From positions 248,001 to 312,000 of the forward strand of contig NC_009465.1 in NCBI RefSeq assembly GCF_000010405.1: DNA of 64,000 bases, in the 5' to 3' direction. Made by a program: the position numbers and the translations under genes. Positions within the stretch are counted from its first letter, which is position 1. Each line of letters opens with the position of its first letter. The notes under the pieces are model-generated. The model worked only from the letters and a program-made list of their open reading frames with translations, did not search any database and was not told the DNA's origin. This document shows, one piece after another, positions 1 through 64,000 of the stretch. This DNA comes from Candidatus Vesicomyosocius okutanii (GTDB taxonomy: Bacteria; Pseudomonadota; Gammaproteobacteria; PS1; Pseudothioglobaceae).

Positions 1-2
1 TA

Positions 3-344
3 GTAGGTGATGTAATAGCTGGTGGAGATGATCGTGATATGGGTCTTATTGAACCGATTTTTAATAAAATTGTAGTGAAGAGTGAGTACAATCTTGATAC
101 AATGACATTAATTGAAACTTCTAGTGTGGTTGAACAAACTGTAGCTGATTCTTCAGTGATACTAGTAGTGCATGAAGCTTGCAAAAATAAACTTAATTTA
201 CTGAATGTTAACATAAAAAGATTTGAACAAGCGTTAGCTAGTGATATTTTGTACAATACAGGTCCAATTGATGAAATGGGCACATTATTCTCTCCTGAGA
301 GATGGGAAGATTATTTTATTTGCGTAGAAAATCACCAAAATTAA
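3..344 (+). CDS. C-terminal part of an unrecognised protein, cut by window edge
   Basis: The frame is open from the first bases of the window to a TAA at 342-344, so the ATG at 39 is probably internal and the gene begins outside the window. About 113 residues are visible. They begin V-G-D-V-I-A-G-G-D-D-R-D and are soluble in character, with no membrane segment and a single cysteine pair far apart. I do not recognise the family and assign no function. The gene ends 69 bases before the convergent frr gene, with a strong hairpin between them. Confidence 0.6.
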   Translation, partial: VGDVIAGGDDRDMGLIEPIFNKIVVKSEYNLDTMTLIETSSVVEQTVADSSVILVVHEACKNKLNLLNVNIKRFEQALASDILYNTGPIDEMGTLFSPERWEDYFICVENHQN

Positions 345-349
345 TGCTT

Positions 350-396
350 ATTAATCAATAAAAGCCCGATATAAAATGAGCTTTTTATTGATTAAT
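350..396. terminator. Bidirectional hairpin terminator between convergent genes
   Basis: The arms at 350-365 and 380-396 are complementary over about 16 pairs with one extra T. A run of T follows the GC-containing part of the stem on either strand. It sits exactly between the stop of the partial plus-strand gene and the stop of frr on the minus strand, so it can serve both transcripts. Confidence 0.7.
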
Positions 397-412
397 CATT
401 CAAGGTTATTGA

Positions 413-970
413 TTAAATTTCTAGTAAAGAATCTTCTTTTTTATTAAGGTTAATTTCTATTTTTTTAATATATTCGTCAGTAATTTTTTGAATATCGTAT
501 TCTGCTTTTCTAGCCTCATCTTTTGAAATTTCTTTTTCTTTTAATAATTCTTTAAAATCAGAATTGGCATCACGACGAATATTGCGGATAGCAATTTTGG
601 CTTTTTCCGCTTCATCTTTGATGATTTTTACTAGTTCACCTCGACGTTCTTGAGTAAGTGGTGGTAAATGAATACGTATCACTTGACCTATAGTTTGTGG
701 ATTAAGTCCTAAATCTGATGTCATAATGGCTTTTTCAATTACAGATACCATATCCTTTTCCCATGGAGATGCCTTAAGTGTTCGTGAATCCTCTGTACTG
801 ATATTAGCTACTTGAGATAGGGGCACCATAGAACCATAATAATTTATATGAATTTGTTCAAGTAATGATGGGTGTGCACGACTAGCTCTAATTTTACTAA
901 AAGCATTTTTAAGTGAATTGATACTTTTATTCATTTTATTTTGGGAATTTTGTTGTATTTCATTTAACAT
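413..970 (-). CDS. frr: Ribosome recycling factor
   Basis: Splits the post-termination ribosome together with EF-G so that subunits can be reused. The 185-residue product has the family's usual length and shows the RRF signature, including I-R-A-S-R-A-H-P near residue 28 and the conserved S-P-W-E-K-D block near residue 68, followed by the L-T-x-E-R-R-x-E-L-V region near residue 106. It lies 3 bases downstream of pyrH, the usual pyrH-frr pair, so the two are surely co-transcribed. The tsf and rpsB genes that often precede pyrH are not here, since uvrA is divergent on the other side. Confidence 0.96.
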
Positions 971-973
971 AGT

Positions 974-1687
974 TTATTTCCTTACAATAGTGCCTAAAAG
1001 TTTCCCTTTTAATAAGTCTGACAATGTGTTGGTGTTTTCTAGCATACTAAATACACAAATTTCTAAATCATGTTTACGACATAGTGCGAATGCAGATACG
1101 TCCATAATTTGAAGATTTTTTTCAATTGCTTCGTCGAAACTTAATGAATTATAACGTTTTGCATTTGGATTTTTAACAGGGTCATCGGTATAAATACCAT
1201 CTACTTTAGTGGCTTTAAATATAGCATCTGCACCAATCTCAATAGCGCGTAATGCTGCACCAGTGTCAGTAGTAAAACATGGATTACCTGTACCTGCACA
1301 AAAAATAATGACTTTGCCTTTTTTTAATGCTTGTTTAGCGTATATGTGATTAATCGAATTACATATACCACCACCTATTGACAAGCCTGACATGACCAAT
1401 GCATCAACCTTATTTTTTTGACAAGTATCTGCAATAGCAAGTGCATTGATGATAGTTGATAACATTCCAATATGATCACTAGTAATTCGATTTATGCCAG
1501 TTTTTGTAAGTGTTTCACCTCTAAAAATATTACCCCCACCAATAACAATGGCTATTTCAATATTTTGACTAAGTACTGACTTTATTATATCAACTATTTT
1601 ATTTAGTGTTACTGGGTCAATTATATTTGTAGTGCTAGCCAATGCTTCACCACTAAGTTTTAATAAGATACGTTTGTATTTACTCAT
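974..1687 (-). CDS. pyrH: UMP kinase
   Basis: Phosphorylates UMP to UDP in the cytoplasm, the committed step towards UTP and CTP. The 237-residue protein is the normal size for bacterial PyrH of the amino-acid-kinase fold. Visible signatures are the N-terminal K-L-S-G-E-A-L block, the glycine-rich I-V-I-G-G-G-N-I-F-R-G phosphate-binding stretch near residue 47, and G-T-G-N-P-C-F-T-T-D-T-A-A-like sequence near residue 132, where the second A is G here. It is the first gene of the pyrH-frr operon and lies 82 bases from the divergent uvrA start. Confidence 0.96.
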   Translation of the reverse strand: MSKYKRILLKLSGEALASTTNIIDPVTLNKIVDIIKSVLSQNIEIAIVIGGGNIFRGETLTKTGINRITSDHIGMLSTIINALAIADTCQKNKVDALVMSGLSIGGGICNSINHIYAKQALKKGKVIIFCAGTGNPCFTTDTGAALRAIEIGADAIFKATKVDGIYTDDPVKNPNAKRYNSLSFDEAIEKNLQIMDVSAFALCRKHDLEICVFSMLENTNTLSDLLKGKLLGTIVRK

Positions 1688-1769
1688 TATTGTGTGCTGA
1701 AAATTATAATATATGGATAATTTTACCTATCCTTATGGGTATAATAAATCTTTGTCTGATATATTTTAT

Positions 1770-4586
1770 ATGGATCAAATTAGTATTCGTGGTGCTAGAG
1801 TTCACAATTTAAAAAATATCGATATTGATATTCCTAGAAATAAATTGATTGTAATTACTGGACTATCTGGATCAGGTAAATCTTCATTAGCTTTTGATAC
1901 TATTTATGCAGAAGGACATCGTCGTTATGTAGAGTCTTTATCAGCTTATGCACGTCAATTTTTATCACTCATGGAAAAACCTGATGTTGATCATATTGAA
2001 GGGTTATCTCCAGCTATCTCTATTGAGCAAAAATCCACTTCACATAATCCACGCTCAACAGTTGGTACAATTACTGAAATTTATGACTATTTAAGATTAT
2101 TGTTTGCACGTATTGGTATTCCTATTTGCCCAAAACACAAAATTAATCTTGAATCTCAAACCATTTCTCAAATGGTTAATAATATTGTTAAATTACCAAT
2201 TGGTAGAAAAATTATGTTGTTAGCACCTATTGTTCAGAACCGTAAAGGTAGCCATGTACAATTATTAAAAGAGTTAAATCAGCAAGGTTTTTTAAGGGCT
2301 AGAATTGATGGTGTAGTTGTGTATATAGATGAAATGGAAGTATTGAATAGTAAGGTTAATCATAGTATTGAAATTGTAGTTGATCGTTTAAAAATACGAG
2401 AAGATATGATTTCACGTTTATCTGAATCATTAGAAACTGCACTTAATTTAAGCGCAGGTTTGGTACGCATTGCACCTATGGAATATGAATCATCTTTGCA
2501 AGAAAAGGTATTTTCCGCTAAGTTTTCTTGTATTGAATGCGGTTACTCATTAAGTGAATTGGAGCCTAGGCTTTTCTCATTTAATAATCCAGTTGGTGCT
2601 TGCCAAACTTGTGATGGACTGGGTGTGAGAGATACATTTGATGAACAAAAAGTTGTAGTTAGTCCTAGTATGAGTTTAGCAGATGGGGCAGTTTATGGTT
2701 GGGGACGCTCAAATGCTTATTTTTATCAAATATTAATGTTAGTAGGTAAGTATTACGGCTTTAGTATTGAAACACCTTATGAACAATTAAGTAATAAGCA
2801 CAAAAAAATTGTCCTTTATGGGAGTGGCACAGATGATATTGACTTTTCAAGAATCAAAGGACGTAAGGGTTGGTCTAATAAAGCTAAGCCATTTGAGGGT
2901 ATTATTCCAAGAATGATGCGTCGTTATGAAACAAGTGAGATTAATAGCGTTAGAGAAGAGCTTTCTCGTTATGTTGTTAGTAAGAATTGTACTGAATGTC
3001 ATGGCGATAGATTAAATGAATCAGCTAGAAATGTGTTTATTGATGAGCAAAATTTATCAAATATTACTAAGCTTTCTATTGCTGATATTTATAGTTTTTT
3101 AAAAGAGGTAAAGCTGGAAGGAGTTCGTGGTCAAATTGCGGAAAAAATTTTAAAAGAAATTATTCAACGTTTAGAATTTTTAATTAATGTGGGGTTAGAG
3201 TATTTAAGTCTTGATCGTAGAGCAAATAGCTTATCAGGTGGTGAGGCACAGCGTATTCGCTTAGCTAGTCAGATTGGTGCAGGATTGATGGGTGTCTTGT
3301 ATGTACTTGATGAACCATCAATAGGTTTACATCAAAGAGACAATCAAAAGCTATTAAACACACTTGCCTATTTGCGTGATATTGGAAATACAGTGATTAT
3401 GATAGAACACGATGAAGAAGCAATTAAACAGGCCGATTATGTAATTGATATTGGGCCTGGTGCTGGTGTACATGGAGGTGAAATAGTTGCTATTGGTATA
3501 CCTAAAGATATTGAAAATAATCTTAAGTCTTTAACAGGTGATTATCTAAGTGGTCGTCAAAGTATTAAAGTTCCTACTAAACGAAAAAGTGCCAATCAAT
3601 GGATTCGTATTAAAGGCGCTAAGGGTAATAGCCTTAATAATGTTGATTTGTCTATTCCTATAGGTGTGTTAACTTGTGTGACAGGCGTATCTGGTTCTGG
3701 AAAATCAACCTTAATTAATGATACTTTGTATGCTTTGGCAGCAAGGGAACTTCATCATGCACAAATAACACCTGCTGAATATGAATCAGTCGAAGGATTG
3801 AATTATCTTGATAAAATTGTTAATATTGATCAAAGTCCAATTGGACGTACACCACGTTCTAATCCAGCTACTTATACAGGTGTATTTTCGTTAGTGCGTG
3901 ATTTATTTTCACAAACTTTAGAGGCAAAGTTACGTGGTTATAAAGCAGGTCGTTTTAGTTTTAATGTTAAAGGAGGTAGGTGTGAAGCGTGCAAGGGTGA
4001 TGGATTGATTAAGGTAGAAATGCATTTCCTATCAGATATTTATGTATCATGTGATGTATGTCAAGGTCAGCGTTATAATCAACAAACTTTAGAAGTGTTT
4101 TATAAAGGAAAAAGCATTTCGCAGGTACTTGGTATGACTGTAGAACAGGCAATTAGGTTTTTCCAATCTATTTCTAAAATTAAACAAAAACTACAAACTC
4201 TAATGGAGGTTGGACTCTCTTATATTACTCTTGGGCAAAATGCAACTACTTTATCTGGTGGTGAAGCACAACGTATTAAATTAGCAAAGGAATTGTCAAG
4301 AATGGATACTGGACGAACGCTTTATATTCTTGATGAGCCGACAACGGGTTTGCATTTTCATGATATTAAACTTTTGTTATCAGTTATTAATAGATTATGC
4401 GAGCGTAACAATACTATTGTTATTATTGAACATAACCTTGATGTTATTAAAACTGCAGATTGGATTATTGATTTAGGACCTGAGGGAGGTAATAAGGGTG
4501 GGCAGATTATTGCATTTGGTACACCAGAAGAAGTGGCACAAGTTAAGGAATCGTATACAGGAGAATATTTAAAAACTTACGTGTAA
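1770..4586 (+). CDS. uvrA: Excinuclease ABC subunit A
   Basis: DNA damage recognition ATPase of nucleotide excision repair, acting as a dimer with UvrB. The open frame extends back to an ATG at 1713, but homology with UvrA proteins starts at [11 protein letters not shown] therefore choose the ATG at 1770, giving 938 residues, the family's usual length. Walker [10 protein letters not shown] is at residues 31-39 and a second copy G-V-S-G-S-G-K-S-T is in the C-terminal half. Two L-S-G-G-E-A-Q-R-I signatures and CxxC zinc-finger pairs are present. With uvrD in the same window, excision repair appears retained although other genes are decaying. Confidence 0.95.
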
Positions 4587-5045
4587 TTTATCTTTGATTT
4601 CATTTTTAATCTGAAACTAGTTTAATATGTATGTGTTTTTATATTTATTAGTACTGGTTGTGTGTAAAAAAGATTTTATATTGTTGTTATTAGCGGGTTT
4701 ACTCTATTAACTTTGATAGTTGAATAAAACTAAATTAGTTTGTATTATACTTCAAATCATTTTTTCTAATTTTTGTCTGAGTTATGGTATGGTAAGAATG
4801 GATACAATATCATGATCTTTAACTATCTATAATTTGATAGTGTATAGAATTATCACCTTGATGATTGGCTAAAAAGTAGAACCTTTTATTTTTTATAAAG
4901 GCTAAAAGTATATAAGTTATAGCTTTTTTGGTGTAATAATATATATTTAAAGTTCGACGGTGTATACTTTAAAAGTAATATTAATAATTGCTAATTATTT
5001 ATGAATAATTCTAAAATAGATAAGAAAGTTAGAATATTATACGAA
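4587..5045. other. Non-coding spacer between convergent uvrA and purN
   Basis: No open frame of credible length and no RNA gene is seen. The sequence is AT-rich with scattered stops in all frames. In other gammaproteobacteria a DUF3108 gene often follows purN. A faint match could be argued on the minus strand but is too weak to call. It is probably an eroded gene. Confidence 0.5.
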
Positions 5046-5657
5046 CTAATTTGATAATATTTTTCCATCTAGTATAGCTTGATTTCCTTTAAGTTTTAGT
5101 CTGCCTTGTGTAAACCAATGAATAACTTTTGGGAATAATTTATGCTCCTCAAGTAGAACACGTTTTGCTAAAGTCTCTTTTGTATCTGTATCAATAATAT
5201 TAATACTAGTTTGGGCAATAATAGGACCTCCATCAAGTTGTCTAGTTACAAAGTGAATACTCACTCCGTGCTGTTTCTCTTTAGCTTCTATCACTCTTTG
5301 GTGGGTATTTAGTCCTTTAAATTTTGGTAATAACGAGGGATGAGTATTAAGTATTTTTCCTGAATATTGATGTGTAAATTCAGCGCTTAGTATACGCATA
5401 AACCCAGCAAGAATAATAATTTCAGGATTGTATTGATTAATAATATTGCTTAACGCTTGGTCAAATTTTTCTCTAGATGAAAAATTTTTATGACTTAGTG
5501 TATGAGTAGGAATATTTTCATGTTCAGAGAGTTTAAGACCATAAGCATTGGTGTGATTGCTAATAACCGCTCTAATTTTTAAATCGATTGCAATAGAATG
5601 ATCAATTATTGATTGTAGATTTGAACCATTGCCAGAAATTAAAACAACACCGTTCAT
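5046..5657 (-). CDS. purN: Phosphoribosylglycinamide formyltransferase
   Basis: Transfers the formyl group from 10-formyl-THF to GAR in step three of purine synthesis. The 203-residue protein matches the usual size. It shows the N-terminal V-L-I-S-G-N-G-S-N-L-Q phosphate-binding loop, the I-I-L-A-G-F-M-R-I-L block around residue 80, and the catalytic asparagine and histidine in I-L-N-T-H-P-S-L-L-P. The downstream aspartate is in Q-L-D-G-G-P-I-I-A-Q. It sits 15 bases after purM, the classical purM-purN pair, and is the last gene of the unit. Confidence 0.96.
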   Translation of the reverse strand: MNGVVLISGNGSNLQSIIDHSIAIDLKIRAVISNHTNAYGLKLSEHENIPTHTLSHKNFSSREKFDQALSNIINQYNPEIIILAGFMRILSAEFTHQYSGKILNTHPSLLPKFKGLNTHQRVIEAKEKQHGVSIHFVTRQLDGGPIIAQTSINIIDTDTKETLAKRVLLEEHKLFPKVIHWFTQGRLKLKGNQAILDGKILSN

Positions 5658-5672
5658 GGTTTAATATGCGAG

Positions 5673-6674
5673 TTAAATAATAACTTGATTACCTTGATTA
5701 TTCTTAATTTCACCTACTAACCAAGCTTGTTCGCCTATTTCGTTTAAATATTCAATGGCGTCAGCACTTTGTTCTTCTGGTACAATAATAATCATGCCTA
5801 TGCCACAGTTAAATACTCGATACATTTCCATCATGTCAATATTACCACTATCTTGTAAAAATTGAAAAATACTAGGTAGTTGCCAAGAATTAACGTCAAG
5901 TTTTGCGCTCAGGTTTTTAGGAAATACTCTAGGGATGTTTTCCAATAAACCCCCACCTGTAATATGTGAAATAGCATGTACTGAGAATTTTTTAATCAAT
6001 GATAGGATTGATTTCACATAGATTCTAGTAGGTTTAATTAGTTCATTTAATTGTTCATCAGTTGGGTTTGATTGGGCTAATACTTTGTGTATTAATGAGT
6101 AACCATTAGAATGTGGTCCTGAAGATGCTAGAGCAATAATATGGTTACCTATAGTGACTTTTGTACCATTAATTATCTTATTTTTATCAGTAATACCTAC
6201 ACAAAAACCAACAAGGTCGTATTCTTCACCTTGGTACATGCCTGGCATTTCAGCTGTTTCACCGCCAATTAGAGCACAACCTGATTGTTTACAACCTTCA
6301 CCAATACCATAAATAACTGATGTAGCTAATTTAGTATTTAACTTACTTGTTGCATAATAATCTAGGAAAAATAATGGTTCGGCCCCTTGAACAATTAAGT
6401 CATTTACGCACATAGCAACTAAATCGATACCAATTGTATCGTGTTTATTTAACATTTGTGCTATTTTAAGTTTGGTACCAACGCCATCTGTGCTTGAAAT
6501 TAGGATTGGATGTTTGTATTTGTTAAAAGATAATTCAAACATTGCACCAAAGCCACCAAGACCAGCTAACACTTCAGGCCTAGTGGTTGATTTAGCAATT
6601 GGTTTGATTTGTTCAATAAGTGCATTACCTTTGGTAATGTTAACGCCTGAGTCAAGGTATGAGAGTGATAACAT
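5673..6674 (-). CDS. purM: Phosphoribosylformylglycinamidine cyclo-ligase (AIR synthetase)
   Basis: ATP-dependent ring closure of FGAM to AIR in purine synthesis. At 333 residues it has the family's length. It carries G-G-F-G-A-M-F-E-L near residue 40, the [14 protein letters not shown]-binding stretch, and the diagnostic [11 protein letters not shown] block. Later come H-S-N-G-Y-S-L and the [12 protein letters not shown] block. It is co-transcribed with purN, and its start is 54 bases from the divergent pgsA. Confidence 0.97.
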
Positions 6675-6727
6675 GATAGTTCTTCCGTATAATTGGTTTT
6701 CTTAAATTTTTTTATAGTAAATAAAAA

Positions 6728-7294
6728 ATGAGTTTTTCTTCATTACCTAATTTGCTTTCAATTTTACGCATTATTTTAACAGTGCCAGTTGTTATGACTT
6801 TATTAGATCGTCAATATTTTTTAGCAATGGTATTGTTTTTTGTTGCAGGTATTACTGATGCGCTAGATGGATGGATTGCTAAACGTTATTCCTTTCAAAC
6901 TAGATTAGGTTCTATTTTAGATCCGATAGCGGATAAGTTATTATTGGTTAGTAGTTTTATGGCTTTATATGTGATTAGATTAATACCATTATGGTTATTG
7001 GTATTGATTTTTTTACGTGATTTTATGATTATTTCAGGTACAGTTGGGTGTTTTATTGGCTCAGGTGCCTCTAAAAATGATTTATTATCACCTTCAAAAC
7101 TTTCAAAAATTAATACTGTATTACAAATTATTTTGGTTTTATTTTTGGTAATAGTACAGATTTATCCAGTTCCGGTACAATATAGTACTATTTTCTTTAT
7201 TATTATAGCCACCTCAACTATGCTTAGCGGTGCAGATTATGCATGGATTTGGATTGAACAAATTATTTTGCAAGAGAAGAAAAATCCGCAATGA
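6728..7294 (+). CDS. pgsA: CDP-diacylglycerol--glycerol-3-phosphate 3-phosphatidyltransferase
   Basis: Integral membrane enzyme making phosphatidylglycerol phosphate, the first committed step to PG and cardiolipin. The 188-residue protein has about four to five hydrophobic segments. The full CDP-alcohol phosphatidyltransferase signature is present in residues 40-62: D-A-L-D-G, then A-K-R, then G-S-I-L-D-P-I-A-D. The stop codon overlaps the hda start in an ATGA junction, so the two are translationally coupled. Confidence 0.93.
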   Translation: MSFSSLPNLLSILRIILTVPVVMTLLDRQYFLAMVLFFVAGITDALDGWIAKRYSFQTRLGSILDPIADKLLLVSSFMALYVIRLIPLWLLVLIFLRDFMIISGTVGCFIGSGASKNDLLSPSKLSKINTVLQIILVLFLVIVQIYPVPVQYSTIFFIIIATSTMLSGADYAWIWIEQIILQEKKNPQ

Positions 7295-7965
7295 ATCAAC
7301 TTGGATTGCCACTTTTATTGAATTCAAAAATATTATTATCTAATTTTATTGGTAATAAAAATCAGCAAGTTTTAGATTTTGTTAACAGGTTGTTTACTCA
7401 AAAAAGATCAGCCGTTGTCTTTATTTCAGGCACTAAATCTAGTGGTAAAACGCACTTATTACAAGGTTGTGCTTTTAGCGCGCTAGATAAGAAGTTAAAT
7501 GTTGCTTATATTGACATAAAGCAAGAGTTGCCAAAAGGAATAATAAGTGATTTAACTTCTGTTGACTGGATTTGTATTGATAATGTTGATTGTTTAAGTA
7601 TTACTCAACAACAAGCTTTATTTGATTTATATAATAGAAATAAGCCAACTAGTGTTAAGTTAATTATTGCTGCAAGCAGTTCACCTAATGAATTGAACTT
7701 GTTAAAGGATTTGAAAACACGCTTGTCTTTAGCGGTTGCTTTTACATTGGAAGTGCTTAATGATGAACAAAAAATTCTTATTATTGAGCGTAAAATGGCG
7801 GATAAAAATATCAATATAAATAGCAAAGTCTATCATTATTTGTTTAAAGTTTTTTCACGTGATTTGAATGATATTCTGAATGTAATTAGTGTTTTAGAAG
7901 AAGCTTCATTGCAACAAAAGAGTAATATTTCTATTCCTTTTGTCAAACAAATATTAGGTATTTAA
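7291..7965 (+). CDS. hda: Hda-type DnaA regulatory inactivator
   Basis: DnaA-related AAA+ protein that, with the DNA-loaded sliding clamp, stimulates ATP hydrolysis by DnaA to limit re-initiation. Its 224 residues contain the clamp-binding-like N terminus (N-Q-L-G-L-P-L, compare Q-L-x-L-P-L), the Walker A-like G-T-K-S-S-G-K-T-H near residue 46, and I-D-N-V-D as the Walker B region. It lacks the DnaA DNA-binding domain, as expected. The start overlaps pgsA by 4 bases, and its last 4 bases overlap the convergent Cys-rich gene. Confidence 0.88.
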   Translation: MNQLGLPLLLNSKILLSNFIGNKNQQVLDFVNRLFTQKRSAVVFISGTKSSGKTHLLQGCAFSALDKKLNVAYIDIKQELPKGIISDLTSVDWICIDNVDCLSITQQQALFDLYNRNKPTSVKLIIAASSSPNELNLLKDLKTRLSLAVAFTLEVLNDEQKILIIERKMADKNININSKVYHYLFKVFSRDLNDILNVISVLEEASLQQKSNISIPFVKQILGI

Positions 7966-8369
7966 GATTTTTCTCTAAATCTGAATTGTTCAATTTTAGG
8001 CATTAGTTTTGAAAAATTAATTTTTTTGAAATCTATATATTTTTTTTTGATAATTTTTACTAGATTAGATATATCTTTGATTTGATTGCTATTGTCAATG
8101 TTAAGTTTTTCTTGCAAAGCAAGCAAACCACCCATTTTAATCTTTAATTGTTGTCTGATTAATAAATTATTTTGATGGTGTATATTTAAGACAAAATTGC
8201 TATTATCACGCAAATTAGTATATAACAATTGACATTGGTTGGAATATGAGTGATCCAAACAAACACCAAACTCTTTTTCTGCTATACAATCCTTTGTACT
8301 AAATTTACAACCACATCTACCGCTAATTATTAGCTTGTCAAAAGGGCAGGTATAGTGTTTGTTTGACAT
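7962..8369 (-). CDS. Cysteine-rich conserved hypothetical protein
   Basis: Unrecognised 135-residue protein. Its first 46 residues hold six cysteines (C8, C19, C21, C28, C37, C46), a density suggesting a metal or iron-sulfur site. The rest is lysine-rich and probably helical. There is no signal peptide or membrane segment. It is convergent with hda, overlapping its stop by 4 bases, and divergent from cysG with 96 bases between starts. The compact Cys array in an otherwise eroding genome argues that it is a maintained gene. Confidence 0.7.
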   Translation of the reverse strand: MSNKHYTCPFDKLIISGRCGCKFSTKDCIAEKEFGVCLDHSYSNQCQLLYTNLRDNSNFVLNIHHQNNLLIRQQLKIKMGGLLALQEKLNIDNSNQIKDISNLVKIIKKKYIDFKKINFSKLMPKIEQFRFREKS

Positions 8370-8465
8370 AATGATAAACGTTTTGTGTTTATATGGATAA
8401 TTAAAACATTATAATACAAGCTTTTATTTTATTTGTGCTAATTCATTAGTAGCGCTAAACATTAC

Positions 8466-9866
8466 ATGAATTATCTACCTATTTTTATTGATATTAAGCA
8501 AAAACCTTGTTTAGTTGTTGGTGGTGGTTCTATTGCTTATCGTAAAATCAATCTTTTGTTAAAAGCTTATGGTCAGGTAACTTGTATTGCAAAAAGTAGT
8601 TGTAAAAATGTAGCTAAATTAGTTAATAACAAAAAAATTATTTACATTGAAAGAAGTTTTGAGTCGTCTGATGTTAATGGACAAGTTTTGATTATTTCGG
8701 CTACAAATAACGCGACTCTTAATAAGAAAGTATCTGAGCTGGCTAGTCAAAATAATATTCCTGTAAATGTAATTGATTCCCCGGATTTATGTACGTTTAT
8801 TATGCCTTCAATTGTGGATAGATCTCCTATTTTGATTGCTATTTCATCAGCAGGAAAAGCTCCAGTATTAGCGCGTATAATTCGCGCAAAGTTAGAAAGT
8901 ACACTGCCACATGCGTATGGTAAGTTAGCAGAATTAGCAGGTAATTTTAGAGACCAAGTTAAGGCAAAGTTTAGCAGAATTGAAGATAAAAGATACTTTT
9001 GGGAAGAAATCTTTTCTGGTATTATTGCTGAGAAAGTATTTTCAGGAAAAATTCAGGAAGCCAAAGCAGATTTGCAGGCACAACTTAATAATACTGTTGA
9101 AGCTCAAGTAGGTGCAGTTTATTTAGTAGGTGGTGGGCCTGGTGATCCTGATTTATTAACTTTTAGGGCTTTACGTCTTATGCAACAGGCAGACGTAGTT
9201 TTATATGACCGATTAGTTTCAGATAGAGTAATGGAGTTGGTTAGACGTGATGCACAATTGATTTATGTTGGTAAAGAATGTGATAATCATGCTGTTCCAC
9301 AAGGTGATATTAATCAATTGTTGGTAGATTTAGCTAAAGAAGGTAGAAGAGTCTGTCGTCTTAAAGGAGGAGATCCTTTTATCTTTGGTCGTGGTGGTGA
9401 GGAGATTGAAACGTTGGCTGAAAATGGTATACCATTTCAAGTAGTACCTGGTATTACAGCAGCTTCTGGTTGTTCTACTTATTCAGGTATTCCATTAACA
9501 CATAGAGATTATTCACAATCTTGCCGTTTTGTGACAGGACATTTAAAAGATGGTAGTATGAATTTGCCTTGGCATGAGTTAGCGATTGAACAACAAACCA
9601 TTGTATTTTATATGGCGCTTAATAGTGTAGAGTATTTATCAGGACAGTTAATCATACATAATATGCGTCCAGATATGCCAGTGGCATTAGTTGAAAAAGG
9701 GACGACACCTGAGCAAAAGGTTTACATAACAACTTTAAAAGAATTACCAAATTTAGTAGAAAATGAAACCATCCACGCCCCCACTTTAATTATTATTGGA
9801 GAGGTAGTGAAATTAAGAGAAAAATTAAACTGGTTCGATGCTAAACCCATATCATCTAAAAAATAA
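8466..9866 (+). CDS. cysG: Siroheme synthase (precorrin-2 dehydrogenase/ferrochelatase + uroporphyrinogen-III methyltransferase)
   Basis: Trifunctional cytoplasmic enzyme converting uroporphyrinogen III to siroheme. At 466 residues it is full length. The N-terminal half has the NAD-binding L-V-V-G-G-G-S-I-A-Y-R-K loop at about 17-28 and S-S-A-G-K-A-P-V-L-A-R near residue 137. The C-terminal methyltransferase begins at about residue 218 with V-Y-L-V-G-G-G-P-G-D-P-D-L-L-T and includes R-L-K-G-G-D-P-F-I-F-G-R-G-G-E-E. In a sulfur oxidiser, siroheme is the cofactor of reverse dissimilatory sulfite reductase, which may explain its retention; that link is inference. Confidence 0.96.
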   Translation: MNYLPIFIDIKQKPCLVVGGGSIAYRKINLLLKAYGQVTCIAKSSCKNVAKLVNNKKIIYIERSFESSDVNGQVLIISATNNATLNKKVSELASQNNIPVNVIDSPDLCTFIMPSIVDRSPILIAISSAGKAPVLARIIRAKLESTLPHAYGKLAELAGNFRDQVKAKFSRIEDKRYFWEEIFSGIIAEKVFSGKIQEAKADLQAQLNNTVEAQVGAVYLVGGGPGDPDLLTFRALRLMQQADVVLYDRLVSDRVMELVRRDAQLIYVGKECDNHAVPQGDINQLLVDLAKEGRRVCRLKGGDPFIFGRGGEEIETLAENGIPFQVVPGITAASGCSTYSGIPLTHRDYSQSCRFVTGHLKDGSMNLPWHELAIEQQTIVFYMALNSVEYLSGQLIIHNMRPDMPVALVEKGTTPEQKVYITTLKELPNLVENETIHAPTLIIIGEVVKLREKLNWFDAKPISSKK

Positions 9867-9901
9867 CAAAAATTGTAAGCCTTTTTTGTCTAGAAGTATG
9901 G

Positions 9902-10105
9902 TTATTTAGCACCAAGTTTTTTTGCAATGATTGCCGCTGGACAAAATCCTGTAAATGCTGATTGAAACAGATTAAAACCAACAAATACTGTTAACCATAA
10001 CCAATTGGAATTATAAGCAAATGGACTTATTTCTTGTGCACCTAATAGTAATGAGATAATAATAACGACACCAGCTACTGCTGATACAACATTATTGATT
10101 GTCAT
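9902..10105 (-). CDS. Small DUF2892/YgaP-like membrane protein
   Basis: A 67-residue protein with two hydrophobic segments (about residues 7-23 and 35-52) ending in F-C-P-A-A-I-I-A-K-K-L-G-A. This pattern is typical of the DUF2892 domain found alone or fused to rhodaneses such as YgaP. The frame opens at 10120, but the Shine-Dalgarno GGAGGA lies inside that longer frame, so the ATG at 10105 is the start. The biochemical role is unknown. DUF2892 proteins are common in sulfur-metabolising bacteria. Confidence 0.72.
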   Translation of the reverse strand: MTINNVVSAVAGVVIIISLLLGAQEISPFAYNSNWLWLTVFVGFNLFQSAFTGFCPAAIIAKKLGAK

Positions 10106-10130
10106 ACATCTTTCCTCCATATTTTATTTT

Positions 10131-10161
10131 TTGTTATTATAACATTAATTATAGGTATAAT
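10131..10161 (+). promoter_or_regulatory. Candidate sigma70 promoter for tRNA-Leu
   Basis: TTGTTA at 10131-10136 and TATAAT at 10156-10161, spacer 19, about 40 bases before the tRNA. The -10 is perfect, but the spacer is long and the background AT-rich. Confidence 0.35.
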
Positions 10162-10202
10162 TTCGAACCTTTAAACTCTCTTGAATAGTATTAGATTTAA
10201 AT

Positions 10203-10287
10203 GCGGGAGTGGTGGAATTGGTAGACACGCTGGATTTAGGTTCCAGTGTTGAAAGACATGAGAGTTCGAGTCTCTCCTTCCGTACCA
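10203..10287 (+). tRNA. tRNA-Leu (anticodon TAG)
   Basis: An 85-base class II cloverleaf. The acceptor arm starts GCGGGAG and closes against CTTCCGT with two G-U pairs. The D-arm contains GGTAGACAC, the anticodon stem is CTGGA/TCCAG with loop TTTAGGT (TAG at 10237-10239), then comes a long variable arm and a TTCGAGT T-loop. CCA is encoded. The UAG anticodon reads CUN codons. serB follows 22 bases downstream. Confidence 0.95.
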
Positions 10288-10309
10288 ATATTAGGTTATT
10301 AATTTGAGC

Positions 10310-11113
10310 ATGACAATTATTATTCAACATAGTTTAGATGAAAATATTGCTAAGAAAATTTCAAGCAAATTCCAAGTTTTTAATACTCATATCCGTCATA
10401 AAATAGTATCAGCTAATCTTGATGATTTAAGACAACAATATCAAATTGATTTTAACTATTTGCCTAAGCTTGACCTTTCTAGTATTCAATTGTTTGTTAG
10501 CGATATGGACTCCACCCTGATTAATATTGAATGTATTGATGAAATTGCTGATTTTGCTAATATTAAGCGAGAGGTAGGCGTTATTACTGAACTTACTATG
10601 CAAGGTAAATTGGATTTTGGTAGTTCTTTATTTAAGCGTGTCTCCTTGTTAAAAGGACTCAGTGTTGATGTGTTAGATAAGGTTTATACTCAGCGTTTAT
10701 CAGTCAGTCCTGGTGGTAGATCTCTTATTTCATTTTTTAAAACTAAGTTTATTAAAACCGCTATTGTATCAGGTGGTTTTACTTATTTTACTAATCGTTT
10801 GGTTAAAGATTTAGCGCTAGATTATGCATGTGCTAATGTATTATCAATTGAAAATAATCAATTAACTGGTGTTACAGAGGGATTGATGATTAATGCACAG
10901 GCTAAGTCAGATTTTGTTAAAGCGTTGTGCGATAAACAAGGTTGGTCATATAGTCAGGTTATTGTAGTGGGCGATGGTGTTAACGATTTAGATATGATGA
11001 ATATTGCTGGTTTAAGCGTTGCTTATCATGCTAAGCCTAGTGTCATAAAGCATGTTGATATTATCATTAACTTTGGCGGTTTAGATAAAATAATAGATTT
11101 ATTCAATCAATAA
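10310..11113 (+). CDS. serB: Phosphoserine phosphatase
   Basis: Dephosphorylates O-phosphoserine, the last step of serine synthesis. The HAD-fold motif I D-M-D-S-T-L is at about residue 63 and motif II S-G-G-F-T-Y-F near residue 147. Motif III is in G-D-G-V-N-D-L-D-M-M near residue 223. At 267 residues it is shorter than E. coli SerB because the N-terminal regulatory part is reduced, while the catalytic domain is complete. The frame allows a TTG start at 10304, but ATG at 10310 is preferred. It leads into ccmF with 6 bases between. Confidence 0.94.
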   Translation: MTIIIQHSLDENIAKKISSKFQVFNTHIRHKIVSANLDDLRQQYQIDFNYLPKLDLSSIQLFVSDMDSTLINIECIDEIADFANIKREVGVITELTMQGKLDFGSSLFKRVSLLKGLSVDVLDKVYTQRLSVSPGGRSLISFFKTKFIKTAIVSGGFTYFTNRLVKDLALDYACANVLSIENNQLTGVTEGLMINAQAKSDFVKALCDKQGWSYSQVIVVGDGVNDLDMMNIAGLSVAYHAKPSVIKHVDIIINFGGLDKIIDLFNQ

Positions 11114-11119
11114 TCTTTT

Positions 11120-13027
11120 ATGTTAATTGAAATTGGACATTTTGCATTGGTACTTGCGTTGGTGTTTGCAATGTTACAAGTGATTTTACCAACTATAGGT
11201 ATGATTAAGTACGATGTTGTACTTTCTAGCTTATCTAGACCCTTGTTATGGATGCAATTCTTTTGGATACTGATTGCTTTTGTTATTCTTGTTAATGCTT
11301 TTGTTGTGGATGATTTCTCTGTTAGATACGTAGCAAGTAATTCAAATACTCAATTGCCCAATATTTTTAAAATGTCAGCTATTTGGGGTGCACATGAGGG
11401 GTCTTTGTTATTATGGGCTTTGATTTTAGCCGCTTGGAGTGTAGCAGTATCTTTATTTTCTAGACGTTTACCTGTTGAAGTATTAAACCATATTTTAATT
11501 ATTCTTGGTTTAATTAGTATTGGGTTTTTGTTGTTTTTGTTATTAACTTCTAATCCTTTTGAGCGTTTAGATATTGTGCCATTACAAGGCCGAGAACTTA
11601 ACCCTTTGTTACAAGATTTTGGTTTAATTATTCATCCCCCTATGTTGTATATGGGTTATGTGGGAATGGCTATCCCTTTTGCTTTTGTTGTATCATCACT
11701 GATTCGTGGACAGTTAGATTCTACTTGGCTTAGGTGGTCACGCCCTTGGACGTTAATAGCATGGGCATTTTTAACGCTTGGAATCACACTTGGTTCTTGG
11801 TGGGCGTATTATGAACTTGGTTGGGGTGGTTGGTGGTTCTGGGATCCAGTAGAAAATGCTTCATTTATGCCATGGTTAGTGGCAACAGCATTGGTTCATT
11901 CTTTAAGTGTGAGTGAAAAGCGCAGTGCATTTAAACACTGGACTGTTCTATTGGCTATTTCTAGTTTTTCGTTAAGTTTATTAGGTACTTTTTTAGTTAG
12001 ATCAGGTATCCTTACTTCAGTGCATTCATTTGCTACTGACCCTGATAGGGGTTTATTTGTTTTGATATTTTTAGTGATTGTGATTGGTGGCTCGTTAGTA
12101 TTATATGCTTGGCGTGCTACTTTACTCATGCAAAGTAGTAATACCTTTTCTCTTTTATCAAGAGAGAGCGGTTTACTAGTTAACAATATATTATTAGTAG
12201 CTTCAATGTTAAGTGTTTTTTTAGGCACATTCTATCCACTACTATTGGATGCATTAGGTTTGGGTAAAATTTCAGTAGGCGCACCTTATTTTGGTTCAGT
12301 GTTTGTACCTATTATGATTTTGGCAATATTGATTATGGCGATTATCCCCTTTTTACGTTGGAAGGAAGATACTACACAAAGAGTGGTTGACTTACTAAAG
12401 CGGGTTTGGATAGGTGTAGGTTTGTTGTTTGTGATTAGTGTATTTTTGATCGATAATATTTTAGTTTTGCTAGCCGTTTTTTTATTTATTTGGATAGTTT
12501 CACATTCATTAGTACTTTTGTTTCAAAGGTTAGGACAAAAAGGCAGTATAAATCTTGCTTTCATTGGCATGATCTTTGCTCATATTGGTATTGCCGTATT
12601 CTTATTAGGTGCTACAGTTACAACCCAATACGGCGTTGAAAAAGATATACAAATGGAAATTGACAAACCAATAACTATAAAAGGTTATGACTTTATTTTT
12701 AAAGGTGTGACACGTTTATTTGGTCCAAATTATCAAGGAAATAAAGGTCATGTAGAGGTTTATTTTGAGGATGAAAAAATAGCAGATTTGAGACCTGAAA
12801 AACGCCAATACACTACAGGTATGCCAATGACTGAAGCGAGTATTGATTCATCATTATATCGTGATATTTATATTGCATTAGGTGAATCCTTAGAAGATGA
12901 TTCATGGAGTTTAAGAATTTATTATAAACCTCTTGTGCGCTGGATTTGGTTGGGAGGTTTATTGATTTCATTAGGTGCGTTACTAAGTGCATTTGACAGA
13001 AGATATCGATTGAGAATAAAAGAATGA
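11120..13027 (+). CDS. ccmF: Cytochrome c heme lyase subunit CcmF
   Basis: Large polytopic membrane protein of cytochrome c maturation system I that joins heme from CcmE to apocytochrome. The 635-residue protein has about 14-15 hydrophobic segments. It shows the tryptophan-rich signature W-G-G-W-W-F-W-D-P-V-E-N-A-S near residue 235, plus H-E-G-S-L-L-L-W and P-P-M-L-Y-M-G-Y with heme-ligand-type histidines. The stop overlaps the ccmI start (ATGA). The usual next genes, ccmG and ccmH, are missing at this locus. Confidence 0.96.
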   Translation: MLIEIGHFALVLALVFAMLQVILPTIGMIKYDVVLSSLSRPLLWMQFFWILIAFVILVNAFVVDDFSVRYVASNSNTQLPNIFKMSAIWGAHEGSLLLWALILAAWSVAVSLFSRRLPVEVLNHILIILGLISIGFLLFLLLTSNPFERLDIVPLQGRELNPLLQDFGLIIHPPMLYMGYVGMAIPFAFVVSSLIRGQLDSTWLRWSRPWTLIAWAFLTLGITLGSWWAYYELGWGGWWFWDPVENASFMPWLVATALVHSLSVSEKRSAFKHWTVLLAISSFSLSLLGTFLVRSGILTSVHSFATDPDRGLFVLIFLVIVIGGSLVLYAWRATLLMQSSNTFSLLSRESGLLVNNILLVASMLSVFLGTFYPLLLDALGLGKISVGAPYFGSVFVPIMILAILIMAIIPFLRWKEDTTQRVVDLLKRVWIGVGLLFVISVFLIDNILVLLAVFLFIWIVSHSLVLLFQRLGQKGSINLAFIGMIFAHIGIAVFLLGATVTTQYGVEKDIQMEIDKPITIKGYDFIFKGVTRLFGPNYQGNKGHVEVYFEDEKIADLRPEKRQYTTGMPMTEASIDSSLYRDIYIALGESLEDDSWSLRIYYKPLVRWIWLGGLLISLGALLSAFDRRYRLRIKE

Positions 13028-14190
13028 GTTTATACCTATGGTTTGCTTTAATGGTGATTGTTTCTTTTATTTGGATAATCTGGTTTTTGTATCGACCGAT
13101 TAAATCTAATAAATTTAATCTAGAAAGTTCTAATATTTCCTTAGGCAAACAAAAATTATTAGAACTTGAGCAAGATTTACATCAAAATTTGATTGATAAA
13201 AAGCAATTCAATCAGGCTAAAGAAGAGATTTCAATAACATTAGCTATTGAACTAAAACAAGCGAATAGTATTAATACTAGTACTAATAATAACATATTAA
13301 TAATAGTATTAATACTAGTATTGTTACCTGTCATGTCCATTGGTTTTTATCAATATCTGACTTCAAAAAATAACATGAACCAATCATCTTCAAATACAGA
13401 AGAGTCATTAAGTTTAGAACAAAGTGTTAATAAAATTGTACAGTATTTACAAACTAATAGAGATGACGCTGAGGCTTGGAGAATGCTTGGACTTACGTAT
13501 TTTGAATTAGGAGAATTAGACTTATCAATCAATGCTTATGAGAAATCTTTTCAAATTAATCCTAAAGATCCAAGATTATTAGTTGAATATGCATCTATAA
13601 TGATCAGTGCTAATGGTCATCAATTTTCAAATCATTCTATTAAATTAATCAAACAAGCCTTGGAGATTGATCCAAATGCATCAGATTCACTGTATTTAGC
13701 GGGTATGTTTGCTGCAAGGCAAGGAGATTTTGATTTAGCTAAAGGACTATGGCAACGTGCACTTAATGCTTTACCAAAAGACAGTATTAACAGAGTAGCT
13801 TTAGTTAATATTTTATCTGAGTTAAAAGTACTTGAATCAAGTAGGGATATGTCTAAACATTTTATTAGTGTACGTGTTAATGTGTCTGATGAAATACTAA
13901 AGTTTAGATCTAGTGAAGATTTTATAATGATTTATGTTAAAGCAGCTAAGGGTAGAGCTATGCCAATTGCGATTAAAAAAATCAAGTTAAAAGTTTTTAC
14001 AGGCCAAGTAGTTTTAACCGACCAAGATTCCGTGATACAAGACAATCAATTATCAGCCTATGATCAAGTAATTGTGGTAGTACGTATTAGTGCAACTGGC
14101 TCTGCTATAAGAAGTATAGACGATATACAAGTGCTAAGTAAAGTCATTAATGTTGCTGATAATCCATCTGTTTATTTGAATATGAAATAA
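13024..14190 (+). CDS. ccmI: Cytochrome c biogenesis TPR protein CcmI
   Basis: Apocytochrome c chaperone of the Ccm system. The 388 residues show one membrane segment at about 4-22, a cytoplasmic stretch, and a second segment at about 89-111. A periplasmic TPR region (about residues 140-260) follows, with A-W-R-M-L-G-L-T-Y-F-E-L-G repeats, then a C-terminal beta-rich domain. This is the CcmI (CycH) part of what is fused to CcmH in E. coli; no CcmH-type CxxC domain is present. It is coupled to ccmF, and dapE follows 4 bases after its stop. Confidence 0.88.
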   Translation: MSLYLWFALMVIVSFIWIIWFLYRPIKSNKFNLESSNISLGKQKLLELEQDLHQNLIDKKQFNQAKEEISITLAIELKQANSINTSTNNNILIIVLILVLLPVMSIGFYQYLTSKNNMNQSSSNTEESLSLEQSVNKIVQYLQTNRDDAEAWRMLGLTYFELGELDLSINAYEKSFQINPKDPRLLVEYASIMISANGHQFSNHSIKLIKQALEIDPNASDSLYLAGMFAARQGDFDLAKGLWQRALNALPKDSINRVALVNILSELKVLESSRDMSKHFISVRVNVSDEILKFRSSEDFIMIYVKAAKGRAMPIAIKKIKLKVFTGQVVLTDQDSVIQDNQLSAYDQVIVVVRISATGSAIRSIDDIQVLSKVINVADNPSVYLNMK

Positions 14191-14194
14191 TTTA

Positions 14195-15325
14195 ATGAGT
14201 AAAACTTTAACATTAGCAAAAAAGCTAGTTAGTATAGATTCTATTACCCCGCAAGATAAAGGCTGTCAGTCCATTATGATTAGTCATTTAAATGATCTTA
14301 ATTTTGAAATTACTGATTTAAAATTTGGCGAGGTTGATAATTTTTGGGCAATTCGTGGCCAGCAATCTCCTGTGTTTGTATTTGCAGGACATACTGATGT
14401 TGTACCTGTGGGCAATGAATCAGAATGGCATATGCCACCTTTTTCTGCTCAAGTTAAAAATGGTATGTTGTATGGTCGTGGAACATCTGATATGAAAGGC
14501 TCTTTGGCAGCCATGCTTAGTGCAACTGATAGATTTGTTAAAGATCATTCTAATCATAAAGGCTCAATTGGTTATTTAATTACTTCTGATGAAGAAGGTC
14601 CTGCTATTAATGGTACTGTTAAAGTTGCCCAATATTTAAAAAAAATAAACCAAACGGTTGATTATTGTTTAGTGGGTGAGCCATCAGCCACTCATGAGTT
14701 AGGAGATATTATTAAAAATGGCCGTCGTGGCTCTTTAAATGGTTCTTTTAAAATTATTGGAAAGCAAGGGCATATTGCCTATCCGCATTTGGCAAGTAAT
14801 CCTATTCATTTAGTCATACCAGCATTAAATGATTTGTGTAATGAAGTTTGGGATGAGGGTAATGAGTATTTTCCAGCTACTAGTTTTCAAATTTCTAATA
14901 TCCAGTCAGGAACAGGGGTAACTAATGTTATTCCAGGTGAAAGTAATATTGTTTTTAATTTTCGTTATTCCACACAATGCACTCAAGAACAATTACAAAG
15001 TCGAGTTTGTGCAATTCTAGATAAACGTAATTTTGAATATCAAATCACTTGGGAACATTCTGGTTATCCGTTTTTAACCCCAAAGGGTAAATTGGTTAAT
15101 GCTTGTGTTAATGCTATTAAAACGGTAAAAAATATAAATACCCAATTATCCACTTCTGGTGGTACTTCAGATGGACGCTTTATTGCCCCAATTTTAAAGA
15201 CTAGAGTTATAGAATTAGGTCCTTCAAATGCAACTATTCATCAAGTTAATGAGTGTGTATCCATCCAAGATTTAGAAGATTTAAGTGATATTTATTATCA
15301 TATTCTAAAAAATATACTGACCTAG
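14195..15325 (+). CDS. dapE: Succinyl-diaminopimelate desuccinylase
   Basis: Zinc metallohydrolase of the succinylase branch of lysine/diaminopimelate synthesis. It is full length at 376 residues. It shows the M20 signatures F-A-G-H-T-D-V-V-P-V-G (metal-binding His and catalytic Asp, about residues 65-75), G-R-G-T-S-D-M-K-G (bridging Asp), S-D-E-E-G-P (general base and ligand Glu), and V-G-E-P-S-A-T. A late histidine occurs in N-A-T-I-H-Q-V-N-E. It fits with dapA further on to supply peptidoglycan precursors. Confidence 0.96.
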   Translation: MSKTLTLAKKLVSIDSITPQDKGCQSIMISHLNDLNFEITDLKFGEVDNFWAIRGQQSPVFVFAGHTDVVPVGNESEWHMPPFSAQVKNGMLYGRGTSDMKGSLAAMLSATDRFVKDHSNHKGSIGYLITSDEEGPAINGTVKVAQYLKKINQTVDYCLVGEPSATHELGDIIKNGRRGSLNGSFKIIGKQGHIAYPHLASNPIHLVIPALNDLCNEVWDEGNEYFPATSFQISNIQSGTGVTNVIPGESNIVFNFRYSTQCTQEQLQSRVCAILDKRNFEYQITWEHSGYPFLTPKGKLVNACVNAIKTVKNINTQLSTSGGTSDGRFIAPILKTRVIELGPSNATIHQVNECVSIQDLEDLSDIYYHILKNILT

Positions 15326-15328
15326 CTC

Positions 15329-16003
15329 ATGCGTTTTGATATTATTACTTTATTTCCTAACATGTTTAATATCATTAAGGATGAAGGTGTTGTCGCGCGA
15401 GCTATCAAAAAATCACACCTCTCAGTTCATATTTGGCAACTTAGAGATTTTAGCAATAACAAATACAAAAATATTGACGATAAGCCTTATGGTGGTGGTG
15501 GAGGTATGGTAATGCAAGTCAAGCCCATTCGTGATTGTATTAACAAAATCAAACAATCAAGTCCAAAAACTAAGATCATTTATCTATCACCACAAGGTCA
15601 GCCACTTAAACATAAGCTAACTAAAGAATTGTCCATGTTTGATGCAATTACTTTATTATGTGGACGTTATGAAGGTGTGGATGAGCGCATTATTAATCAC
15701 GATATTGATATGGAAATATCTATTGGTGATTATATTATTAGTGGGGGCGAATTAGCAGCTATGGTTCTTATTGATACGGTTAGTCGGCAAATCCCAAATG
15801 TACTTGGTAATATTAATTCATTAAATGATTCCTTTACAAATAATTTGTTAGATTACCCAAATTACACGCGTCCTAAAATTATTGACAACCAAAAAGTTCC
15901 TGAAGTATTACTAAGTGGACATCAAGCTAATATTAATATTTGGAGAATAGAGCAATCCATTAAAAAAACTAAAAAAAAACGTAAGGACCTTTTAAAAAAT
16001 TAG
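15329..16003 (+). CDS. trmD: tRNA (guanine-37-N1)-methyltransferase
   Basis: SPOUT methyltransferase making m1G37, which prevents +1 frameshifting. It is 224 residues, slightly shorter than E. coli TrmD mainly at the C terminus. The P-Y-G-G-G-G-G-M-V-M block and the knot signature L-C-G-R-Y-E-G-V-D-E-R are intact, followed by I-S-I-G-D-Y-I-I-S-G-G-E-L-A. TrmD normally sits in rpsP-rimM-trmD-rplS; here it follows dapE by 3 bases and no ribosomal protein gene is adjacent, so the operon has been rearranged. Confidence 0.95.
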   Translation: MRFDIITLFPNMFNIIKDEGVVARAIKKSHLSVHIWQLRDFSNNKYKNIDDKPYGGGGGMVMQVKPIRDCINKIKQSSPKTKIIYLSPQGQPLKHKLTKELSMFDAITLLCGRYEGVDERIINHDIDMEISIGDYIISGGELAAMVLIDTVSRQIPNVLGNINSLNDSFTNNLLDYPNYTRPKIIDNQKVPEVLLSGHQANINIWRIEQSIKKTKKKRKDLLKN

Positions 16004-16089
16004 GTACATTTGTATTAGATATCATTAGTTTTATTTTATTAGAAACAATAAGATGGTTATAGAACTAAGTCATTAGATACTATAGATTG

Positions 16090-16118
16090 TTGTTTATTTG
16101 CTAAATAATTTTTATAAT
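16090..16118 (+). promoter_or_regulatory. Candidate sigma70 promoter for glnK-amtB
   Basis: TTGTTT at 16090-16095 and TATAAT at 16113-16118 with a 17-base spacer. A second TATAAT lies at 16126-16131. No sigma54 -24/-12 element (TGGC..TTGC) is visible upstream, which differs from many glnK-amtB operons. Confidence 0.4.
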
Positions 16119-16162
16119 CTGACGATATAATGCAATTTAATTACGATAAAAAGGAGGGAAAT

Positions 16163-16501
16163 ATGAAGTTTGTGACAGCAATTCTAAGACCGCATAAATT
16201 AGACAGCGTTAGAGAGGCGTTATCTGAAGTGGGCGTATCTGGCGTAACAGTGACTGAAGTAAAAGGTTTTGGTCGTCAAAAAGGACATACTGAATTATAT
16301 AGAGGAACAGAGTATCAAATTGATTTTTTGCCTAAAATTAAATTAGAAATTGCAATTGAGGCTAAAAAACTTGATGAAGTGATTGAAATGATTAGTAGTG
16401 TGACGAATTCTGGCAAGGTAGGTGATGGAAAAATTTTTGTTTCTAATTTAGATAAAGTGGTTCGTATTCGTACGGGCGAGACAGATAAAAATGCACTTTA
16501 A
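16163..16501 (+). CDS. glnK: Nitrogen regulatory protein P-II (GlnK type, linked to amtB)
   Basis: Trimeric signal protein that reports 2-oxoglutarate, ATP/ADP and glutamine status and can block AmtB. The frame opens at 16130, but AAGGAGGG lies just before the ATG at 16163, giving the usual 112 residues. The T-loop carries the uridylylation-site Tyr51 in E-L-Y-R-G-T-E-Y, and the C-terminal signature V-R-I-R-T-G-E-T is present. amtB begins 11 bases after the stop with its own ribosome-binding site. A second P-II gene lies at 22118. Confidence 0.93.
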   Translation: MKFVTAILRPHKLDSVREALSEVGVSGVTVTEVKGFGRQKGHTELYRGTEYQIDFLPKIKLEIAIEAKKLDEVIEMISSVTNSGKVGDGKIFVSNLDKVVRIRTGETDKNAL

Positions 16502-16511
16502 GGAGTTAGTA

Positions 16512-17786
16512 GTGAAGAAATTATTAGTAACATTGGCATACTTACCAATGAGTGTGTTTTCACAGGATATTAACGGTGCTGATACAGCTTGGATAATGAC
16601 ATCAACAGCCTTGGTGTTATTGATGACATTGCCAGGTTTGGCATTATTTTATGGTGGTTTAGTTCGTACTAAAAATATTTTATCAGTACTTATGCAATGT
16701 TTTACTATTGCAGGTATTGTGAGTATTTTGTGGTTTGTGGTAGGATATTCGATTGCTTTTTCAGGGGATAGTCCTTACTTTGGTGATTTTTCTAATATAC
16801 TTTTAATGAAAGTTAGTATAAACATGATTAATAACTCAATTCCAGAATCTTTATTTGTGATGTTTCAAATGACATTTGCCATTATTACGCCTGCTTTGAT
16901 TATTGGAGGTTATGCAGAAAGAATGAAATTTTCAGCTGTATTGCTGTTTAGTTCTATTTGGCTTTTAGTAGTTTATGCACCTATTACGCATTGGGTGTGG
17001 GGTGGGGGTTGGTTAGGTAATATGCTTGATTATGCCGGGGGTACGGTTGTTCATATTACTGCGGGTATTGCTGCACTAGTAGCTGCCATTGTTTTAGGAC
17101 CTAGAAAAGGTTTTTTAAAAAGACCTATACCACCACATAATATGACTATGACTATTACAGGTGCAGCAATGCTTTGGGTTGGTTGGTTTGGATTTAATGG
17201 TGGCTCTGCTTTAGCAGTAGGAGGGAATGCAGCTATGGCTATTTTAGTAACACATATCTCAGCAGCAACAGGGGCGATTACGTGGATGTTTTACGAATGG
17301 ATTAAGTTTGGTAGGCCAACTGCATTAGGTACGGTAACAGGTATGGTTGCAGGTTTGGGAACAATCACTCCGGCCTCTGGTTTTGTAGGCCCAGTAGGTG
17401 CTTTAGTGATTGGTTTTATTGCTGGTATTGTGTGTTTTAATGCGGTGATTATCATCAAACAAAAATTTAAAATTGATGATTCGTTAGATGTATTTCCAGT
17501 ACATGGAGTAGGTGGTATTATGGGCACTTTAATGGTAGGATTTTTTGCTTCTAAAGAATTGGGTATTTTTTCTGGACAAGGTGGTTGGGATCATGAAGCA
17601 ATTTTGATTTATGAGCAATTACAAATACAATTTATAGGTGTGGTAGCAACTGTTATTTATACGGCTATTGCTACTTATCTTATTCTTAAAATAGTGAATG
17701 TTATAACAGGCTTGAGAGTAAGTGAGGAGGAAGAACAACAAGGCTTAGATATTATTTCTCATGAAGAAAAAGGATACGATTTGTAA
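16512..17786 (+). CDS. amtB: Ammonium transporter AmtB
   Basis: Inner-membrane ammonium channel. The frame opens at 16491 inside glnK, but AAGGAG at 16499-16504 points to GTG at 16512, giving 424 residues with a signal peptide (about residues 1-17) typical of AmtB. About 11 hydrophobic segments are visible. Signatures are D-T-A-W-I-M, the pore histidine in V-H-I-T-A-G-I-A-A-L-V-A-A, and G-W-F-G-F-N-G-G-S, with the second pore histidine in V-H-G-V-G-G-I-M-G. The glnK-amtB pairing indicates regulated ammonium uptake, plausibly from host or seawater. Confidence 0.96.
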   Translation: MKKLLVTLAYLPMSVFSQDINGADTAWIMTSTALVLLMTLPGLALFYGGLVRTKNILSVLMQCFTIAGIVSILWFVVGYSIAFSGDSPYFGDFSNILLMKVSINMINNSIPESLFVMFQMTFAIITPALIIGGYAERMKFSAVLLFSSIWLLVVYAPITHWVWGGGWLGNMLDYAGGTVVHITAGIAALVAAIVLGPRKGFLKRPIPPHNMTMTITGAAMLWVGWFGFNGGSALAVGGNAAMAILVTHISAATGAITWMFYEWIKFGRPTALGTVTGMVAGLGTITPASGFVGPVGALVIGFIAGIVCFNAVIIIKQKFKIDDSLDVFPVHGVGGIMGTLMVGFFASKELGIFSGQGGWDHEAILIYEQLQIQFIGVVATVIYTAIATYLILKIVNVITGLRVSEEEEQQGLDIISHEEKGYDL

Positions 17787-17899
17787 GTTAAGTTTGGTTT
17801 AATTAAACTTGTTAATTGTTGAATCATTAGTAGGTTTTTATGTTGATAAAAATGGATTCGTATATAATTCACACTAATTAGTTTTATTAAATAGTTGAA

Positions 17900-18790
17900 G
17901 TGCATATAAATCACCCACTAACTGGTTCAATGGTCGCCTTAATTACCCCGATGTTTGATGATGGATCGATAGATTTTAGCGCACTAAAATCATTGGTAGC
18001 ATTTCATATTGATGCTGGTACTAAGGCGATTGTTTCAATGGGGACTACAGGAGAAAGTGCAACTCTTAATCAGGATGAGCATATTGAGGTGATACGAGCA
18101 ACGGTTGAATTTGCAAACTCATGTATTCCAGTAATTGCTGGTACGGGTGCAAATTCTACTTCTGAAGCTATTAAGCTTACTAAAGTGGCTAAAGAAATTG
18201 GTGCTGATGCTTGTCTTCTAGTTACTCCGTATTACAATAAGCCGACTCAAGAGGGGTTGTATCAACATTATAAGTTGATTGCTGAGACGGTAGATATTTA
18301 TCAAATTTTATATAATGTTCCTAGTAGAACAGCAGTCGATCTTTCTGTAGAAACAGTAATTCGCTTATCCGATATTAATAATATCATTGGTATTAAAGAT
18401 GCAACGGGTAATTTGAACATTGCACAATCATTAATTGAGCAATGTTCGGATGACTTTTTGCTTTATAGTGGTGATGATGCAACAGCAGTTGAATTTATTT
18501 TGATGGGTGGGCATGGCGGTATTTCTGTAACTGCTAATGTTGCACCAAAGCAGGTGGCTTTTGCTTATCAATTTGCACTTGAGAATAAAAGAGAATTAGC
18601 AGAATTAACTAACGAATCACTAATTGATTTACATCAACATTTATTTTCTGAATCTAACCCAATACCTGTTAAATGGGCAATGTATAAAATGGGAAAATGT
18701 AATAATGGTATTCGTTTGCCTTTAATGACGTTATCAAAACAAGCTAAAATGATATTAGAACAAGATTTATCTAATTTAGGGATTATATAA
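17900..18790 (+). CDS. dapA: 4-hydroxy-tetrahydrodipicolinate synthase
   Basis: Condenses pyruvate with aspartate semialdehyde, the first step specific to lysine/DAP synthesis. It is 296 residues, the usual length. The G-T-T-G-E-S-A-T-L block, catalytic tyrosine in L-Y-N-V-P-S-R-T, and Schiff-base lysine in I-I-G-I-K-D-A-T-G-N are all present. GTG at 17900 is chosen because the next in-frame ATG would remove part of the conserved T-G-S-M-V-A-L-I-T-P strand. bamC follows 2 bases later, as in E. coli dapA-bamC. Confidence 0.96.
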   Translation: MHINHPLTGSMVALITPMFDDGSIDFSALKSLVAFHIDAGTKAIVSMGTTGESATLNQDEHIEVIRATVEFANSCIPVIAGTGANSTSEAIKLTKVAKEIGADACLLVTPYYNKPTQEGLYQHYKLIAETVDIYQILYNVPSRTAVDLSVETVIRLSDINNIIGIKDATGNLNIAQSLIEQCSDDFLLYSGDDATAVEFILMGGHGGISVTANVAPKQVAFAYQFALENKRELAELTNESLIDLHQHLFSESNPIPVKWAMYKMGKCNNGIRLPLMTLSKQAKMILEQDLSNLGII

Positions 18791-18792
18791 TA

Positions 18793-19926
18793 ATGGTAAT
18801 TAGGGGATTAATAGCATTATTTTTGGTATTTTCTTTGGGTGGTTGCCTTTCTCTCGGCAATAAAGAAGGGCAAAAACATAATGGAATAGGTGGAAGAGAT
18901 GTTGAATATTATTCAAAGAAAATATTAACTTCTTTAGAGATTCCGCCAGATTTAACCAAACCTAGTGTTAAAAATTCTCTAAAGTTAGGTAAATATGTTT
19001 CTAATTTTCAAGAAGATTTGGTTAATTTTTCTAAACAAGATAGTTCAATTAAAAAGGTTTCAAATATTTTAAGAACCCCTACTAATGTTGAGGTAATTAA
19101 GTCTAGTAGTTTTCGCTGGTTGGTGGTTGATAAAGAACCAGATGTAGTATGGGAATTAGCTAAAAGTTTTTTTCAATTTTATGGCTTTGTTATTAAGAAG
19201 GCTAGTAAAAAGACTGGAATTATGGAGACTAATTTTTTAGAAAATCATCCAGAAATTTCTAATCAATCTTTGGGATTTATTCGTTCTATGTTTAGAAAAG
19301 TAACAAAAATGAAATACACATTACCAGTTGCTGATAAATATCGACTTCGTATTGAGCCGATTGATGATAATAAATCTGCAGTTTATCTATCATTAAGTTC
19401 AATGCAAGAAGTGCTGACTAATAAAGGAGGTGATGATGAAAATACTATTTGGCAGGCTCAATCTAAAGATCCAATATTGGAAACAGAAATGCTTTATCGA
19501 TTAATGATTTTTTTAGGTAGTGATCATGTGCTTGCTAAAGAAAAAATTCTTGCTGCTAGAGAGCAACAAATATTAACTGTTGTAGTTGCTAAAGGCGTTG
19601 GTGGTTATGCTAAGTTGGTTTTTCCATTAACCCAATATGAAACTTGGAGTAATATAAGTTGGGCTTTAGATCAAATTGGGGCTGATATTGAAGATAAAGA
19701 TATTAGAGAGGGTAGTTTTTATATTAATTTTGCTAAAGAAGAAGATGAAAGTATATTTTCACGATTGTTTAGTAATAGTGTAATAAAAGAATCTTTTCAA
19801 ATTGTTGTTAGACAAGTTGATAGTAATATAACAGAAGTATATTTTAATGATTTATCTGAAGAAAACAAACAAACAACAATTGACTTTAGTTATCAATTTT
19901 TAGGCGATATTGCCAAACAGTTCTAG
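18793..19926 (+). CDS. bamC: Outer-membrane assembly lipoprotein BamC
   Basis: Lipoprotein accessory of the BAM complex that inserts outer-membrane beta-barrels. The signal peptide ends in a lipobox L-G-G-C with Cys at residue 18. The 377-residue protein then has the unstructured BamD-binding region with L-E-I-P-P-D-L-T near residue 50, followed by two helix-grip domains. Sequence away from the lipobox and I-P-P-D-L region is weakly conserved, as is normal for this family. Position after dapA supports the call. Confidence 0.88.
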   Translation: MVIRGLIALFLVFSLGGCLSLGNKEGQKHNGIGGRDVEYYSKKILTSLEIPPDLTKPSVKNSLKLGKYVSNFQEDLVNFSKQDSSIKKVSNILRTPTNVEVIKSSSFRWLVVDKEPDVVWELAKSFFQFYGFVIKKASKKTGIMETNFLENHPEISNQSLGFIRSMFRKVTKMKYTLPVADKYRLRIEPIDDNKSAVYLSLSSMQEVLTNKGGDDENTIWQAQSKDPILETEMLYRLMIFLGSDHVLAKEKILAAREQQILTVVVAKGVGGYAKLVFPLTQYETWSNISWALDQIGADIEDKDIREGSFYINFAKEEDESIFSRLFSNSVIKESFQIVVRQVDSNITEVYFNDLSEENKQTTIDFSYQFLGDIAKQF

Positions 19927-19940
19927 TTAAATAAAAGCTG

Positions 19941-21839
19941 ATGCTATCACAAAATATTATTGATAAGATTATTCGACAAGATATATTGGTAGATGAGTTG
20001 TTAGATGAAGAATTATCTATATTTTGTCAAACAGCTAACCTAGCTTATCGGTCTGGAAAGCCTATTATTAGTAACGAAGATTATGATTTTATTTATCTTG
20101 CTACGCTTAAAAATAAAGAACCTAACAATCCGTTATTCAAATCTATAGAGCCAGAAGGACGAGCTTTTGCTGAGGAAAAAGTTTTATTGCCAGAGTTAAT
20201 GCTTTCTATTGATAAAGCATATTCATGGAATGAAATGAGTAAATGGATAGAACGATTAGAAAAATCAGGCATGCTGATTGGATTGGATTTGAATGCTATT
20301 CAAATTAAAGCCACTCCTAAATTGGATGGTTTTGCTGGATTTGATGATGGCAATCGACTTTATACACGTGGTGATGGTAAAAAAGGCAGTGATATCTCCC
20401 GAGTATTCAAGCGAGGATTGTGTGTTTTTAAGGATTCTGGGCGCGGACTTGGTGCTGGCGAAATTGTGGTTAAGAAAAGTTATTTTGAAAAATATTTAGT
20501 GCATAGTTTTGAATATCCACGTAACTTTCAATCTAGTCTTATTAAAGAAAAAGCTTTAGATGAACAAGCTCAAAAGGCTATTATCGACAAAGGAGCTTTA
20601 TTTGTTCCGTTTATTAAGTTGCCTATTTGGTCAGGTTCTATGACTGAATTAGTTGCTAAATTTGAAGAAATTGTTTCTCAAGTATTGGTAATGGTAGATT
20701 TCGATGTAGACGGTGTGGTTTTTGAAGTGATTAATATTGATTTAAAGACCCAAATGGGCGCTAATCGAAAATTTCATCGCTGGCAAATTGCTTTTAAGGA
20801 AAACAAAGATATTGTACAAGTTAAGGTGCTTAATGTGATGCCTCAAGTGGGACGTAGTGGAAAAATAACTCCAGTTGCAGAGGTAGAACCTACTTTATTA
20901 AGCGGTGCAACCATTGTGCGTGTAACAGGTCATCATTATGGGTTGGTTAAAGAACAAGGTTTGGGTATAGGTAGTGTGGTTGAGTTAACACGTTCTGGGC
21001 TGGTTATTCCTAAAATTATATCTGTGTTAAAGCCAATGCCTGTTGATATTCCTGATAATTGTCTAAGTTGTGGTATGCCGCTTGTTTGGGAGTCAGATTT
21101 TTTAGTATGTGTTAATCATAAAAATTGTCCTGCTCAAATCATTGGAAGAATTACCTATTTTTTTAAAGTATTAGCTAATAATGACGGTTTTGGTATTGCT
21201 ACTGTTGAAAAATTATATGCACATAATATTAGGTCAGTTTCACAAATTTATACTTTAAATGTAGAGCGTTTAATGGCAATAGGCTTTGGTGAAAAAACAA
21301 GTATAAACCTTATTAGTCAGCTAAGTCGTTCTATTAGCGAAAAAATTGAAGACTGGCGTTTTTTAGCAGCATTTGGTATGCATCGAATGGGCTTAGGTAA
21401 TTGTGAAAATCTTTTAAAGTCCTATCGGTTGAATGATATTTTTGATTTAACTTTAGAGCAAATAACCAATATAGATGGTTTTGCTGAATTAACAGCACAG
21501 GTTATTGTACAAGGATTAGTTTCTATTGTTGACGAATATAATCAAATATATCAGTATAACTTTAATTTAGATACAACTGTATTTACTAAAGATTTACAAA
21601 CATTAATGCATGAATTATTTGATAAAAGAATTGTATTCACTGGTAAAATGAATTGTCCAAGAAATGAAATGAAAAAGCATGCTAAATTAGTTGGTATTAA
21701 AGTTTCAACTACTATTAGCACCAAAATAGATTATTTGGTTATTGGAAGTAGAGTTGGGCAAAAGAAAATACAAAATGCTGAAAAATTAGGTGTAGTAGTG
21801 ATGACTGAAGCTGATTATTTATCTAAAATAACCATGTAA
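19941..21839 (+). CDS. Divergent NAD-dependent DNA ligase (LigA family)
   Basis: Seals nicks using NAD+. Visible domains in order: an Ia-like N terminus, the adenylation domain with K-L-D-G (K127), motif G-A-G-E-I, V-D-G-V-V-F-E-V and W-Q-I-A-F-K, then an OB-fold, a four-cysteine zinc finger near residue 385, helix-hairpin-helix sequence and a C-terminal BRCT-like domain. At 632 residues it is shorter than LigA (about 670). The NMN-binding His and Asp of domain Ia appear as R37 and N45, and the R-N-x-A-A-G-S-L-R-Q block of LigA is replaced. It may be a second ligase or a fast-evolving LigA, so no symbol is given. Confidence 0.78.
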   Translation: MLSQNIIDKIIRQDILVDELLDEELSIFCQTANLAYRSGKPIISNEDYDFIYLATLKNKEPNNPLFKSIEPEGRAFAEEKVLLPELMLSIDKAYSWNEMSKWIERLEKSGMLIGLDLNAIQIKATPKLDGFAGFDDGNRLYTRGDGKKGSDISRVFKRGLCVFKDSGRGLGAGEIVVKKSYFEKYLVHSFEYPRNFQSSLIKEKALDEQAQKAIIDKGALFVPFIKLPIWSGSMTELVAKFEEIVSQVLVMVDFDVDGVVFEVINIDLKTQMGANRKFHRWQIAFKENKDIVQVKVLNVMPQVGRSGKITPVAEVEPTLLSGATIVRVTGHHYGLVKEQGLGIGSVVELTRSGLVIPKIISVLKPMPVDIPDNCLSCGMPLVWESDFLVCVNHKNCPAQIIGRITYFFKVLANNDGFGIATVEKLYAHNIRSVSQIYTLNVERLMAIGFGEKTSINLISQLSRSISEKIEDWRFLAAFGMHRMGLGNCENLLKSYRLNDIFDLTLEQITNIDGFAELTAQVIVQGLVSIVDEYNQIYQYNFNLDTTVFTKDLQTLMHELFDKRIVFTGKMNCPRNEMKKHAKLVGIKVSTTISTKIDYLVIGSRVGQKKIQNAEKLGVVVMTEADYLSKITM

Positions 21840-22117
21840 CAATGAGTACGAATAGTTCTTATGATATGATTTTATTATTTTTAATAAAGAAATTTTCCTT
21901 TATGGTTATAATCGTTGTAGTTAATGTTCAAAGGTGGGCGGTTTAGTAAAGGGTATAAGCGTTTATTTAGATTTATTGTAAAATGAATTTTAGATAGACG
22001 TCTTTTTTTGTCATTTTAATTATGTAGCTGAAAGAGATTGAGGTCAATCATTAAGTTTGTATTTTTTATAAGCATAACGACTAGGTTTTTTTCGTTTTTA
22101 AAAAAAGGAGAAATTAA

Positions 22118-22465
22118 ATGAAAATGGTAACAGCAATTATTAAGCCGTTTAAACTTGAGAATGTTAGAGAAGCACTTTCTGAAATTGGTATTTCAGGTAT
22201 CACAGCTACAGAAGTAAAAGGATTTGGTCGTCAGAAAGGACATACGGAACTTTACCGTGGTGCAGAATATACTGTAGATTTTTTACCCAAAGTTAAACTA
22301 GAAATTGCTATTGTAGCAGATCAAGTGGATAATGTAGTTAAGGTTATTAGTACCGCTGCTAAATCAGGAGATGAGGGCAAGATTGGTGATGGAAAAATAT
22401 TTGTTTCATCATTAGAGCAAGTACTTCGTATTCGTACTGGTGAAACTGGTTCAATAGCATTATAA
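22118..22465 (+). CDS. glnB: Second nitrogen regulatory protein P-II
   Basis: A 115-residue P-II protein closely similar to the amtB-linked one, with Tyr51 in E-L-Y-R-G-A-E-Y, the same [10 protein letters not shown]-loop stretch, and V-L-R-I-R-T-G-E-T near the end. The start is fixed by AAGGAG 8 bases upstream. It is monocistronic here, with an AT-rich hairpin after it. GlnB versus GlnK naming is a guess from the absence of amtB. It probably controls glutamine synthetase adenylylation or other nitrogen regulators. Confidence 0.9.
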
Positions 22466-22884
22466 GAAGGGAGCATTGAAATTATATAAATAAATGTAAT
22501 TTATTTATATAGATATCTAATGATTTTTTGATATTATAAATATTCTTCTATTTGCAAGAATTTGCATGATTATAGCAGGTGTTTTACTAGAAGACATTAG
22601 TAGTTCAAATAATAAATATTCGAATTTTTATTTTCAGGTTTTTATGGTTTTTGGTAAATATTACTAATCAGTAATAACATGTATTTGAGTATTTGAAATG
22701 AAGTTAATACTTAAATGAGTGATGGATATTCGAGTTTTTGAAGAGTAAAATCTTTTATATGTTAATGTTTAAGAATTTGGTTTATAGTTACATTCTTTAT
22801 GTTTTACAAAATAAAGGTAACAAATAATGTAAAGAAAATAATCAATTTTAGTTTTTATTTTATTGAATTAGAACAAGGAAAGAT
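22466..22884. other. Spacer after second P-II gene, with hairpin
   Basis: No coding frame is seen. A perfect 13-bp inverted repeat with a 3-base loop lies at 22483-22511, 17 bases after the P-II stop, and may end that transcript, although no T-run follows. The remainder up to the porin start is AT-rich and featureless to me. Confidence 0.5.
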
Positions 22885-23547
22885 ATGAAAAAAAATATAA
22901 TAATATTATTATTATGCTTAATTTCAATATTTAATTCAGTGTCTTTAGCTGAAGCTAAAATTCAATCAGCAGTTAGTGCTAATATTACTATCGCTAATGA
23001 TTATGTTTGGCGTGGTAAAACTCAAACCAATGATAAGAAAGTTGTTCAGATTGGCCTTGATTATAATGTTGGCAACGGTGCAGTATTAGGTATTTGGAGT
23101 TCTAATGTTTTAAACGGGACTGAGTTTGATTACTATATTTCTTATTCAGGTGAGGTAGGAGATATTGATTATGAAGTTGGTTATATTGCTTATCGTTATT
23201 CAGAAGATGCTATTGTTAATCGTTTGAACTTCGATGAAGTTTATATTGGCGGGTCTTATAGTGATTTGGGCTTCACTTATTATATAGGTAATGGTAAAAA
23301 AATGCTTAAAGTAGGTAATTATGTTGAAGCTAGTTATAATAATAGTATTAATGATATAGATGTTTCATTGACTGTTGGCAGATATTTTGAAGCAGTTACA
23401 GGTGATAGTAATGATTATAATGTATATGGAATTAGCCTTGAAAGATCTTATAAAGGATTGGACCTTACATTAAGGTTTGTTAAGAATAATTCTCATAATA
23501 TCTTTAACGAGAAAAATACAGTATTTAGTATCAGTAAATCATTTTAA
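22885..23547 (+). CDS. TorF-family putative porin
   Basis: Outer-membrane beta-barrel protein of the TorF/TIGR02001 kind. It has a signal peptide of about 24 residues ending S-L-A-E-A, then the family hallmark D-Y-V-W-R-G-K-T-Q-T near residue 40, alternating polar/hydrophobic strands throughout, and a terminal phenylalanine after I-S-K-S, as barrel proteins require. It is 220 residues long. Members of this family are often found near P-II and ammonium transporter genes, as here, suggesting a role in uptake of small nitrogen solutes. That role is inference. Confidence 0.8.
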   Translation: MKKNIIILLLCLISIFNSVSLAEAKIQSAVSANITIANDYVWRGKTQTNDKKVVQIGLDYNVGNGAVLGIWSSNVLNGTEFDYYISYSGEVGDIDYEVGYIAYRYSEDAIVNRLNFDEVYIGGSYSDLGFTYYIGNGKKMLKVGNYVEASYNNSINDIDVSLTVGRYFEAVTGDSNDYNVYGISLERSYKGLDLTLRFVKNNSHNIFNEKNTVFSISKSF

Positions 23548-23563
23548 ATTCCATTTTTTCTCT

Positions 23564-23599
23564 AAAAAATACCAATTTTAGTTATGATTGGGTATTTTT
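23564..23599 (+). terminator. Rho-independent terminator after the porin gene
   Basis: Inverted repeat AAAAAATACCAAT / ATTGGGTATTTTT (23564-23576 and 23587-23599) with one bulged G. It ends in a T-run on the plus strand and lies 17 bases after the porin stop. Confidence 0.7.
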
Positions 23600-23638
23600 A
23601 ACGGTAGAATACAATCTTTTTGATTAAGGATAATTGCT

Positions 23639-24079
23639 ATGCAAGTTCAAGAGATTATGTCAACAAACGTAAAAACAGTTACTCCTGATCAGCTAGTTAA
23701 AGACATTGCTATTATCATGGTAATGGATCATATTAGTGGAGCACCGGTAGTAGATGTTAATAATACTTTAGTTGGTATTATTTCTGAAAAAGATATCTTA
23801 CAACATATGTTTCCAAAACTAGATGAGGTGATGAGTGATACGTACTTTGATTTCGAAAATATGGAGCATAATTATAAAGACACAATGAATGTTAGAGTGG
23901 GTGAATTAATGACTAAAGAGGTTGCTAGTATTGATTTAAATATGCCTTGTCTTAAGGCTGCATCAACCATGTGGCTTAAAAATTTTAGAAGAATCCCTAT
24001 AACTCATAATAATAAATTAGTTGGAATTGTTAGTATTGGTGATGTGCATAGGGCTATTTTTAAATCACGTATTAAGTGA
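23639..24079 (+). CDS. CBS-domain protein
   Basis: A 146-residue protein made of two CBS domains, about residues 1-55 and 85-145. It shows the repeated pattern I-M-S-T-N-V-K-T-V, then G-A-P-V-V-D-x-N-x-x-L-V-G-I-I-S-E-K-D and R-R-I-P-I-T-H-N-N-K-L-V-G-I-V-S. Such Bateman pairs bind adenine nucleotides and tune partner proteins. Its stop overlaps the GTG start of the ANTAR regulator by 4 bases (GTGA), so they are made together and may act in one circuit. The target is unknown. Confidence 0.88.
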   Translation: MQVQEIMSTNVKTVTPDQLVKDIAIIMVMDHISGAPVVDVNNTLVGIISEKDILQHMFPKLDEVMSDTYFDFENMEHNYKDTMNVRVGELMTKEVASIDLNMPCLKAASTMWLKNFRRIPITHNNKLVGIVSIGDVHRAIFKSRIK

Positions 24080-24663
24080 ATATTGCTTTAAAAATTATCT
24101 TAGTTGATAAAAATACGGGGCGTTCAGCTATGTTGCGTAGAGCTTTACAAGACAAGGGTCACGAAGTGATTTGTCGTATGCGTGATAGTTCAAATTTACA
24201 AGATAGTAATGAAATGACGCATGCAGATGTGTTAATTGTTAATGCAGATATTCCTGATGAGCAAGTATTTGCAAATTTGATAGATATTAATAAAACAAAA
24301 CCTAAGCCTATCGTGATGTTTACTAAAGAATCAAACTCTGAGATGGCTAATTCTGCTATCAAATCTGGTGTACATGCTTATATTGTTGATGGACTTGAAG
24401 AGAATAGGGTGCAGCCCATTATTGATGTAGCGATTGCTAGATTTAGAGAGTTTCAAGCACTTAAAGACGAGTTAGATGCTACTCGTAATCAGCTTTCAGA
24501 GAGAAAGAAAGTTGAGAAAGCTAAAGGCTTGTTAATGCAACATAATAAGGATATTAATGAAGATGAAGCTTATCAATCGTTACGTAAAATGGCTATGAAT
24601 AAAAATAAGCGTATTGTTGATGTGGCTGAAAGTGTGATTAATGCTTTTGAATTGTTAGAGTAA
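24076..24663 (+). CDS. ANTAR-domain response regulator, NasT-like
   Basis: RNA-binding antiterminator family protein. Residues about 5-120 form a receiver-like domain and 125-195 a coiled segment plus ANTAR domain (K-A-K-G-L-L-M-Q, then E-A-Y-Q-S-L-R-K-M-A-M). The receiver acidic positions are poor: the region aligning with I-I-D-x-D-S-P reads I-V-N-A-D-I-P, so phosphorylation at the first Asp is unlikely. NasT normally acts with NasS on nitrate genes; no nas gene is nearby. GTG start coupled to the CBS gene. With the P-II/AmtB genes nearby, a nitrogen role is likely but unproven. Confidence 0.85.
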   Translation: MNIALKIILVDKNTGRSAMLRRALQDKGHEVICRMRDSSNLQDSNEMTHADVLIVNADIPDEQVFANLIDINKTKPKPIVMFTKESNSEMANSAIKSGVHAYIVDGLEENRVQPIIDVAIARFREFQALKDELDATRNQLSERKKVEKAKGLLMQHNKDINEDEAYQSLRKMAMNKNKRIVDVAESVINAFELLE

Positions 24664-24681
24664 AGTTATATTAATTTTTAT

Positions 24682-25503
24682 TTAGTTTTCTATTTTATTT
24701 TTATTCCAATCGTCATTATCTGATACTTTTTTTTCTTTCGAATTGGTTTTGTTAGAATTTTTAGGATAGTTGTTAGATATTTCTTGTTTATTTTGTTTAA
24801 ATAAAGGGGAAAAAATAAGACCTGCTTCAAATAATAACCAAATTGGAATGGCAATTAAAGTTTGAGAGATGATATCAGGTGGTGTTAACAACATGCCTAG
24901 AATAAAAGCACCAATAATGATATAAGGACGGTTGTTTTTTAATTTTTCAACTGTTGTTATCCCAAATATAATAAGAAGAATTGTAGCAATTGGTACTTCA
25001 AAGGCTACACCAAAGGCAAAAGAAACTTTGAGAACAAAGTCTAGATAGTATTGAATATCTGGGGTAAAGTCGACAATATTGGGTCCTATACTAGATAGGA
25101 AACCAAATATAACAGGAAAAACAATATAAAAAGAAAATAACAATCCTGCATAAAACAAAATAGTTGTTGAGACAACCAATGGTAAAATCATTTGTTTTTC
25201 GTGTTTGTAAAGTGCAGGTGCAATAAATGACCATATTTTGTATAAAAGATAGGGCATAGCTACATAAACAGATATAATAAGAGACATTTTTAAGGGTGTT
25301 AAAAATGGTGATATAATACCGATAGCAATAATATTAGTATCTTGAGGTAAAACGTTAATAATCGGTGCTGCAATAAAACTATAAACCTCATTAGCAAATG
25401 GAAAGATACTCATAAAAATAATTAGAATGACAATAACTGAGTGTAATAGAATTTTGCGAAGTTCAACTAAATGCTGAACAAAAGTCATTTCTTTATTGAT
25501 CAT
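24682..25503 (-). CDS. tatC: Sec-independent translocase subunit TatC
   Basis: Polytopic receptor for twin-arginine signal peptides. The 273-residue protein has the six hydrophobic segments of the family, the N-terminal H-L-V-E-L-R-K-I-L signature near residue 10, and the conserved glutamate in the F-G-V-A-F-E-V-P region near residue 166. The C-terminal tail after about residue 232 is long, asparagine/lysine-rich and probably disordered. It is the last gene of hisI-hisE-tatA-tatB-tatC, sharing one base with tatB. Confidence 0.96.
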   Translation of the reverse strand: MINKEMTFVQHLVELRKILLHSVIVILIIFMSIFPFANEVYSFIAAPIINVLPQDTNIIAIGIISPFLTPLKMSLIISVYVAMPYLLYKIWSFIAPALYKHEKQMILPLVVSTTILFYAGLLFSFYIVFPVIFGFLSSIGPNIVDFTPDIQYYLDFVLKVSFAFGVAFEVPIATILLIIFGITTVEKLKNNRPYIIIGAFILGMLLTPPDIISQTLIAIPIWLLFEAGLIFSPLFKQNKQEISNNYPKNSNKTNSKEKKVSDNDDWNKNKIEN

Positions 25504-25784
25504 TATTTTTGATCAATGTTATTTTTAATGTCATTTAAAGTATTCTTTGTTTCATCAATAACTTCTAAAATATTAGATTTTTTATCCATAGAGTTTAAGT
25601 GTTTTTTTAGTTTTTCTATTTCAAGTTCATCACTGATATCATCTTGAATATTGATAATAAAACGCTTTACTTTGCCAATATAAGTACCTACTTCTTTAAC
25701 AATTTCAGGCATGCGTTTTGGACCAACTATAATTAATGTAATAATACCAATTAAGGAAAATTCCCAAAAGCCAACATCAAACAT
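25503..25784 (-). CDS. tatB: Twin-arginine translocase subunit TatB
   Basis: Single-span membrane partner of TatC. It is 93 residues: a hydrophobic helix at about 4-20 ending L-I-V-G-P-K-R-M-P, then an amphipathic helix and a short charged tail. F-D-V-G-F-W-E at the N terminus and the G-P-K-R-M-P hinge distinguish TatB from TatA. It is shorter than E. coli TatB (171) because the poorly conserved tail is reduced. It sits 3 bases from tatA. Confidence 0.92.
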   Translation of the reverse strand: MFDVGFWEFSLIGIITLIIVGPKRMPEIVKEVGTYIGKVKRFIINIQDDISDELEIEKLKKHLNSMDKKSNILEVIDETKNTLNDIKNNIDQK

Positions 25785-25787
25785 GTT

Positions 25788-25997
25788 TTATTTTTCTTGT
25801 TTTATTTCTTTTTTAATAATTTTAGCTTCAACAATATCGTCTTTATTATTAATACTATCTGTTGATTCCTTCATGGCTTTTTTAAAGCCTTTAATGGCAT
25901 TGCCTAAATCACCACCAATATCTTTTAATCGTTTTCCACCAAAAAGAAGTAGCACGATTACTAAAATAATAATCAATTCAAATGGTCCTGGCATCAT
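25788..25997 (-). CDS. tatA: Twin-arginine translocase subunit TatA
   Basis: Pore-forming Tat component. It is 69 residues, with an N-terminal hydrophobic helix (about 6-19), the L-L-F-G-G-K-R-L hinge, and an amphipathic helix containing [15 protein letters not shown]. This is a textbook TatA/E pattern. Retention of a full Tat system implies folded cofactor-bearing proteins such as redox enzymes are still exported. Confidence 0.94.
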
Positions 25998-26014
25998 AGT
26001 TTTTCTCCTATTGT

Positions 26015-26332
26015 TCAGTTGTTCCTATTGGCTTTTTCTTTCAAACCAGACAAGCCAAATCGTCTGGATAATTCATTTGTTATTTGCTCTACTTTTATTT
26101 TTTTAAAACGTAATAATACTAAGGTATGAAACCAAAGATCAGCTATTTCGTAAATGATTTTATCATTTGAACCATCTTTAGTTGCCATAATTACCTCAGC
26201 AGATTCTTCAGAAATTTTTTTTAAAATTTCATCTGTTCCTTTATTATATAAAGATGAAACATAAGATTTATCTGCTTTAGCAGACTTTCTTTGCTCTAAA
26301 ATTTGCTCTAATTTTATTAGGATTTCATCCAT
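26015..26332 (-). CDS. hisE: Phosphoribosyl-ATP pyrophosphatase
   Basis: Second step of histidine synthesis: hydrolyses PR-ATP to PR-AMP. The 105-residue MazG-like all-alpha protein has [19 protein letters not shown] with the metal-binding E-E-x-x-E pattern near residue 39 and Y-E-I-A-D-L-W-F-H near residue 61. The start overlaps the end of hisI by 8 bases, so the two are coupled. In E. coli HisI and HisE are fused; here they are separate. Confidence 0.95.
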
Positions 26333-26705
26333 AAATATCTCTTGGATTTTTTATCATATTAGTGATGATTTTCCAATTTTTTTTATCCAGTTGTTGAAAA
26401 AAACATGATATTCTACCTGTATGGCAAGAAATACCTCCAATTTGTTCAATTTTGAGTAGAATAACGTCATTATCACAATCTGTAAAAATTTCTTTAATAT
26501 GTTGTATGTGTCCAGACTCTTCGCCTTTGAACCAAATTTTTTGACGTGATCTAGAATAATAAACTGCCTGTTGTTTCTTAATAGTTAGCTTTAGAGACTC
26601 TTGATTCATCCAAGCAAACATTAAAATTTCTCCTGTTTTAAAATCTTGAGAAATGGCAGGTATTAAACCTTTTTCGTCAAATTTTATTTGCTTTAATGCA
26701 CTCAT
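26325..26705 (-). CDS. hisI: Phosphoribosyl-AMP cyclohydrolase
   Basis: Opens the purine ring of PR-AMP in histidine synthesis. The 126 residues include M-F-A-W-M-N near residue 29, Y-Y-S-R-S-R near residue 49, W-x-K-G-E-x-S-G-H, and the metal-binding D-C-D-N-D and C-H-T-G near residue 94. These are the diagnostic zinc and magnesium ligands. First gene of the hisIE-tatABC unit, a linkage seen in many proteobacteria. Confidence 0.95.
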   Translation of the reverse strand: MSALKQIKFDEKGLIPAISQDFKTGEILMFAWMNQESLKLTIKKQQAVYYSRSRQKIWFKGEESGHIQHIKEIFTDCDNDVILLKIEQIGGISCHTGRISCFFQQLDKKNWKIITNMIKNPRDIYG

Positions 26706-26828
26706 TTTTTGAGGATCTCAAGTATTATCCTATTTAATTTTACTGTTAGATGATAGACTTTGTGTAAGATAATTTATTTTAAATATTTATTAAGTATTGA
26801 TGAAGTTTCAAATTTAGATAATTTTTTA

Positions 26829-28160
26829 TCATCGCATGGTTACTAATTCTTCTGCGCTAGTAGGATGAATTGCGATTGTATCATCAAATTGAGCTTTAGT
26901 TGCACCCATCTTAATAGCTACTGCAAATCCTTGTAGCATTTCATCAATACCATGACCCATTAGATGACAACCAATAATTTTCTCATCATCACCCATACAA
27001 ACTAATTTTAAAACTGTTGTGGTTTTATGATTAAGTAGGGCATCAGCCATTGGAGTGAATTCTGATTTATAAATTTTTACTTTGTTAAATTTTTTATTAG
27101 CTTGTGTTTCAGTTAAGCCAATTGTACCAATAGGTGGATGTGAGAATACTACTGTGGCAATATTATTATAGTCTAGATGTCTATTGACCATATTGTTGTA
27201 AAGTCTGTCAGATAGCCTTCTACCAGCTGCGATTGCTACGGGCGTAAGTGGTGTTTGAGGTGTAGCATCACCAAGTGCAAAGATATTATCAATATTGGTA
27301 GCTTGAAATTTATCTGTTGGAATAAAGCCTTTTTGGTCGTATTTTACACCTACATTGTCCAGACCTAAATATTTTGTTATTGGATTTCTACCAACTGCCC
27401 AAATAATAGTATCAAATCCAGAAAATTCACCTTTATTGGTAAGAATGGTTTTATCTTTTGAAATTTTTTTAATTTGAGTATTATGATGAATAGTGATACC
27501 ATGGTTCAAATAATCTTTATTAAGTGCATCTTGAATCATGTAGTCAAAACCGCGTAATAATTTATTTGCTCTACTAAAAATAGCCACTTTGCTACCTAGT
27601 GAATTTAGCATGCCAGCTAGTTCAATGCCAATATAACCACTACCGATTACAGCTACTTTCTTTGGTAATTCTTCTAGTGTAAAAAAACCATCAGAAGTAA
27701 TTCCATATTTAGCACCTTTAATATGCGGTACAGATGGCTCTCCGCCAGGGGAAAGTACGATATGATGAGCTGTGTATTGTTTGTCATTAACAGATACTGT
27801 GTTTTTGTTAACTAATTTTCCAAATCCTTGAATATAATCAATTCCTAGTTTTTCTAAATGCTCTTTATACCAATTGGTGATACTTTTGATGTAATTATCT
27901 CGTTTTGTCTTGAGTTTTTTCCAAGAAAATCCTTTCTGTTCAACATCAAAGCCAAAACCTTTGGAATTTTTAATGATTGTTCCAGTATTTGCAGCAAACC
28001 ACATGATTTTTTTAGGCACGCAACCTGTGTTAACACAGGTACCACCAATCGTTTTTACTTCAATAACTAGGCATTTTTTTCCATATTCTGCTGCACGTTC
28101 TATGACAGATAGACCGCCACTACCTGCACCAATGACAATCATATCATAATCTTTATTCAT
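26829..28160 (-). CDS. gor: Glutathione reductase
   Basis: NADPH-dependent flavoenzyme keeping glutathione reduced. It is 443 residues, close to E. coli Gor (450). The FAD-binding G-A-G-S-G-G-L at about 12-18 is followed by the redox pair C-V-N-T-G-C in [13 protein letters not shown]. Next come the NADPH-binding [10 protein letters not shown] and F-A-L-G-D-A, and the C-terminal H-P-T-S-A-E-E catalytic histidine. AAGGA precedes the ATG at 28160. It stands alone, flanked upstream by a long eroded spacer. Confidence 0.93.
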
Positions 28161-29038
28161 TATTATCCTTTAAGTAGAGACTACATTTCTTTATTAAATT
28201 TTTGGAGTGTAATAGTTTTTGAATAAACAAATAGTATTATTAATTCTTTATCAAAATCCCTAATTTTTCTCCTAATTCACTCTAAGTTTATTATATCATG
28301 TTCCTTTATTGGTCATTGTTGTGTGCCAAAATGACTGATAATTCATTATCTTGATGTCGATTATACCTAATCCATTGATCTTAATTATTCCACAAAATAT
28401 ATAATTACTTTGCACATAGTTTTAGTCTTTTGGCAATAACTCTAAAGTTATTTTAATTTGTCTACTCGCCATTAGAATGAATAGATTATGCCGTATATTG
28501 ATAGGTTTTTAGTTATTTTGTTAGCTAGAATAATATATGCACTAAAATTTAGTTTAGAAGGTTATTATTTTAGAGAAAATATAAATATAGTTTGATTAGT
28601 TAGTATCTGTTTTTTAGAATTATTCAGGTATTTATTATTATGTTAATTATATGTCTTAGGTTAGATTCTCTGTAATGGCTGTGGTTATTTATTTTGTTAT
28701 TTATTAAACGATATAAATTATCTATTTATTAATAATAGTTTTATACATTGGTTTGTACTAGAATTATTTATTCAGGTATTTGCTTTTACTAGTATAGATA
28801 ATCTTAACTGTTTATATAGGTTTTAAATTGTCTATATTAATTTAACTATTTTAGTAAAAGATTATTTTTTATGTTTAAATTCAATTTCCATTTGTTGATT
28901 ATATTCTTGTTATTTTTTTATCTTTACTCTAAATGGTTTGTTAAAATATTTGTTAGTTAAATAATTTAACAAACCATTTAGTTATCTTTTGGTATCAAGA
29001 GTTATTACTAATAATATTTTTATTTTCCCTCTTGTGAA
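28161..29038. other. Long eroded spacer with a 17-bp inverted repeat
   Basis: About 880 bases with no acceptable open frame on either strand and no RNA gene I can recognise. It is the longest gene-free stretch of the window. One strong element stands out: perfect 17-bp arms at 28929-28945 and 28965-28981 separated by 19 bases, 58 bases past the stop of the minus-strand VOC gene. It probably represents one or more fully decayed genes. Confidence 0.55.
28929..28981. repeat. 17-bp perfect inverted repeat, possible terminator
   Basis: Arms CTAAATGGTTTGTTAAA and TTTAACAAACCATTTAG are exact complements. Neither side is followed by a clear T-run, so it may be a Rho-independent-like 3' stabilising hairpin for the VOC gene transcript or a relic. 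Confidence 0.5.
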
Positions 29039-29422
29039 TTAGATAATAAAATTAACTTCAACTGTTATATTTTCTGGTCCTTTTAAAAATACTTGTTTAG
29101 TATTTAGATTAGGTATAAATTTTTCATAAAAATTAATTTTTAACTTATTGATATGTTTGATGAAAATTGGATAATCATCTCTTACGAAAGCAATATGATC
29201 AAGTAAGTTATTGTAATTGTTAGTTTTTATTGAGAATTTAGCCTTTTTACTAAGAATATGAATAATTGCTTCTTGCTTGTTTTCTGGTGAATATAACCAA
29301 TAACCTGGAAAGATAAAATATGGTCTAAAACCTTTTTCTAGACCAATAACTTCTGTAAAGAAAATAGCAACAGTATTAATATTATTACATCTTAGGGCAA
29401 TATGGCTAAATCTTATGTTCAT
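29039..29422 (-). CDS. VOC (glyoxalase/dioxygenase) superfamily protein
   Basis: A 127-residue protein with the vicinal-oxygen-chelate fold pattern: F-S-H-I-A-L-R near residue 5, F-F-T-E-V-I-G-L-E-K-G-F-R-P, L-L-D-H-I-A-F near residue 73, and a final V-E-V-N-F. The two H-I-A and the last glutamate fit the metal-ligand positions of the family. Substrate cannot be read from sequence; it is not obviously GloA. It is isolated between a decayed spacer and prfB. Confidence 0.7.
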   Translation of the reverse strand: MNIRFSHIALRCNNINTVAIFFTEVIGLEKGFRPYFIFPGYWLYSPENKQEAIIHILSKKAKFSIKTNNYNNLLDHIAFVRDDYPIFIKHINKLKINFYEKFIPNLNTKQVFLKGPENITVEVNFII

Positions 29423-29596
29423 CTTTTTTGTTACTTATTCTTTAATAAAAACCTATGTTAGGATATAAAATATGTTTTTGTTAAATAGATATATAATTAA
29501 ATTATGTTACAGTGTAGTTTAATATATTAAAGGAGACTAAGTAGGGGTTAACGGTTAATGGAAAAAATTATTTTCTTGTTAGAAAAATAAATAAAG

Positions 29597-30691
29597 TTAT
29601 AACCTAGATTTTAAACTAGCTTTCATAAATTGATCTAAATTACCTTCTAAAATATTTTGTGTATTGGAAGATTCGATACCAGTACGTAAATCCTTAACTC
29701 TTGATTGATCTAGTATATAAGAGCGAATTTGATGTCCCCAACTTATGTCAGACTTGCTCTGTTCTAAACTTTGTTTTTCAGTATTGCGTTTTTGCATTTC
29801 TAACTTATATAGTTTAGATTGTAATTGTTTAATAGCTTGGTTTTTATTAGCATGTTGCGAGCGTCCATTTTGACATTGTACAACGGTATTAGTGGGTAAA
29901 TGGGTAATGCGTACAGCTGATTCAGTTTTATTAACGTGCTGCCCACCTGCACCACTGGCACGATAAGTATCAATACGTAAATCTGATGGGCTGATATCGA
30001 TATCAATATCACTATCTATTTCAGGGGAGACAAATACGGAACAAAATGAAGTATGCCGTTTTCCGTTAGCATTAAAAGGGGATTTTCTAACTAAGCGGTG
30101 GATACCAATTTCTGTGCGTAACCAGCCAAATGCGTATTCACCTTTAAAGTGAATAGTTGCGGATTTAATCCCAGCAACTTCGCCTGCTGATACTTCCATG
30201 AGTTTAATCTTGAAGTTGTGTTTTTCACCCCAGCGTAGGTACATACGTAACACCATTTCTGCCCAATCTTGGGCTTCTGTTCCGCCTGATCCAGATTGAA
30301 TGTCTAAGTAGGCAGAATTGGCATCTAAATCGCCACTAAACATACGTTTAAATTCAAGTTTTTCGATTGAAGATTGGGCGGTATCTAAATCATTAATGAT
30401 GCCATTTGCCGTTTCAGTATCATTTTCTGTTTGAGCTAAGTTTAGTAGCTCTTGTGCATCTTCTAAAATAGCATTCACCTGTTCAAAGGTTTGGCAAATT
30501 GATATTAATTTTGATTTTTCTCGTCCTAAAGATTGTGCTTGATTAGGGTTTTCCCAGATATTTGGATCTTCCATTTCTAGTAGAATCTCTTCTAGACGAT
30601 ATTGTTTCTTTTTTAGATTTAAATGTATGGATAGAGTACCTGAACATTTCTTCAAATCTTCAATTTTTTGATAGGTTGGTGATAACTCCAT
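29597..30691 (-). CDS. prfB: Peptide chain release factor 2, without the programmed frameshift
   Basis: Terminates translation at UGA and UAA. It is 364 residues. The stop-codon-reading S-P-F is at residues 204-206, and G-A-G-G-Q-H-V-N-K with the GGQ at 249-251 reaches the peptidyl transferase centre. The whole protein is read in one frame: residues 17-26, where most bacteria have an in-frame UGA and a +1 shift, are ordinary sense codons with no CTTTGA and no upstream SD-like stimulator. Autoregulation by UGA reading is therefore lost. rpsO lies 71 bases upstream. Confidence 0.95.
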   Translation of the reverse strand: MELSPTYQKIEDLKKCSGTLSIHLNLKKKQYRLEEILLEMEDPNIWENPNQAQSLGREKSKLISICQTFEQVNAILEDAQELLNLAQTENDTETANGIINDLDTAQSSIEKLEFKRMFSGDLDANSAYLDIQSGSGGTEAQDWAEMVLRMYLRWGEKHNFKIKLMEVSAGEVAGIKSATIHFKGEYAFGWLRTEIGIHRLVRKSPFNANGKRHTSFCSVFVSPEIDSDIDIDISPSDLRIDTYRASGAGGQHVNKTESAVRITHLPTNTVVQCQNGRSQHANKNQAIKQLQSKLYKLEMQKRNTEKQSLEQSKSDISWGHQIRSYILDQSRVKDLRTGIESSNTQNILEGNLDQFMKASLKSRL

Positions 30692-30762
30692 GGAAATATT
30701 GTTTTAACAGATATAAAAAATCCTTAAATTTGGAAGACTTACATCCTGAAGTTATTATTATA

Positions 30763-31023
30763 TTATTTCCTAAGTTCTAGATGGGAAATTAATTTTGAAT
30801 AGGCAGTTTTGTTATTACCTCTAAGGTAAGTTAGTAATTTTTTGCGTTGAGAAACTAAATGTAGAAGTCCTCTTCTTGAATGGTGATCTTTTTTATGAGT
30901 TTTAAAATGTTTAGTTAGGTGTCTAATGCGAGCTGTTAATAAAGCGACTTGTACATTGGTTGAACCAGTATCACCAATTTTACTCTGATATTCTTTAATA
31001 ATTTCTTGGATATTAATCGACAT
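30763..31023 (-). CDS. rpsO: 30S ribosomal protein S15
   Basis: Small-subunit protein binding the central domain of 16S rRNA. The open frame begins at 31038, but the M-S-I-N start at 31023 matches the family and gives 86 residues. The signatures [13 protein letters not shown] and [12 protein letters not shown] are intact. The usual downstream neighbour pnp is absent; prfB follows instead. No obvious Shine-Dalgarno is seen upstream of either start. Confidence 0.95.
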
Positions 31024-31077
31024 AATAAATTTTTTCAAAATAAAAATAAAGAAGAATTATACACTTTTTTAAAAAAG

Positions 31078-31974
31078 TTAATAAAAAGATGACTCATTAT
31101 TTGGCTTGGTTTTAAAGCGCCTGTGAATCCATAAATATTGTTCTGGTGCTTTTAAAATTTGTTGTTGTAATATTTGATTAGTTAATTGTGCATTTTGTTG
31201 ACTATTAGTGATAGGATAATTTGTCAAGATAGGAGAAAACTCTAATGTATAGGTTGTGTATTGACGAGTAAAGGATAAAGGAATAACAACCGTATTATCA
31301 ATACGTGCTAGTTTTTCTGTGGCTTTTATGGTAGCGGTCTGTATATTAAAAAAAGGTGCAAATATGCTGATCTTAATGCCTAAATCTTGGTCATGTGTGT
31401 ACCAAATGGGCAAGCCTGATTTTAAGACTCGTATTAAGGTTTTAGTATCTTTTGCTTTAATCATAGTGCTACCATGTTGGGTGAATATTTTTTGCATTTG
31501 ATTGTCAAATAAAGCATTATTTTGTGGACGGTAAACATCTGCAAAATCAAAGTTTTGCAGTAATATTCTACCAGCAAGCATCATTGTCGTAAAATGTCCT
31601 ACTAGTAAAATAATATTTTGTTTTTTATCTAGGGCGTTTTGTAAAATTTCAGCACCTTTAATATGATAGTATTGCTTGAGTTTTTTATCGTTTAAATAAA
31701 AGCAATTTGCAGTTTCAAATAAGCCAATACCCAGTGCTTCAAAGTGTTGTTTGACTAATTTCTTTACTTGATCTTTGTTTTTCTCAGGAAAACATTTTGT
31801 GAGATTAATAAAAGCAATTTTTCTAAATCTACTTAGAAGTGAATATAGATTTTTACCTATTATTTTACCTATTGTTAACTGGGTTTTAAGTGGTAATTTA
31901 GCGCTTAATTTCATTAAGCCAATTAAAATCCAAGTTGGTATAAATTTAGGATGAAAAAATTTTGTCTTTGTCAT
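31078..31974 (-). CDS. lpxL: Lipid A acyltransferase homologue (LpxL/HtrB) with altered catalytic motif
   Basis: Family adds a secondary acyl chain to lipid A at the inner membrane. It has 298 residues with an N-terminal hydrophobic anchor at about 11-24. The catalytic H-x4-D/E motif is altered: H127 is present in L-L-V-G-H-F-T-T-M-M, but the acidic residue expected at 132 is methionine (codon ATG at 31581-31579). Downstream conserved parts (D-V-Y-R-P-Q-N-N, then T-H-D-Q-D-L-G, then W-I-H-R-R-F-K) are kept. It may be inactive or repurposed. It is divergent from dnaG by 32 bases. Confidence 0.82.
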   Translation of the reverse strand: MTKTKFFHPKFIPTWILIGLMKLSAKLPLKTQLTIGKIIGKNLYSLLSRFRKIAFINLTKCFPEKNKDQVKKLVKQHFEALGIGLFETANCFYLNDKKLKQYYHIKGAEILQNALDKKQNIILLVGHFTTMMLAGRILLQNFDFADVYRPQNNALFDNQMQKIFTQHGSTMIKAKDTKTLIRVLKSGLPIWYTHDQDLGIKISIFAPFFNIQTATIKATEKLARIDNTVVIPLSFTRQYTTYTLEFSPILTNYPITNSQQNAQLTNQILQQQILKAPEQYLWIHRRFKTKPNNESSFY

Positions 31975-32006
31975 TAAAATATAGCTTTAAATTTTGATTA
32001 TAAAAA

Positions 32007-33791
32007 ATGCCATTTATTAACGCAGATTTTAAAGATGATCTACCTAATCGTGTAAATATTGTTGACATAATTAATCAACGTGTGCCACTCAAAAAGGCGG
32101 GTAAAGATTACAAAGCATGTTGCCCATTTCATCATGAAAAAACTCCATCATTTATTGTCTCAGCTGAGAAACAAATGTACAAATGTTTTGGTTGTGGAGA
32201 TGGTAATGGCGTGATTAAATTTGTTATGAAGTTTGATAATCTGGGTTTAGTTGAGGCGGTAGAGACCATTGCTAGCGAATCAGGTATTAGTGTAGTGTAT
32301 GATAAGAATATCAAACCGATAGATACAAGATTAACTCGTTATTTAGATTTAATGCAACGAGTTGGCCAGTTTTATATTCAGCAATTAAAGCAATCTCTTG
32401 CAAAAAATAAGGCGGTTGGTTATGTCAAATATAGAGGTATTAGCAGTCAAATTGCCAAGCGTTTTGAGTTGGGTTTTGCACCACCCAATAGTAATTTACT
32501 ATTTGGATTTAAACAAGATTCTCAAGATATTGCTGATTTAAAAGTGATGGGATTGTTATGTGATGATCAATATCGTTCAGGAAAATATTATGATCTTTTT
32601 AAAGATCGTATTATGTTTCCTATTCATAATAATAAAGGTAATATTATTGCTTTTGGTGGTCGGTCGTGTAATAACAACTTTAAGGCAAAATATTTCAATT
32701 CACCTGAAACGCCTATTTTTTCAAAATCAAAAGAACTTTATGGTTTGTATCATATGCGTAAATATTCACGTTCAATTGATTATATTTTAGTAGTAGAGGG
32801 TTATATGGATGTGGTCTCTCTTCATCAAGCGGGCATATCACAAGTAGTTGCTACTTTAGGTACAGTAACTACGGTAGAGCATTTAAATATTCTATTTCGC
32901 ACAACAAATACTATTATTTTTTGTTTTGATGGTGATAAGGCAGGGGAGAAAGCTGCTTGGCGAGCATTAAATATTACTTTACCAGTGATTAAGGCAGGTA
33001 TAACTATTAAATTTTTATTTTTGCCAGATAAAGAAGATCCAGATACTTTAGTTAAAAAAGAATCAAGCCAAGCGTTTGTAAAACGTATTGAGAATGCACA
33101 ATTTTTGAGTAAATTTTTATTTAGCCATATTAAGACAGAAGTAGATTTTAACACGATTGAAGGAAAAACCTTATTTTTAGAAAGAGTATCAATGTTACTT
33201 AGAAAAATAAATTATAAAACTTACCAACATCAGTTGTTAGAAGGTTTGGCAGGTGAAGTTAATCAAAGTATTGAACAAATTGAATCTATATTAGAGCGAC
33301 AAGATATATCCACTCAATCTAATACATTTAGCATATCGAAAAATTATGAAGAACCACCTATGTTTAATTTTTATGATAGTGATGAAAAGTATCAAGTACC
33401 AATGTCAGTTCCCTTAATAAGTAATAACTCATTAATAGATCAAATGATTGGTTTATTGTTAAATTATCCTTCCATGGTTGATAAAACGGTAATGTTAAGG
33501 GTGAGAAAAATTAATAATGCAGATATATTGCAAAAGTTAGCTAATTTGGTTTTGTTACAAGAAGATATTACTTTGGAGACTATGGTAGAACAATTTCCCC
33601 AGAAAAAACAACAATTGCTTAATTTATATAATAAAAAAAGAGTTTTGAAAAATTATGATTATAAGGATGAATTTTTGGATGCTTTGCTAAAGATTGAGGA
33701 AAGACAAAAAGAGAAAAGCGCTTTATTAATTACAAATGAAATAGAATATACAAAAAATTTACAAGCAAGAAAAGGCAAACCTAAAAGTTAG
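32007..33791 (+). CDS. dnaG: DNA primase
   Basis: Synthesises RNA primers at the replication fork. The 594 residues show the CHC2 zinc ribbon (C39, H42, C60, C63), the RNA-polymerase basic motif region, the TOPRIM acidic residues in V-V-E-G-Y-M-D-V and F-D-G-D-K-A-G, and a C-terminal DnaB-interacting helical domain that is divergent. The classical neighbours rpsU and rpoD are absent at this locus. Confidence 0.95.
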   Translation: MPFINADFKDDLPNRVNIVDIINQRVPLKKAGKDYKACCPFHHEKTPSFIVSAEKQMYKCFGCGDGNGVIKFVMKFDNLGLVEAVETIASESGISVVYDKNIKPIDTRLTRYLDLMQRVGQFYIQQLKQSLAKNKAVGYVKYRGISSQIAKRFELGFAPPNSNLLFGFKQDSQDIADLKVMGLLCDDQYRSGKYYDLFKDRIMFPIHNNKGNIIAFGGRSCNNNFKAKYFNSPETPIFSKSKELYGLYHMRKYSRSIDYILVVEGYMDVVSLHQAGISQVVATLGTVTTVEHLNILFRTTNTIIFCFDGDKAGEKAAWRALNITLPVIKAGITIKFLFLPDKEDPDTLVKKESSQAFVKRIENAQFLSKFLFSHIKTEVDFNTIEGKTLFLERVSMLLRKINYKTYQHQLLEGLAGEVNQSIEQIESILERQDISTQSNTFSISKNYEEPPMFNFYDSDEKYQVPMSVPLISNNSLIDQMIGLLLNYPSMVDKTVMLRVRKINNADILQKLANLVLLQEDITLETMVEQFPQKKQQLLNLYNKKRVLKNYDYKDEFLDALLKIEERQKEKSALLITNEIEYTKNLQARKGKPKS

Positions 33792-34019
33792 TTTTTTATG
33801 TTTAATTTGATTTAGTCGTCATTGATTAAAATATATTCTATTTCCTCTTTAAATAATATATTTGGGATTTTTAACAGTTATAAAAACACTAAAAAATACT
33901 TAACTAAACCTTGTCTGTGCTAATAATTTTGTACCTATACTAGTATTAATTTTTTTTAAAATAGTCGATATTTTTTCTCTCATAATAATAGTTCTATTTA
34001 TTTTTTATGTGGTTGTATT

Positions 34020-34943
34020 TTAGTTTTTACTTGCTACTCGTAAAATTGCACTACGAGCGCGTTTATTATTGTCAATTTCTGCTTTGCTGGTAAGGTATTT
34101 GCCTAAATCCTTTAGATAAGTTTTTTCAATTTCATTCTCAATAATAGGCAAACCTTTTGGCAAAGTTTTTTGTCGTGAATTTTTTTGAATAAAACGTTTA
34201 ACAATACGATCTTCAATTGAATGAAAACTAATAATAGATAGTCTGCCATTTTTGCTTAAAATGTCTTTGGATTGTTCCAATACGCTTATAAGTTGTTTAA
34301 GTTCTTGGTTGATAAAAATACGTATAGCTTGGAAAGTACGTGTAGCAGGATGTTTGTTTTTTTGCTTCTTGACCACTTTACTAACAATATTGGCAAGTTC
34401 TAAAGTAGTTTCTAATACGTGATTTTTCTGGTATTTTTTTATTTTATTAGCAATATGGCGTGATTTTTTTTCATTACTAAATTGATAAATAACATTGGCA
34501 ATTTCTTCTTCATTGGCTGATTTTAGCCATTGAGTAGCACTCATTCCCGTAGTTTGGTTCATTCGCATATCTAGCGGACCATCAACCCTAAAACTAAAAC
34601 CACGTTGTGCGTTTTCTAACTGAGGGGATGAAACGCCAAGATCAATTAAAATACCGTCAATCCTACCTATTAATCCTTGTTTAGTTATAATAGATAGCAT
34701 TTTGGAAAATGCACTGTGGATAAGGGTGAGACGATTATCAACTAAATTTTTATTAGCATATTCAATGGCATTAATATCTTGGTCAAAGGCAATTAACCTC
34801 CCTTTTTTGCTTAATCTGTTCAATATACCCTGAGCATGGCCACCACGACCAAAAGTAGCATCAATATAAATACCATCTGTTTTTATATTAAGCGCATACA
34901 TTGACTCATTGAACATCACAGATTGGTGATATTCAGGCATCAT
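34020..34943 (-). CDS. rsmH: 16S rRNA (cytosine-1402-N4)-methyltransferase
   Basis: Methylates C1402 of 16S rRNA. The 307-residue protein shows H-Q-S-V-M near the start, the SAM-binding D-A-T-F-G-R-G-G-H near residue 29, D-L-G-V-S-S-P-Q-L, and the R-G-F-S-F-R-x-D-G-P-L-D-M-R-M block. Later come R-I-F-I-N-Q-E-L and S-F-H-S-I-E-D-R-I-V-K. It begins inside the end of mraZ. Downstream there is no ftsL or ftsI, so the division-wall cluster is truncated here. Confidence 0.95.
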   Translation of the reverse strand: MMPEYHQSVMFNESMYALNIKTDGIYIDATFGRGGHAQGILNRLSKKGRLIAFDQDINAIEYANKNLVDNRLTLIHSAFSKMLSIITKQGLIGRIDGILIDLGVSSPQLENAQRGFSFRVDGPLDMRMNQTTGMSATQWLKSANEEEIANVIYQFSNEKKSRHIANKIKKYQKNHVLETTLELANIVSKVVKKQKNKHPATRTFQAIRIFINQELKQLISVLEQSKDILSKNGRLSIISFHSIEDRIVKRFIQKNSRQKTLPKGLPIIENEIEKTYLKDLGKYLTSKAEIDNNKRARSAILRVASKN

Positions 34944-35386
34944 AGTGATAATTGGGTAATTTTATTGGATTTTGGTTTATTTCACTAATCGTATCAAAAT
35001 AATCAAATTGTTTATTCCAAGTATTTTTATTCCGTACTTCAAAATCATGTCTTTGATTACCTATGATAGTTTTCCCATCTACATGGGAATAATGTTTTAT
35101 TGTTAAAGGAGTTAGAATATGTACTACTTTGTCTAATTCGTAGTTAGTAGTATGATTAATGAGTTCTCGTTTTAATTGTTTTGTGTGACTGTTTACTAAA
35201 GACAAAGTACTGATTTTTTCTTCCCATACTTGCCAATTCTTTAAGGGATATAACACCCAATATTCATCATCTAGATGAACACTAAGAATCATCTCAATTG
35301 AGTAAATTTTGTCAATTTGTGTTTGGTGATGCGTTGGCATTTTTACCTTTTTTAGCACCAACTTATATTTTTACTTATCTAAACAT
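34933..35386 (-). pseudogene. mraZ: mraZ, broken at its 5' end
   Basis: A 142-codon frame (TTG at 35361 to 34933) contains the MraZ C-terminal half: L-Y-P-L-K-N-W-Q-V-W-E-E-K-I, then a degenerate second AbrB-like half. The conserved N terminus is not in frame. Reading from the ATG at 35386 gives M-F-R, then TAA, V-K-I, TAA, V-G-A-K-K-G-K, which lines up position for position with the usual M-F-R-G...S-K-G-R start. The frame is then lost about 5 bases short of the P-T-x-x block. MraZ is a DNA-binding regulator of the dcw operon and can be spared when that operon is dismantled. The residual frame may still be translated. Confidence 0.7.
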
Positions 35387-36121
35387 TAGAGATATTACTG
35401 TATAAAGCGATACACTTAATATATAAGTTATTATCATACATATTATACTATTTTTAGATACTTTTGTTTATATTGTATTTGTTATTTAAAATAATCTAAA
35501 AATCATAACTCATCATGAAATAGTTATTGGTATTTGACCTAGATTATATAAAATTTAGTATTTAAGTGAAATTTGTTTTTTGTAATAATTATGTAGTTTT
35601 GTACTAAGGTCAATAGTGTTATTGAGCTTAGTAATAGAGTAATTAGCTACCGTTTAGTATGATTAAGAAGTTTTTTTGACTTTCAATAATATTTATTATT
35701 GAAAGTATTGTAATCTTCATAAAAATATTTTTTGTTAATTTATATTAACAGTTTTAAACTATGTTCTGAGTACGCCATAATTTATCATGCAAAATTTTAG
35801 ATTTCGTATATCTTTTAGGTGTGATAAGAAGATGATTAGAAAAAGTCTATTTTATATCGTTAAGCTGATAATCTAAACTTTTAAGTCTTTATCCTGTAGA
35901 TGATATTTAATTAAATCTTTTTCTTTTGTTAAATTTGTAAAATAACTGAATGCTTATTCATGTTTATAAATAAAAATAAATCAAATAATTCCTATGTTTT
36001 GAGGTATTTGCTAAACTTATATAGTATACAATAGTTTTACTTAGGTACGATATAAGTGCTTTTAATTGTAAAGAGTTAAATTAAAATATAGTTTAATTGT
36101 AGTTATTTTTAATATTATCAA
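35387..36121. other. Long non-coding spacer before parC
   Basis: No credible coding frame or RNA gene on either strand. A perfect inverted repeat of 13-bp arms with a 2-base loop lies at 35679-35706. The rest is AT-rich and probably the residue of lost genes; the mraZ and parC promoters must lie near its two ends. Confidence 0.5.
35679..35706. repeat. 28-base hairpin with 13-bp perfect arms
   Basis: ACTTTCAATAATA, TT, TATTATTGAAAGT. It is preceded on the plus strand by a T-run. It is isolated in a gene-free spacer, so a terminator without a surviving gene is possible. Confidence 0.5.
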
Positions 36122-38359
36122 ATGAATCAAATTAACTTTGAACAACAAAGTATTGCTCAGTTTAGTGAGCGTGCTTATCTTGATTATTCAATGTATGTTA
36201 TTCTTGACCGTGCGTTGCCTTTTGTTGGCGATGGCTTAAAACCAGTACAAAGGCGTATTATTTATGCGATGAGTGAACTTGGTTTGAAATCAACAGCAAA
36301 GTTTAAAAAATCAGCCCGTACAGTAGGTGATGTCCTTGGTAAATTCCATCCGCATGGTGATAGTGCTTGTTATGAGTCAATGGTGTTGATGGCACAAAAG
36401 TTTTCTTATCGTTATCCATTTATTGACGGACAGGGAAATTGGGGTGCACCAGATAACCCTAAATCATTTGCGGCAATGCGCTATACTGAATCAAAATTGT
36501 CTCGTTATGCGGATTTATTATTGTTAGAAATTAATCAAGGTACGGTTAATTGGACGGATAATTTTGATGGTTCGCTTCAAGAGCCTAAAAATTTACCTGC
36601 ACAAGTACCTAACTTATTACTAAACGGTGCTTCTGGTATTGCTGTAGGTATGGCAACTGATGTACCACCACATAATTTAATAGAAGTAGTAAGTGCCTGT
36701 ATTGTTCTATTAGATAATCCATCTATTGATTTAGATGATATAATGCAGACTATTCAAGCACCTGATTATCCTACCGATGCTGATATTGTATCCTCATCTG
36801 CAGATCTTAGACAGATTTATGATACAGGCTATGGATCGGTTAAAATGCGTGCTGTTTATCAAAAAGAAAAAGGTAATATTGTTATTGAAGCATTGCCTTT
36901 TCAAGTATCTGGTGCTAAGGTAATTTCACAAATTGTAGTACAAATGCGTGCAAAGAAACTGCCTTTAGTGGATGATATTAGAGATGAATCAGACCATGAA
37001 AATCCAACCCGTATTGTCATTATTCTGCATTCTAATCGATTTGATGTTGATGCATTAATGTTACACTTGTTCGCTACAACCGAGCTTGAGAAAAATTATC
37101 GTGTTAATATGAATGTGATTGGTCTGGATGGTAAACCACGTGTTCTACCACTAATTCCGATGCTCAAAGAATGGTTAAGCTATAGGATGCAAGTTGTGAC
37201 TAATCGTTTAACCTGTCGTTTTGATAAAATTATTGTGCGTTTGCATATTTTAAAAGGTTTGTTGATTGCTCTTTTAAATATTAACGAAGTAATTGCTGTT
37301 ATTCGTGAGTATGATAAGCCTAAACTAGTGTTAATCAATCATTTTAAGTTGAACACTATTCAAGCAGAGGCGATTTTAGAGCTAAAATTACGCCATCTTG
37401 CAAAATTAGAAGAAGTTAGAATTCGAACTGAACAACAAGAATTAGTATTAGAGAGAAAACAATTAGAGTTATTACTTTCAAGTAATTCACGTCTTAAGAG
37501 TTTGATTAAAAAAGAACTAAAGATTATTATTAAAGATTTTGGCGATGAGCGTAGATCTAACATTAAAAGTAATGTAAATGTTGCTCAAGCTTTTAGTGAG
37601 GATAATTTAGTGCTTGCTGAAGATGTTACTGTTGTTCTTAGTAATAAAGGGTGGGTACGCCGTGTAAAAGGTCATGATATAGATCCAACCACACTTAATT
37701 ATAAGGCAGGTGATAGTTATTTGACTAGTGTGAAAGGTAAAAGTAACAAGATGGTAATTTTTATTGATTCAACAGGTAGGTCATATTCATTACTGGCTCA
37801 TTCATTATCTAATTCACGAGGACAAGGAGAGCCATTAACAGGAAAATTAAGCCCCCCTTTAGGGGCTCAATTTATTGATATTATAATGGGTAAAACGAGT
37901 CAAAATATCTTGTTGTCTTCTGATGTAGGGTATGGTTTTATTGCTACTTTTGATGATTTACTGTCTTCAAGACAAACTGGAAAAGTTTTTCTTTCTTTGT
38001 CTAAAGGTGCGCAAGTGATGCGTGTTATTAATGTGGATGATGTAGATAATCAGTTAGTTGCATTAGCAACAAATCGAGGACGTTTATTAATATTCTCAAT
38101 ATCTGAATTACCCATGCTATCCAAAGGTAAGGGAAACAAGTTAATTCAAATTCCTGTCAATAGTGCTAAGACTAGACAAGAATTTGTGGCAAGTGTTTGC
38201 ATTTTATTTGAAACTCAACAACTAAGAGTTAACGCAGGTAAGCATTATTTGACCATTAAGTTTCAAGATTTAAATAATTATATAAGCAATAGAGCGTGTC
38301 GTGGAAAGCTTTTGCCAAAAGGTTATCAAAACGTTTCCTCCATTAAAGTAATTGATTAA
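36122..38359 (+). CDS. parC: DNA topoisomerase IV subunit A
   Basis: Decatenates replicated chromosomes together with ParE. It has 745 residues, the ParC length. The breakage-reunion domain contains the catalytic tyrosine in A-A-M-R-Y-T-E near residue 120 and the quinolone-region H-P-H-G-D-S-A near residue 78. It is shorter in the C-terminal beta-pinwheel than gyrA and lacks a clear GyrA box, which separates it from the gyrA at 40802. parE is not adjacent. Confidence 0.94.
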
Positions 38360-38460
38360 ATCAAAATATTTTGGATAAGTTAATAATTTCCCTATCAATC
38401 CAGTGTGTAATTATCAACAGATAATAGGTATAATTATTGTTTTTACCAATTTTTCCGAAA

Positions 38461-38838
38461 ATGTTCGTCCTAAAAATTGTTACCGATTTTGCATCAGCTC
38501 ATTCACTTAGGAATTATCCGGGTGATTGTTCGCGTCTGCATGGTCATAATTGGCAAGTTGAAGTAATGGTTGGTTCTAAAGAATTGAATAACAATGGTAT
38601 TGTTATTGATTTTAGAGATATTAAAAAACAAACCAAGACTGTTGTGAAACGTCTAGATCATCAATATTTGAATAAGATAGTTCCTTTTGATAAACTCAAC
38701 CCTACTTCAGAAAACTTAGCAAAATATTTTTTTGATGAAGTAGGTCGCTTAATTAATATTAATGATGTCAAGGTCAAGGCAGTGACTATTTGGGAGACAT
38801 CTAGAGTATCTGTCACTTATTCCCAAGGAGATTTATGA
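38461..38838 (+). CDS. queD: 6-carboxy-tetrahydropterin synthase / PTPS family protein
   Basis: Zinc enzyme converting dihydroneopterin triphosphate to a tetrahydropterin, usually for queuosine. The frame begins at 38437, but family homology starts at the ATG at 38461, giving 125 residues. Visible: F-A-S-A-H-S-L, then G-D-C-S-R-L-H-G-H-N-W (catalytic Cys and two zinc His), D-H-Q-Y-L-N, and the substrate-binding Glu in W-E-T-S-R. It overlaps folE2 by 4 bases, so it consumes the product of its coupled partner. Confidence 0.88.
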   Translation: MFVLKIVTDFASAHSLRNYPGDCSRLHGHNWQVEVMVGSKELNNNGIVIDFRDIKKQTKTVVKRLDHQYLNKIVPFDKLNPTSENLAKYFFDEVGRLININDVKVKAVTIWETSRVSVTYSQGDL

Positions 38839-39629
38839 GCGCAACTCATTTACCTGATACACAAAATAGTGCCGATACTCGTCATATTATTATTGACAAA
38901 GTTGGTATTAAAGATATTATTCATCCTATTACTTATATTGATTGTGATGGTAATAAAATGCCTACGATAGGCATGTTTACTATGACAGTATCTTTACCAG
39001 AACACGTTAAAGGTACGCACATGTCGCGTTTTATTGAGATTCTTAATGAAAATTCTTGTGAGTTTAGTGCGCATAATTTTGACCAAATTATTGATAAAGT
39101 AAAAGAAAAACTCGAGTCAGATACTGCACACATTACACTCAACTTTCCTTTTTTTAGGAAGAAAGAAGCTCCGTCTTCAGGAGTTAAGTCAATGATGGAT
39201 TATCAAGTGACTTTATATGGTACGTTAAATAAAGGTGAGGTACAAGTAATGATAAAAGTTGTGGTGCCTGTCACCAGTTTATGTCCTTGTTCAAAGAGTA
39301 TTTCTAAATATGGAGCGCATAATCAACGTTCACATATTACTATTAAAGCTAAAGTTTCTAAAGGAAGAACTTTACATATAGAAGATTTAATTGATTTGGC
39401 TGAACGAAAAGCTTCGTGTGAACTTTATGCACTTCTTAAAAGAGATGATGAAAAAATGGTAACTGAAAGAGCGTATGATAACCCTGCATTTGTTGAGGAT
39501 TTAGTACGTGATATTGCAGTTGATTTAAATGCGGATGATAAAATTAGTTATTATTGCCTTGAGTCGGAAAATTTTGAATCGATTCATAATCATTCAGCTT
39601 ATGCACTTATTGAAAATCTAAAATGTTAA
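38835..39629 (+). CDS. folE2: GTP cyclohydrolase I type 2 (FolE2)
   Basis: Metal-flexible enzyme forming 7,8-dihydroneopterin triphosphate from GTP, entry to folate and queuosine. The 264 residues hold the type IB hallmark L-C-P-C-S-K-S-I-S near residue 152, followed by Y-G-A-H-N-Q-R-S-H-I. This is not the FolE type, and FolE2 works with metals other than zinc. It sits between queD and aroG, overlapping both, in a tight three-gene operon. Confidence 0.93.
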   Translation: MSATHLPDTQNSADTRHIIIDKVGIKDIIHPITYIDCDGNKMPTIGMFTMTVSLPEHVKGTHMSRFIEILNENSCEFSAHNFDQIIDKVKEKLESDTAHITLNFPFFRKKEAPSSGVKSMMDYQVTLYGTLNKGEVQVMIKVVVPVTSLCPCSKSISKYGAHNQRSHITIKAKVSKGRTLHIEDLIDLAERKASCELYALLKRDDEKMVTERAYDNPAFVEDLVRDIAVDLNADDKISYYCLESENFESIHNHSAYALIENLKC

Positions 39630-40690
39630 AAAGAATCTTAACTAAAATTAGTAACATTCGTATCACTAAAGCGGAATCTATTACACCGCCAATAGGATTT
39701 ATTAAAAAATATCCAGTCAAGAAGTCACAATCTAATTTTATCATCGACTCAAGAAAAACTATTGCCAATATTATCTCTGGTAAGGATAAGCGTTTATTGG
39801 TTGTGGTTGGACCTTGCTCCATTCATGATTCAAAAGCTGCTCGAGATTATGCATATCGATTGTTAGAAATAAAAAAAGAATTAGATCGGGATTTATTTAT
39901 TATCATGCGTGTTTATTTTGAAAAACCACGTACTACGATTGGTTGGAAAGGACTTATATACGACCCTGATTTAAATAATAGTTTTGATATGGAAAAGGGT
40001 TTTGATTTAGCTCGAAGTTTGTTATTAGATTTGTCAAAAATAGGTATGCCAAGCGCAACAGAATATCTTGATTTAATTACCCCACAATACATATCTGATT
40101 TAATTTCATGGGGCGCAATTGGTGCACGAACAACCGAAAGTCAAACCCACCGAGAATTAGCGTCTGGTTTATCTTGTCCAGTAGGGTTTAAAAATGGTAC
40201 AAACGGTAACATACAAATTGCCATTGATGCGATTATATCGGCTTCAAGTACACATATGTTTTGGTCAATTAATAAAAAAGGTGTGGCAAATCGCTACACT
40301 ACTATGGGTAATTCAAATTGTCATATTATCCTTCGTGGTGCTGCTGATGGACCTAACTATAGCAAGCAGAGTATTGAGAATGCTACTAAACAATTAATAA
40401 ATGATGGATTATTAGGCAGGGTTATGATTGATTTTTCTCATGCTAATAGTAAGAAAAATTTTAAAAACCAGATGCTAGTGGGTGATGAAATTGCTAAGCA
40501 ATTGAGTTTAGGTTCAAATAAGATTTTTGGTGTGATGATTGAGTCTAATATTAATGAAGGTGCTCAAGCAGTAGGTGAACTAAATTCGTTAGAATATGGT
40601 ATTAGTATTACTGATAGTTGTCTTGGATGGCAAGATACTGAAAAACTTCTTAAAATATTATCGTTATCGGTTCAAGCAAGAAATACGTAG
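39623..40690 (+). CDS. aroG: 3-deoxy-7-phosphoheptulonate (DAHP) synthase
   Basis: Condenses PEP with erythrose-4-phosphate, the first step of aromatic amino acid synthesis. It has 355 residues of the AroFGH class I type. Signatures: V-G-P-C-S-I-H-D near residue 66, the R-V-Y-F-E-K-P-R-T-T block, G-A-R-T-T-E-S-Q near residue 166, and D-F-S-H-A-N-S-K-K with the metal-binding residues. Which feedback isozyme it is cannot be decided, so the symbol is provisional. The start overlaps folE2 by 7 bases. Confidence 0.92.
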   Translation: MLKRILTKISNIRITKAESITPPIGFIKKYPVKKSQSNFIIDSRKTIANIISGKDKRLLVVVGPCSIHDSKAARDYAYRLLEIKKELDRDLFIIMRVYFEKPRTTIGWKGLIYDPDLNNSFDMEKGFDLARSLLLDLSKIGMPSATEYLDLITPQYISDLISWGAIGARTTESQTHRELASGLSCPVGFKNGTNGNIQIAIDAIISASSTHMFWSINKKGVANRYTTMGNSNCHIILRGAADGPNYSKQSIENATKQLINDGLLGRVMIDFSHANSKKNFKNQMLVGDEIAKQLSLGSNKIFGVMIESNINEGAQAVGELNSLEYGISITDSCLGWQDTEKLLKILSLSVQARNT

Positions 40691-40801
40691 TTTCAAGTTA
40701 TAATATCTTACTTTTTTTTGATAGAAAGTTTTGTGTAATGAAATCAATATTTGTATTTAAATTTGTTAAAATAAAAGGAAATAAAAGAAAGTCTTTCTAT
40801 T

Positions 40802-43387
40802 ATGTCTAAGTATACTGAGAATTCCACTAATTTTGAGTCAAATTTCCCAATAGTTACTATTGAGAGCGAGATGCGTAACTCTTATCTGGAATACGCAATG
40901 AGTGTTATTGTTGGGCGTGCATTACCTGACGTCCGAGATGGACTTAAACCGGTTCATCGTCGTGTACTTTACGCTATGGATGTATTGGGTAATGACTATA
41001 ATAAATCTTATAAGAAATCAGCTCGTATTGTTGGTGATGTGATTGGTAAGTATCATCCACATGGTGATACTGCTGTGTATGATACTATTGTGCGTATGGC
41101 ACAACCATTTTCAATGCGTAATATTTTAATTGATGGTCAGGGTAACTTTGGATCAGTTGATGGTGATTCAGCTGCTGCTATGCGTTATACAGAAATTCGT
41201 ATGGCTAAACTTTCTCATGAGTTATTGCAAGATTTAGAAAAAGATACGGTTGATTTTGTTGATAATTATGATGGGTCAGAGTCAGAGCCTTCAGTGCTGC
41301 CAGCACGTGTACCTAACCTTTTGGCTAATGGTTCATCAGGTATTGCAGTAGGGATGGCAACTAATATACCGCCTCATAATCTAAATGAGGTGATTGAAGC
41401 TTGTTTAAAAACTATTGAAAATGAAGATATTACTATTGACGAGTTATTAGAAATAATGCCAGGTCCAGATTTTCCAACGGCAGGTATTATTAATGGTACA
41501 AGTGGTATTCGTCAGGCTTATGAAACTGGTAAAGGTAAAATTTACTTACGCTGTGTATCTCATATTGAAGGAGAAGAGAAACGAAGTATTATTGTGACTG
41601 AGTTACCTTACCAGGTTAACAAAGCCAAGTTAATTGGGAAAATTGCAGAACTTGTTAAAGATAAGCGTATTGATGGCATTACTGGACTTCGTGATGAGTC
41701 TGATAAAGATGGAATGAGTATGGTGATTGAATTACGTCGTGGTGAAGTACCAGAAGTAATACTTAATAATTTGTATAAATTAACTGAAATGCAAACCGTA
41801 TTTGGTATTAATATGGTGGCAATTGACAAGGGCATACCCAAGTTGATGACTTTAAAGGATATTTTAGAAGCATTTATTGCACATAGGCGTGATGTGGTGA
41901 CTCGTCGTTCTATTTTTGATTTAAATAAAGCCAGAAATCGTGTACATTTATTAGAAGGTTTGTCGGTTGCATTATACAATATTGACAACATTGTTGAATT
42001 GATAAAGTCTGCACCAAGTTCAACAGATGCAAGATCAATATTGATAGCCAAAACTTGGCGAAGTTCAGTGATTATAGAATTAGTTGGTAATCGTGATATG
42101 GCAATGTTTAAGCCAGAAAATTTACCAAAAGAGTTGGGTTTACAAATGAGCGGTGATTATCAATTATCACAAAAACAAGTACAAGCTATTTTAGATTTAA
42201 AACTTCATCGTTTAACAGGGTTTGAAAAAGATAAAATTTTTGATGAATTTAATGAATTGTTAGAGCGTATTAAATATTTACTAGATATTTTACAAACTCC
42301 TGAAAGACTTATGCAAGTTATTTGTGAAGAATTAATAGATATTCAAAGTAACTATGGTAATGCTCGTATGACACAAATCTTAGAACATAATATTGACTTG
42401 ACACTTGAAGATTTAATTGCCCAAGAAGAACGTGTGGTTACTTTATCCCATGGTGGTTATGTGAAAGCGCAATCTTTAAGTGATTATCAGGCACAATGTC
42501 GTGGAGGTAAGGGTAAATCAGCTACTAAAGTAAAAGATGAAGATTTTGTTGATCAGCTATTCATTGCTAATTCTCATGATATAGTTTTGTGCTTTTCATC
42601 TTTTGGCAAGGTATACTGGCTTAAGGTTTATGATTTGCCAATGGCATCGCGTATTTCGCGTGGTAAGCCGATTATTAATTTATTACCACTAGAAAAAAAA
42701 GAAATAATTAATGCTATTTTGCCAATCTTAAAATTTGATGAGAATCATTTTGTCTTTATGGCAACCAGTAGTGGTACCTGTAAGAAAACAGCACTTACTA
42801 ATTTCTCAAAACCGCGTAAAGGCGGTATTATTGCTATTGAATTAAGAAATAATGACCAACTTATTGGTGTAGAAATTACCTCAGGTGAACATGATATCAT
42901 GCTATTCTCAGCTAATGGAAAATCTATTCGATTTAAAGAATCAGATGTACGTATTGTAGGGCGGACTGCTATCGGTGTACGAGGTATTAAATTAGTAGAT
43001 GGTGATAAAGTAGTATCTCTTATTGTTACTAATCAAGATAGTCCAGTTCTGACAGCAACTGAAAAAGGTTTTGGTAAACGTACGCATCTTAATGAATATC
43101 GTGTTCAATCAAGAGGTGGTTCAGGTGTTATTTCTATTAAAACTTCAGATAGAAATGGTAAAATTATTGGAGCTATTCAAGTAACCAATGAAGATGAAAT
43201 GATGTTAATTTCTAACAAAGGTATTTTGGTTCGTGCTAGAGCAGCTGATGTTTCTATTATTGGTCGTAACACTCAAGGCGTGATATTGATTAATATTTCT
43301 AAAGATGAAAAATTAGTCTCTATTGCAAAGGTTGTTGAAACAGAAGATGATAAATCTGAATCTAAAAGTAAAAATTACGTAAAATAA
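40802..43387 (+). CDS. gyrA: DNA gyrase subunit A
   Basis: Introduces negative supercoils with GyrB. It has 861 residues. The catalytic tyrosine lies in A-A-M-R-Y-T-E near residue 126, and the quinolone-region H-P-H-G-D-T-A near residue 82. The GyrA box Q-C-R-G-G-K-G near residue 565 is followed by the C-terminal pinwheel repeats. The box identifies it as GyrA rather than ParC. The coding sequence ends with a short acidic/lysine tail. Confidence 0.97.
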
Positions 43388-43482
43388 TAATTTTAACTGT
43401 TGTCAAAATATTTTGTTTAAAAGTAATTACACATAATGTTTGAGATTGTTAGTTTTATGCAAAGAAACTCATGTGCTAACAT

Positions 43483-45054
43483 TTAATGTTCTCTGGTTGC
43501 TGAAAAAACTAAGTTAGAATAGCGCTCTATGGTTAATTGTAAGTTGACATTGGATGGTGCAAGATAAGTGAGCATACCTTTTGCGTCAACAGCAATATTA
43601 TTACCTGCTTTGATCTTAAGTTGCTCGATATCCTTGCTATCACCTGTTATCCAACGTGCTGTTACAATATTAATAGTTTTAAATTGACAATGAACATTAT
43701 ATTCATATTTTAAACGGTGCATTACTACATCAAATTGTAAAACACCAACAGCACCAAGAATTTGTGATGAGTTGACAATTGGGCGAAATATTTGTGTTGC
43801 GCCTTCTTCTGAAAGCTGATTTAAGCCCTTTTTAAAGGCTTTAGCTTTGAGTGGATCTTTAAGTTGGGCTATTTTAAAAATCTCTGGTGCAAAGTTGGGA
43901 ATACCTTGAAAAGTGAGTTTTTCCCCTTGAGTAAATGTATCACCAATGCTAATGCTACCATGATTATGAATACCGATCACATCTCCAGCGTAAGCTACTT
44001 CTGTCAGAGTGCGTTTATGTGACATAAAGGTAACTGCATTACTAATTTTTATTTGTTTATTGGTTGCTACTTGTAGTACTTTTGTACCTTTTTTATATTG
44101 TCCACTAACTATACGCATAAAAGCAAGACGGTCATGATGTTTTGGGTTCATATTAGCTTGAATTTTAAAGATAAAGCCGGTTAGCTTAGTTTCATTTGGA
44201 GTGACTTTACGAATATTTGATTCTCTGTTTTGGGGTGTAGGAGCATATTTGATAAAACTATCAAGTAAATTTTGAATACCAAAGTTTGAAATGGCTGAGC
44301 CAAAAAATATTGGTGTTTGTTTACCAGCTAGAAATTTATCTAAATCAAATGGAGTTGTAGTTCCATGGATAAGTTCAACCTCTTCACGCATTTTATGAGC
44401 TATATTTTTTCCTAAAATTTTATCAAGTTGAAAATTGTTAATGCCGTTAATAGTAATATTTTTACTAACTTCAGAATTCTTTCCTGTTCTATATAGATAA
44501 ACTTTATCCTCAAGTAGATCGATAACTCCTTTTAAACGCTTACCCATACCAATTGGCCAAGTGATGGGAGCACATTCGATATTAAGCATGGTTTCTATTT
44601 CATCTAGTAAATCAATTGGTTCCTTACCTTCTCGATCTAGTTTATTGATAAACGTTAGAATTGGAGTGTTGCGTAAACGACACACTCTCATAAGCTTGAT
44701 AGTTCGAATTTCTACACCTTTGGCTATATCAATAACCATTAGTGCTGAATCTACTGCTGTAAGGGTACGATAAGTGTCTTCAGAAAAGTCTTCATGTCCT
44801 GGTGTATCTAATAAGTTGATTATATGATTGTCATACTCAAATTGCATGATGGATGAAGTAATGGAAATTCCTCTTTCTTTTTCTATATTCATCCAATCAG
44901 ATGTTGCATGGGTTTTGGTTTTTCTTGATTTGATACTGCCAGCTGTTTTAATTACACCTGCGTATAACAACAGTTTTTCTGTGATGGTAGTTTTACCAGC
45001 ATCAGGGTGAGAAATAATGGCAAAAGTTCGGCGTTTGGATATTTCACTTATCAT
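43483..45054 (-). CDS. prfC: Peptide chain release factor 3
   Basis: GTPase that recycles RF1/RF2 after termination. It has 523 residues, the usual RF3 length. G1 loop is S-H-P-D-A-G-K-T-T near residue 16, G3 is D-T-P-G-H-E-D near residue 88, and G4 is N-K-L-D near residue 142. It is non-essential in many bacteria, so its retention here beside an altered prfB is notable. Its start overlaps the deaminase stop by 4 bases. Confidence 0.95.
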
Positions 45055-45497
45055 ATTTTAATGATCAGTTTAATGCCGGTTTCATTAAACATTTCTTGTG
45101 AAAGTCTAACACTTTGATTCCAATTATCTAGTTCTTTTGAATTTTCAATCACTACTCTTTTAATACCAACTTGAATAATGCCTTTGGCACATTCTGAACA
45201 AATAGGTAATCCGTAAACATATAAAGTTGCTCTATCAAGAGAGGTACCGGAGTATGTGGCATTATAAATGGCATTCATTTCTGCATGAACCACGAATTTG
45301 TACTTAATTTCTCTATCATGATAGCGTTCATCAGTATCATGAATTCCTCGTGGAAATCCATTAAATCCTTGAGAAAGCACCTCTTTTTTACGACCAACGG
45401 TAACTGCACCTACTTGTGTAGAAGGGTCTTTTGACCAGGTAGAAACTTTTTTTGCTAGTGATAAGTAACGTTTGTCCCATTTATCCAATATACCCAT
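45051..45497 (-). CDS. Deoxycytidylate (dCMP) deaminase family protein
   Basis: Zinc-dependent deaminase, most likely dCMP to dUMP for thymidylate synthesis. The 148 residues have H-A-E-M-N-A-I near residue 74 and P-I-C-S-E-C-A near residue 97, giving the zinc His and two Cys and the catalytic Glu, plus the family's [10 protein letters not shown] near the N terminus. Most gammaproteobacteria use dCTP deaminase instead; which exists elsewhere in this genome is unknown. It lies between mraY and prfC with almost no spacing. Confidence 0.88.
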
Positions 45498-45499
45498 AT

Positions 45500-46585
45500 T
45501 TAATGTATTTTAATTGATGCTAAACCAATCAGTACTAAGATTAAAGTAACTATCCAAAAACGCACAATAATTTTTGGTTCAGAGATATTTTGTTTCTCAA
45601 AGTGGTGGTGAAGTGGTGTCATTAGGAAAATGCGCTTTTTATATAGTTTGTAGTAGCCTACTTGAATAATCACGGATAAGGTTTCTGCTACAAACACCCC
45701 TCCCATAATAAATAGTAAAATTTCTTGGCGAATCAGAATGGCAATTACTGCTAAAATTGCACCTAAAGATAATGATCCTACATCACCCATAAATATTTCA
45801 GCAGGATAAGCATTAAACCATAAAAATCCCAAGCTTGAACCAATAAGCGCTGCACAAATAATAAATAATTCGTTAATACCTGTTATATACGGCATATTAA
45901 GGTAATTTGAGAAGTTATAATTACCACTAAAATAAGCAAAAATAGCTAATGCACCTGATATGAGTATAACTGACATAATGGCAAGTCCGTCTAAACCATC
46001 AGTTAAATTAACCGCATTAGAACTTCCAACAATGACAAAATATGATAATATCAAAAAATCAAAAACACTTAACGGTAATATTATATCATTAAAAAATGGG
46101 ATGAGCAATTGGGGTTGAGTAGTTTTTTGAGAAATTAATATTATCCAAGTGCTAATTACAATAGCACTTAATGATTGAGTTAAAAATTTTATTGAAGAAC
46201 TTAATCCATTTGATGATTTATGTTTTATTTTAAGATAATCATCCGTAAAGCCAATTGCGCTAAATATGATAGAAGTTACAATAATAATCCATAGATAGAT
46301 ATTAGACCAATCGCCCCAAATTAAAATACTCACTATAAATGCAAATAAAATTAATATACCACCCATGGTTGGTGTACCTACTTTGATTAAATGTGATTTA
46401 GGACCATCAGTCCTAATTACTTGGTTAATATGGCATTGTTGTAATCTTTTAATAAAAATACGACCCAACATAAGACCAATAAACAACGCACTTAGCATGG
46501 CTAGTAAAGCCCTAATAGTTAAGTAGTTTAAGACGTTAAATTTGGTATCAAACTGAGTAATAAAGTTGATTAATTCTAAAAACAT
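45500..46585 (-). CDS. mraY: Phospho-N-acetylmuramoyl-pentapeptide-transferase
   Basis: Integral membrane enzyme making lipid I in peptidoglycan synthesis. It has 361 residues with about ten hydrophobic segments. Catalytic aspartates are in G-F-T-D-D-Y-L-K near residue 116 and N-L-T-D-G-L-D-G-L near residue 193, and the third conserved region M-T-P-L-H-H-H-F-E is near residue 323. In other gammaproteobacteria it lies between murF and murD; neither flanks it here. It heads the mraY-deaminase-prfC operon. Confidence 0.97.
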
Positions 46586-47573
<988 letters not shown>

Positions 47574-47766
47574 TGAAAATTATCAATTTTTGATTGATTT
47601 ATTATAAAAATTTAATACATGAGTTAATCAAATCTAAACTTGTATTTTTTATTTTTAAGTAAATGAAGTTTTTGAATTTGACTAATGTAATAGTGTTCAG
47701 TTAGAACAATTTATTAACTATTTTTACTTTTTTTGCACTGAAGAAATATAAATATGATTTACTTTC

Positions 47767-48882
47767 CTATTTTCTTAAAATTTCCTTAAGTGCCGATAGA
47801 CATAAAACAATATTTTCTTTTCTTGAGGAATAACCCATTAAACCAATACGCCAAATCTTACCAGTATAAGCGCCAAGACCTGCACTAATTTCAAGATTAT
47901 AATCATTAAGTAAGATGGAGCGAATTTTTTCGTCATCAAAACCTTTAGGTATAAGTACAGAATTTAATTGTGGTAAGCGGTCTTTTTTGTTCACTAAAAA
48001 ATTAATATTCATTGCTTCTAAACCATTTTTTAATAGTTCATGATTTTTTTTATGGCGCACCCAAGAATTCTCAATGCCTTCTTCTAATATCATTACCAAT
48101 GATTCGTGTAAACCGTATAACATATTAACAGGTGCAGTATGATGATAAGTACGTTTACTGTCTCCGTTCCAATAGTTCATGATTAAATTAAGGTCCAGAA
48201 ACCAACTGTTAACAGATGTTTTTCGTGTGTTGAGTTTTTGAATGGCACGCTTACCAAAGCTAATAAGTGAAATGCCTGGCATGGCGGATAAACATTTTTG
48301 CGTGCCTGAATAAATTGCATCAATCTCCCATTCGTCAACATATAACTCAGTTCCACCTAAAGAAGTAACTGCATCCACAATAGTGATACAGTCATATTGG
48401 TGTGCAAGTTTACATAAGGTTTTGACATCAGATTGAGCACCTGTTGAAGTTTCAGCGTGTACAAAAGCAACAATATTGGCATTTGGGTTATTTTTTAAAG
48501 CATGTTCTAGCTTGTCAGTACTGATTGCTTCACCCCAATTATCTTTAACAATAATTGCCTTGCCTCCCAAGCGAGTCACATTCTCTTTCATACGCATACC
48601 AAATACGCCATTAATACAAATAATCACCTTATCGTTAGGCTCAACTAAATTAGTAAAGCAAGCTTCCATTCCAGCTGAACCAGGTGCTGATATAGGCATG
48701 GTTAATTTATTATCGGTTTTAAAGATAGTTTTTAAGCCTTCTTTGATTTCATCCATCATAGCTATAAAAATAGGATCAAGATGTCCAATAGTAGGTTTTG
48801 CCATAGCGGATAAGATTCTTGGATGTACATCAGAAGGACCTGATCCCATGAGAGTTCTTACTGGTGGATTAAATGATTGCAT
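47767..48882 (-). CDS. Serine/alanine--glyoxylate aminotransferase
   Basis: PLP class V aminotransferase turning glyoxylate to glycine. It has 371 residues. The start M-Q-S-F-N-P-P-V-R-T-L-M-G-S-G-P-S is typical. The D-A-V-T-S-L-G-G block holds the PLP-ring aspartate, and the Schiff-base lysine is in S-G-T-Q-K-C-L-S near residue 195. It is divergent from glcDEF with 51 bases between starts, which gives a direct pathway: glycolate to glyoxylate by GlcDEF, then to glycine by this enzyme. Amino donor (serine or alanine) cannot be told from sequence. Confidence 0.9.
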   Translation of the reverse strand: MQSFNPPVRTLMGSGPSDVHPRILSAMAKPTIGHLDPIFIAMMDEIKEGLKTIFKTDNKLTMPISAPGSAGMEACFTNLVEPNDKVIICINGVFGMRMKENVTRLGGKAIIVKDNWGEAISTDKLEHALKNNPNANIVAFVHAETSTGAQSDVKTLCKLAHQYDCITIVDAVTSLGGTELYVDEWEIDAIYSGTQKCLSAMPGISLISFGKRAIQKLNTRKTSVNSWFLDLNLIMNYWNGDSKRTYHHTAPVNMLYGLHESLVMILEEGIENSWVRHKKNHELLKNGLEAMNINFLVNKKDRLPQLNSVLIPKGFDDEKIRSILLNDYNLEISAGLGAYTGKIWRIGLMGYSSRKENIVLCLSALKEILRK

Positions 48883-48933
48883 AATTCTTTTATTCTTTAA
48901 TAAATTTAAAGAAACTATTATAATTGCTTATAT

Positions 48934-50364
48934 ATGACAATTGTTAATCAATTAACTCGTGCCTTCCCTAAGGGTATTGTACTTACGTCTAACGAAAATA
49001 CACGACCATTTGAATGCGATGGTCTAAGTGTGTACAGACAAAAGCCTTTGGCGGTAGTATTGCCAGATAATGTTATGCAAATTAAGCAAGTATTAAAAAT
49101 TTGCAAGATTAATAACATACCAATTGTAACACGGGGTGCAGGGACGGGTTTATCTGGCGGGGCGATGCCACTTGAAAAATCTATTGTGTTAGGGTTGTCT
49201 AAATTAAATAAGGTGAAATTAATTGATGTTGAAAATCAATTAGCTGTGGTTGAGCCAGGTGTAAGGAATATTGCTATTAGTGAAGCAGTGGCACAATACG
49301 GGTTGTATTATGCTCCAGATCCATCTAGCCAAATTGCTTGTACAATTGGTGGTAATGTGTCTGAAAATTCTGGTGGAGTGCATTGTTTAAAATATGGGTT
49401 AACAGTGCATAATGTTGAAGCAATTAGAATGTTAACTATCGATGGTGATGAATTAATATTATCTTGTCAAGATGATGGGTTGGGACTATTGGCACTAATG
49501 AATGGTTCTGAAGGTTTGTTAGGTGTTATTACCGAAGTTACAGTTAAGCTTACGCCAAATCCTGCATTTGTTAAGATGGTAATGGCAGGGTTTGATTCTG
49601 TTCGAGATTGTGCTAATGCAGTGACTAATATTATTAAGGCAGGTATTATTCCTGCTGGGTTGGAAATGATGGACAGTTTTGCCATTAAAGCAGCTGAAGG
49701 ATTTGCTCAAGTGGGTTATCCTTTAGATGCTAAGGCGTTATTGCTTTGTGAACTTGATGGTATACAAACGCAAGTTCAATTAGAGCTTGATAATGTGTTA
49801 AAAATTTTATCAGGAGCATCGACTTTAAAAGTATCTGAAAGTGAAGAAGAACGACTTAATTTTTGGAAAGGACGTAAGTCTGCTTTTTCTGCGGTAGGTA
49901 CACTATCTCCTGATTATTATTGTATGGACGGCACTATTCCGCGTCGTTATTTGGCAGATATGTTGGAAAAAATTCACAAGTTGAGCAAGAAATATCAACT
50001 TAGAGTTGCTAATGTTTTTCATGCTGGTGATGGTAATTTACATCCACTTATTTTATATGATGCTAATGTGACAGGAGAGTTAGAAAGGACTGAAGAATTT
50101 GGCACTGAAATCTTAAAACTTAGTGTGGATATGGGAGGTACAATTACAGGCGAGCATGGTGTCGGTGTAGAAAAATTAAATGCTATGTGTCATCAATTTA
50201 ACACGCAAGAATTAGAAATTTTTCATAAAATTAAACAAGTTTTTGATGAGGATTCATTGTTTAATCCTGGTAAAGCAGTGCCAGAATTACATCGCTGTGC
50301 TGAGTTGGGTGCGATGCATATACATCGTGGTGAATTGCCATATCCAGAACTAGAGCGTTTTTAA
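48934..50364 (+). CDS. glcD: Glycolate oxidase subunit GlcD (FAD-linked)
   Basis: Catalytic flavin subunit oxidising glycolate to glyoxylate. It has 476 residues. The PCMH FAD domain contains R-G-A-G-T-G-L-S-G-G-A-M-P at 67-79 and D-P-S-S-Q near residue 130. The C-terminal domain has H-A-G-D-G-N-L-H-P near residue 367 and G-E-H-G-V-G near residue 407. It is full length compared with E. coli GlcD (499). Its last base is shared with the glcE start, so glcDEF is one translationally coupled operon. Confidence 0.95.
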   Translation: MTIVNQLTRAFPKGIVLTSNENTRPFECDGLSVYRQKPLAVVLPDNVMQIKQVLKICKINNIPIVTRGAGTGLSGGAMPLEKSIVLGLSKLNKVKLIDVENQLAVVEPGVRNIAISEAVAQYGLYYAPDPSSQIACTIGGNVSENSGGVHCLKYGLTVHNVEAIRMLTIDGDELILSCQDDGLGLLALMNGSEGLLGVITEVTVKLTPNPAFVKMVMAGFDSVRDCANAVTNIIKAGIIPAGLEMMDSFAIKAAEGFAQVGYPLDAKALLLCELDGIQTQVQLELDNVLKILSGASTLKVSESEEERLNFWKGRKSAFSAVGTLSPDYYCMDGTIPRRYLADMLEKIHKLSKKYQLRVANVFHAGDGNLHPLILYDANVTGELERTEEFGTEILKLSVDMGGTITGEHGVGVEKLNAMCHQFNTQELEIFHKIKQVFDEDSLFNPGKAVPELHRCAELGAMHIHRGELPYPELERF

Positions 50365-50897
50365 TGGATTCGAGACTTCAACAGTTACAAACTTTAGTTA
50401 AGGAGTCTAGTAGTTTACATATTAAAAGTACATTGCTAGATTATTCTGGTATTGTGGAATATTATGCTGAAGAATTGGTAATTAGTGTTAAGGCAGGCAC
50501 ATCAATTGAACAGATTAAAAAACAACTTAAAAAAAACAATCAAGCCTTATCTTTTTATACTGATAATGATGATATAAGTATTGGAGCTGCTTATGCTCAA
50601 GGGGCTCAAGATTTGTCAGATTGTGTGTTAGGTGTGAAAATTATTGACGGCACTGGGACGTATTTAAATTTTGGTGGTCAGGTGATGAAAAACGTAGCAG
50701 GTTATGATGTGGCGCGTTTATTAGTTGGTTCAAAAGGAAAGTTAGCTTTAATTATGCAAATTAGCTTTAAGGTAATGCCAGCTATTTATGTTAATCAATT
50801 AACCCCACCTATTAAACGTAAAAATAATTCAGTATTACATAAACATTTTGAGAAAAAATTAAAACAAGTTTTTGACCCTAGAGGGATTTTTAACTAA
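50364..50897 (+). CDS. glcE: Glycolate oxidase subunit GlcE, half-length with internal deletion
   Basis: Second FAD-domain subunit of glycolate oxidase. Normal GlcE is about 350 residues; this one is 177. The FAD-domain core is preserved (V-I-S-V-K-A-G-T near residue 35, then L-N-F-G-G-Q-V-M-K-N-V-A-G-Y-D-V-A-R-L near residue 97), and so is the C-terminal K-Q-V-F-D-P-R-G-I-F-N end. The whole region between them, about 150 residues, is gone, and the glycine-rich stretch before L-G-V-K-I is also short. Reading frame and coupling to glcD and glcF remain. The product may still fold, or the gene may be an early pseudogene. Confidence 0.82.
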   Translation: MDSRLQQLQTLVKESSSLHIKSTLLDYSGIVEYYAEELVISVKAGTSIEQIKKQLKKNNQALSFYTDNDDISIGAAYAQGAQDLSDCVLGVKIIDGTGTYLNFGGQVMKNVAGYDVARLLVGSKGKLALIMQISFKVMPAIYVNQLTPPIKRKNNSVLHKHFEKKLKQVFDPRGIFN

Positions 50898-52021
50898 TGC
50901 AAACGATAAAAATCAGCAATATGGAAGCTAATAATATTATTAGAAAATGTGTACATTGTGGATTTTGCTTGGCTACTTGCCCGACTTATCAATTATTAGG
51001 TAATGAATTAGACTCACCTCGTGGACGTATTTATTTGATTAAATCAGTCTTAGAAAATCATCATTTTTCTAAGAAAAGCATTGTCCATTTAGATCGTTGT
51101 TTAACGTGTAGGTCATGTGAAACTACTTGTCCATCAGGTGTAGAATACGTTCAATTAGTAAATATTGGACGTAAACTTGTAGAACAAAAACGTCCACTTT
51201 GGCAGAAAGTATATAGATATTTTATACGTCAATTTTTAACTACACCTATTTTATTTAATCCAATTGGATTTATTTTTAGGCATTCTCAAATCAAAGGAAA
51301 ATCTATAAAACCTATTATAAGAATTGGTACGGTTTTGTTATTAGGAGGTTGTGTTCAACCTATTATTGCGCCTAATATTAACCATAGTATTAAAAATATT
51401 CTAGCAAAATTAGGCTATGAAACTATAGAAACCCCACAAAAACAATGTTGCGGGGCTATTGACCAACATTTAAGCGTTAATCATGACGCTCTGATTCAAA
51501 TTAAGAAAAATATTGATACTTGGCTTAAAGTTAAGGCTGAAATGATTATTGTCAGTGCTAGTGGTTGCGGATTAATGATTAAAGATTATGTATCTATGTT
51601 TGAAAAACTAGACCCTTATTATCAAAAAGCACAACATATTGTTAATAAAACCAAAGATATTGCTGAATTTTTAGCTGATAAAAATTTAAATCAGCTTAAT
51701 TTAGAAAGGGTTAATATTGTTTATCATGAACCTTGTACATTACAACACGGACAACAATTAGGAGGATTGGTTAGTTCTATTTTAAATTCACTTGGTTATC
51801 AACAAACTCCTGTTGTTGATTCGCATTTATGTTGCGGTTCTGCAGGTACGTATTCAATTTTTCAGCCAAAATTATCACAACAACTAAGAGCCAACAAGTT
51901 AAAACATTTACAAATAGCGAACCCCCAAATGATAGTTACTGCAAATATTGGTTGTTTAATTCATCTGCAAAAAAAAGCAAAAATCCCTGTCAAACATTGG
52001 GTAGAATTATTGGACAATTAG
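50897..52021 (+). CDS. glcF: Glycolate oxidase iron-sulfur subunit GlcF
   Basis: Electron-transfer subunit of glycolate oxidase, passing electrons toward quinone at the membrane. The 374 residues hold two [4Fe-4S] motifs, C-V-H-C-G-F-C-L-A-T-C-P near residue 14 and C-L-T-C-R-S-C-E-T-T-C-P near residue 65, then two CCG domains with C-C-G-A-I-D near residue 184 and C-C-G-S-A-G-T near residue 316. It is slightly shorter than E. coli GlcF (407), mostly in the linker after the clusters. It starts on the last base of glcE. Confidence 0.93.
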   Translation: MQTIKISNMEANNIIRKCVHCGFCLATCPTYQLLGNELDSPRGRIYLIKSVLENHHFSKKSIVHLDRCLTCRSCETTCPSGVEYVQLVNIGRKLVEQKRPLWQKVYRYFIRQFLTTPILFNPIGFIFRHSQIKGKSIKPIIRIGTVLLLGGCVQPIIAPNINHSIKNILAKLGYETIETPQKQCCGAIDQHLSVNHDALIQIKKNIDTWLKVKAEMIIVSASGCGLMIKDYVSMFEKLDPYYQKAQHIVNKTKDIAEFLADKNLNQLNLERVNIVYHEPCTLQHGQQLGGLVSSILNSLGYQQTPVVDSHLCCGSAGTYSIFQPKLSQQLRANKLKHLQIANPQMIVTANIGCLIHLQKKAKIPVKHWVELLDN

Positions 52022-52046
52022 GTTTAATAAATTGATATAAATACCT

Positions 52047-53366
52047 ATGAGAAGAAGAAGAAAATTAGAGCATAAAACTTATAAGTTAAATATAGAGTCA
52101 TTTTCTCATGAAGGGAGAGGGATTGCACATTTTGAAGATAAAATAATTTTTGTGAGTGATGCGTTACCGGGTGAATTAGTGATTGCTAATCGTACATTTT
52201 CATGTGCAAAATTTGAAGAGGCTGATGCTAAAGAAATATTAAAACCAGCAGACAATAGAATGAAACCAAAATGTGATGTATTTGGTATTTGTGGTGGTTG
52301 TTCATTTCAGAACTTATCTAGTGAAGACCAAATACAAATTAAAAGTAGATGGCTAAAAAAGGTATTTGCCAGACAGGCTAAAGTTGAGCCGGAAACTTGG
52401 CTAAAATCTCTTCAATTTCAAAGTTGGGGTTATCGTCGTAAAGCTAGATTAGGTATTCGATATGTGGCTAAGAAAGACAAGGTATTGATTGGGTTTAGAG
52501 AAAGAAAATCTTCATTTATCACTAATATGAGTCGTTGTGAAGTGTTGCATCCATCAATAGGGGAACATCTTGAAGTGCTTGCTAATTGTATTGAAAGACT
52601 TAGTATTAAATCTAGTATCCCGCAATTTGAAGTGGTAATTTCTGAGAGTGGTATAGCACTTATTTTAAGACATCTTGAATCTTTGAGCGTAAAAGATGAA
52701 AAAATATTAGCAGATTGTGCTCAAGAATTGAACATTACTTTTTATACTCAAAGTGGTGGTTTAGATAGTGTTAAGCCATTAGATGAACCTACTATACTAA
52801 CGTATTCACATTCTAATTATAATATTATTATGGAATTTTTACCCACTGATTTTGTTCAAGTAAACTTTAAACTTAACCAACAAATGGTTAGTCTAGCAGT
52901 AGAATTACTTGAACTTAATGAATCTGATAAGGTGATTGATTTATTCTGCGGTTTGGGTAATTTCACTTTGCCAATTGCAAGATATGCTAAATATGTAGTG
53001 GGTATTGAAGGTGATTTAGGATTGGTTGAAAGAGCAAAGTATAATGCTGAAAAAAATAGTATTAATAATGTTGACTTTTATAGGTCAGATCTATGTAAAG
53101 AAGTGGTAGGTTTTGAATGGTTTAAAGGAAAGACTTATAATAAAGCATTGATTGATCCATCTAGATCTGGTGCAATTGAAATTGTAGAATTGCTGCCTAA
53201 ATTAGGCGTAACAAGATTGGTATATGTATCATGTAATCCTGCAACTTTAGCTCGTGATACGCTTAAGTTAATTAAACTTGGTTTTACGCTTGAAACAGCA
53301 GGAGTCATAGATATGTTCCCTCAAACTTCTCATGTGGAATCTATTGCTTTATTTGTTAAACGATAA
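52047..53366 (+). CDS. rlmD: 23S rRNA (uracil-1939-C5)-methyltransferase
   Basis: Iron-sulfur RNA methyltransferase acting on U1939. It has 439 residues: an N-terminal TRAM domain, then cluster cysteines C76, C82, C85 and C164, then a Rossmann domain with D-L-F-C-G-L-G-N-F-T-L near residue 300. The catalytic cysteine is in Y-V-S-C-N-P-A-T-L-A-R-D near residue 394, with the P-S-R-S-G-A block before it. It follows glcF by 25 bases and may be read from the same promoter. relA, its frequent neighbour, is not here. Confidence 0.95.
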   Translation: MRRRRKLEHKTYKLNIESFSHEGRGIAHFEDKIIFVSDALPGELVIANRTFSCAKFEEADAKEILKPADNRMKPKCDVFGICGGCSFQNLSSEDQIQIKSRWLKKVFARQAKVEPETWLKSLQFQSWGYRRKARLGIRYVAKKDKVLIGFRERKSSFITNMSRCEVLHPSIGEHLEVLANCIERLSIKSSIPQFEVVISESGIALILRHLESLSVKDEKILADCAQELNITFYTQSGGLDSVKPLDEPTILTYSHSNYNIIMEFLPTDFVQVNFKLNQQMVSLAVELLELNESDKVIDLFCGLGNFTLPIARYAKYVVGIEGDLGLVERAKYNAEKNSINNVDFYRSDLCKEVVGFEWFKGKTYNKALIDPSRSGAIEIVELLPKLGVTRLVYVSCNPATLARDTLKLIKLGFTLETAGVIDMFPQTSHVESIALFVKR

Positions 53367-53799
53367 ACATTAATATTAACATTCAAATTTTTGATTATTG
53401 CTAAAATAATGTCTTGTATAAATCTTGCTATATTTTAATTTTAATCAACGGTATGATAGAGGTTTAAGTCGTCAATTGGACGATTTAAAATTAGTGAAAA
53501 TATCAATAATAATGAAAACTGGGAATTATACTTATTACTAGAATACGAATAGGTAAAATTTATTTAAAATAATCATTTAATAAACAAACTAGTAGAGACT
53601 GGATATTAATTTGAATTTAATAGTTTGATAATTCTGATTGGGAGTTTTAATAAGAATGAATTTTTTGTCTCTATAAAATATTTTATTGGTGAGAAAGATT
53701 ACAGTTTAGAGTGTGAAATTATTTTAATTTGTTACGGCAGCAATTATTGTTAAAATATTTAATTGAGTTGACTTTTGCCAGTAAATAATAGGTCTATGA
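53367..53799. other. Spacer after rlmD, probably including the eroded 5' part of nagZ
   Basis: No open frame. An 11-bp hairpin (arms at 53463-53473 and 53479-53489, one G-T pair) follows the rlmD stop by about 100 bases. Fragments near 53640-53710 faintly recall the NagZ N terminus (L-I-G-S-F-N-K-N-x-F-V-S-I-K), but the match is too weak to set a boundary. Confidence 0.4.
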
Positions 53800-54214
53800 A
53801 TGATTTATTATGAGATATGAAACTCTTAAAGAGTAAGTTAATTATGGACTTGATTAACTTATACTTACTTATGTTGTTTATACTTAAATAGATGATAAGC
53901 CCGCATGGTTTTCAGTTAAATGAATTAAGTAGATTCTACATAACTATTTGAAGTGTGTAGATGTTATTTTTAGTGATGATTCTTCTATGAAAGGTGTATA
54001 CTTTATTCAAGATATACTTGATATAGTAAAAACATTATTGGACAGTGGTTGTGATTTAGTGTTTATATGTAATGATTTAGAATTGGTTATGTAAATTATT
54101 GATAAAAATTGGTGCATGAGTGAAAAATTACAATCAATGTAAGGTTTTTATAAATTTAAACCTGATAAAATAAAATATTAGAAAAATTTAGCAACTATTA
54201 GAGATTTATTATGA
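53800..54214 (+). pseudogene. nagZ: nagZ (beta-N-acetylhexosaminidase) remnant, C-terminal part
   Basis: One frame read from about 53813 to TGA at 54212-54214 spells NagZ-like sequence through eight internal stops (at 53834, 53855, 53885, 53921, 53930, 54092, 54140, 54179). Matches include T-Y-V-V-Y-T-stop-I-D-D-K-P-A-W-F-S (family A-H-V-I-Y...D..P-A.FS), then V-D-V-I-F-S-D-D-S-S-M-K-G (family GVIFSDDLSMEG), then L-L-D-S-G-C-D-L-V-F-I-C-N. The frame is otherwise unbroken over 400 bases, so decay is recent. NagZ acts in peptidoglycan recycling. The stop overlaps the next gene's ATG. Confidence 0.82.
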
Positions 54215-54492
54215 ATAATGATAACAAACAAAGGTTTGAAATTAGGTTTTTAGCTGTAGTTAGAAAAACCCTCATTGCTGTTGCTAAAGATACTATTACT
54301 CGGCCAGGATTGAAACATCCGCTTAGTAAAGTAACACAAGAAATGATAACTGATTGTTTAGATATTGTAACTAGCAGACAAATTGCTATTGAAAAATCCT
54401 CAGGCATTCATACTAATATGAAACCGGTTTATACCGATAAGCAAACGGTGCAAAGTTTCTCAATTGATGATTTAAAGAAAACCTTAAATTAA
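54211..54492 (+). CDS. Conserved-looking hypothetical protein, formerly coupled to nagZ
   Basis: Unrecognised 93-residue protein. It is soluble, basic in the first half (R-F-E-I-R-F-L-A-V-V-R-K-T-L near residue 8), predicted helical, with no cysteine pair beyond C51 and no membrane segment. It begins in an ATGA overlap with the dead nagZ frame. It still has no stop codon or obvious damage although its upstream partner is a pseudogene, which suggests it is under selection for its own function. Confidence 0.6.
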   Translation: MNNDNKQRFEIRFLAVVRKTLIAVAKDTITRPGLKHPLSKVTQEMITDCLDIVTSRQIAIEKSSGIHTNMKPVYTDKQTVQSFSIDDLKKTLN

Positions 54493-54806
54493 GCAGTTTA
54501 TTTTGGTAAATTTATATAGGTTTTGGTTTTATTAAATCGCAAAATTTTATTCAAATAAATAGAAAGGATCTATGCTATAATTAACTAATAAGTTTCTACT
54601 TTATTGTTATTGATTTATCATTATTTTTTGATTTTTTATATGATAGAACGGTATAGGCTAGATAAAGATGGTATTAATTTATCCATATTCTAACTACCTT
54701 AAGGAGGTATCTAATTCTATAATAATAATTCAATTTTTTTGTTGGTTGGGTTTATCTTTACATGAGTATTAAGAAAGTTAGTAGTGTAACAAGGTGAGCT
54801 ATTCAG
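54493..54806. other. Non-coding spacer between convergent genes
   Basis: About 314 AT-rich bases between the unknown gene and uvrD. No frame, tRNA or clear terminator is seen. An AAGGAGGT string at 54702-54709 resembles a ribosome-binding site, but no start codon with a frame follows, so it may be a relic of a lost small gene. Confidence 0.45.
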
Positions 54807-56960
54807 CTATATAAATTCTAAATTTGCATAAGAACTAATCAACCATTTTATACTGCCTGCTTGTTTAAATTTTATCTGTATTCTAGAACTATCCCCTTGT
54901 CCTTCAAAATTTAATACTGTTCCTAATCCGAATTTAGGGTGGTTGACTAAAGCACCAATATGTAATTGATTATCAGATTTAGGTGTAATGCTTTGATTAA
55001 AAATATTATTATTATTGTAATTTTTTATTGTTATATCAAATTTAACTTTAATTTTATTTAAATATTCATCTGGAATCTCATTTAGGAAACGTGAAGGATC
55101 AGCGTACAAAAAATGTCCGTGTAAAAATCGTTTCATGGTGTAAGATAGTGACAGTTTTTTCATGGCACGGGTCATGCCAACGTAGCATAATCGTCTTTCT
55201 TCATCTATTAAATGTGGTTTATTTTTGCTTTGCCTGTAGGGGGATAAACCTTCTTCCATGCCGCTTAAGAATACATAAGGAAATTCTAACCCTTTGGCTG
55301 AATGCATAGTCATAAGTTGTACATTTTGATTAGTAAGTGTATTAGTATTACCCCCAGAATCTATTGATGCTAAAGAAATAAATCCTATTATTTCATTCAT
55401 ATCATTGTTCTGTTTATATTGTTTAGCCGCAGTTATTAATTCTTCTAGATTTTCTTTTTTGTTGCTAGTTTTATCATTAGAATAATGCGCCATTAATCCT
55501 GACATATTAAGTAAGTTTACTATTTTTTCAGATAAATTTAAGTTTTTTGTATCATCTTTCATTTTCTCAATTAGGTTGGTAAATCCATTTAATGCATTAG
55601 TAGTACGAGTTGACAGTGTAGATGATACTTGTATGGTTGCTTGAAAAAGACTGACATGGTTATTTTGTGCAAATATACGTATTTTGTTAATTGTTGTATT
55701 TCCAATACCACGAGTTGGAAAATTAACCACACGTTCAAAGGCAAGATTATCATCTGAGTTTTCTATCAAACGTAAATAACTTAAAGCGTGTTTAATTTCA
55801 GCACGTTCAAAAAATTTTAAACCACCATAAATAATATAAGGAATATTGTATTTTATGAGAACCTCTTCAAAGATACGAGATTGGGTATTAAGGCGATACA
55901 GAATAGCACAATCATTGGGTAATACGCCATTAGTGATTAATTTCTGAATACTACTGACGACATAGTCTGCTTCGTCTATTTCAGTTTGCGCCTCATACAT
56001 ATCAATTAATTCACCATCGATAGCATTAGTCCAAAGAGATTTACCCATGCGACTGGTATTATGAGCAATCAAGGCGTTAGAAGCTGTTAGAATATTATTT
56101 GTTGAACGATAATTTTGTTCTAAACGGATGGTTTTAATGGGAACAAAATCTGTGCATAATTTAGTAATATTCTCAATATTTGCACCGCGCCAGCCATAAA
56201 TAGATTGGTCATCATCGCCCACACAGAATACTTTATTATTGCCACTAAATAATAATTTAATCCATTTGTATTGGATCATATTAGTGTCTTGAAATTCATC
56301 AATTAAAATGTGCTTAAAGCGATTTTTATAATGGTTAAGTAAGTTTACGTTATTTTTTAATAACTCATAACTACGTATCAACAGTTCTGCAAAATCAATC
56401 AATTCATTTGTTTTGCAGTGTACTTCATAAAGCTCAAATACTTTAAGACTTTTTTTAATAAAATAGTTGTAACTAGAGTCAATATCATGTAAGTGAATAC
56501 CTTTATTTTTTTGATTGTTAATAAACTGCTGAACCTTTTTAATAGGAAACTTAGATTCATCTATATTATTTTCTTTCATTAGGTTTTTGATAATGCGGAA
56601 TTGGTCTTGTGCATCTAGGATTTGAAAGTTATAAGTTAATTGAGCTTGTTCATAATGAGTGCGTAATAATCGGTGTGCCAAACTATGAAATGTTCCAGTC
56701 CACATACTTGTAATAGGATGCCTTAATAGCTTACTTAATCTTTCACACATTTCAGTAGCGGCTTTATTGGTAAAAGTAACGGCTAGAATAGCATCAATGT
56801 GAATATCTTTTTGTGTGATTAAGTAGGCAATTCTATGTATGAGAACTTTGGTTTTACCACTTCCAGCACCTGCTAGTATTAAAGCGTTTTTTTCATTATT
56901 TAGTGTAACTGATTGGCATTGTTTGTCATTTAGACCATTTGTTATTTCAGATAAATTCAT
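54807..56960 (-). CDS. uvrD: DNA helicase II UvrD
   Basis: Superfamily 1A 3'-5' helicase for excision and mismatch repair. It has 717 residues, matching UvrD (720), rather than Rep. Motifs: L-N-D-K-Q (Q motif), A-G-A-G-S-G-K-T-K (I), V-T-F-T-N-K-A-A (Ia), D-E-F-Q-D-T-N (II), G-D-D-D-Q-S-I-Y-G-W-R-G-A (III), L-E-Q-N-Y-R-S (IV), M-T-M-H-S-A-K-G-L-E-F (V) and Y-V-G-M-T-R-A (VI). The Tudor-like C terminus with H-P-K-F-G-L-G-T-V is present. Confidence 0.95.
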   Translation of the reverse strand: MNLSEITNGLNDKQCQSVTLNNEKNALILAGAGSGKTKVLIHRIAYLITQKDIHIDAILAVTFTNKAATEMCERLSKLLRHPITSMWTGTFHSLAHRLLRTHYEQAQLTYNFQILDAQDQFRIIKNLMKENNIDESKFPIKKVQQFINNQKNKGIHLHDIDSSYNYFIKKSLKVFELYEVHCKTNELIDFAELLIRSYELLKNNVNLLNHYKNRFKHILIDEFQDTNMIQYKWIKLLFSGNNKVFCVGDDDQSIYGWRGANIENITKLCTDFVPIKTIRLEQNYRSTNNILTASNALIAHNTSRMGKSLWTNAIDGELIDMYEAQTEIDEADYVVSSIQKLITNGVLPNDCAILYRLNTQSRIFEEVLIKYNIPYIIYGGLKFFERAEIKHALSYLRLIENSDDNLAFERVVNFPTRGIGNTTINKIRIFAQNNHVSLFQATIQVSSTLSTRTTNALNGFTNLIEKMKDDTKNLNLSEKIVNLLNMSGLMAHYSNDKTSNKKENLEELITAAKQYKQNNDMNEIIGFISLASIDSGGNTNTLTNQNVQLMTMHSAKGLEFPYVFLSGMEEGLSPYRQSKNKPHLIDEERRLCYVGMTRAMKKLSLSYTMKRFLHGHFLYADPSRFLNEIPDEYLNKIKVKFDITIKNYNNNNIFNQSITPKSDNQLHIGALVNHPKFGLGTVLNFEGQGDSSRIQIKFKQAGSIKWLISSYANLEFI

Positions 56961-57079
56961 TATTTTTTTTCTTGTCTTATGGGGTTAAATGGTTATAATA
57001 TTATCCTTCTCTTATGTCATTGAGAAATGAATTGGCATAAGTAAACAAAATTATAAACATTATTTAAGGAGTGTCAATA

Positions 57080-57265
57080 ATGACTTACTATGCAGGCGTT
57101 AAAAAAATGGAAGAAATGGGTGTAAACGATAACTATATACAGGGTTGGGTAGCTGGTTTTTTAAATAATCCAGAAATTGAAGAGCAAAGAATTACTAATG
57201 AGTGGAAATCAGGTTATGAAGATGGTAAAGAGCATACAGACGTTAATTTTATAAATTTTTGCTAA
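57080..57265 (+). CDS. Small acidic hypothetical protein
   Basis: A 61-residue protein of unknown function. The frame opens with GTG at 57071, but AAGGAG at 57066-57071 places the start at the ATG at 57080. The composition is acidic and aromatic, with Y-I-Q-G-W-V-A-G-F-L-N-N-P-E-I-E-E-Q-R near the middle and G-Y-E-D-G-K-E-H near the end. There is no signal peptide or metal-binding pattern. It precedes epmB by 4 bases and is probably co-transcribed with it. The clear ribosome-binding site makes it a real gene. Confidence 0.72.
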   Translation: MTYYAGVKKMEEMGVNDNYIQGWVAGFLNNPEIEEQRITNEWKSGYEDGKEHTDVNFINFC

Positions 57266-57269
57266 ATAT

Positions 57270-58214
57270 ATGGAAAATAACTGGCAATATTATGCTAGAT
57301 ATACCCTTAAAGGCGCTAATAAAAGTAACGTTTTTTTTAAGACAAAGATGTTTAAAGACTGCACTTTTCCTATTAAAATTCCAATGGAATTTGCACGATT
57401 AATTGATAAAAGAAATAAGGATGATCCTTTATTAAAACAAGTCATCACTCCAAAAAATTTATCAAAAAGTACAAATTTTAGTTTATCACCATTAGAAGAT
57501 GAAAAATACTCTCCTGTGGCTGGACTGATACATAAATATCCAAATAGGGTTTTATTAATTGCATCGCAAGTGTGTGCGATTCATTGTCAATTTTGTTTTA
57601 GGCAAAACTTTAATTATGTTGAGCATGATGCTATTAGCAATTGGGTTGAGATCCAAAATTATATTATTAACGATGTAAAAATTAATGAAGTAATATTAAG
57701 CGGTGGTGATCCGTTGAGTTTGAGTGATGATAAACTTTCGACATTGATTGATAATATTGCACATATTGAACATATCAAAACACTACGTGTTCATACGCGT
57801 AACGCTGTTGTAGAACCTAGCAGAATAACTAGAAAATTAGTAGAAATATTTAATCAATCAAGATTAAATATTGTGATAGTGCTACATATAAATCATGCAC
57901 AAGAATTATCTGTTCAATTTGCACAAAAAATCATAGAATTAACTCGTGTTACTTTGCTTAGTCAGTCAGTATTATTAAGAGGTGTGAATGATTCAATAGA
58001 AGTATTGACTGAACTTTGCTTGAGTTTGTTTGATTTAGGGATATTACCCTACTATTTACATATGTTAGATAAAGTTCAAGGTGCACAGGATTTCTTAGTT
58101 AAAGACGACTATGCTATCCAATTACATCAGCAATTAAAGAGTAATTTAAGTGGGTATCTAGTTCCTAAGTTAGTGCGTGATAGCAGTAGTTATTCCAAAG
58201 ATTGGCTATTTTGA
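57270..58214 (+). CDS. epmB: EF-P (R)-beta-lysylation protein EpmB
   Basis: Radical-SAM lysine 2,3-aminomutase family enzyme that makes (R)-beta-lysine for elongation factor P, which relieves stalling on polyproline. It has 314 residues. The cluster cysteines are C102, C106 and C109 in C-A-I-H-C-Q-F-C-F-R, followed by S-G-G-D-P-L-S-L near residue 152 and R-V-H-T-R-N-A-V-V-E-P-S-R. It is shorter than catabolic KamA, as EpmB should be. epmA and efp are not in the window. The 3' end overlaps the convergent thioredoxin-like gene by 9 bases. Confidence 0.92.
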   Translation: MENNWQYYARYTLKGANKSNVFFKTKMFKDCTFPIKIPMEFARLIDKRNKDDPLLKQVITPKNLSKSTNFSLSPLEDEKYSPVAGLIHKYPNRVLLIASQVCAIHCQFCFRQNFNYVEHDAISNWVEIQNYIINDVKINEVILSGGDPLSLSDDKLSTLIDNIAHIEHIKTLRVHTRNAVVEPSRITRKLVEIFNQSRLNIVIVLHINHAQELSVQFAQKIIELTRVTLLSQSVLLRGVNDSIEVLTELCLSLFDLGILPYYLHMLDKVQGAQDFLVKDDYAIQLHQQLKSNLSGYLVPKLVRDSSSYSKDWLF

Positions 58215-58781
58215 AATGGCTTTTTCTAAATCTTTCATGTTCATTTCACCTATTTGGTAATCAACTAAATTACCATTTGGCCCGTAAATATAGGTTGTTG
58301 GCATACCAACTATTTCGCCAAATTTTTTAAATTGAGTTCTATTTTTATCATTAAAAAGGACAATAGGGTAATTTACCATGAATGTATCAGTAAACTCCAT
58401 AATAGCTATCTTATCGGCTTGCTCATAGTTAAGTCCTAGAATAATGATTCTATCTTTGTTCTTTTCATAAAATTTAATAAAAGTTGGAATTTCTTTTAAA
58501 CAAGGTGGGCACCAAGTTGCCCAAAAGTTAATTACTAAGTATTTTCCTTTGGTGGATTTATTAGTATATATATTGTCATCAAGATCGGTTAGATAAAAAT
58601 TAGGAACTTTGATCTTTCTTTCTTCTCGCCATATATCATTAGCAGATTTTACAATGTCATTAATATTGTTTGCTTGAGCAATATTCAAAGTTACAAATAG
58701 TAAGCATATAAAGCTAAATTTAATAATTTTATTGCTTAATTGAAATAGATAATTTGTAGGTATAATGGAATTTTTTGTCAT
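58206..58781 (-). CDS. TlpA-like periplasmic thioredoxin-family protein
   Basis: A 191-residue protein with an N-terminal hydrophobic signal or anchor (about residues 20-37), then a thioredoxin fold with N-F-W-A-T-W-C-P-P-C-L-K-E and the cis-proline loop G-M-P-T-T-Y. The sequence is closest in style to TlpA/ResA disulfide reductases. It could supply reducing power for cytochrome c maturation, which matters because ccmG is missing beside ccmF in this window; that is inference. Its start is 12 bases from the divergent arsC-like gene. Confidence 0.85.
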   Translation of the reverse strand: MTKNSIIPTNYLFQLSNKIIKFSFICLLFVTLNIAQANNINDIVKSANDIWREERKIKVPNFYLTDLDDNIYTNKSTKGKYLVINFWATWCPPCLKEIPTFIKFYEKNKDRIIILGLNYEQADKIAIMEFTDTFMVNYPIVLFNDKNRTQFKKFGEIVGMPTTYIYGPNGNLVDYQIGEMNMKDLEKAISK

Positions 58782-58793
58782 ATTTATTTAGCT

Positions 58794-59141
58794 ATGAGTA
58801 TAATTATTTATCACAATCCAAAATGTTCTAAATCAAGAACAACATTAGCTATTTTAGAACAAAAAAATGTTGATTTTGAAATAATTAAATATTTAGAAAA
58901 TCCACCAACTATAAATGAACTCAAGCAATTATTAATTGATTTAAAGCTTGAAGCTAGATTATTAATACGTAAAGGTGAACTTGAATATAAAGAAAAGGGT
59001 TTAGATGATAAGCACTTAACTGAAGATCAATTAATTAGTGCCATGGTTAAAACACCAAAATTAATTGAAAGACCTATTGTAAGAACAAGCAAAGGGGTAG
59101 TGATTGGCCGTCCACCTGAAAATATTTTTTCTATTCTATGA
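58794..59141 (+). CDS. ArsC/Spx-family arsenate reductase-like protein
   Basis: A 115-residue glutaredoxin-fold protein with H-N-P-K-C-S-K-S-R (catalytic Cys11), L-I-R-K-G-E-L-E-Y-K-E, and L-I-E-R-P-I-V...G-V-V-I-G-R-P-P-E. These are the arginines that bind arsenate in glutathione/glutaredoxin-coupled ArsC. No arsB or arsR is adjacent, so it may be the YfgD-type housekeeping variant. The 12-base gap to the divergent gene leaves no room for two promoters, so at least one lies inside the opposite gene. Confidence 0.88.
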   Translation: MSIIIYHNPKCSKSRTTLAILEQKNVDFEIIKYLENPPTINELKQLLIDLKLEARLLIRKGELEYKEKGLDDKHLTEDQLISAMVKTPKLIERPIVRTSKGVVIGRPPENIFSIL

Positions 59142-59170
59142 AACGAATAAGACTTATTTATAGAGCCGCT

Positions 59171-59830
59171 TTAGTCAATAAATAAGGTCGATATATGACC
59201 TTTACGTGTTTCAATGTTAGAGTAGTAAACATCATCCAAGTTTTTAACCACTGAATTTTTAACTATATCTACTTGTAATAAGTCTTGACTCCATGCTTTT
59301 ATGTTTGTAAGCCTGTCAAACGATAAAGTGTTGTTGGTAAATTTATTAATCCAGCTTAAACGCATAAATATTGGTGCAAAAGTAGCATCAATGATTGAAA
59401 AATCGTCGCCATTAAAAAATTGGCTATTGTTTTTAACAGCTTCAATTTTACTAAGTTTATCAAATAAAGATTTTTTTGATGTGTAGAATTTTTCCTTATC
59501 ACCTGTAATCACATCAAATAAATCATCAAATAGGGTTGATGAAAAATGAATCCATGAACGATTTTTAGCCTTTTTAATAGGGTCACTAGGATGTAGATTG
59601 GTTTTGCTAATATCATTAATAAATTCAGTAATTACAGAGGATTCAAAGATAATCTTATCATTTGCTTTTAATAATGGCACTTTCCCAGTTGGGGAGATTT
59701 GTTTAAACCAGTTAGGTAAATTTATCGAGTTGATATAATTTAATTCAAAAGCAAGTTCTTGCTTATTTAACAGAATAATAGCACATTGTGCAAATGGACA
59801 AAGTTTAAAGCTAATTAGTTCTAGTTTCAT
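59171..59830 (-). CDS. Glutathione S-transferase family protein
   Basis: A 219-residue GST-like protein. The N-terminal thioredoxin-like domain has L-C-P-F-A-Q near residue 11 and the glutathione-binding G-K-V-P-L-L near residue 49, then E-S-S-V-I near residue 63. The helical C-terminal domain starts about residue 85 and contains S-I-I-D-A-T-F-A-P near residue 144. The C-P-F-A start resembles Omega/SspA-like or redox-active GSTs rather than detoxifying forms. Substrate unknown. Confidence 0.82.
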   Translation of the reverse strand: MKLELISFKLCPFAQCAIILLNKQELAFELNYINSINLPNWFKQISPTGKVPLLKANDKIIFESSVITEFINDISKTNLHPSDPIKKAKNRSWIHFSSTLFDDLFDVITGDKEKFYTSKKSLFDKLSKIEAVKNNSQFFNGDDFSIIDATFAPIFMRLSWINKFTNNTLSFDRLTNIKAWSQDLLQVDIVKNSVVKNLDDVYYSNIETRKGHISTLFID

Positions 59831-59895
59831 AATTCCTCGAATTGTTATTGTGTTGTTACCTATGATAAGGGTGATTAATGGGGTAATGAATAGGA

Positions 59896-60018
59896 TTAAT
59901 AAATTTTTTTAACACTAGCAGTTATTAAATTAGAGTTTTCTGTAGCTTTATTAAATAACTTATCTTTTAGTTTTTTAATAGTATTATTAATAACTTTTAA
60001 TTGTTGTTCTAAATTCAT
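59896..60018 (-). CDS. Short 40-codon frame coupled to nadD
   Basis: ATG at 60018 overlaps the nadD stop (ATGA), and the frame runs 40 codons to TAA at 59896. The predicted peptide is a lysine/asparagine-rich helix starting M-N-L-E-Q-Q-L-K-V-I-N-N. rsfS usually follows nadD, and this could be its shortened relic, but no diagnostic RsfS residues are visible. It may be a small gene of its own or a fragment. Confidence 0.4.
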   Translation of the reverse strand: MNLEQQLKVINNTIKKLKDKLFNKATENSNLITASVKKIY

Positions 60019-60647
60019 AAGGCATTAATATAATTAATGATAGAATCTGGTAATAGTCCAGATAAATTCTTTTGACTTTTTATTTTACCTTGAATAGTGC
60101 TTGAAGAAATATTAAGCATTTGATTATTTGCAAAAAAGATAAATCCTGTCTTTTGTTTTGTTAAATCATTGATTATATTAGTTAATCTAAAACCATATTT
60201 TTTTTGATACGTTAAGATACCAGGTCTGGACATTATTACTAGATGACAATATTGATAAAAATTTTGACACTCTTCCCAACTGCTAAGTGTGTTAAAACTA
60301 TCCATCCCCATGATTAAACAAATAGAATTATTTTGATATTTTGATTGTATGTATTTGAGTGAGTTAATAGTGTAAGAGTTTTTATTTTGCTTAATTTCTC
60401 TAGTATCTATTGAGAGTGTGTTAAATTCCTTAATAGCTAAATGTAACATATCTATACGTTGATTAATACTAAAATTAAGTTGTTTTTTATGTACGGGTTT
60501 GTCACAAGGCATTAAAAATAATTTAGATAATCTAAGTTTATCTTTAAGTTGGGCAGCATTTTTTAGATGTCCGTAATGAATTGGATCAAATGATCCACCA
60601 AAAAAACCAATTATTTTAAACAACTTAGAATGTAAACTTTTTTGCAA
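60015..60647 (-). CDS. nadD: Nicotinate-nucleotide adenylyltransferase
   Basis: Makes NaAD from nicotinate mononucleotide in NAD synthesis. It has 210 residues. The nucleotidyltransferase motif G-G-S-F-D-P-I-H-Y-G-H is near residue 17, L-M-P-C-D-K-P-V-H-K near residue 41, M-G-M-D-S-F near residue 93, and the C-terminal I-S-S-S-T-I motif near residue 177. The N terminus is about 8 residues longer than usual, and an internal start cannot be excluded. It follows the gloB-like gene by 3 bases; holA is not present. Confidence 0.94.
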   Translation of the reverse strand: MQKSLHSKLFKIIGFFGGSFDPIHYGHLKNAAQLKDKLRLSKLFLMPCDKPVHKKQLNFSINQRIDMLHLAIKEFNTLSIDTREIKQNKNSYTINSLKYIQSKYQNNSICLIMGMDSFNTLSSWEECQNFYQYCHLVIMSRPGILTYQKKYGFRLTNIINDLTKQKTGFIFFANNQMLNISSSTIQGKIKSQKNLSGLLPDSIINYINAL

Positions 60648-60650
60648 TAC

Positions 60651-61373
60651 TCATAACATATCCTTAATTTCTGCTTGGGTTAGTGGGCCTGTAGGATAAG
60701 GAATTTTTCCTTGTTGCATACTGTTTACGTAATTAACAAAATCATCCTCGTTGTCAAGTAATAAGAAAGCATTTCCTTGTTTTTGCTCACCCATTGTTGT
60801 GTTAATTTTTGAGCCGTAGTCATGTCCACAATGTAGCATAACATCATTATCTATATATTTGAGTTTTTGCATGGAGTTAAATAATTCTTTAATATTACCA
60901 CCAGGTAATGAACAATGTCCTGCCCCATAAACAAACAAAGTATCTCCAGCAATAATATGTCTATCTAATAAATAACAAATACCACCAGCACTGTGTCCTG
61001 GCGTGTTAATAATTTTAGCTGTTGTGTTGCCAATAAAAATAGTGTCGTTGTTTTCAACTGTATCAGGTAAATTATTAATCTTTAAATAATGAATTTCATT
61101 AACACCTACTGTTATTTTAGCACCAGTTGCTTCTACAATTTCATCAACGGCATTGGTATGGTCAAAGTGCCAATGGGTTAGCCAAATATCAGTGAGTGTG
61201 TAGCCTTTATCGTGTATTCTTTGAATAAATAATGGTGCATTCCATGCTGGATCAACAATAGCACAGGTTTTTGTACTATGGTCAAAGATAAAGTGAATTG
61301 AGTCTTCTAAAACACCAATGTGATAGAGAATTTCTAGTGTATAGGTTTTTTCTTTAAAGGTTTGTATATTCAT
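60651..61373 (-). CDS. Metallo-beta-lactamase-fold hydrolase (glyoxalase II-like)
   Basis: A 240-residue MBL-fold protein with all metal ligands: T-H-W-H-F-D-H near residue 65, the histidine of T-P-G-H-S-A-G-G near residue 124, the bridging aspartate in A-G-D-T-L-F near residue 140, and the last histidine in C-G-H-D-Y-G near residue 178. It is close to hydroxyacylglutathione hydrolases, but the N terminus and G-H-C-S-L-P-G-G region could also fit a persulfide-dioxygenase-like enzyme. The exact substrate is therefore open. Operon with nadD. Confidence 0.8.
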   Translation of the reverse strand: MNIQTFKEKTYTLEILYHIGVLEDSIHFIFDHSTKTCAIVDPAWNAPLFIQRIHDKGYTLTDIWLTHWHFDHTNAVDEIVEATGAKITVGVNEIHYLKINNLPDTVENNDTIFIGNTTAKIINTPGHSAGGICYLLDRHIIAGDTLFVYGAGHCSLPGGNIKELFNSMQKLKYIDNDVMLHCGHDYGSKINTTMGEQKQGNAFLLLDNEDDFVNYVNSMQQGKIPYPTGPLTQAEIKDML

Positions 61374-61396
61374 GTTATTATTTTAACAATTATGTC

Positions 61397-61424
61397 TTGA
61401 CTATTTTAACTTAGAGATTATAAT
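61397..61424 (+). promoter_or_regulatory. Sigma70 promoter for the tRNA-Ala/tRNA-Glu unit
   Basis: TTGACT at 61397-61402 and a perfect TATAAT at 61419-61424 with a 16-base spacer. The predicted start is near 61431, about 37 bases before tRNA-Ala. It is the best promoter match I see in the window. Confidence 0.65.
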
Positions 61425-61467
61425 TTAAATTTTTTGTTTATAGGTTAGTAATTTAATAATGTTTTGT

Positions 61468-61543
61468 GGGGCTATAGCTCAGTTGGGAGAGCACGACACT
61501 GGCAGTGTCGGGGTCAGCGGTTCGATTCCGCTTAGCTCCACCA
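61468..61543 (+). tRNA. tRNA-Ala (anticodon GGC)
   Basis: A 76-base cloverleaf. Acceptor GGGGCTA pairs with TAGCTCC; the anticodon stem CGACA/TGTCG has loop CTGGCAG, giving GGC at 61501-61503. The T-loop TTCGATT is standard and CCA is encoded. The G-U pairs and G3-U70-type identity region cannot be fully checked by eye. tRNA-Glu follows after 16 bases. Confidence 0.95.
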
Positions 61544-61559
61544 TAAGTAAAAATATTAT

Positions 61560-61634
61560 GTCGCCTTCGTCTATCGGTTAGGACACAAGGTTTTCATCCT
61601 TGTAAGAGGAGTTCGATTCTCCTAGGCGATGCCA
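61560..61634 (+). tRNA. tRNA-Glu (anticodon TTC)
   Basis: A 75-base cloverleaf with acceptor GTCGCCT/AGGCGAT (first pair G-U), D-arm containing CTATCGGTTAGGAC, anticodon stem CAAGG/CCTTG with loop TTTTCAT (TTC at 61593-61595), T-loop TTCGATT, discriminator G and encoded CCA. It differs clearly from the second tRNA-Glu at 62848 and is the parent-like sequence of the pseudogene at 62666. Confidence 0.95.
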
Positions 61635-61884
61635 TATTTTAAGTAAGTTTTGATAGATTAGGAGGTATTACCACCAAAGTAATACTCATAAATTCTTGAT
61701 TGGTATAGAAGTATTATAATATCCATACTTTGATAGACATTGAGAGTCTAGTTATATTACTTTAAACATGTAGTTACTGAAGTATTACGTGGGAGTAAGA
61801 TCATAGACAAAAATTAATCGACAAGGCAATGGATGGTATTAATCTAGTGTACTAGCTTTTGTCTGACCACTCTCTAAATAAAAT

Positions 61885-62214
61885 TTATAGGTTTGTTAAT
61901 ATTATTATTGTAAATGTGATAGCTATGACACCTAAAGCGACTGTTATTTTAGCTAATACAGTCCAAATTTTTGAACCCGTGTAACGATTAGCAGCGTTCC
62001 ACGTACCTATCATTTGACATACGTTATATGTTAAAGCCGCTAATATGGTAATAATAACCAGTGCTATAGATTCAGACATCTCGACTCCTAGCATTATTAT
62101 TTGTCCAATAAGTCCTACTAATACACCATAGAACCAATATGTTTTAGCTAGACCAAAATCACCATCAATTAACTTTTTAAAGAAAACTTTTTGTATTTCT
62201 TGAGAATCATCCAT
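61885..62214 (-). CDS. Small hypothetical membrane protein
   Basis: Unrecognised 109-residue protein. An acidic cytoplasmic-looking N terminus of about 22 residues is followed by three hydrophobic segments (about 26-44, 49-66 and 86-107). The loop before the third contains W-N-A-A-N-R-Y-T-G-S-K-I-W. There is no signal cleavage site. It stands alone between the tRNA genes and a decayed spacer. The strong membrane topology and intact frame support a real gene. Confidence 0.65.
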   Translation of the reverse strand: MDDSQEIQKVFFKKLIDGDFGLAKTYWFYGVLVGLIGQIIMLGVEMSESIALVIITILAALTYNVCQMIGTWNAANRYTGSKIWTVLAKITVALGVIAITFTIIILTNL

Positions 62215-62665
62215 ATATTAATTCCTATTATTTCGTATTAAATAGTTGTTCCAGCTGATAAGGCCTAATTGTAGACTAAATTGAATAGTACCTTACAAGG
62301 TTTTAATAAAGTATTAGGAGGTGTAACTTAATAATATAAGTCAAATCATAGCAATAATTGTTACTATATCTAGATTTGATTTAAGAATAATAATATAAAA
62401 AAATTTAATAGTATTACAGGGCTATATCTATTATTTGTAGAGGATATATAGAGTATATGGATTATAACAAAGATTAATTGTTATTAGCACAGCTAATAAA
62501 TCAGATTATACAATAGAGAATAATTACTAAATTTATATTCGTAATAGTAATAGTAGAAGTTATAATTTTTTCATATAGTATTATGGTATTCTGGTAGAAA
62601 GAATGATTGATTAAAGTACGGTATCGGTAATCTGTTTTACTTTATCAAAAGTAAAGAAAGTATAT
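62215..62665. other. Eroded spacer upstream of the tRNA-Glu pseudogene
   Basis: No coding frame on either strand. It is extremely AT-rich. A short string TATTAGGAGGTGTAACTT near 62313 resembles ATTAGGAGGTATTACC near 61659, just after the intact tRNA-Glu. This would fit an old duplication of the tRNA region, but the similarity is too short to prove it. Confidence 0.4.
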
Positions 62666-62737
62666 GTTATCTTTGTTTATCGGCTATAATTCTAAATTTT
62701 ATCTTATGAAAAAAGGAGTTTGATTTTTTTAGGCGTG
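62666..62737 (+). pseudogene. Decayed tRNA-Glu copy
   Basis: Aligns along its whole 72 bases to the tRNA-Glu at 61560. Positions 1-21 differ at six sites (five are C-to-T or G-to-A), and the stretch corresponding to tRNA positions 49-69 differs only at four sites, all C-to-T. The middle, including the anticodon arm, is scrambled and one base is inserted, so no cloverleaf can form. No CCA follows. Confidence 0.8.
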
Positions 62738-62752
62738 ATTCTACATTGATAA

Positions 62753-62786
62753 AATAGTATGGTTTTTTATAAAAAACCATACTATT
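62753..62786. repeat. 34-base perfect palindrome
   Basis: AATAGTATGGTTTTTT, AT, AAAAAACCATACTATT: both arms match over 16 bases and the AT centre is itself symmetric. It lies between the tRNA-Glu pseudogene and the intact second tRNA-Glu. It could have terminated the lost tRNA transcript. Confidence 0.7.
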
Positions 62787-62847
62787 CTTTTGTCTGTTTG
62801 TAAAATATTTAGTCTATTCCCCTAAATTTATCCATTAAAATGCTTCT

Positions 62848-62925
62848 GTCGCGTTCGTCTAGTCTGGCCCAGGACCCTAGGATTTCATCCTAGTAACAGG
62901 AGTTCAAATCTCTTACGCGACGCTA
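62848..62925 (+). tRNA. Second tRNA-Glu (anticodon TTC), 3' CTA instead of CCA
   Basis: A 78-base cloverleaf with perfect acceptor GTCGCGT/ACGCGAC, a D-loop two bases longer than in E. coli tRNA-Glu, anticodon stem CTAGG/CCTAG with loop ATTTCAT (TTC at 62884-62886), variable region TAACA, T-loop TTCAAAT and discriminator G. The genomic end reads CTA, so CCA would have to be restored by tRNA nucleotidyltransferase. Its body follows the common gammaproteobacterial tRNA-Glu pattern better than the copy at 61560. Confidence 0.85.
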
Positions 62926-62954
62926 TTTTATATCTACGTGAGTGTTGTATCAAC

Positions 62955-63899
62955 ATGAGCTTATTAAGTATTATTATTCCAAATCGCTTCATTAATCAAC
63001 GGGTTGATGTTGCAATGGCACAAATGTTGCCTAATTATTCACGTACTAAAATTACCTACTGGATAAAGTCTGGTAATGCTTTAATTCATCGTAAAACTTT
63101 TAAACCTAAAGAAAAAGTTCTAGGCGGAGAGATGGTTAATTTATTAATTAAAACTAAAAAAGCCAATTCGTGGCTAGCAGAAGATGCCGCCATTGATGTG
63201 GTATATGAAGATTCAGAGATTATTATTGTTAACAAGCCAGTAGGTTTAGTAACACATCCTGGTGCAAGCAATTGGACAGGAACACTTGCTAATGCATTGT
63301 TACATTATGATTCATCTTTAGCCAATCTTGATCGAGCTGGTATTGTTCATCGTTTGGATAAAAATACTTCAGGATTAATGGTTGTTGCACGTAGTGAATA
63401 TGCACAAAAATATTTAACTAAGCAGTTACAAACTCATAGTATTTCACGAGAATATTCAGCCATTGTATATGGCTATATGATTTCTGGTGGTAGTGTTGAT
63501 GCACCAATAGGACGTGATCCTAAGGATAGAATTAAACAAGCAGTAGTTAAAGATGGTAAATATGCGCTTACTCATTATCGTATTATTGAACGTTTCACAC
63601 ACCATACTCATGTTAAGGCAATTTTAGAAACAGGGCGTACTCATCAAATTCGAGTACATTTATCATTTATTGGACATCCACTTATTGCTGATCCAATATA
63701 TGGCGGTAAAGTTTATTTTCCAAAAAAAGCAGATAAACAACTAACAAAGGCACTTAAAAACTTCAATCGTCAAACTCTTCATGCTAAAAAGCTTACGCTT
63801 ACTCATCCAATATCTGGTGAATTAATGTCGTGGAAAATGCCATTACCACAAGATATGCAAGATTTATTACAAATATTGGCTAAATTTGATTCGTGCTGA
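62955..63899 (+). CDS. rluD: 23S rRNA pseudouridine synthase RluD
   Basis: Makes pseudouridines 1911, 1915 and 1917 in helix 69. It has 314 residues: an S4-like N-terminal domain (R-V-D-V-A-M-A, then Y-S-R-T-K-I-T-Y-W-I) and the catalytic domain with H-R-L-D-K-N-T-S-G-L-M near residue 135, where the Asp is nucleophilic. E-T-G-R-T-H-Q-I-R-V-H is near residue 226. It starts 29 bases after the second tRNA-Glu and may be transcribed with it. The divergent bamD often found nearby is not seen. Confidence 0.94.
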   Translation: MSLLSIIIPNRFINQRVDVAMAQMLPNYSRTKITYWIKSGNALIHRKTFKPKEKVLGGEMVNLLIKTKKANSWLAEDAAIDVVYEDSEIIIVNKPVGLVTHPGASNWTGTLANALLHYDSSLANLDRAGIVHRLDKNTSGLMVVARSEYAQKYLTKQLQTHSISREYSAIVYGYMISGGSVDAPIGRDPKDRIKQAVVKDGKYALTHYRIIERFTHHTHVKAILETGRTHQIRVHLSFIGHPLIADPIYGGKVYFPKKADKQLTKALKNFNRQTLHAKKLTLTHPISGELMSWKMPLPQDMQDLLQILAKFDSC

Positions 63900-64000
63900 T
63901 TAGAATTGTAAATTAGATATTAATTAAATTATTGAGCATATTACTTTTTGTTATAGTTGTTTTTCTTTATTGTTTTTGAGCGTGCCACTTGCACTAAAGC

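Follow-up and report, generated by a model that had tools for sequence, protein, structure and literature searches.

The closest described counterpart of the locus analysed here is the peptidoglycan-recycling route of Gammaproteobacteria that uses AmpG and NagZ. Its peptide branch needs an L,D-carboxypeptidase, which produces the tripeptide for reuse by Mpl. According to excerpts of PMC8649774, ElsL of Acinetobacter baumannii, a cytoplasmic YkuD L,D-carboxypeptidase, has been shown to do this tripeptide-making job. The lineage and the process considered here are those of the reductive evolution of vesicomyid symbionts, as described in excerpts of PMC3202245, PMC5310779, PMC2642828 and PMC7826175. 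In the excerpted parts of these accounts, the symbionts may be able to do without peptidoglycan synthesis (PMC2642828) or build no cell wall (PMC7826175). An excerpt of PMC8406291 lists Candidatus Vesicomyosocius okutanii as PG-intermediate, with most lipid II genes, SEDS/class B PBP and no class A PBP; recycling is absent from the main text of that paper (term count 0). In a library without most subscription papers, we found no paper that joined Vesicomyosocius with nagZ or vesicomyid with muropeptide, and Vesicomyosocius had no mention among the matches listed for ampG, peptidoglycan recycling, AnmK or ElsL. Here we set the loss of recycling apart from the loss of wall synthesis, two things that published accounts of these symbionts had not separated.

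The V. okutanii genome is a single contig of 1,022,154 bases, and the window, that is, the whole stretch of DNA analysed, covers 64,000 nucleotides of it (248001-312000). From the end of an rlmD-like gene (53366) to the start of a 93-codon gene termed p93 (54211) there is a gap of 844 bases with 23% G+C. We are highly confident that the stretch between 53366 and 54211 is what remains of an operon for peptidoglycan recycling; the wider loss appears to have taken two steps, and p93 was probably kept for a separate job. The features of this region are as follows.

52047..53366, plus strand: intact ORF of 439 aa, which we take to be an rlmD-like 23S rRNA methyltransferase gene; upstream border of the collapsed stretch
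53369..53608, plus strand: ykuD remnant (ElsL-like L,D-carboxypeptidase), codons 4-87 of 153; tblastn E 7.8e-12, and alignment
53649..53744, plus strand: remnant of a rhodanese-domain gene, about codons 56-90 of 137; tblastn E 1.2e-7
53775..53827, plus strand: nagZ remnant in another frame, residues about 182-199; tblastn E 4.6e-4 against four broken gaps, and alignment
53828..54214, plus strand: nagZ remnant, residues 200-327 and the stop, a single frame with eight internal stops
54184..54210, plus strand: last 27 bases of the dead nagZ, which in the broken clade have changed less than the rest; candidate translation start region for p93
54211..54492, plus strand: p93, intact 93-codon ORF and former last gene of the operon; present in 12 of 12 genus genomes
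54807..56960, minus strand: intact ORF, presumably a UvrD-like helicase gene (uvrD paralog); convergent downstream neighbour, also downstream in most relatives

The rlmD-like gene occupies the same place in most relatives; it was not found in the fetched stretch of G002 and is a 40-residue piece in G007. The scraps within the 844 bases were located by tblastn with the proteins of G003. Nine stops interrupt the ykuD remnant, which has lost its 3' part by deletion, the HG...SKGC stretch included. Using the G003 protein, ampG was not found in the 844 bases; the lone tblastn match, on the other strand with an E-value of 0.31, is meaningless.

The initial annotation had described a nagZ caught mid-decay, legible in a single frame through eight stops. 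Indeed, in the frame of the TGA at 54212-54214, NagZ residues 200-326 match 53828-54208 gap-free at 60% identity, with E 1.8e-45 in a tblastn limited to the four broken gaps. Furthermore, the fragment matches positions 202-285 of the Pfam GH3 N-terminal domain PF00933 with an E-value of 2.2e-9 across the whole genome, which rules out a chance frame. As it is the sole GH3 match in the V. okutanii genome, an intact nagZ elsewhere, which the annotation had named among the findings that would refute it, is ruled out as well. The in-frame stops within 53828-54208 lie at 53834, 53855, 53885, 53921, 53930, 54092, 54140 and 54179; compared with the codons of most relatives, four of the eight stand at CAA/CAG and one at TGG. 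Against the intact consensus (eight rows, one of which, G010, is out of register owing to a one-codon insertion), the remnant shows 86 differences over 126 codons; C>T accounts for 29 of them and G>A for 16. These 45 changes fit the proposed C-to-T and G-to-A events, and the shift from AHV to TYV is seen. The suggestion that no frameshift is visible holds from about 53828 onward but fails upstream, where residues 182-200 are in another frame. The frame changes near 53828 because of a one-base deletion near 53822, which marks the end of the 53775-53827 frame; a ninth stop lies upstream of this deletion at 53801. Sequence of nagZ 5' of residue 182 or so was not found in the gap, the remnant beginning near 53775. 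Lacking residues 1 to about 181 and interrupted by a frameshift and eight internal stops, the fragment offers no full nagZ open frame and is, judged by its sequence, a nagZ pseudogene and not a nagZ.

In syntenic relatives, full-length nagZ followed by the 93-codon gene is present, as had been expected. The full order, as in G003, is rlmD - YkuD (153 aa) - rhodanese (137) - AmpG (433) - NagZ (327) - p93, with gene ends that overlap or abut; family scans of the G003 proteins returned YkuD, rhodanese, AmpG above the TIGR00901 cut-off and NagZ above the NF003740 cut-off. A GH3 search gave matches in 35 of 40 genomes, V. okutanii included in the 40. Within the genus, nagZ is intact in 8 of the 12 genomes, and broken pieces alone occur in V. 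okutanii, G004, G005 and G008, all of about 1.0 Mb. AmpG, Amidase_2 (AmpD-type) and AnmK are each present in 8/12 genus genomes, the same eight that have intact nagZ, and this linkage of the importer with cytoplasmic processing enzymes is confined to the relatives; none of the three was found in the four broken-nagZ genomes in the search of the 12. The genes adjoining rlmD in the relatives are thus a peptidoglycan-recycling operon, linked and co-inherited. The intact relatives agree with NagZ/AmpG recycling in having AmpG and NagZ above their cut-offs together with Amidase_2 and AnmK, whereas in V. okutanii ampG, Amidase_2 and anmK were not found and nagZ is a pseudogene. The loss of peptidoglycan recycling proposed earlier is upheld by the absence of these genes alongside the broken nagZ; as far as gene content tells, it is real and clade-wide. 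The dying gene was identified correctly as nagZ, but the collapse took in four genes (ykuD, rhodanese, ampG and nagZ), of which nagZ forms just the 3' end.

Among the named loci that bear p93, nagZ sequence lies directly upstream in 36 of 38 (two of the 36 broken); L101 starts 66 bases before p93 and is hence uninformative on this point. L099, from G015, has rlmD, rhodanese and p93 and gave no match to ykuD, ampG or nagZ; the G015 genome, 86% complete, has no GH3 match. This is a second, separate loss. Not all eight congeners with intact nagZ keep the whole operon, since ykuD is broken in five of them and the rhodanese frame of G009 has two stops.

Gap alignment revealed a deletion from about codon 94 of ykuD to about codon 49 of the rhodanese gene that is common to V. 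okutanii, G004 and G008; in G005 the site has been lost. The one-base deletion in nagZ is likewise common to V. okutanii, G004 and G008, with G005 excluded from the frameshift inference for its many other broken genes. In G004, G005 and G008, ampG codon ~31 is joined to nagZ codon ~43; a further deletion removed the site of this junction from V. okutanii, which, as a member of the clade, would have shared it. V. okutanii, G004, G005 and G008 form one clade with a support of 100/100, in a tree that rests on two genes, rlmD (found in 12 of 14 loci) and the uvrD paralog (10 of 14), and in which four rows are under half filled. Since the lesions are common to this four-genome clade, the operon was already broken in their ancestor. 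This ancestral inactivation goes against a gene caught mid-decay and supports the reading of the stretch as an old relic. In the common ancestor of the four, nagZ was broken by loss of a single base, and a larger deletion took the 3' part of ykuD along with the beginning of the rhodanese gene. AT-biased point changes added stops, and the V. okutanii lineage later lost the part from rhodanese codon ~90 to nagZ codon ~182 too. Decay by point changes is therefore only part of the history: C>T and G>A changes are seen, but large deletions and a frameshift were also involved. The process is ordinary reductive evolution, i.e., normal genome shrinkage.

A recent decay of nagZ alone by point mutations, with p93 as a recycling partner about to follow, would accord with the recognisable protein motifs and the many C>T/G>A changes, yet we regard it as scarcely credible. 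It is already contradicted by the shared lesions: the deletions are common to the clade, and neighbouring and unlinked recycling genes are lost. Furthermore, p93 is constrained like other retained genes (see below), and L099 keeps p93 with no match to ykuD, ampG or nagZ. We thus hold to an old relic. As a separate observation, G005 (the Pext_18_S21 symbiont; L056 and L112) contains broken frames that match glcD, glcF, mreC, PBP2, mraY and a SEDS protein, some of them named by eye; these may reflect assembly indels or sequencing errors, or lost wall synthesis in that lineage.

The living relatives also bear on the order of loss. Eight genomes have ampG, nagZ and p93 intact. Of these, three (G003, G007 and G009) carry ykuD as one uninterrupted frame, and in the other five (G001, G002, G006, G010 and G011) it is broken. 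mpl is intact in the same three and broken or fragmentary in the same five, all still with nagZ, although the summed pieces of the G006 mpl still reach the model cut-off; other hits of the Mpl model were read, from length and place, as its relatives MurC, MurD, MurE and MurF. Among unrelated genomes, this 8/8 agreement would be expected once in 56 by chance, and the eight are related. Neither gene is intact in the four broken genomes, in which Mpl had no match of its own (12 genus genomes searched). G001 and G010 are sisters in the tree, and G006, with both genes broken, is joined to G009, with both intact, at 85/92; at least one joint ykuD/mpl loss therefore seems separate from that of G001/G010. 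The joint fate fits the pathway chemistry, because the product of the L,D-carboxypeptidase is the tripeptide for Mpl, and it speaks for the YkuD protein having a role of the ElsL type. The YkuD protein of an intact relative contains the YkuD domain PF03734, and its best NCBIfam model is ElsL NF040925 (E 1.3e-47), at a score of 161.6, below the cut-off of 270. LdcA-family proteins gave no match in any of the 12 genus genomes. As far as the excerpts of PMC8649774 go, the relatives' YkuD resembles ElsL in that it is 153 aa long and starts straight into the domain, sits with ampG-nagZ where LdcA was not found, and has a fate tied to mpl; it differs in that the predicted protein scores below the ElsL cut-off and the gene is dead in V. 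okutanii.

Taken from these living relatives, the loss appears to have been two-step, peptide reuse going before import and sugar processing. In step one, the peptide-reuse branch, i.e., the ElsL-like YkuD with Mpl, would have been lost; in step two, import and sugar processing by AmpG, NagZ, AmpD and AnmK would have followed. With AmpG, NagZ, AmpD, AnmK, YkuD and Mpl gone, wall fragments would not be reusable by that route. The clam symbionts and their close relatives thus offer a natural experiment in three stages: full recycling, import and sugar genes only, and none.

Two features within the window concern wall synthesis.

33791-33955, minus strand: weak traces of a second PBP, judged from context to be FtsI, best piece 25 residues, 68% identity, E 1e-4; intact in relatives
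45506-46474, minus strand: intact mraY, over its cut-off, in a frame of 367 aa

The mraY gene, for a step of the lipid-linked wall precursor, is thus retained, and about 7 kb separate it from where the recycling operon was lost. In V. okutanii, open frames read as MurC, MurB, Ddl, MurD, MurE and MurF (assigned by eye except where the Mpl model hit the ligases). One SEDS protein is intact, and so is PBP2, which is over its NCBIfam cut-off and adjoins frames that read as MreB, MreC and MreD. The relatives' second PBP was read as FtsI from sub-cut-off model matches and its position, and their second SEDS protein was not found in V. okutanii. Precursor synthesis and an elongation-type set of MreBCD, SEDS and PBP2 remain, and wall synthesis is, in terms of predicted genes, not lost. 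In the lipid II, SEDS and class B PBP genes that the search covered, these hits fit the PG-intermediate group as given in the excerpts of PMC8406291. In contrast to the excerpted statements of PMC2642828 and PMC7826175, the synthesis genes in V. okutanii speak against such a complete absence.

The loss might have a consequence for the host, either because leaking anhydro-muropeptides act on the clam as a signal or because low turnover provokes little immunity. The importer was not found and an SLT-domain protein remains; moreover, an excerpt of PMC7826175 reports few PGRP genes in the host genome. However, the sole SLT-domain frame found in V. okutanii has 205 aa (G000:C1:654348-654701), and the longer SLT protein of relatives (about 524 aa; 521-525 aa), intact in G004, was not found in V. 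okutanii, so release may be small. We consider such a leak, or a muted immune response, unlikely, and keep to genome shrinkage as the process.

The small uncharacterised gene p93 stands out as having outlived the pathway of its operon. As first reported, the final TGA of the nagZ remnant overlaps the ATG at 54211 of this intact 93-codon gene. The claim of a preserved start-stop coupling does not follow. The TGA/ATG overlap persists because it is made of p93's own ATG and the A of its Asn-2 codon, and being p93's own start it gives no evidence on coupling. Summed over the four broken genomes, the 27 bases upstream, 54184..54210, show 10 differences, where the mean for a 27-base window is 25.8; of the 214 overlapping windows, 5 are as low. 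In the eight intact genomes the count is again 10, with a mean of 16.8 and 27 windows as low. The comparison used an alignment, and the genomes are related. This pattern suggests that a putative translation start signal of p93 is kept in the last ~27 bases of the dead nagZ. A promoter for p93 inside the relic gave no signal, 12 promoter-like sites being found on both strands of 53300-54600 versus 10.1 expected from shuffling (sd 3.2).

The p93 frame is open in all 12 genus genomes, and the gene is present in 21 of 25 family genomes, V. okutanii included; it was not found in the other four (G012, G018, G019 and G022), three of which are 98-99% complete. Of 15 genomes searched from other families, 3 have matches, at 32-34% identity. 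Median dN/dS values in the broken clade (6 pairs each) are 0.186 for p93, 0.218 for rlmD and 0.228 for the uvrD paralog; those in the intact group are 0.067 (15 pairs), 0.134 (15) and 0.113 (10), respectively. The p93 set comprises 10 of the 12 genomes, with G001 and G002 left out. By these estimates, p93 is under purifying selection and constrained about like other kept genes. A drifting leftover not yet inactivated is a very improbable account of p93. Its dN/dS rises from the intact group to the broken clade, in relative terms the most of the three genes, and its absence from 4/25 family genomes indicates that it can be lost; however, rlmD and the uvrD paralog rise as well, and the frame is open throughout the genus. 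We rather propose that purifying selection would have kept p93 as its job is separate from recycling.

V. okutanii p93 has no Pfam or NCBIfam match, and 24 p93 members gave scattered weak family matches only, the best at E 0.0034 in 3 members. The best PDB profile among solved structures reached E 0.059. An AlphaFold model shows two long helices and a weak tail (mean pLDDT 74), with no fold match at E 0.001. These Pfam, NCBIfam, PDB profile and fold searches rule out p93 as a member of a known family. The three distant homologs have neighbour genes that, read by eye, share no common context. A role of p93 outside recycling is most likely. One possibility, which we view with some doubt, is that p93 works in peptidoglycan metabolism, for instance in regulating wall synthesis, and was kept as synthesis still runs. 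The retained elongation-type synthesis genes and the position of p93 directly after nagZ sequence in 36/38 named loci are in its favour; nevertheless, the distant homologs in three other families sit on contigs other than those of nagZ, G015 has p93 without nagZ and G019 nagZ without p93, and p93 has no family or fold match. It is equally tentative that p93 is a small helical SUP05/Thioglobaceae protein with an unrecognised role, envelope or growth related, that outlives its operon's pathway in a 1-Mb genome and was kept again in L099/G015. An important role of this kind is counted against by the absence of p93 from 4/25 family genomes, three of them nearly complete. At L062 and L064 (G009 and G011), extra DNA with aldehyde dehydrogenase-like pieces, named by eye, lies between p93 and the uvrD paralog.
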